13,864 bases of DNA. Source: Thermoplasmata archaeon. Lineage in GTDB: Archaea; Thermoplasmatota; Thermoplasmata; Thermoplasmatales; Thermoplasmataceae. A program made the translations under genes and the position numbers. Below are positions 1-13,864 of this stretch, in pieces; the first letter of the stretch is position 1, and each line of letters opens with the position of its first letter. Under the pieces are notes generated by a model. The model worked only from the letters and a program-made list of their open reading frames with translations. It was not told the DNA's origin and made no database searches. The stretch is taken from assembly GCA_021835185.1 (NCBI GenBank), contig JAKBQO010000024.1:1-13864 (forward strand), written 5' to 3'.

Positions 1-73
1 TAAAAATATGTTATCTGTATTATTAAACCTAGATTTGCTATTTAACCAGATTCTTACTACCGATGCAATAGTC

Positions 74-83
74 AAATTTAATA
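74..83 (+). promoter_or_regulatory. Candidate TATA box for the isoprenoid gene set
   Basis: The A/T-only stretch AAATTTAATA is centred about 28 bases before the ATG at 107. This is the usual archaeal TATA-to-start-site distance, so a leaderless mRNA for the kinase gene is plausible. A second A/T stretch at 89-103 lies too close to the ATG to place a start site upstream of it. The background is very AT-rich, so the call is weak. Bases 1-106 hold no other feature that I can support. Confidence 0.4.
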
Positions 84-106
84 ACACTTTTTATATTATT
101 TATACA

Positions 107-835
107 ATGATTGTAATTAAGATCGGCGGGAGCATTATAACAGATAAATCAATGTATAAAAAATTCAATGGGCAAATAGTAGAAAACATTGTTAAAACTC
201 TAAAACGTATAGATAAACAAATGGTAATAATTCATGGGGGTGGTTCTTTTGGCCATATAAAATCTAAAGAATATGGTTTGCCAGGCCAGGTTTCTGAAAG
301 AACAATGGAGGGCATGAATATCGTACATAATGATATGGCAGAATTGGATCTTAAAATTTCAAAAATTTTTCAGGAAAATAAAATCTATAATATTTCACTT
401 CCTGTTTCATCACTTGTTTATAATAATAAAAAAAATTATAATATTTTTTCAAAATATCTGGAACTGGGCATAACCCCCATTTCATATGGAGATACATACA
501 TACATGGCAATGAAATAGGTATATACTCTGGCGATAATATTGCATATGATATTTCAAAAATATTGCATCCCGAATTTGTAATATTCTTTTCAGACGTTGA
601 TGGCATATTCGATAAAAATCCGAAAAATAACCCTGATGCAAAGCTCTTAAAAACAATTTCAACAGATTTTCAATATGATACTATTAATCCAGATGTCACA
701 GGAGGAATAATGAATAAATATAATAAAATGAAACTAATTTCTGATATAGGAATACCTGTATACCTCATTAATGGACTTTATCCGGAACGAATATATAATA
801 TAGGAAAGGATAATTTTACAGGAACGGTGGTTTAA
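107..835 (+). CDS. ipk: Isopentenyl phosphate kinase
   Basis: This 242-residue amino acid kinase family protein phosphorylates isopentenyl phosphate to isopentenyl diphosphate with ATP in the cytoplasm. It is the last kinase step of the modified archaeal mevalonate routes. The N-terminus MIVIKIGGSIITDK carries the nucleotide-binding lysine (K5) and glycine loop. HGGGSFGH at 43-50 ends in H50, the position of the histidine that binds the substrate phosphate in the Thermoplasma enzyme. The region around residues 164-172 (FFSDVDGIFDKNP) and the later DVTGGIMNK are typical family ATP-site motifs. The reading frame is open back to an ATG at position 8, but those 33 extra residues are not family-like and would remove the leaderless promoter geometry, so the ATG at 107 is chosen. 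The stop overlaps the next start as TAATG. Function is confident from motifs and length; substrate specificity is family knowledge. Confidence 0.92.
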   Translation: MIVIKIGGSIITDKSMYKKFNGQIVENIVKTLKRIDKQMVIIHGGGSFGHIKSKEYGLPGQVSERTMEGMNIVHNDMAELDLKISKIFQENKIYNISLPVSSLVYNNKKNYNIFSKYLELGITPISYGDTYIHGNEIGIYSGDNIAYDISKILHPEFVIFFSDVDGIFDKNPKNNPDAKLLKTISTDFQYDTINPDVTGGIMNKYNKMKLISDIGIPVYLINGLYPERIYNIGKDNFTGTVV

Positions 836-1884
836 TGATAGAAAACAGAAAGGAAGAGCATATTAATATTGCTGAGAATATGAATGTTACTTCAGAGCAC
901 AATTTCTGGGATGATATTAGATTAATACACAGGGCTATACCTGAAGTTGATTATGATTCTATAAATACAAAAATTAATTTTCTAGGAACTGAATTCGGTT
1001 TGCCATTCCTTATATCTTCCATGACAGGCGGTACTGAAAAAGCAAGAAAAATAAACGAAAACCTTGCCAGGGCAGCTGAAGAATTCAAGATAGGCATGGG
1101 TGTTGGGAGCATGAGGGCTGCTATAGAAAATAAAAATATAGCAGATACATTTTCAGTTATAAATAATTATAAGATACCGGCAAGATTTGCAAACATCGGG
1201 GCACCACAGCTAATCGGGCAGGAAAAGCCTCCTATTTCTGATAAAGACATTGAATACATATTCAATCTTATAGGTGCTAAATACCTGATTGTCCATTTTA
1301 ATTTTTTACAGGAAATGGTACAGCCGGAAGGGGACAAAAATGCTAGAGGAGTGATGTCAAGGCTAAAGGAAATAGCAAAATCTTATCCTGTCATAGCTAA
1401 AGAAACCGGCAGCGGATTCTCAAGGGATGATGCTCTGGAACTAAAAGATGCAGGTGTCAAAGCAATAGATGTTGGGGGTCTTGGTGGCACTTCATTTGCT
1501 GCAATAGAATATTACAGGGCTGAAAAAATTCAGAATAAAGAAAAAATGCACACCGGCCAGACATTCTGGAACTGGGGAGTACCTTCACCAGCATCTATTA
1601 AATTCTGTTCCGTTGGTTTGCCAATTATAGGGAGTGGAGGAATAAGAAATGGCCAGGACGTAGTAAAATCTATAATTATGGGGGCAGACATGGGTGCTAT
1701 GGCGAGGAATTTCCTAAAGGACGCAGACACATCATACGAAGATCTGGTATTCCATATAAAAAATATAATAAAAGATATTAAAATTTCTATGTTTTTAACA
1801 GCTTCGAAGGATGTATCAGAACTTAAAAACAAAAGATATATAGTTTTAGATCCATTATATTCATGGCTAAACCAGGGTGATTAA
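835..1884 (+). CDS. fni: Type II isopentenyl-diphosphate delta-isomerase (FMN-dependent)
   Basis: This 349-residue TIM-barrel flavoprotein interconverts isopentenyl and dimethylallyl diphosphate using reduced FMN, NAD(P)H and Mg2+. Visible motifs in order are RKEEHI (5-10), SSMTGGT (61-67), GVGSMRA (89-95), H154 and N156 with Q159-E160 (the conserved catalytic Gln and the Mg2+ ligand Glu), K189 in AKETGSG, GGLGGTSFAAIE (214-225) and the C-terminal FMN phosphate loop GSGGIRNGQD (266-275). The length matches the archaeal enzymes. It starts in the TAATG overlap with the kinase stop and ends directly against the next ATG, so it is almost certainly co-transcribed and translationally coupled. Together with the upstream kinase it supplies both C5 units for ether lipid synthesis. 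No missing catalytic residue was seen. Confidence 0.95.
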   Translation: MIENRKEEHINIAENMNVTSEHNFWDDIRLIHRAIPEVDYDSINTKINFLGTEFGLPFLISSMTGGTEKARKINENLARAAEEFKIGMGVGSMRAAIENKNIADTFSVINNYKIPARFANIGAPQLIGQEKPPISDKDIEYIFNLIGAKYLIVHFNFLQEMVQPEGDKNARGVMSRLKEIAKSYPVIAKETGSGFSRDDALELKDAGVKAIDVGGLGGTSFAAIEYYRAEKIQNKEKMHTGQTFWNWGVPSPASIKFCSVGLPIIGSGGIRNGQDVVKSIIMGADMGAMARNFLKDADTSYEDLVFHIKNIIKDIKISMFLTASKDVSELKNKRYIVLDPLYSWLNQGD

Positions 1885-2385
1885 ATGGATGAAAAGAAAA
1901 CAGAATCAAGATGCCCGAATTGCAATAGTTTTTTATATTATATTGAAGCAGACAATGAAATACCATACGAAGGCAAAATTACCATACATACATACGTATG
2001 CAAAAATTGCAACTATAAAAATATCACTATAGACAGGCATGAAAAGGGAGAGCCAAAAATTATAAAGTTTAAGATAAAGAATAAGAACGATTTAAAAACA
2101 ATAGTTTACCGGTCTCCAGACGCAAGTGTCCATATTCCAGAACTGGAGGCTGAAATATCCCCTGGAATAGCATCTAAGGGCTATATCACAACTATAGAAG
2201 GCATATTAACAAGCATAAAAGAGAAACTTTCTATCATGGGCGACGATGAAAATATAAATGTACTGAGGCAAAGAATAGAAGGTATAATAAGCGGCGCAGA
2301 GGAGAGCGTAACCATAATACTGGACGATGATTCAGGGCAGAGCAGGATTAATAGCAGCAGGGTTGAAATAATTAAAAAGAAATAG
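1885..2385 (+). CDS. ZPR1-type zinc-finger protein
   Basis: This 166-residue protein belongs to the archaeal single-domain ZPR1 family. The zinc finger is C10-x2-C13 and C39-x2-C42, with 25 residues between the cysteine pairs, the spacing typical of ZPR1. The following part (about 60-110) has the family pattern of a beta domain with YRSPDASVHIPELEAEISPG and a GYITTIEGIL helix start. Eukaryotic ZPR1 has two such units and binds translation factor eEF1A. The archaeal single-unit role is not established, though an EF1A chaperone-like job is a reasonable inference. It begins immediately after the isomerase stop with no gap, so it shares the isoprenoid transcript. The last 15 or so residues are polar and probably flexible. 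Confidence 0.85.
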   Translation: MDEKKTESRCPNCNSFLYYIEADNEIPYEGKITIHTYVCKNCNYKNITIDRHEKGEPKIIKFKIKNKNDLKTIVYRSPDASVHIPELEAEISPGIASKGYITTIEGILTSIKEKLSIMGDDENINVLRQRIEGIISGAEESVTIILDDDSGQSRINSSRVEIIKKK

Positions 2386-2401
2386 CATTATTTATAAGAA
2401 A

Positions 2402-2411
2402 TTTAATATAT
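2402..2411 (+). promoter_or_regulatory. TATA box of the ABC exporter genes
   Basis: TTTAATATAT is centred about 27 bases before the ATG at 2433, the standard archaeal TATA-to-TSS distance. It predicts a leaderless or near-leaderless mRNA. It lies in the only gap (47 bases) between the zinc-finger gene and the transporter, and no Shine-Dalgarno sequence precedes the ATG, which agrees with leaderless translation. Confidence 0.6.
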
Positions 2412-2432
2412 ATCCAATCTTATTCCATATCA

Positions 2433-3329
2433 ATGATAGAAATTTTACACCTTTCAAAATCATTTAAAAATTTTAAAGCAGTATCAGATTTAAACCTTGA
2501 AATAAACAACGGGCAAATAATGGGGCTTGCAGGCCTGAATGGTGCCGGAAAAACAACAACAATAAGGGCTGCATGCGGTATAATATTTCCAACTTCAGGA
2601 ACGATCACCGTTAATAATTTTGATATAGTTAAAGAAAAAATAAAAGCATCCAGAAACATTGGCTGGGTTCCGGAACTGCCAAATTTTGAACCAGATGCCA
2701 GGCCAGTACCCCTTCTGAAATATTATGCAGGATTTTACGGTATAAAACCGGACGAAGCGGAGAAAAATGCTATTGAAATGATGAAACAGTTTGATATTTA
2801 CAATTACAGGAATAGAAAATTAAAGTATTACTCCCAGGGAATGAAAAAGAGATTTGCACTCATAGCTGCAATGATAGGAAATCCTGACAATTATCTTTTC
2901 GATGAAACATTGAATGGGCTTGATCCAAACGGTGTTAAAGAGGTAAGGGATTTAATTATTAATCTAAAAAAGCAGGGAAAATCTATACTCCTTTCATCCC
3001 ACATATTATCTGAACTGCAGAACGTTGCAGACAAAATTGCAATAGTAAAGAATGGTTCTGTAGTCAAAACGCTTTCAAGGGATGATCTGATGCATCTAGG
3101 GACAACAGGAACAAAAATACACATAAAAAACCCCGATGCCGGTATGGAAAAAATATTATCGGAATTCGGGGAATTTACATCAGATGGCACCTATTATTAC
3201 ATCAAAAATAATGGTGAAGTTGATGTTTCTGAACTTAACAGGCAACTTGTAATTAAAAATTACAGGGTGGATTATATCAGCATGGAGAATGAAACACTGG
3301 AAGATTACTTTTTGAATATGGTGAAATAA
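2433..3329 (+). CDS. ABC transporter ATP-binding protein (ABC-2 / drug-exporter type)
   Basis: This 298-residue nucleotide-binding subunit would power the permease encoded next. Walker A is GLNGAGKT (34-41). A degenerate signature YSQGMKKR (133-140) is typical of the ABC-2/CcmA-like exporter ATPases. Walker B with the catalytic Glu is LFDE (155-158), the D-loop is NGLDP and the switch histidine is H190. The Q-loop position reads WVPE with Glu (E81) in place of Gln, a variant also found in this subfamily. After about residue 210 comes the extra C-terminal domain of roughly 90 residues common to these ATPases. The permease gene starts 1 base after the stop, so the pair is an operon. The substrate cannot be told from sequence; export of a drug, lipid or peptide, or a membrane maintenance role, are all possible. 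Confidence 0.93.
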   Translation: MIEILHLSKSFKNFKAVSDLNLEINNGQIMGLAGLNGAGKTTTIRAACGIIFPTSGTITVNNFDIVKEKIKASRNIGWVPELPNFEPDARPVPLLKYYAGFYGIKPDEAEKNAIEMMKQFDIYNYRNRKLKYYSQGMKKRFALIAAMIGNPDNYLFDETLNGLDPNGVKEVRDLIINLKKQGKSILLSSHILSELQNVADKIAIVKNGSVVKTLSRDDLMHLGTTGTKIHIKNPDAGMEKILSEFGEFTSDGTYYYIKNNGEVDVSELNRQLVIKNYRVDYISMENETLEDYFLNMVK

Positions 3330-3330
3330 G

Positions 3331-4815
3331 ATGAATGGATTTTTATATGATATAAAACGTACTATTACAGGAAAATTTACCATTATACTCATAGTTCTGC
3401 TTGTACTGGTAACCGCAGCATCTGCTTATGGAGCCGGAGTCAGTTCTGACTATGCACATCCAGGCAATACCGCTATCGTAATGCCATATATTAACCAAAC
3501 TGGCAATTCAGTAAATATAACTGATTATGTAATAAATGGCTATGGAGACCCGGTTTCAGGGTTGCATATAACTTCATCTTTATATTACAATTCGAATAAT
3601 AGTTTAATAAAATACTTCAGTGGAACAACCAATAGTACAGGCTATGTTCATTTTATCATTAAGAATTTATCTACAAATTTAACATACCGCTATAACGAAT
3701 ATTACCTGGATGGAATCGCACTGGTTGGATCCAATAATACCATGAATTATTATAATGGGCAGAATATTTTAATAAATGACGCATCCACTTTTGCAGCACC
3801 ATATTATTCAATCAATTTTAACGATTCTAAATATCCATTATATGCAGTAAATTTGAAGGATAAATCTGACCCTGCACTGGTAAGCACAATGATATATAAC
3901 CCGGACTATAAATTCACAGATAGCCCTGATGTCTATTATAATACATCTTCTACGCTTTTAAACACCAATCACTTTAACAAAACGAATACAGTATATATAG
4001 GAAAAGTAAACTCGAACAGGTTTATTGTCACACCACCCCTGAAGACCGCAGATGCCGGCAAATCTGTGAATATTTATATTGTTAACAGCACAGGTGCAGT
4101 GATAGTACCATTTCTAAATTACGAGTACACTTACATAAAGCCCGGTTCAATATTACAGGATGAGCTTGCCATATTTTTCGGTGTATTGCTGATACCAATA
4201 ATGGGGATATTCTCAGCATATTTCTATTACAGCAAGGATAAGACTTCAGGAGTCCTGGAATCAATAATAGTCAGGCCCATAACAAAAGGCAAACTTATGA
4301 TGTCCAGATTTGCTGGAAATTCCGTTAGCTTCCTTGCAGGATTATTGATAGCTCTTGGTCTTGCTGATTTTATCCTGTATCATTATACAGGTGTTTTTAT
4401 ATCATCAGGAACGTTCCTTACAATACTTTTAGGATACCTTGTAGAAATAATAGGATTTGCAGGAATTATTTACCTGGTTTCCCAGTTTGAAAAGACCCAG
4501 GGGCAGGTATTAGGAACAGGGCTTGGAATGTTATTTATTATGGGATTCATGTGGTCAACTATAGTTTCACCAGCTATCCTGTATTTACTGCGTGTTAAAT
4601 CTACGGGAATTGCATATTTCAAGGACCTCCTTATAGTCAATTCTTTTTCTCCATCATATTTCCCTGATTTAATATCGGATTACCATCTCGGTTCATACAG
4701 TACATATAAGGCGTCGGCAGTTGGCATTAACATATATTCTATAATCGCAGTCGGACTTATCTGGATACTGGTTCCGTCTTTACTGGCTTTATATTTTGCC
4801 AGGAAGAAGGACTAG
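3331..4815 (+). CDS. ABC-2 type permease with large outer domain
   Basis: This 494-residue membrane subunit partners the preceding ATPase. Predicted helices lie at about 16-37, 280-300, 327-350, 357-380, 391-418 and 464-490, the six-helix ABC-2 layout. A roughly 240-residue outer domain (40-278) sits between helices 1 and 2. The linker after helix 2 (SKDKTSGVLESIIVRPI, about 301-317) is the conserved coupling region of ABC-2 permeases. The outer domain starts with a stretch (about 65-125, DYVINGYGDPVSG onward) that resembles Ig-like or carboxypeptidase-regulatory-like beta folds. It contains 11 N-x-S/T sequons (N55, N62, N89, N101, N112, N116, N135, N164, N204, N216, N252), which suggests dense N-glycosylation of the cell surface. 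The transporter class is confident; the substrate is unknown. Confidence 0.88.
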   Translation: MNGFLYDIKRTITGKFTIILIVLLVLVTAASAYGAGVSSDYAHPGNTAIVMPYINQTGNSVNITDYVINGYGDPVSGLHITSSLYYNSNNSLIKYFSGTTNSTGYVHFIIKNLSTNLTYRYNEYYLDGIALVGSNNTMNYYNGQNILINDASTFAAPYYSINFNDSKYPLYAVNLKDKSDPALVSTMIYNPDYKFTDSPDVYYNTSSTLLNTNHFNKTNTVYIGKVNSNRFIVTPPLKTADAGKSVNIYIVNSTGAVIVPFLNYEYTYIKPGSILQDELAIFFGVLLIPIMGIFSAYFYYSKDKTSGVLESIIVRPITKGKLMMSRFAGNSVSFLAGLLIALGLADFILYHYTGVFISSGTFLTILLGYLVEIIGFAGIIYLVSQFEKTQGQVLGTGLGMLFIMGFMWSTIVSPAILYLLRVKSTGIAYFKDLLIVNSFSPSYFPDLISDYHLGSYSTYKASAVGINIYSIIAVGLIWILVPSLLALYFARKKD

Positions 4816-4832
4816 GACTTATTTTTATTATT
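4816..4832 (+). terminator. T-rich terminator after the ABC permease
   Basis: Directly behind the TAG stop the + strand is T-rich (GACTTATTTTTATTATT, with a run of five T). Archaeal RNA polymerase stops at such T tracts without needing a hairpin, and no hairpin is seen here. The next gene has its own promoter, which fits an end of transcript. The call rests on composition only. Confidence 0.45.
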
Positions 4833-4847
4833 GTAAAATACATATAG

Positions 4848-4857
4848 TTTAAATATA
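4848..4857 (+). promoter_or_regulatory. Candidate TATA box (distal) of the ATP synthase operon
   Basis: TTTAAATATA matches the archaeal TATA consensus very well. It would place the transcription start near 4878-4880, giving a leader of about 36 bases before atpK. Such a leader would contain the AAGGA Shine-Dalgarno-like element at 4905-4909 and a three-codon upstream reading frame at 4895-4906. Confidence 0.5.
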
Positions 4858-4875
4858 ACACTTCGCAATAAATAA

Positions 4876-4885
4876 TTTTATATAA
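4876..4885 (+). promoter_or_regulatory. Candidate TATA box (proximal) of the ATP synthase operon
   Basis: TTTTATATAA would place the start of transcription near 4906, only about 9 bases before the atpK ATG. It competes with the box at 4848-4857. If both work, the operon would have long- and short-leader transcripts. 5' end mapping would decide between them. Confidence 0.45.
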
Positions 4886-4914
4886 GTTATTTCAATGGGG
4901 AATTAAGGATATTT

Positions 4915-5142
4915 ATGATTACTACACCGGATGCTATATTGGCTTTGGCAGCTTCAATTGCCATTGCCGGCGGATTGATTGGAACTGGGATGGCTCAACA
5001 GGGTATCGGAGCTGCTGGAATGGGTATAATTGCAGAAAAACCAGAAAAATTTGGTCAGGTATTGTTTTTCTTTGTAATACCGGAAACCCTGTGGATTATT
5101 GGTTTTGTTCTGGGAATTATATTACTGTTGCACGTAATATAA
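4915..5142 (+). CDS. atpK: A-type ATP synthase subunit K (proteolipid c)
   Basis: This 75-residue two-helix hairpin forms the rotor ring in the membrane. Helix 1 (about 8-33) ends in GTGMAQQGIGAAGMG, and helix 2 (about 48-74) contains the ion-carrying glutamate E57 in VIPETLW. The loop EKPEKFG faces the cytoplasmic stalk. Q28 occupies the helix-1 glutamine position of archaeal proteolipids and T58 follows the glutamate, whereas the tyrosine often seen five residues after the glutamate is I62 here. The length is that of a single-hairpin c subunit, with no fused second hairpin. It is the first gene of the operon, preceded by AAGGA five bases before the ATG. A run of six T follows its stop before atpE. 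Identity is secure; H+ versus Na+ coupling is not decided by sequence, though H+ is expected for an acidophile. Confidence 0.95.
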   Translation: MITTPDAILALAASIAIAGGLIGTGMAQQGIGAAGMGIIAEKPEKFGQVLFFFVIPETLWIIGFVLGIILLLHVI

Positions 5143-5148
5143 GAAAGA

Positions 5149-5154
5149 TTTTTT
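5149..5154 (+). promoter_or_regulatory. T6 run between atpK and atpE
   Basis: Six consecutive T lie between the atpK stop and the atpE ATG at 5155. Archaeal RNA polymerase is prone to release at T runs, so partial termination here could yield extra atpK message to match the high copy number of the c ring. This is inference from position; the run is short and the region is AT-rich. Confidence 0.25.
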
Positions 5155-5724
5155 ATGTCACTTGAAAATATATTAAATGAGATAGATAATACGACCCAGG
5201 CAGAGCTCAAAGCCATAAGAGATGAGTATTCTGCCAAAATAGAGGCTATTATAAAATCCTGCAATGATAAAATATCCAGGATTAAGAATTACTATGCTGT
5301 AAAATCTGATAATGATGTTAAGAATATAATAAAGCAGTACGAGGACAATATTAGATTGCAGTCAAAAAAAATCATTGATGACAAAAAAAAGGAAATACTG
5401 GTTAACACTATGCAAAAACTAAGGTCCTATGTCACATCACTTAACAAATCTTCCAATTACCCTGAATTGCTAAAAGCTATGGTTAATGAATCGAAAAAAG
5501 AACTTGGGAATAAGTTCACCGTATACTGTGATGAAATGGAAAACGAGAAACTTCAGGGTTTTAAATTCCCGGATTCAATTAAATTTATTATAGACAAATC
5601 AATAAAATCTGGAATTATAGCGGTCAGTGCAGATGGGAAAAAAGAAGTAGATATGCGCTTAAGCAGTATTTTTGATGAAATTTCATACGATGTAGAAACA
5701 TATCTATATGAAAATATTAAATAA
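5155..5724 (+). CDS. atpE: A-type ATP synthase subunit E (peripheral stalk)
   Basis: This 189-residue stator protein pairs with subunit H to form the peripheral stalks that hold the A3B3 head against rotation. The N-terminal part (about 1-90) is a long charged helix with heptad-like spacing, as expected for a right-handed coiled coil with H. The C-terminal part (about 100-189) is the globular head-binding domain, with the family pattern SGIIAVSADGKKEVDMRLSS near 152-171. The gene starts 12 bases after the atpK stop, and its own stop overlaps the atpC start as TAATG. The sequence is divergent from textbook members, but length, architecture and operon slot agree. Confidence 0.93.
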   Translation: MSLENILNEIDNTTQAELKAIRDEYSAKIEAIIKSCNDKISRIKNYYAVKSDNDVKNIIKQYEDNIRLQSKKIIDDKKKEILVNTMQKLRSYVTSLNKSSNYPELLKAMVNESKKELGNKFTVYCDEMENEKLQGFKFPDSIKFIIDKSIKSGIIAVSADGKKEVDMRLSSIFDEISYDVETYLYENIK

Positions 5725-6785
5725 TGGTGGTTCCAATTAACACTACATATTCAGGAAGTTATGGAAGGTTAAAGATACATTTCAATGATTATCTTAGCGA
5801 TAGTTTTGTAAAATCACTTCTTGAACTTGATATTAAAGATATAAGGTTGAAATTATATGAGACATCATACCGCGATGATATAGATAAAGCTACAACAATA
5901 AGCAATGATGATGTGGATATTCTGATTACAGCAATTAACCGGCATGTGATAAACAATGCTAAAATAGCACTGTTCGCAGTCCCGCCCCAGATAAAATCGT
6001 TTATGAAATCATATGTATCGAAATGGGATATAGAAAGTATAAAGGCGATTATTACTTCTAAAGTTATACACCACGATATAAAATATAATGACAGTTTCAT
6101 AATGAGTTTCAGGGATATCCCTATGGGAATATATGCAGGAAACCTGAAGCGAGATGATTTCAGGGCTATAATGGAAAAAAACGATGTGGATTCTGTGATT
6201 AATTACCTTCTTAATTACGGTTTTAATTATCTGCTGAAAGAGCTGGAAGAATACAAGAAGACAGGAGATACATCATCCCTCCTATCAGCTATGGATTACC
6301 GTTATTATAATGACCTTATTAAAACCGCATTGTTCTATAATGGGGATGAAGGGCAGATTATTAAATATGTAAAAACCGTGGTGGATTTAAAGAATATTCT
6401 TACACTGGCAAAGGCAATTGAGCTCAACGTTCCATTTGAAAAAATAGAAAACAGTATTATAGATAATGGCAATTTTTCCAGAACAGCACTTTCTGATACT
6501 TTCAGGTCTGGAAGTGTTATTGAGCTGCTTTCACTTTTTAAGCATTTTAACATAGATGAAGCTCTGGATTACTATAAAGAAAATAAAAATCTGAGCCAGT
6601 TTGAGATAGGCATGAGAAAGTCATTATTCCATGAATTCGTCCCGGTAATGATCAGGGACACAGCATCTCTCTTTATTTTTGCATATATCCTCTATGCAGA
6701 AAGAGAACGTGATAATCTCAGGACAATAATAATAGGCAAGTCATATAAGCTTGATAATAATACAATAGAGAGGATGCTGATTTAA
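5724..6785 (+). CDS. atpC: A-type ATP synthase subunit C (central stalk to ring connector)
   Basis: This 353-residue subunit is the archaeal counterpart of V-ATPase subunit d. It is a funnel-shaped, all-helical protein that sits on the proteolipid ring and receives the D-F shaft. The sequence is largely alpha-helical with no membrane segments. It has the family pattern of repeated three-helix units, including YRYYNDL near residue 192 and the VDLKNILTLAKAIEL helix (about 216-230) that matches the conserved VDxxNIxxxxR/KA block. The start overlaps the atpE stop by one base. It abuts atpF with no gap, so it is translationally linked on both sides. Length is typical (about 340-370). Confidence 0.93.
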   Translation: MVVPINTTYSGSYGRLKIHFNDYLSDSFVKSLLELDIKDIRLKLYETSYRDDIDKATTISNDDVDILITAINRHVINNAKIALFAVPPQIKSFMKSYVSKWDIESIKAIITSKVIHHDIKYNDSFIMSFRDIPMGIYAGNLKRDDFRAIMEKNDVDSVINYLLNYGFNYLLKELEEYKKTGDTSSLLSAMDYRYYNDLIKTALFYNGDEGQIIKYVKTVVDLKNILTLAKAIELNVPFEKIENSIIDNGNFSRTALSDTFRSGSVIELLSLFKHFNIDEALDYYKENKNLSQFEIGMRKSLFHEFVPVMIRDTASLFIFAYILYAERERDNLRTIIIGKSYKLDNNTIERMLI

Positions 6786-7094
6786 ATGTACGATCTTTGT
6801 TTGATAGGGGAAAGGGAACTTGTAGCAGGCTTTAAATTAGTAGGAATCAACGATACATTTACTGCAGACCCTGAAAATGGGAAATCCATTGTAAAAGAAT
6901 TGTTCAATTCAAAGAAATATAATGTGATTATGGTTTCACAATCATTTGAAAAGTATATGACCCCCGATGAAATAAACTTATACGCAGGGTCTATTAGCCC
7001 GCTTGTAATATTTATTCCCCTGCCAGGAATAAAAGAAGAGGAATCGGTATACGATCTGGCAAAAAAAATTTTGGGCATTGATATTGGTGATTAA
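6786..7094 (+). CDS. atpF: A-type ATP synthase subunit F (central stalk)
   Basis: This 102-residue Rossmann-like protein binds subunit D in the rotating shaft. The N-terminal motif GERELVAGFKLVGI (8-21) is a variant of the conserved GDxDTxxGFxLAGI. The middle part (KYNVIMVSQSFEKYMTPDEI) and the following VIFIPLPG strand are typical of the family. It starts one base after the atpC TAA and abuts the atpA ATG. Nothing is odd apart from the usual small-family divergence. Confidence 0.94.
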   Translation: MYDLCLIGERELVAGFKLVGINDTFTADPENGKSIVKELFNSKKYNVIMVSQSFEKYMTPDEINLYAGSISPLVIFIPLPGIKEEESVYDLAKKILGIDIGD

Positions 7095-8864
7095 ATGGAA
7101 AATAAAGGAAGTATATATAGTATATCTGGACCGGTAGTAATAGCAACAGACCTTGATGGCAAAATGTTTGATGTGGTACGGGTTGGTGAAATGGGCCTCG
7201 TAGGTGAAGTTATAAAAATAGTTGGAGATAAATTTACAATCCAGGTTTATGAAGATACCAGCGGGCTCAAACCAGGCGAACCTGTATATTCAACAGGCAA
7301 ACCCCTCTCTGTCGAACTTGGCCCGGGCCTGCTTAAATCCATATATGATGGAATACAGAGGCCTCTTGATATAATTCAATCAGAAACAGGTGATTTTATA
7401 GTCAGGGGGGCAACAGCACCTCCACTGGATGAAAAGAAAGAATGGGATTTCGTTCCACTGTTAAAGGAAGGGGATGAAGTTGAGCAGGGATATATACTTG
7501 GCACAGTTCAGGAAACTAATATAATAACCCATAAAATTATGGTTCCGTATGGCATTCGTGGCATAATAAAAAGCATAAGCAAAGGAAAATTCAAAGTATC
7601 TGATACTGTATGTATAATCGACACTGGAACTTCCAAATATGATATAAAATTGAAGCAGATATGGCCTGTCAGGCAGGCAAGAAAGGTATTTCTTAAATTT
7701 GCACCTGAAATACCATTAATCACAGGCCAGAGGGTAATAGATTCATTCTTCCCTGTTGCTAAGGGCGGCACTGTAGCAGTTCCGGGCCCATTTGGAAGCG
7801 GGAAGACAGTAATACAGCACCAGCTGTCCAAATGGTCTGATGCAGATATAACCGTTTATGTTGGCTGCGGGGAAAGGGGAAATGAGATGACTGAAATACT
7901 TTCAACATTCCCTGAACTGCAAGATCCCAAGAGCGGAAAACCACTCATGGAAAAAACAATACTTATTGCAAATACTTCCAATATGCCTGTGGCAGCAAGG
8001 GAAGCCAGTATTTATACAGGAGTTACCATAGCTGAATATTACAGGGATATGGGTTATGACGTAGCTCTTATGGCAGATTCAACAAGCAGGTGGGCAGAGG
8101 CACTGAGGGAAATATCTGGAAGATTGGAAGAAATGCCAGGTGAAGAAGGATATCCTGCCTATCTGGGAAGGAGAATATCTGAATTTTATGAAAGATCTGG
8201 AAATGCCCAGATAATAGCACAGGATGAAAGGACAGGCTCTATAACCCTTATAGGAGCAGTATCGCCTCCAGGTGGAGACCTTTCAGACCCGGTTGTGCAG
8301 AATACCTTGAGAGTTACAAGGGCATTCTGGGCTCTTGACGCCTCACTTGCATCCAGAAGGCATTTTCCTTCAATTAACTGGCTTAACAGCTATTCGCTTT
8401 ACCTGGACTCCCTTTCCGGGTGGTTTAAATCAAACGTGAACCCTGAATGGCCACAGATGCATTCACTCATGATGGGTATACTCCAGAAAGAATCAGAGTT
8501 ACAGGAAATTGTGCAGCTGGTGGGATATGACTCATTGCCAGAGAATCAGAAAAACGTTCTGGACATTGCAAAGATTATCAGGGAAGATTTTCTCCAGCAG
8601 AATGCCTTTGATGATACAGATACATACTGTTCAATAAAGAAACAGTATGAAATGCTTACAATTATTAAAACACTTAATGAAATGCAGGAAAAATCCATAG
8701 CTTCTGGATTGAAGTTAACCCAGACTGCAACACTTCCTGTGAGGATGAAAATATCAAGAATGAAAGAAATTCCAGAAAACGACTTTGAGAAATTCTACAA
8801 TGACGTGATAAAGGAAATAAATAATGAATATGATAATATAATGGAGGGTGTTGAAAGTGTCTGA
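7095..8864 (+). CDS. atpA: A-type ATP synthase catalytic subunit A (no intein)
   Basis: This 589-residue catalytic subunit alternates with B in the A3B3 head. In order there is an N-terminal beta barrel (about 1-75), the non-homologous bulge characteristic of A/V-type catalytic subunits (about 110-190), and the nucleotide-binding domain. The latter has Walker A GPFGSGKT (231-238) and [11 protein letters not shown] (257-267) with the catalytic glutamate E260. The sequence continues through [18 protein letters not shown] and [18 protein letters not shown], then the helical C-terminal domain (about 440-589). The P-loop is continuous: the site between K237 and T238, where several Thermoplasmatales carry an intein, is empty. 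The stop overlaps the atpB start by 8 bases, and the atpB Shine-Dalgarno lies inside the last codons of this gene. Confidence 0.98.
8843..8848 (+). promoter_or_regulatory. Strong Shine-Dalgarno that sets the atpB start
   Basis: GGAGGG is complementary to the archaeal 16S anti-Shine-Dalgarno CCUCC. It lies 8 bases before the GTG at 8857, the ideal spacing, but overlaps or nearly touches the alternative in-frame GTG at 8848 and TTG at 8851. It therefore selects 8857 as the start of atpB. It is embedded in the end of the atpA reading frame. Confidence 0.75.
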
Positions 8865-10233
8865 TATTATTTACAGGTCAATTTCACAGATAAATGGTCC
8901 ACTTCTATTTGTGGACGACGTGAAAAATGCATCGTATAATGAAATTGTTAGCATAATACTGGATAACGGAGAGCGTGTTAAAGGCCAGGTACTTGAAACC
9001 AGGAACGGCGTTGCGGTTGTCCAGGTGTTCGGTTCAACTACCAGCATGAGCCCAAAGAGTACCGGGGTATCGTTCACAGGAAGCACATTCAAGCTTCCAG
9101 TATCTGATGATATGCTTGGCAGAATATTCAATGGATTCGGTGAACCGGTAGACAATGGCCCGAAGATTTATTCAAAGGATAAGGTAGATATCACAGGTGC
9201 TGCAATCAATCCATATTCACGTGAAGAGCCAAGTGAATTCATAGAAACGGGAATATCAACCATAGATGGAATGAATACACTTGTTATGGGACAAAAGCTT
9301 CCAATATTCTCTGGAGCAGGATTATCCCATAACAGGCTGGCGACACAGATAGCGAAGCAGGCAAAAACCCTGAAAGGCGGAGAAAAATTTGGTGTTGTAT
9401 TTGGCGCTATTGGAATAACAAGTGAGGAAGCAAACTATTTCATGAAGCAATTTGAGTCGTCAGGCGCACTGTCAGAATCCGTAATATTCCTGAATCTGGC
9501 ATCAGATCCATCCATGGACAGGATAATACTGCCCCGTGTTGCATTAACAACTGCAGAATACCTGGCATATGAGAAAGATATGAACATGCTGGTTATCCTC
9601 ACAGATATGACAAATTACTGTGAAGCACTCCGTGAAATATCATCTTCAAGGGAGGAAATCCCTGGAAGGCGTGGATATCCTGGCTATATGTATACCGATT
9701 TAAGTACAATATATGAAAGGGCAGGAAAAATAAAGGGAAGGAACGGCTCAATCACACAGATACCTATTCTTACAATGCCAGGGGATGATATAACAAACCC
9801 GGTGCCTGACCTTACAGGATATATAACTGAAGGGCAGATAACACTATCAAGAGACCTTAGCAGGAAGGATATATATCCAGAGGTAGATGTCCTTTTATCC
9901 TTATCACGTCTCATGAACCAGGGTATAGGGTCTGACCATACCAGGGAAGACCACAGAGGCCTGGCCGATCAGCTATATTCCTCATATGCAAAGGGAAAAG
10001 ACGCCAGAGCATTAAGTGAGATTGTTGGCGAAGAAGCTTTGAGTGTATCAGATAAAAAGTACCTTCAATTTGCAGAGGATTTTGAAAGCAAATACGTAAA
10101 CCAGGGAGATACTGACCGTTCCATAGAAGAAACTTTGAATCTTGGATGGGACCTGCTTTCAATTTTGCCTAAAGAGGAAATGAAAAAGGTAAAATCCGCA
10201 TATATACCAAAATACGGGAAATGGGAGGAATAA
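8857..10233 (+). CDS. atpB: A-type ATP synthase subunit B (non-catalytic)
   Basis: This 458-residue nucleotide-binding but non-catalytic head subunit alternates with A. A GTG start at 8857 is chosen because GGAGGG lies 8 bases upstream. Starting at 8848 would add three residues not needed by the family. The Walker A position is replaced by SGAGLSHN (152-159), as in other B subunits, so hydrolysis is not expected. The block [20 protein letters not shown] supplies the conserved arginine region facing the catalytic site, followed by YERAGK and the [20 protein letters not shown] stretch. The C-terminus is the helical domain ending [10 protein letters not shown]. The gene overlaps atpA by 8 bases and shares the TAATG overlap with atpD. 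Confidence 0.97.
10223..10228 (+). promoter_or_regulatory. Shine-Dalgarno for atpD
   Basis: GGGAGG lies in the last codons of atpB, 4 bases before the ATG at 10233. The alternative in-frame ATG at 10221 would place this element inside the coding region and has no such signal of its own, so 10233 is preferred. The spacing is a little short. Confidence 0.55.
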
Positions 10234-10871
10234 TGGCAAATACTGTAAGACTTACCAGAATAGAACTTATAAATACGAAAAAACGGATAAAAGTAGCTTC
10301 TAGAGGACTCGAACTCCTGAAAATGAAAAGACAATCCCTGGTAATGGAATTCTTTAAAATTAGCAATGAGGTCAGAGGGCTTAGAGAAAACATCAAAAAT
10401 GATATAGAAAAAGGGTTGAATGCAATTAAAGTGGCAGAGATAATAGATGGAACTCTTGAAATCGAAAGAATTTCATACATGTTTTCTTCGCCAGAAATTA
10501 AAATAGGCGGGAAAAATATAATGGGTGTTACAATTCCTGAAATGTCAGCCCAGGCAGGAAAAAAGATAATTGACGATTCATATCTTGCAAATTCTGTTCC
10601 TGTGTCAATCTATGATGCAATTACACTCTTTAATAAAATATTCAAAGAGCTTCTGGAAGTTTCCCAGAAAGAATCATCAATGCGCAAATTGTTAAATGAA
10701 ATAGACAAGACAAACAGGAGATCCAATGCAATAGAAAATATAATGATTCCAAGGTTTAACAACAACTATAAAATCATCAGGGAGCATCTGGACGAATTGG
10801 AAAGGGATTCATTTGCAACCCTGAAATTTGTAAAAAGCCATGTAGTTTCAACTGGAGAAAATAATAAATAG
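10233..10871 (+). CDS. atpD: A-type ATP synthase subunit D (central shaft)
   Basis: This 212-residue subunit forms the long antiparallel coiled-coil axle inside the A3B3 head, analogous to gamma of F-ATPases. The N-terminus [20 protein letters not shown] and the following GLELLKMKRQSLVMEFF match the conserved first helix (TRxELxxLKKRLxxAxxGxxLLKxKRD). The middle (about 70-125) is a short beta/turn region, and the C-terminal helix carries the second family block, TNRRSNAIENIMIPRFNN (about 162-179). Start choice is given by the TAATG overlap and Shine-Dalgarno. A 32-base gap follows, then a 35-codon ORF. Confidence 0.95.
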   Translation: MANTVRLTRIELINTKKRIKVASRGLELLKMKRQSLVMEFFKISNEVRGLRENIKNDIEKGLNAIKVAEIIDGTLEIERISYMFSSPEIKIGGKNIMGVTIPEMSAQAGKKIIDDSYLANSVPVSIYDAITLFNKIFKELLEVSQKESSMRKLLNEIDKTNRRSNAIENIMIPRFNNNYKIIREHLDELERDSFATLKFVKSHVVSTGENNK

Positions 10872-10903
10872 GTTTGGCCCTATTATATATTCAAAGGGAA
10901 TAT

Positions 10904-11011
10904 ATGGGCAATGTTGAAAAATTCAAAAGGATAAGAAAGATCATACGGATAATAAATATCCTGCTTGCAATAGCATTTATTGCAATACTGATAATGGTGA
11001 TAATTAAATGA
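10904..11011 (+). CDS. Small single-helix membrane protein in the ATP synthase operon
   Basis: This is a 35-residue ORF with ATG at 10904 and TGA at 11009-11011. The N-terminal half is strongly basic (MGNVEKFKRIRKIIR, residues 1-15, eight Lys/Arg-type or polar positions and one Glu). The second half (about 16-34) is an uninterrupted hydrophobic helix of Ile, Leu, Ala, Val, Phe and Met ending in a single Lys. By the positive-inside rule the N-terminus should face the cytoplasm. Its stop overlaps the atpH ATG as ATGA, a classic translational coupling arrangement. A weak purine element AAGGGA lies 4 bases before the ATG. I do not recognise a family. By position it could be an assembly or accessory factor of the Ao sector, in the sense of the small membrane proteins of V- and F-ATPases, but this is inference. 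A chance ORF is possible, though its composition and coupling argue otherwise. Confidence 0.7.
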   Translation: MGNVEKFKRIRKIIRIINILLAIAFIAILIMVIIK

Positions 11012-11331
11012 CAGAAATAGATGAATTGAAGGTAATTAAAAACAAAGAAGAAGCAAAAAAACGTTCCATAGCAGAGCTAAAGGAGGAAATGGAAAAACAG
11101 TTAAACCAGCAAATAGCTGAATGCAATGAAAAGGCAAAAAACCTGGAAAATCAAATAATAAATGATTACAATAAAGCCATAGAGGAAATAAAGAAATCAG
11201 AAAGCAGGAAAATGGCTGATGCACTTGATACCCAGAGAGCCAGATCAAATGTAATGAAAGTTGACATATCTAACAGAAAGCTTGAAGAGAAAGTGTATAA
11301 TCTTATTCTGGAATATATTACTAAAATGTGA
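11008..11331 (+). CDS. atpH: A-type ATP synthase subunit H (peripheral stalk)
   Basis: This 107-residue, highly charged, almost wholly helical protein lacks Pro and Gly through most of its length. It is rich in Lys and Glu in a heptad/hendecad-like pattern (for example KKRSIAELKEEMEKQLNQQ, about 18-36), as expected for the coiled-coil partner of subunit E. Length matches the 100-110 residues of the family. It lies directly before atpI, the usual H-I pairing in archaea, which supports the assignment because sequence conservation in this family is low. Its ATG overlaps the stop of the small membrane ORF, and 4 bases separate its TGA from the atpI ATG. Confidence 0.88.
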   Translation: MTEIDELKVIKNKEEAKKRSIAELKEEMEKQLNQQIAECNEKAKNLENQIINDYNKAIEEIKKSESRKMADALDTQRARSNVMKVDISNRKLEEKVYNLILEYITKM

Positions 11332-11335
11332 TAAA

Positions 11336-13264
11336 ATGCTAAAGCCCGTGAAGATGACAAAAATCAGGATTATTGGCCTGAATACGTATAAAAATAAAAT
11401 AGTAGATGATATGCATGATCTAAATGTTATACAGATAGAGAATGCAGAACCTGAGGTTGCAAAGGTATTCAACACCCAGGGCTCCAACGCCAATTACAAG
11501 GTTTTATCTGAAAATCTATCACGGTTCAAGGGATTTCTTTCAATACTTCCACAGAGGGAAGTTAAACATAAAAAATACTACAGTTCTCCGGAGGAAGTCC
11601 TGGAAGATATATCAAAAATATACATAGCCGGCGAATTAAACAAACTCAAAGATGATGAAGAGAAACTTACAGCAAAGATCCAGGAAAATAAGATTACCTT
11701 AAAACCACTGGAGTTATTATCGGGCTTTGGTGAAGATTTATCAATATTAAATAATGATTACGTTGAAAGTTTTATAATTAAATCGTCAGATGAAACTGAA
11801 AGTCTCAAAACAGATTATGCAACATTCATCAATTTAAATAATGGCTATTCAACCGTTACAATAAATAGAAAAAACGAACCAGAATTTCTTTCCATACTTT
11901 CATCAAAAACCTATGATATGATGAAGATCCCGGAATTGAACGGGACCGTAAAGGAAAATATAGAATTAATCCATAACACCATTAATGAAGCTTCAAACGC
12001 AATAGAGGGAATAAAATCATCCCTTAATGCATTGTCAGATAAATATTATGAACCTGTGGCACAGATAACAGAACAGCTTGAAATATATGTGAAAGAAGAA
12101 GAAATTTTAAGCAATATTGCTTTTTCTGAAAATGCTTTTGCTCTCGAGGGATGGATTCCCGAATCTGAATATGAAAAAGTTTCTTCAGTGCTTAATGAAG
12201 ATTCAAATAACACAATGTTTATCCAGAAGATAGAAACAAAGGAAGACCCTCCAACAAAACTCTCGAATCCAAAGCATTTTAAAATATTCGAATTTTTCAT
12301 AAGATTCTATTCATTGCCAGAGGAGTATGAATTTGATCCGACAATGATATTTGCCCTTGTTTTCCCTGTATTTTTCGGTTTAATGGTTGGTGACGCAGGG
12401 TACGGCCTTGTTATCCTCCTGATATCACTGTTTATAATACACAGGGTTGACCACCCACCGGCAAAGAGCCATATACCAAAAAAATTATCCGGATTTATTC
12501 TTATGATAATGGGAAAGAATTCTTTAAAAACACTCGCAAAAGCACTTATACCATCTTCAATAATCGCAATAATATTTGGTATAGTATTCAATGAATTCTT
12601 TGGATTTACCATATATCCGGTGCCATTCAGGCTCAGTTCCACTCCAGTGCCGGTCATACATATTGGAGAATTGCTGATGATTTCCGGTTATATCGGGCTT
12701 GCTTTTGTCACATTCGGCTTCGTCCTTGGAATAATTAACAATGCGTACATAAATCACAGAAAAGCCGCAGTGGCTAAAGTCGGGTGGATACTGATGGCAT
12801 GGGCCTTTGCAATACTCGGCCTTAATCTAATACACAGGGTCAGCCTTAGCCCCCTGGAAACATCCTCACTTATTGGCTATGTAATGCTCATAGTTGGCTT
12901 TATAACCGTAGTTGTTTTCGAAGGAACACTTAGCCTTATGGAAATTCCATCAATTATTTCACATATACTTTCATACACAAGGATTGTAGGCATACTCCTG
13001 GCATCTGTTGTCCTGGCCCTTGTCATAGACACTGTATTCAGGGCAACATTATCTGACCCATTTTATTTTATAATAATCGGTGTTGTGGTGCTGGTTGTAG
13101 GGCAGCTGTTCAATCTAATAATAGCTGTATTTGAGCCGGGTATACAGGGCGCAAGGCTTCTATACGTGGAATTCTTCTCGAAATTTTATTTTGGGAATGG
13201 AAAGCCATTTTCACCATTCGGGAGCAACAGGCGTTTTACCCTGAAGAAATTCGACAAAAAATAA
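11336..13264 (+). CDS. atpI: A-type ATP synthase subunit I (membrane stator, a-like)
   Basis: This 642-residue stator subunit carries the ion half-channels beside the proteolipid ring. The N-terminus MLKPVKMTKIRIIG is the family signature, so the ATG at 11336 is chosen although the frame is open back to 11261 inside atpH. The cytoplasmic half (about 1-330) is an elongated alpha/beta and coiled-coil arm that binds the E-H stalks. The junction PTKLSNPKHFKIFEFF leads to the membrane half, starting near 335 with FPVFFGLMVGDAGYG, with about eight helices to 625. The essential arginine of the ion path is R549 in LSYTRIVG, preceded by the conserved EGTLSLMEIPSIISHI helix. The last helix contains FEPGIQGARLLYVEFFSKFY with the second conserved arginine. 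All functional residues expected are present. It closes the operon. Confidence 0.96.
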   Translation: MLKPVKMTKIRIIGLNTYKNKIVDDMHDLNVIQIENAEPEVAKVFNTQGSNANYKVLSENLSRFKGFLSILPQREVKHKKYYSSPEEVLEDISKIYIAGELNKLKDDEEKLTAKIQENKITLKPLELLSGFGEDLSILNNDYVESFIIKSSDETESLKTDYATFINLNNGYSTVTINRKNEPEFLSILSSKTYDMMKIPELNGTVKENIELIHNTINEASNAIEGIKSSLNALSDKYYEPVAQITEQLEIYVKEEEILSNIAFSENAFALEGWIPESEYEKVSSVLNEDSNNTMFIQKIETKEDPPTKLSNPKHFKIFEFFIRFYSLPEEYEFDPTMIFALVFPVFFGLMVGDAGYGLVILLISLFIIHRVDHPPAKSHIPKKLSGFILMIMGKNSLKTLAKALIPSSIIAIIFGIVFNEFFGFTIYPVPFRLSSTPVPVIHIGELLMISGYIGLAFVTFGFVLGIINNAYINHRKAAVAKVGWILMAWAFAILGLNLIHRVSLSPLETSSLIGYVMLIVGFITVVVFEGTLSLMEIPSIISHILSYTRIVGILLASVVLALVIDTVFRATLSDPFYFIIIGVVVLVVGQLFNLIIAVFEPGIQGARLLYVEFFSKFYFGNGKPFSPFGSNRRFTLKKFDKK

Positions 13265-13278
13265 TTTCTCTACATCCA

Positions 13279-13300
13279 AAAATTAATATGTATTATATAA
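13279..13300 (+). promoter_or_regulatory. Promoter region of the sugar acid dehydratase gene
   Basis: The 46-base gap after atpI contains two A/T boxes: AAATTAATATG (centre about 26 bases before the ATG at 13311) and TTATATAA at 13293-13300. The first has the correct distance for a leaderless transcript, and no Shine-Dalgarno precedes the ATG. This indicates separate transcription from the ATP synthase operon. A short pyrimidine run just after the atpI stop is the only terminator-like sequence. Confidence 0.5.
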
Positions 13301-13310
13301 TTGATTATGC

Positions 13311-13864
13311 ATGGAAACTATAAAAAACATAGAAATATATGAACTGGGGTCTCCGGAAGAAAAGTCGTCTCCATGGAGTTCTACAATACTTATACTGAAA
13401 CTCACATCATCCGAAGGAAGGGTTGGCTTCGGTGAAGCGCCTACCACAATGATGACACTTCCTGTGAAGGAAAGCATGAACGAGGTTGCCAGAGTATTCC
13501 AGGGCAAGAATTATTTTGATATAGAAAAAAATCTAAGGGATTACTATAGAAATGCCTTCTACGTAGCGAAATCAGTTGAAGAAACAGCAGCATTGAGTGC
13601 ATTTGAAATTGCATCATGGGACCTGATAGGTAAAAACCTCGGGTCACCAATCTATAATTTGCTGGGTGGCAGATTTAATGAAAAAATCAGGGGATATGCC
13701 AACGGGTGGTATTCCGATTGTGTTTCTCCAGAAGATTTTGTTTCAAAGGCAAAATCTCTTGTCTCACGTGGATATAGTGCATTTAAATTTGACCCATTTG
13801 GAAGCAACTACGATAAAATAGGTGTGGATGGGGTAAAAAAAGCACAGGAAATAGTGGCACAGAT
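13311..13864 (+). CDS. gnaD: Gluconate/galactonate dehydratase, N-terminal part (cut by window end)
   Basis: The first 184 codons of an enolase-superfamily protein (mandelate racemase/muconate lactonizing group) are present; no stop occurs before the window ends. Residues 1-125 form the capping domain, with SSPWSSTILILKL near 19-31, GFGEAPTTMM, and ALSAFEIASWDLIGKNLG followed by the LLGG turn. The barrel begins near 130 with GYANGWYSDCVSPEDF, and the acid/base strand is KFDPFG (K159 to G164). As I recall it, the Sulfolobus gluconate dehydratase is strikingly similar through this stretch, including ANGWY and KFDPFG. The enzyme removes water from D-gluconate (and possibly D-galactonate) to give 2-keto-3-deoxy sugar acid in the archaeal Entner-Doudoroff pathway. 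The metal ligands lie in the missing C-terminal part, so exact substrate use is an inference. Confidence 0.82.
   Translation, partial: METIKNIEIYELGSPEEKSSPWSSTILILKLTSSEGRVGFGEAPTTMMTLPVKESMNEVARVFQGKNYFDIEKNLRDYYRNAFYVAKSVEETAALSAFEIASWDLIGKNLGSPIYNLLGGRFNEKIRGYANGWYSDCVSPEDFVSKAKSLVSRGYSAFKFDPFGSNYDKIGVDGVKKAQEIVAQ

What the first reader, a model, noticed from the sequence alone, without database searches (positions are those of the whole stretch)
10904..11011. Unannotated 35-residue membrane protein inside the A-ATPase operon, coupled to atpH
Between atpD and atpH lies a short ORF: a basic N-terminal half, then about 19 uninterrupted hydrophobic residues, with an ATGA overlap into atpH. 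A chance ORF would rarely combine an ideal positive-inside transmembrane helix with exact stop/start coupling. It is below usual gene-calling thresholds and may be an overlooked Ao-sector assembly or accessory subunit, comparable in kind to small membrane helpers of V- and F-ATPases. I know of no named family for it.
Basis: partly seen in the sequence, partly recalled or inferred. Interest (0 to 1): 0.7.

Follow-up and report, generated by a model that had tools for sequence, protein, structure and literature searches.

The report
Tiny conserved membrane protein beside atpD
A 35-residue, one-helix membrane protein that is easy for gene callers to miss sits in the ATP-synthase operon of this acid-loving archaeon; its relatives keep a similar tiny gene in the same slot, where the puzzling methanogen protein AhaG also sits.

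Summary
The ORF is real and under selection. 10904-11011 encodes 35 residues and overlaps atpH as ATGA. The window is Ferroplasma: the ORF and atpD/H/I match F. acidarmanus Fer1 at 100%. Of 101 atpD loci fetched from the order, 100 carry a small single-helix ORF behind atpD, in one case behind a broken atpD. The same test after atpH gave 0 of 86; a strict form gave 1 of 324 other Ferroplasma genes. In near relatives pN/pS is 0.35. In family f5 atpD lies apart from atpB in the 12 genomes checked, and the small ORF is with atpD.

The slot is that of AhaG, a small protein of methanogen A1Ao ATPases whose role is disputed. A 2013 paper reports AhaG missing from Fer1, other acid-mine archaea and T. 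acidophilum. I read the ORF as the slot counterpart there. Descent from AhaG was tested and not shown, so I do not file it as AhaG. Function is inferred: an accessory or assembly helix of the ATPase that goes with subunit D.

The parts
10904..11011 (+). small ORF, 35 aa, 4.08 kDa calculated: basic N-terminal half, one predicted transmembrane helix (16-34)
   Evidence: relatives in the same slot; pN/pS 0.35; mass; one helix 3-34 in the AlphaFold2 model, mean pLDDT 92.9
11008..11011 (+). ATGA overlap: stop of the small ORF and start of atpH
10872..10903 (+). 32-nt gap from atpD stop to the small ORF; in many relatives the ORF overlaps atpD or starts within a few bases of its stop
10233..10871 (+). 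atpD (central stalk subunit D), upstream partner
   Evidence: Pfam ATP-synt_D, E 1e-47
11008..11331 (+). atpH (peripheral stalk, 107 aa), downstream; name from position, length and charged helix-like composition, no Pfam match over cut-off
11336..13264 (+). atpI (membrane stator subunit)
   Evidence: Pfam V_ATPase_I
4915..10233 (+). rest of the operon: K 4915-5142, E 5155-5724, C 5724-6785, F 6786-7094, A 7095-8864, B 8848-10233 (E named by position only, no Pfam match over cut-off)

Best explanation
The ORF is a real gene for a single-pass membrane protein, probably N-terminus-in with its basic half at the cytosolic face, translated in step with its neighbours (atpH opens at its stop). It fills the slot just after atpD that AhaG fills in methanogen operons. 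Most likely it is an accessory or assembly helix of the A1Ao ATPase: the basic stretch meets the membrane-proximal end of the central stalk (D, F, C) while the helix packs against the K ring or subunit I, helping to join or hold A1 on Ao. Shown: the gene, its slot, its conservation, selection on the protein, its staying with atpD. Inferred: translation, topology, binding to the ATPase. Speculative: which subunit it touches.
For: Slot: 100 of 101 order loci (97 of 98; L045 behind a broken atpD; L121 and L126), and 41 of 68 loci sampled across the phylum, two of them repeats from the order set. Control junction after atpH 0 of 86 and genome background 1 of 324 strict. Selection: pN/pS 0.35 in frame against 0.57 and 0.98 in the other frames; mismatches by codon position 0.268, 0.136, 0.389. 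Topology: N-side flank more positive than C-side in 92 of 95 chosen members. Tie to D: in family f5 atpB is 117 kb (G064) and 160 kb (G068) from atpD and on another contig in 10 of 10 more genomes, yet the small ORF follows atpD in all 12.
Against: No expression, proteomic or structural evidence was available. L130 lacks the ORF and 27 of 68 phylum loci lack a hydrophobic ORF at the atpD stop (L177 and L134 have only 116 and 248 nt of downstream sequence), so the enzyme can do without it in other lineages. The members fall into at least two sequence groups with no proven relation, so shared function across them is an assumption. Five bacterial V-type operons have no such ORF at the atpD stop. 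No PDB chain matches. Different contigs in fragmented assemblies do not prove distance between atpB and atpD.
Confidence: 0.6

Rival explanations
1. It is AhaG itself by descent, shortened and diverged beyond recognition in the acidophile lineages.
For: Same slot, similar size and topology. Weak profile signals: the Ferroplasma-side profile against f5 plus Methanobacteria, 0 of 100 column shuffles as good; Ferroplasma against f8, 0 of 60; rest of f1 against f5, 0 of 60.
Against: Those signals have low probabilities (15.8, 43.2 and 12.2). Other pairs fall inside the shuffles, e.g. Ferroplasma against f11 42 of 60 and against Methanobacteria 17 of 60, merged groups 14 of 100. Against 75 topology-matched decoy helices the AUC is 0.444 and 0.498. 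The atpD of f1 itself is only about 32% identical to that of f5, so the two operon types are old or of different origin.
Confidence: 0.4
2. It is mainly a translational relay: ribosomes that finish it restart on atpH and so set the dose of H and I; the peptide itself does little.
For: ATGA overlap with atpH; 57 of 95 chosen members end in ATGA, GTGA or TTGA.
Against: A relay needs no conserved protein, but pN/pS is 0.35 and one hydrophobic helix with a positive N side is kept. In f5 the ORF follows atpD where no H or I match was found nearby (one genome).
Confidence: 0.1
3. It is a small regulator, for example an inhibitor or a gate of the membrane sector, rather than an assembly or structural helix.
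For: Small membrane proteins can act as regulators; co-expression with the enzyme fits (inference). AtpTheta of cyanobacteria is cited as an F-type inhibitor in a reference list seen.
Against: Nothing here points to conditional expression; the gene is embedded in the operon.
Confidence: 0.15
4. It is a chance ORF.
For: It is only 35 codons long, and the loose test is met after 37 of 324 genes in this genome.
Against: Conserved slot, purifying selection and control junctions.
Confidence: 0.01

Closest known systems
AhaG of methanogen A1Ao ATP synthases (Methanosarcina mazei; Methanothermobacter)
   Same: Gene next to ahaD (Methanothermobacter order ahaGDBAFCEKIH, PMC3087415 passages); very small and hydrophobic (6.3 kDa, one very hydrophobic tryptic peptide, PMC4350412 passages).
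   Different: Shorter here (35 aa, 4.08 kDa). No sequence link proven to the group that holds Methanobacteria proteins.
Post-atpD small membrane ORFs of other Thermoplasmatota (f5 Aciduliprofundum, f8, f9, f11 and others)
   Same: Same slot, one helix, about 40-55 aa in most.
   Different: Many carry a stretch such as FFDTPEKKAKW that Ferroplasma lacks; different sequence group.
Small membrane-sector subunits and assembly factors of V- and F-type ATPases (Vma9/e, Vma21, AtpI/AtpZ; recalled)
   Same: Very small membrane proteins tied to a rotary ATPase.
   Different: No Pfam or NCBIfam match over cut-off for the window protein (Pfam), and no convincing match for alignment members; no PDB chain match. 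Several of those have two helices (recalled).

Membership tests
AhaG | gene directly after the atpD/ahaD gene in an A1Ao operon | tested here: met
   methanogen order from PMC3087415 passages
AhaG | very small, hydrophobic, about 6 kDa | tested here: inconclusive
   4.08 kDa in Ferroplasma, 6.6 kDa in L095; AhaG's own sequence not seen, so its topology could not be compared
AhaG | sequence similarity to the group with Methanobacteria and f5 proteins | tested here: not met
   AUC 0.444 and 0.498 against 75 decoys; merged profiles 14 of 100 shuffles as good; single weak positives
AhaG | similarity to authentic Methanosarcina or Methanothermobacter AhaG | not testable with these tools
   no named methanogen genome could be reached; 7 of the 14 'Methanobacteria' proteins carry a Methanobrevibacter or Methanobacterium name, the rest are grouped by similarity, and their slot was not checked
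AhaG | presence in the purified ATPase | not testable with these tools
   open for M. mazei itself (PMC4350412 passages)
Any Pfam family | match over the curated cut-off | tested here: not met
   window protein: DUF677, 11 bits against 29.1; best for any of 39 members of A1 E 0.0026, of 17 members of A4 E 0.012; cut-offs not shown for those
Any NCBIfam family | match over the curated cut-off | tested here: not met
   best for any of 39 members of A1, which includes the window protein, E 0.0032; of 17 members of A4 E 0.0035; cut-off shown only for the first member of A4 (15.2 bits against 40)

The most novel reading that the evidence does not exclude
Archaeal A1Ao ATPases of this phylum commonly carry an unrecognised single-helix subunit encoded after atpD and moving with subunit D; lineages said in print to lack AhaG filled the slot with a helix so small and divergent that it was missed. 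If so, it is a part at the foot of the stalk or at the rotor that current subunit lists of A-type ATPases leave out.
Probability: 0.35. Interest if true: 0.75.

Novelty: new variant of a known kind. Interest (0 to 1): 0.52.

Why it matters
[quoted passage not shown] acidophilum lack it (PMC3750248, passages), rests on an absence that short-gene blindness may explain: the slot is filled in Fer1, in I-plasma and in a Thermoplasma that I could tie to a name. The open question whether A-type ATPases have a G subunit becomes testable in organisms that can be grown, by looking in purified complexes for one defined small peptide.

Tried and rejected
Chance ORF: rejected. RNA element in the gap: no Rfam match over threshold in the window. 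Known domain: none over cut-off for the window protein, nothing convincing for relatives. Solved relative: none. Descent from AhaG by profile comparison: mixed in the first round, merged profiles mostly inside the shuffle range, decoy test negative; I dropped 'ortholog of AhaG' as a claim. Bacterial V-type operons: five plasmid-borne atpD places, none with an ORF of hydropathy >=1.6 starting within 60 nt of the atpD stop. A second small hydrophobic gene behind atpB in Aciduliprofundum, where atpD has moved away: none on the atpB strand behind it in L205 and L207. Papers: the first AhaG search held no paper; of 72 papers with the word 'ahag' 40 were listed and two of those concern archaea; a search with ntpH terms listed no paper that holds the word ntpH; one on Ferroplasma and small proteins listed nothing on this ORF. 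I claim no more than these searches about what is in print. The structure model is a lone helix and says nothing of partners; no fold search was run.

Full report
What is there. The genome is one contig of 1,826,943 bases. atpD, atpH, atpI and the ORF are 100% identical in protein to Ferroplasma acidarmanus Fer1 (L031), so the window is a Ferroplasma.

Is it more than chance? By sequence the protein is found at E <= 5.3e-4 in 12 of 101 genomes searched, own genome included, in the same genus and one other (g18), each time between atpD and atpH. Of the 21 weaker rows, five lie in the slot: four (L013, L018, L020, L023) and G047:C130 by its coordinates; the rest lie elsewhere and look like chance helix matches. 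I then searched atpD in 117 genomes of the order: 103 had a match, and 101 loci were fetched. A small ORF with one hydrophobic segment stands at the atpD stop in 97 of the 98 loci where the window's atpD query placed the gene. The miss, L045, has an atpD with a premature stop and the intact ORF further on. Of the other three loci two have it and L130 does not. Total 100 of 101. The same test after atpH gave 0 of 86. In 400 kb of the window's genome the strict test was met after 1 of 324 genes, never with coupling to a next gene, and the loose test after 37 of 324. One case alone would therefore be unremarkable; the repetition at one slot is what counts.

Selection. Over 12 loci aligned without gaps (66 pairs) pooled pN/pS is 0.35 in the reading frame and 0.57 and 0.98 in the other two; mismatch rates by codon position are 0.268, 0.136 and 0.389. 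Several pairwise synonymous distances are near saturation, so the single dN/dS values of that call are rough. Phe7 and Asn18 are invariant in the 26 sequences of A5 but not in the wider A1.

Shape. The 95 chosen members run from 30 to 60 residues. The N-side flank is more positive than the C-side in 92 of 95, which fits an N-in helix. In 17 of 95 my TM core holds a charged residue; the 12 that were printed belong to genera g3 and g12. AlphaFold2 gives one helix, residues 3-34, mean pLDDT 92.9, pTM 0.52; a lone helix is easy to predict and adds little.

Where else. In the phylum sample (145 genomes searched, 68 loci read) 41 of 68 loci have a hydrophobic small ORF at the atpD stop and 27 do not. 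Two of the 41 repeat genomes of the order set (L145, L151). Two of the 27 have little downstream sequence (L134 248 nt, L177 116 nt). Positives lie in 13 families; 21 families have at least one miss, f7 and f8 being in both lists. Many positives share a stretch such as FFDTPEKKAKW before the helix. So the slot is widely but not universally filled.

In family f5, to which it belongs, atpB lies about 117 kb from atpD in G064 and 160 kb in G068, and on another contig in 10 of 10 further genomes (contig breaks could hide closeness in the fragmented ones). The small ORF follows atpD in all 12. So it stays with D both where H and I follow (Ferroplasma) and where atpD has left the operon. In an 11-kb stretch of G064 around atpD no other ATPase subunit of the window matched (L201).

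AhaG in print. Methanothermobacter has ahaGDBAFCEKIH, G next to D (PMC3087415, passages). M. mazei AhaG is 6.3 kDa; a band was reported after heterologous expression; homologs are said to be absent in several archaea; its participation in the enzyme is called a persisting question (PMC4350412, passages). A description of the M. acetivorans operon stops at D (PMC2838876, passages). A 2013 study of A-, E-, G-, Iplasma, Fer1 and Fer2 states that all of its acid-mine archaeal genomes are missing an ortholog of AhaG, that T. [quoted passage not shown] In my data the slot is filled in Fer1 (L031), in I-plasma (P0016 has the sequence of L111; contig 550,830 = G066:C1) and in a Thermoplasma (P0010 has the sequence of L096; contig 23,275 = G013:C10). 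That does not contradict the paper outright, since sequence orthology to AhaG remains unproven.

Is it AhaG? On one side, Ferroplasma and the rest of f1 (hhalign probability 96.6) and f1 and f3 (93.6) are linked, each with 0 of 60 column shuffles as good; on the other, f5 and the Methanobacteria set (98.3) and f11 and the Methanobacteria set (94.3), each 0 of 60, and f5 and f11 (51.5, 0 of 60). f8 sits loosely with the second group (against f5 8 of 60, f11 5 of 60, Methanobacteria 1 of 60). Between the groups the signal is weak and inconsistent. Ferroplasma against f8 gives 43.2 and 0 of 60; the rest of f1 against f5 12.2 and 0 of 60; Ferroplasma against f5 17.5 and 2 of 60; but Ferroplasma against f11 42 of 60 and against Methanobacteria 17 of 60; the rest of f1 against f8 27 of 60, f11 11 of 60, Methanobacteria 9 of 60; f3 against f5 16 of 60 and f11 48 of 60. 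Merged: against f5 plus Methanobacteria 15.8 and 0 of 100; against the whole second group 3.2 and 14 of 100; without f5 24 of 100. With 75 topology-matched helices of the window's genome as decoys, neither group's HMM ranks the other group above decoys (AUC 0.444 and 0.498). So I do not file it as AhaG. What stands is a shared slot, small size and one helix. The Methanobacteria label is by name for 7 of 14 proteins and by similarity for the rest, and their own slot was not checked.

Origin. Acidophile V-type-like operons are thought to have moved between archaeal phyla, with Thermoplasmatales as a possible donor (PMC6863869, passages). The window's atpD is about 32% identical to that of G064. 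Two operon types, each with its own small helix gene after atpD, would fit the two sequence groups; this is a suggestion, not a result.

Mechanism. I think it most likely serves the ATPase as an accessory or assembly helix tied to subunit D: made next to D, inserted N-in, basic half facing the stalk foot, helix against the K ring or subunit I. The gene, slot, selection and staying with D are shown; translation and topology are inferred; the contacts are conjecture. That many lineages lack it (27 of 68 loci) fits a stabilising or assembly role better than a catalytic one.

Verdict. Interest 0.52.

Noticed in passing
L099-L112 (family f3, includes I-plasma L111), from about 70-150 nt after the atpD stop: A 102-105 aa ORF follows the small ORF in most of these loci, where PMC3750248 reports no AhaH for Iplasma; its relation to AhaH was not tested.
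   Followed up: no
L045 (G001:C82): atpD has an in-frame stop and splits into two matches (frameshift or assembly error), while the small ORF behind it is intact.
   Followed up: no
G064 and G068 and ten more f5 genomes: atpD with the small ORF has left the ATPase operon; atpB lies 117 and 160 kb away in the two one-contig genomes, and on another contig in the ten others.
   Followed up: partly
L202, 2183-4477: The atpA frame of this Thermoplasma genome is 764 codons long and the window's AtpA matches it in two pieces with a gap of about 475 nt between them, as an intein or other insertion would give.
   Followed up: no
window 107-2385: Upstream of the operon: an amino-acid-kinase family gene (107-835), an FMN_dh-like gene (835-1884) and a ZPR1-domain gene (1885-2385) in tight array; by recall an isopentenyl phosphate kinase and a type 2 IPP isomerase.
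   Followed up: no
window 2433-4815: ABC transporter ATPase and ABC-2 type membrane protein genes between the ZPR1-domain gene and atpK.
   Followed up: no
L184, L193 (family f17), at the atpD stop: No hydrophobic small ORF, but an ATG follows the atpD stop within about 12 nt in L184 and at once in L193 with similar bases after it, so another gene may sit in the slot there.
   Followed up: no
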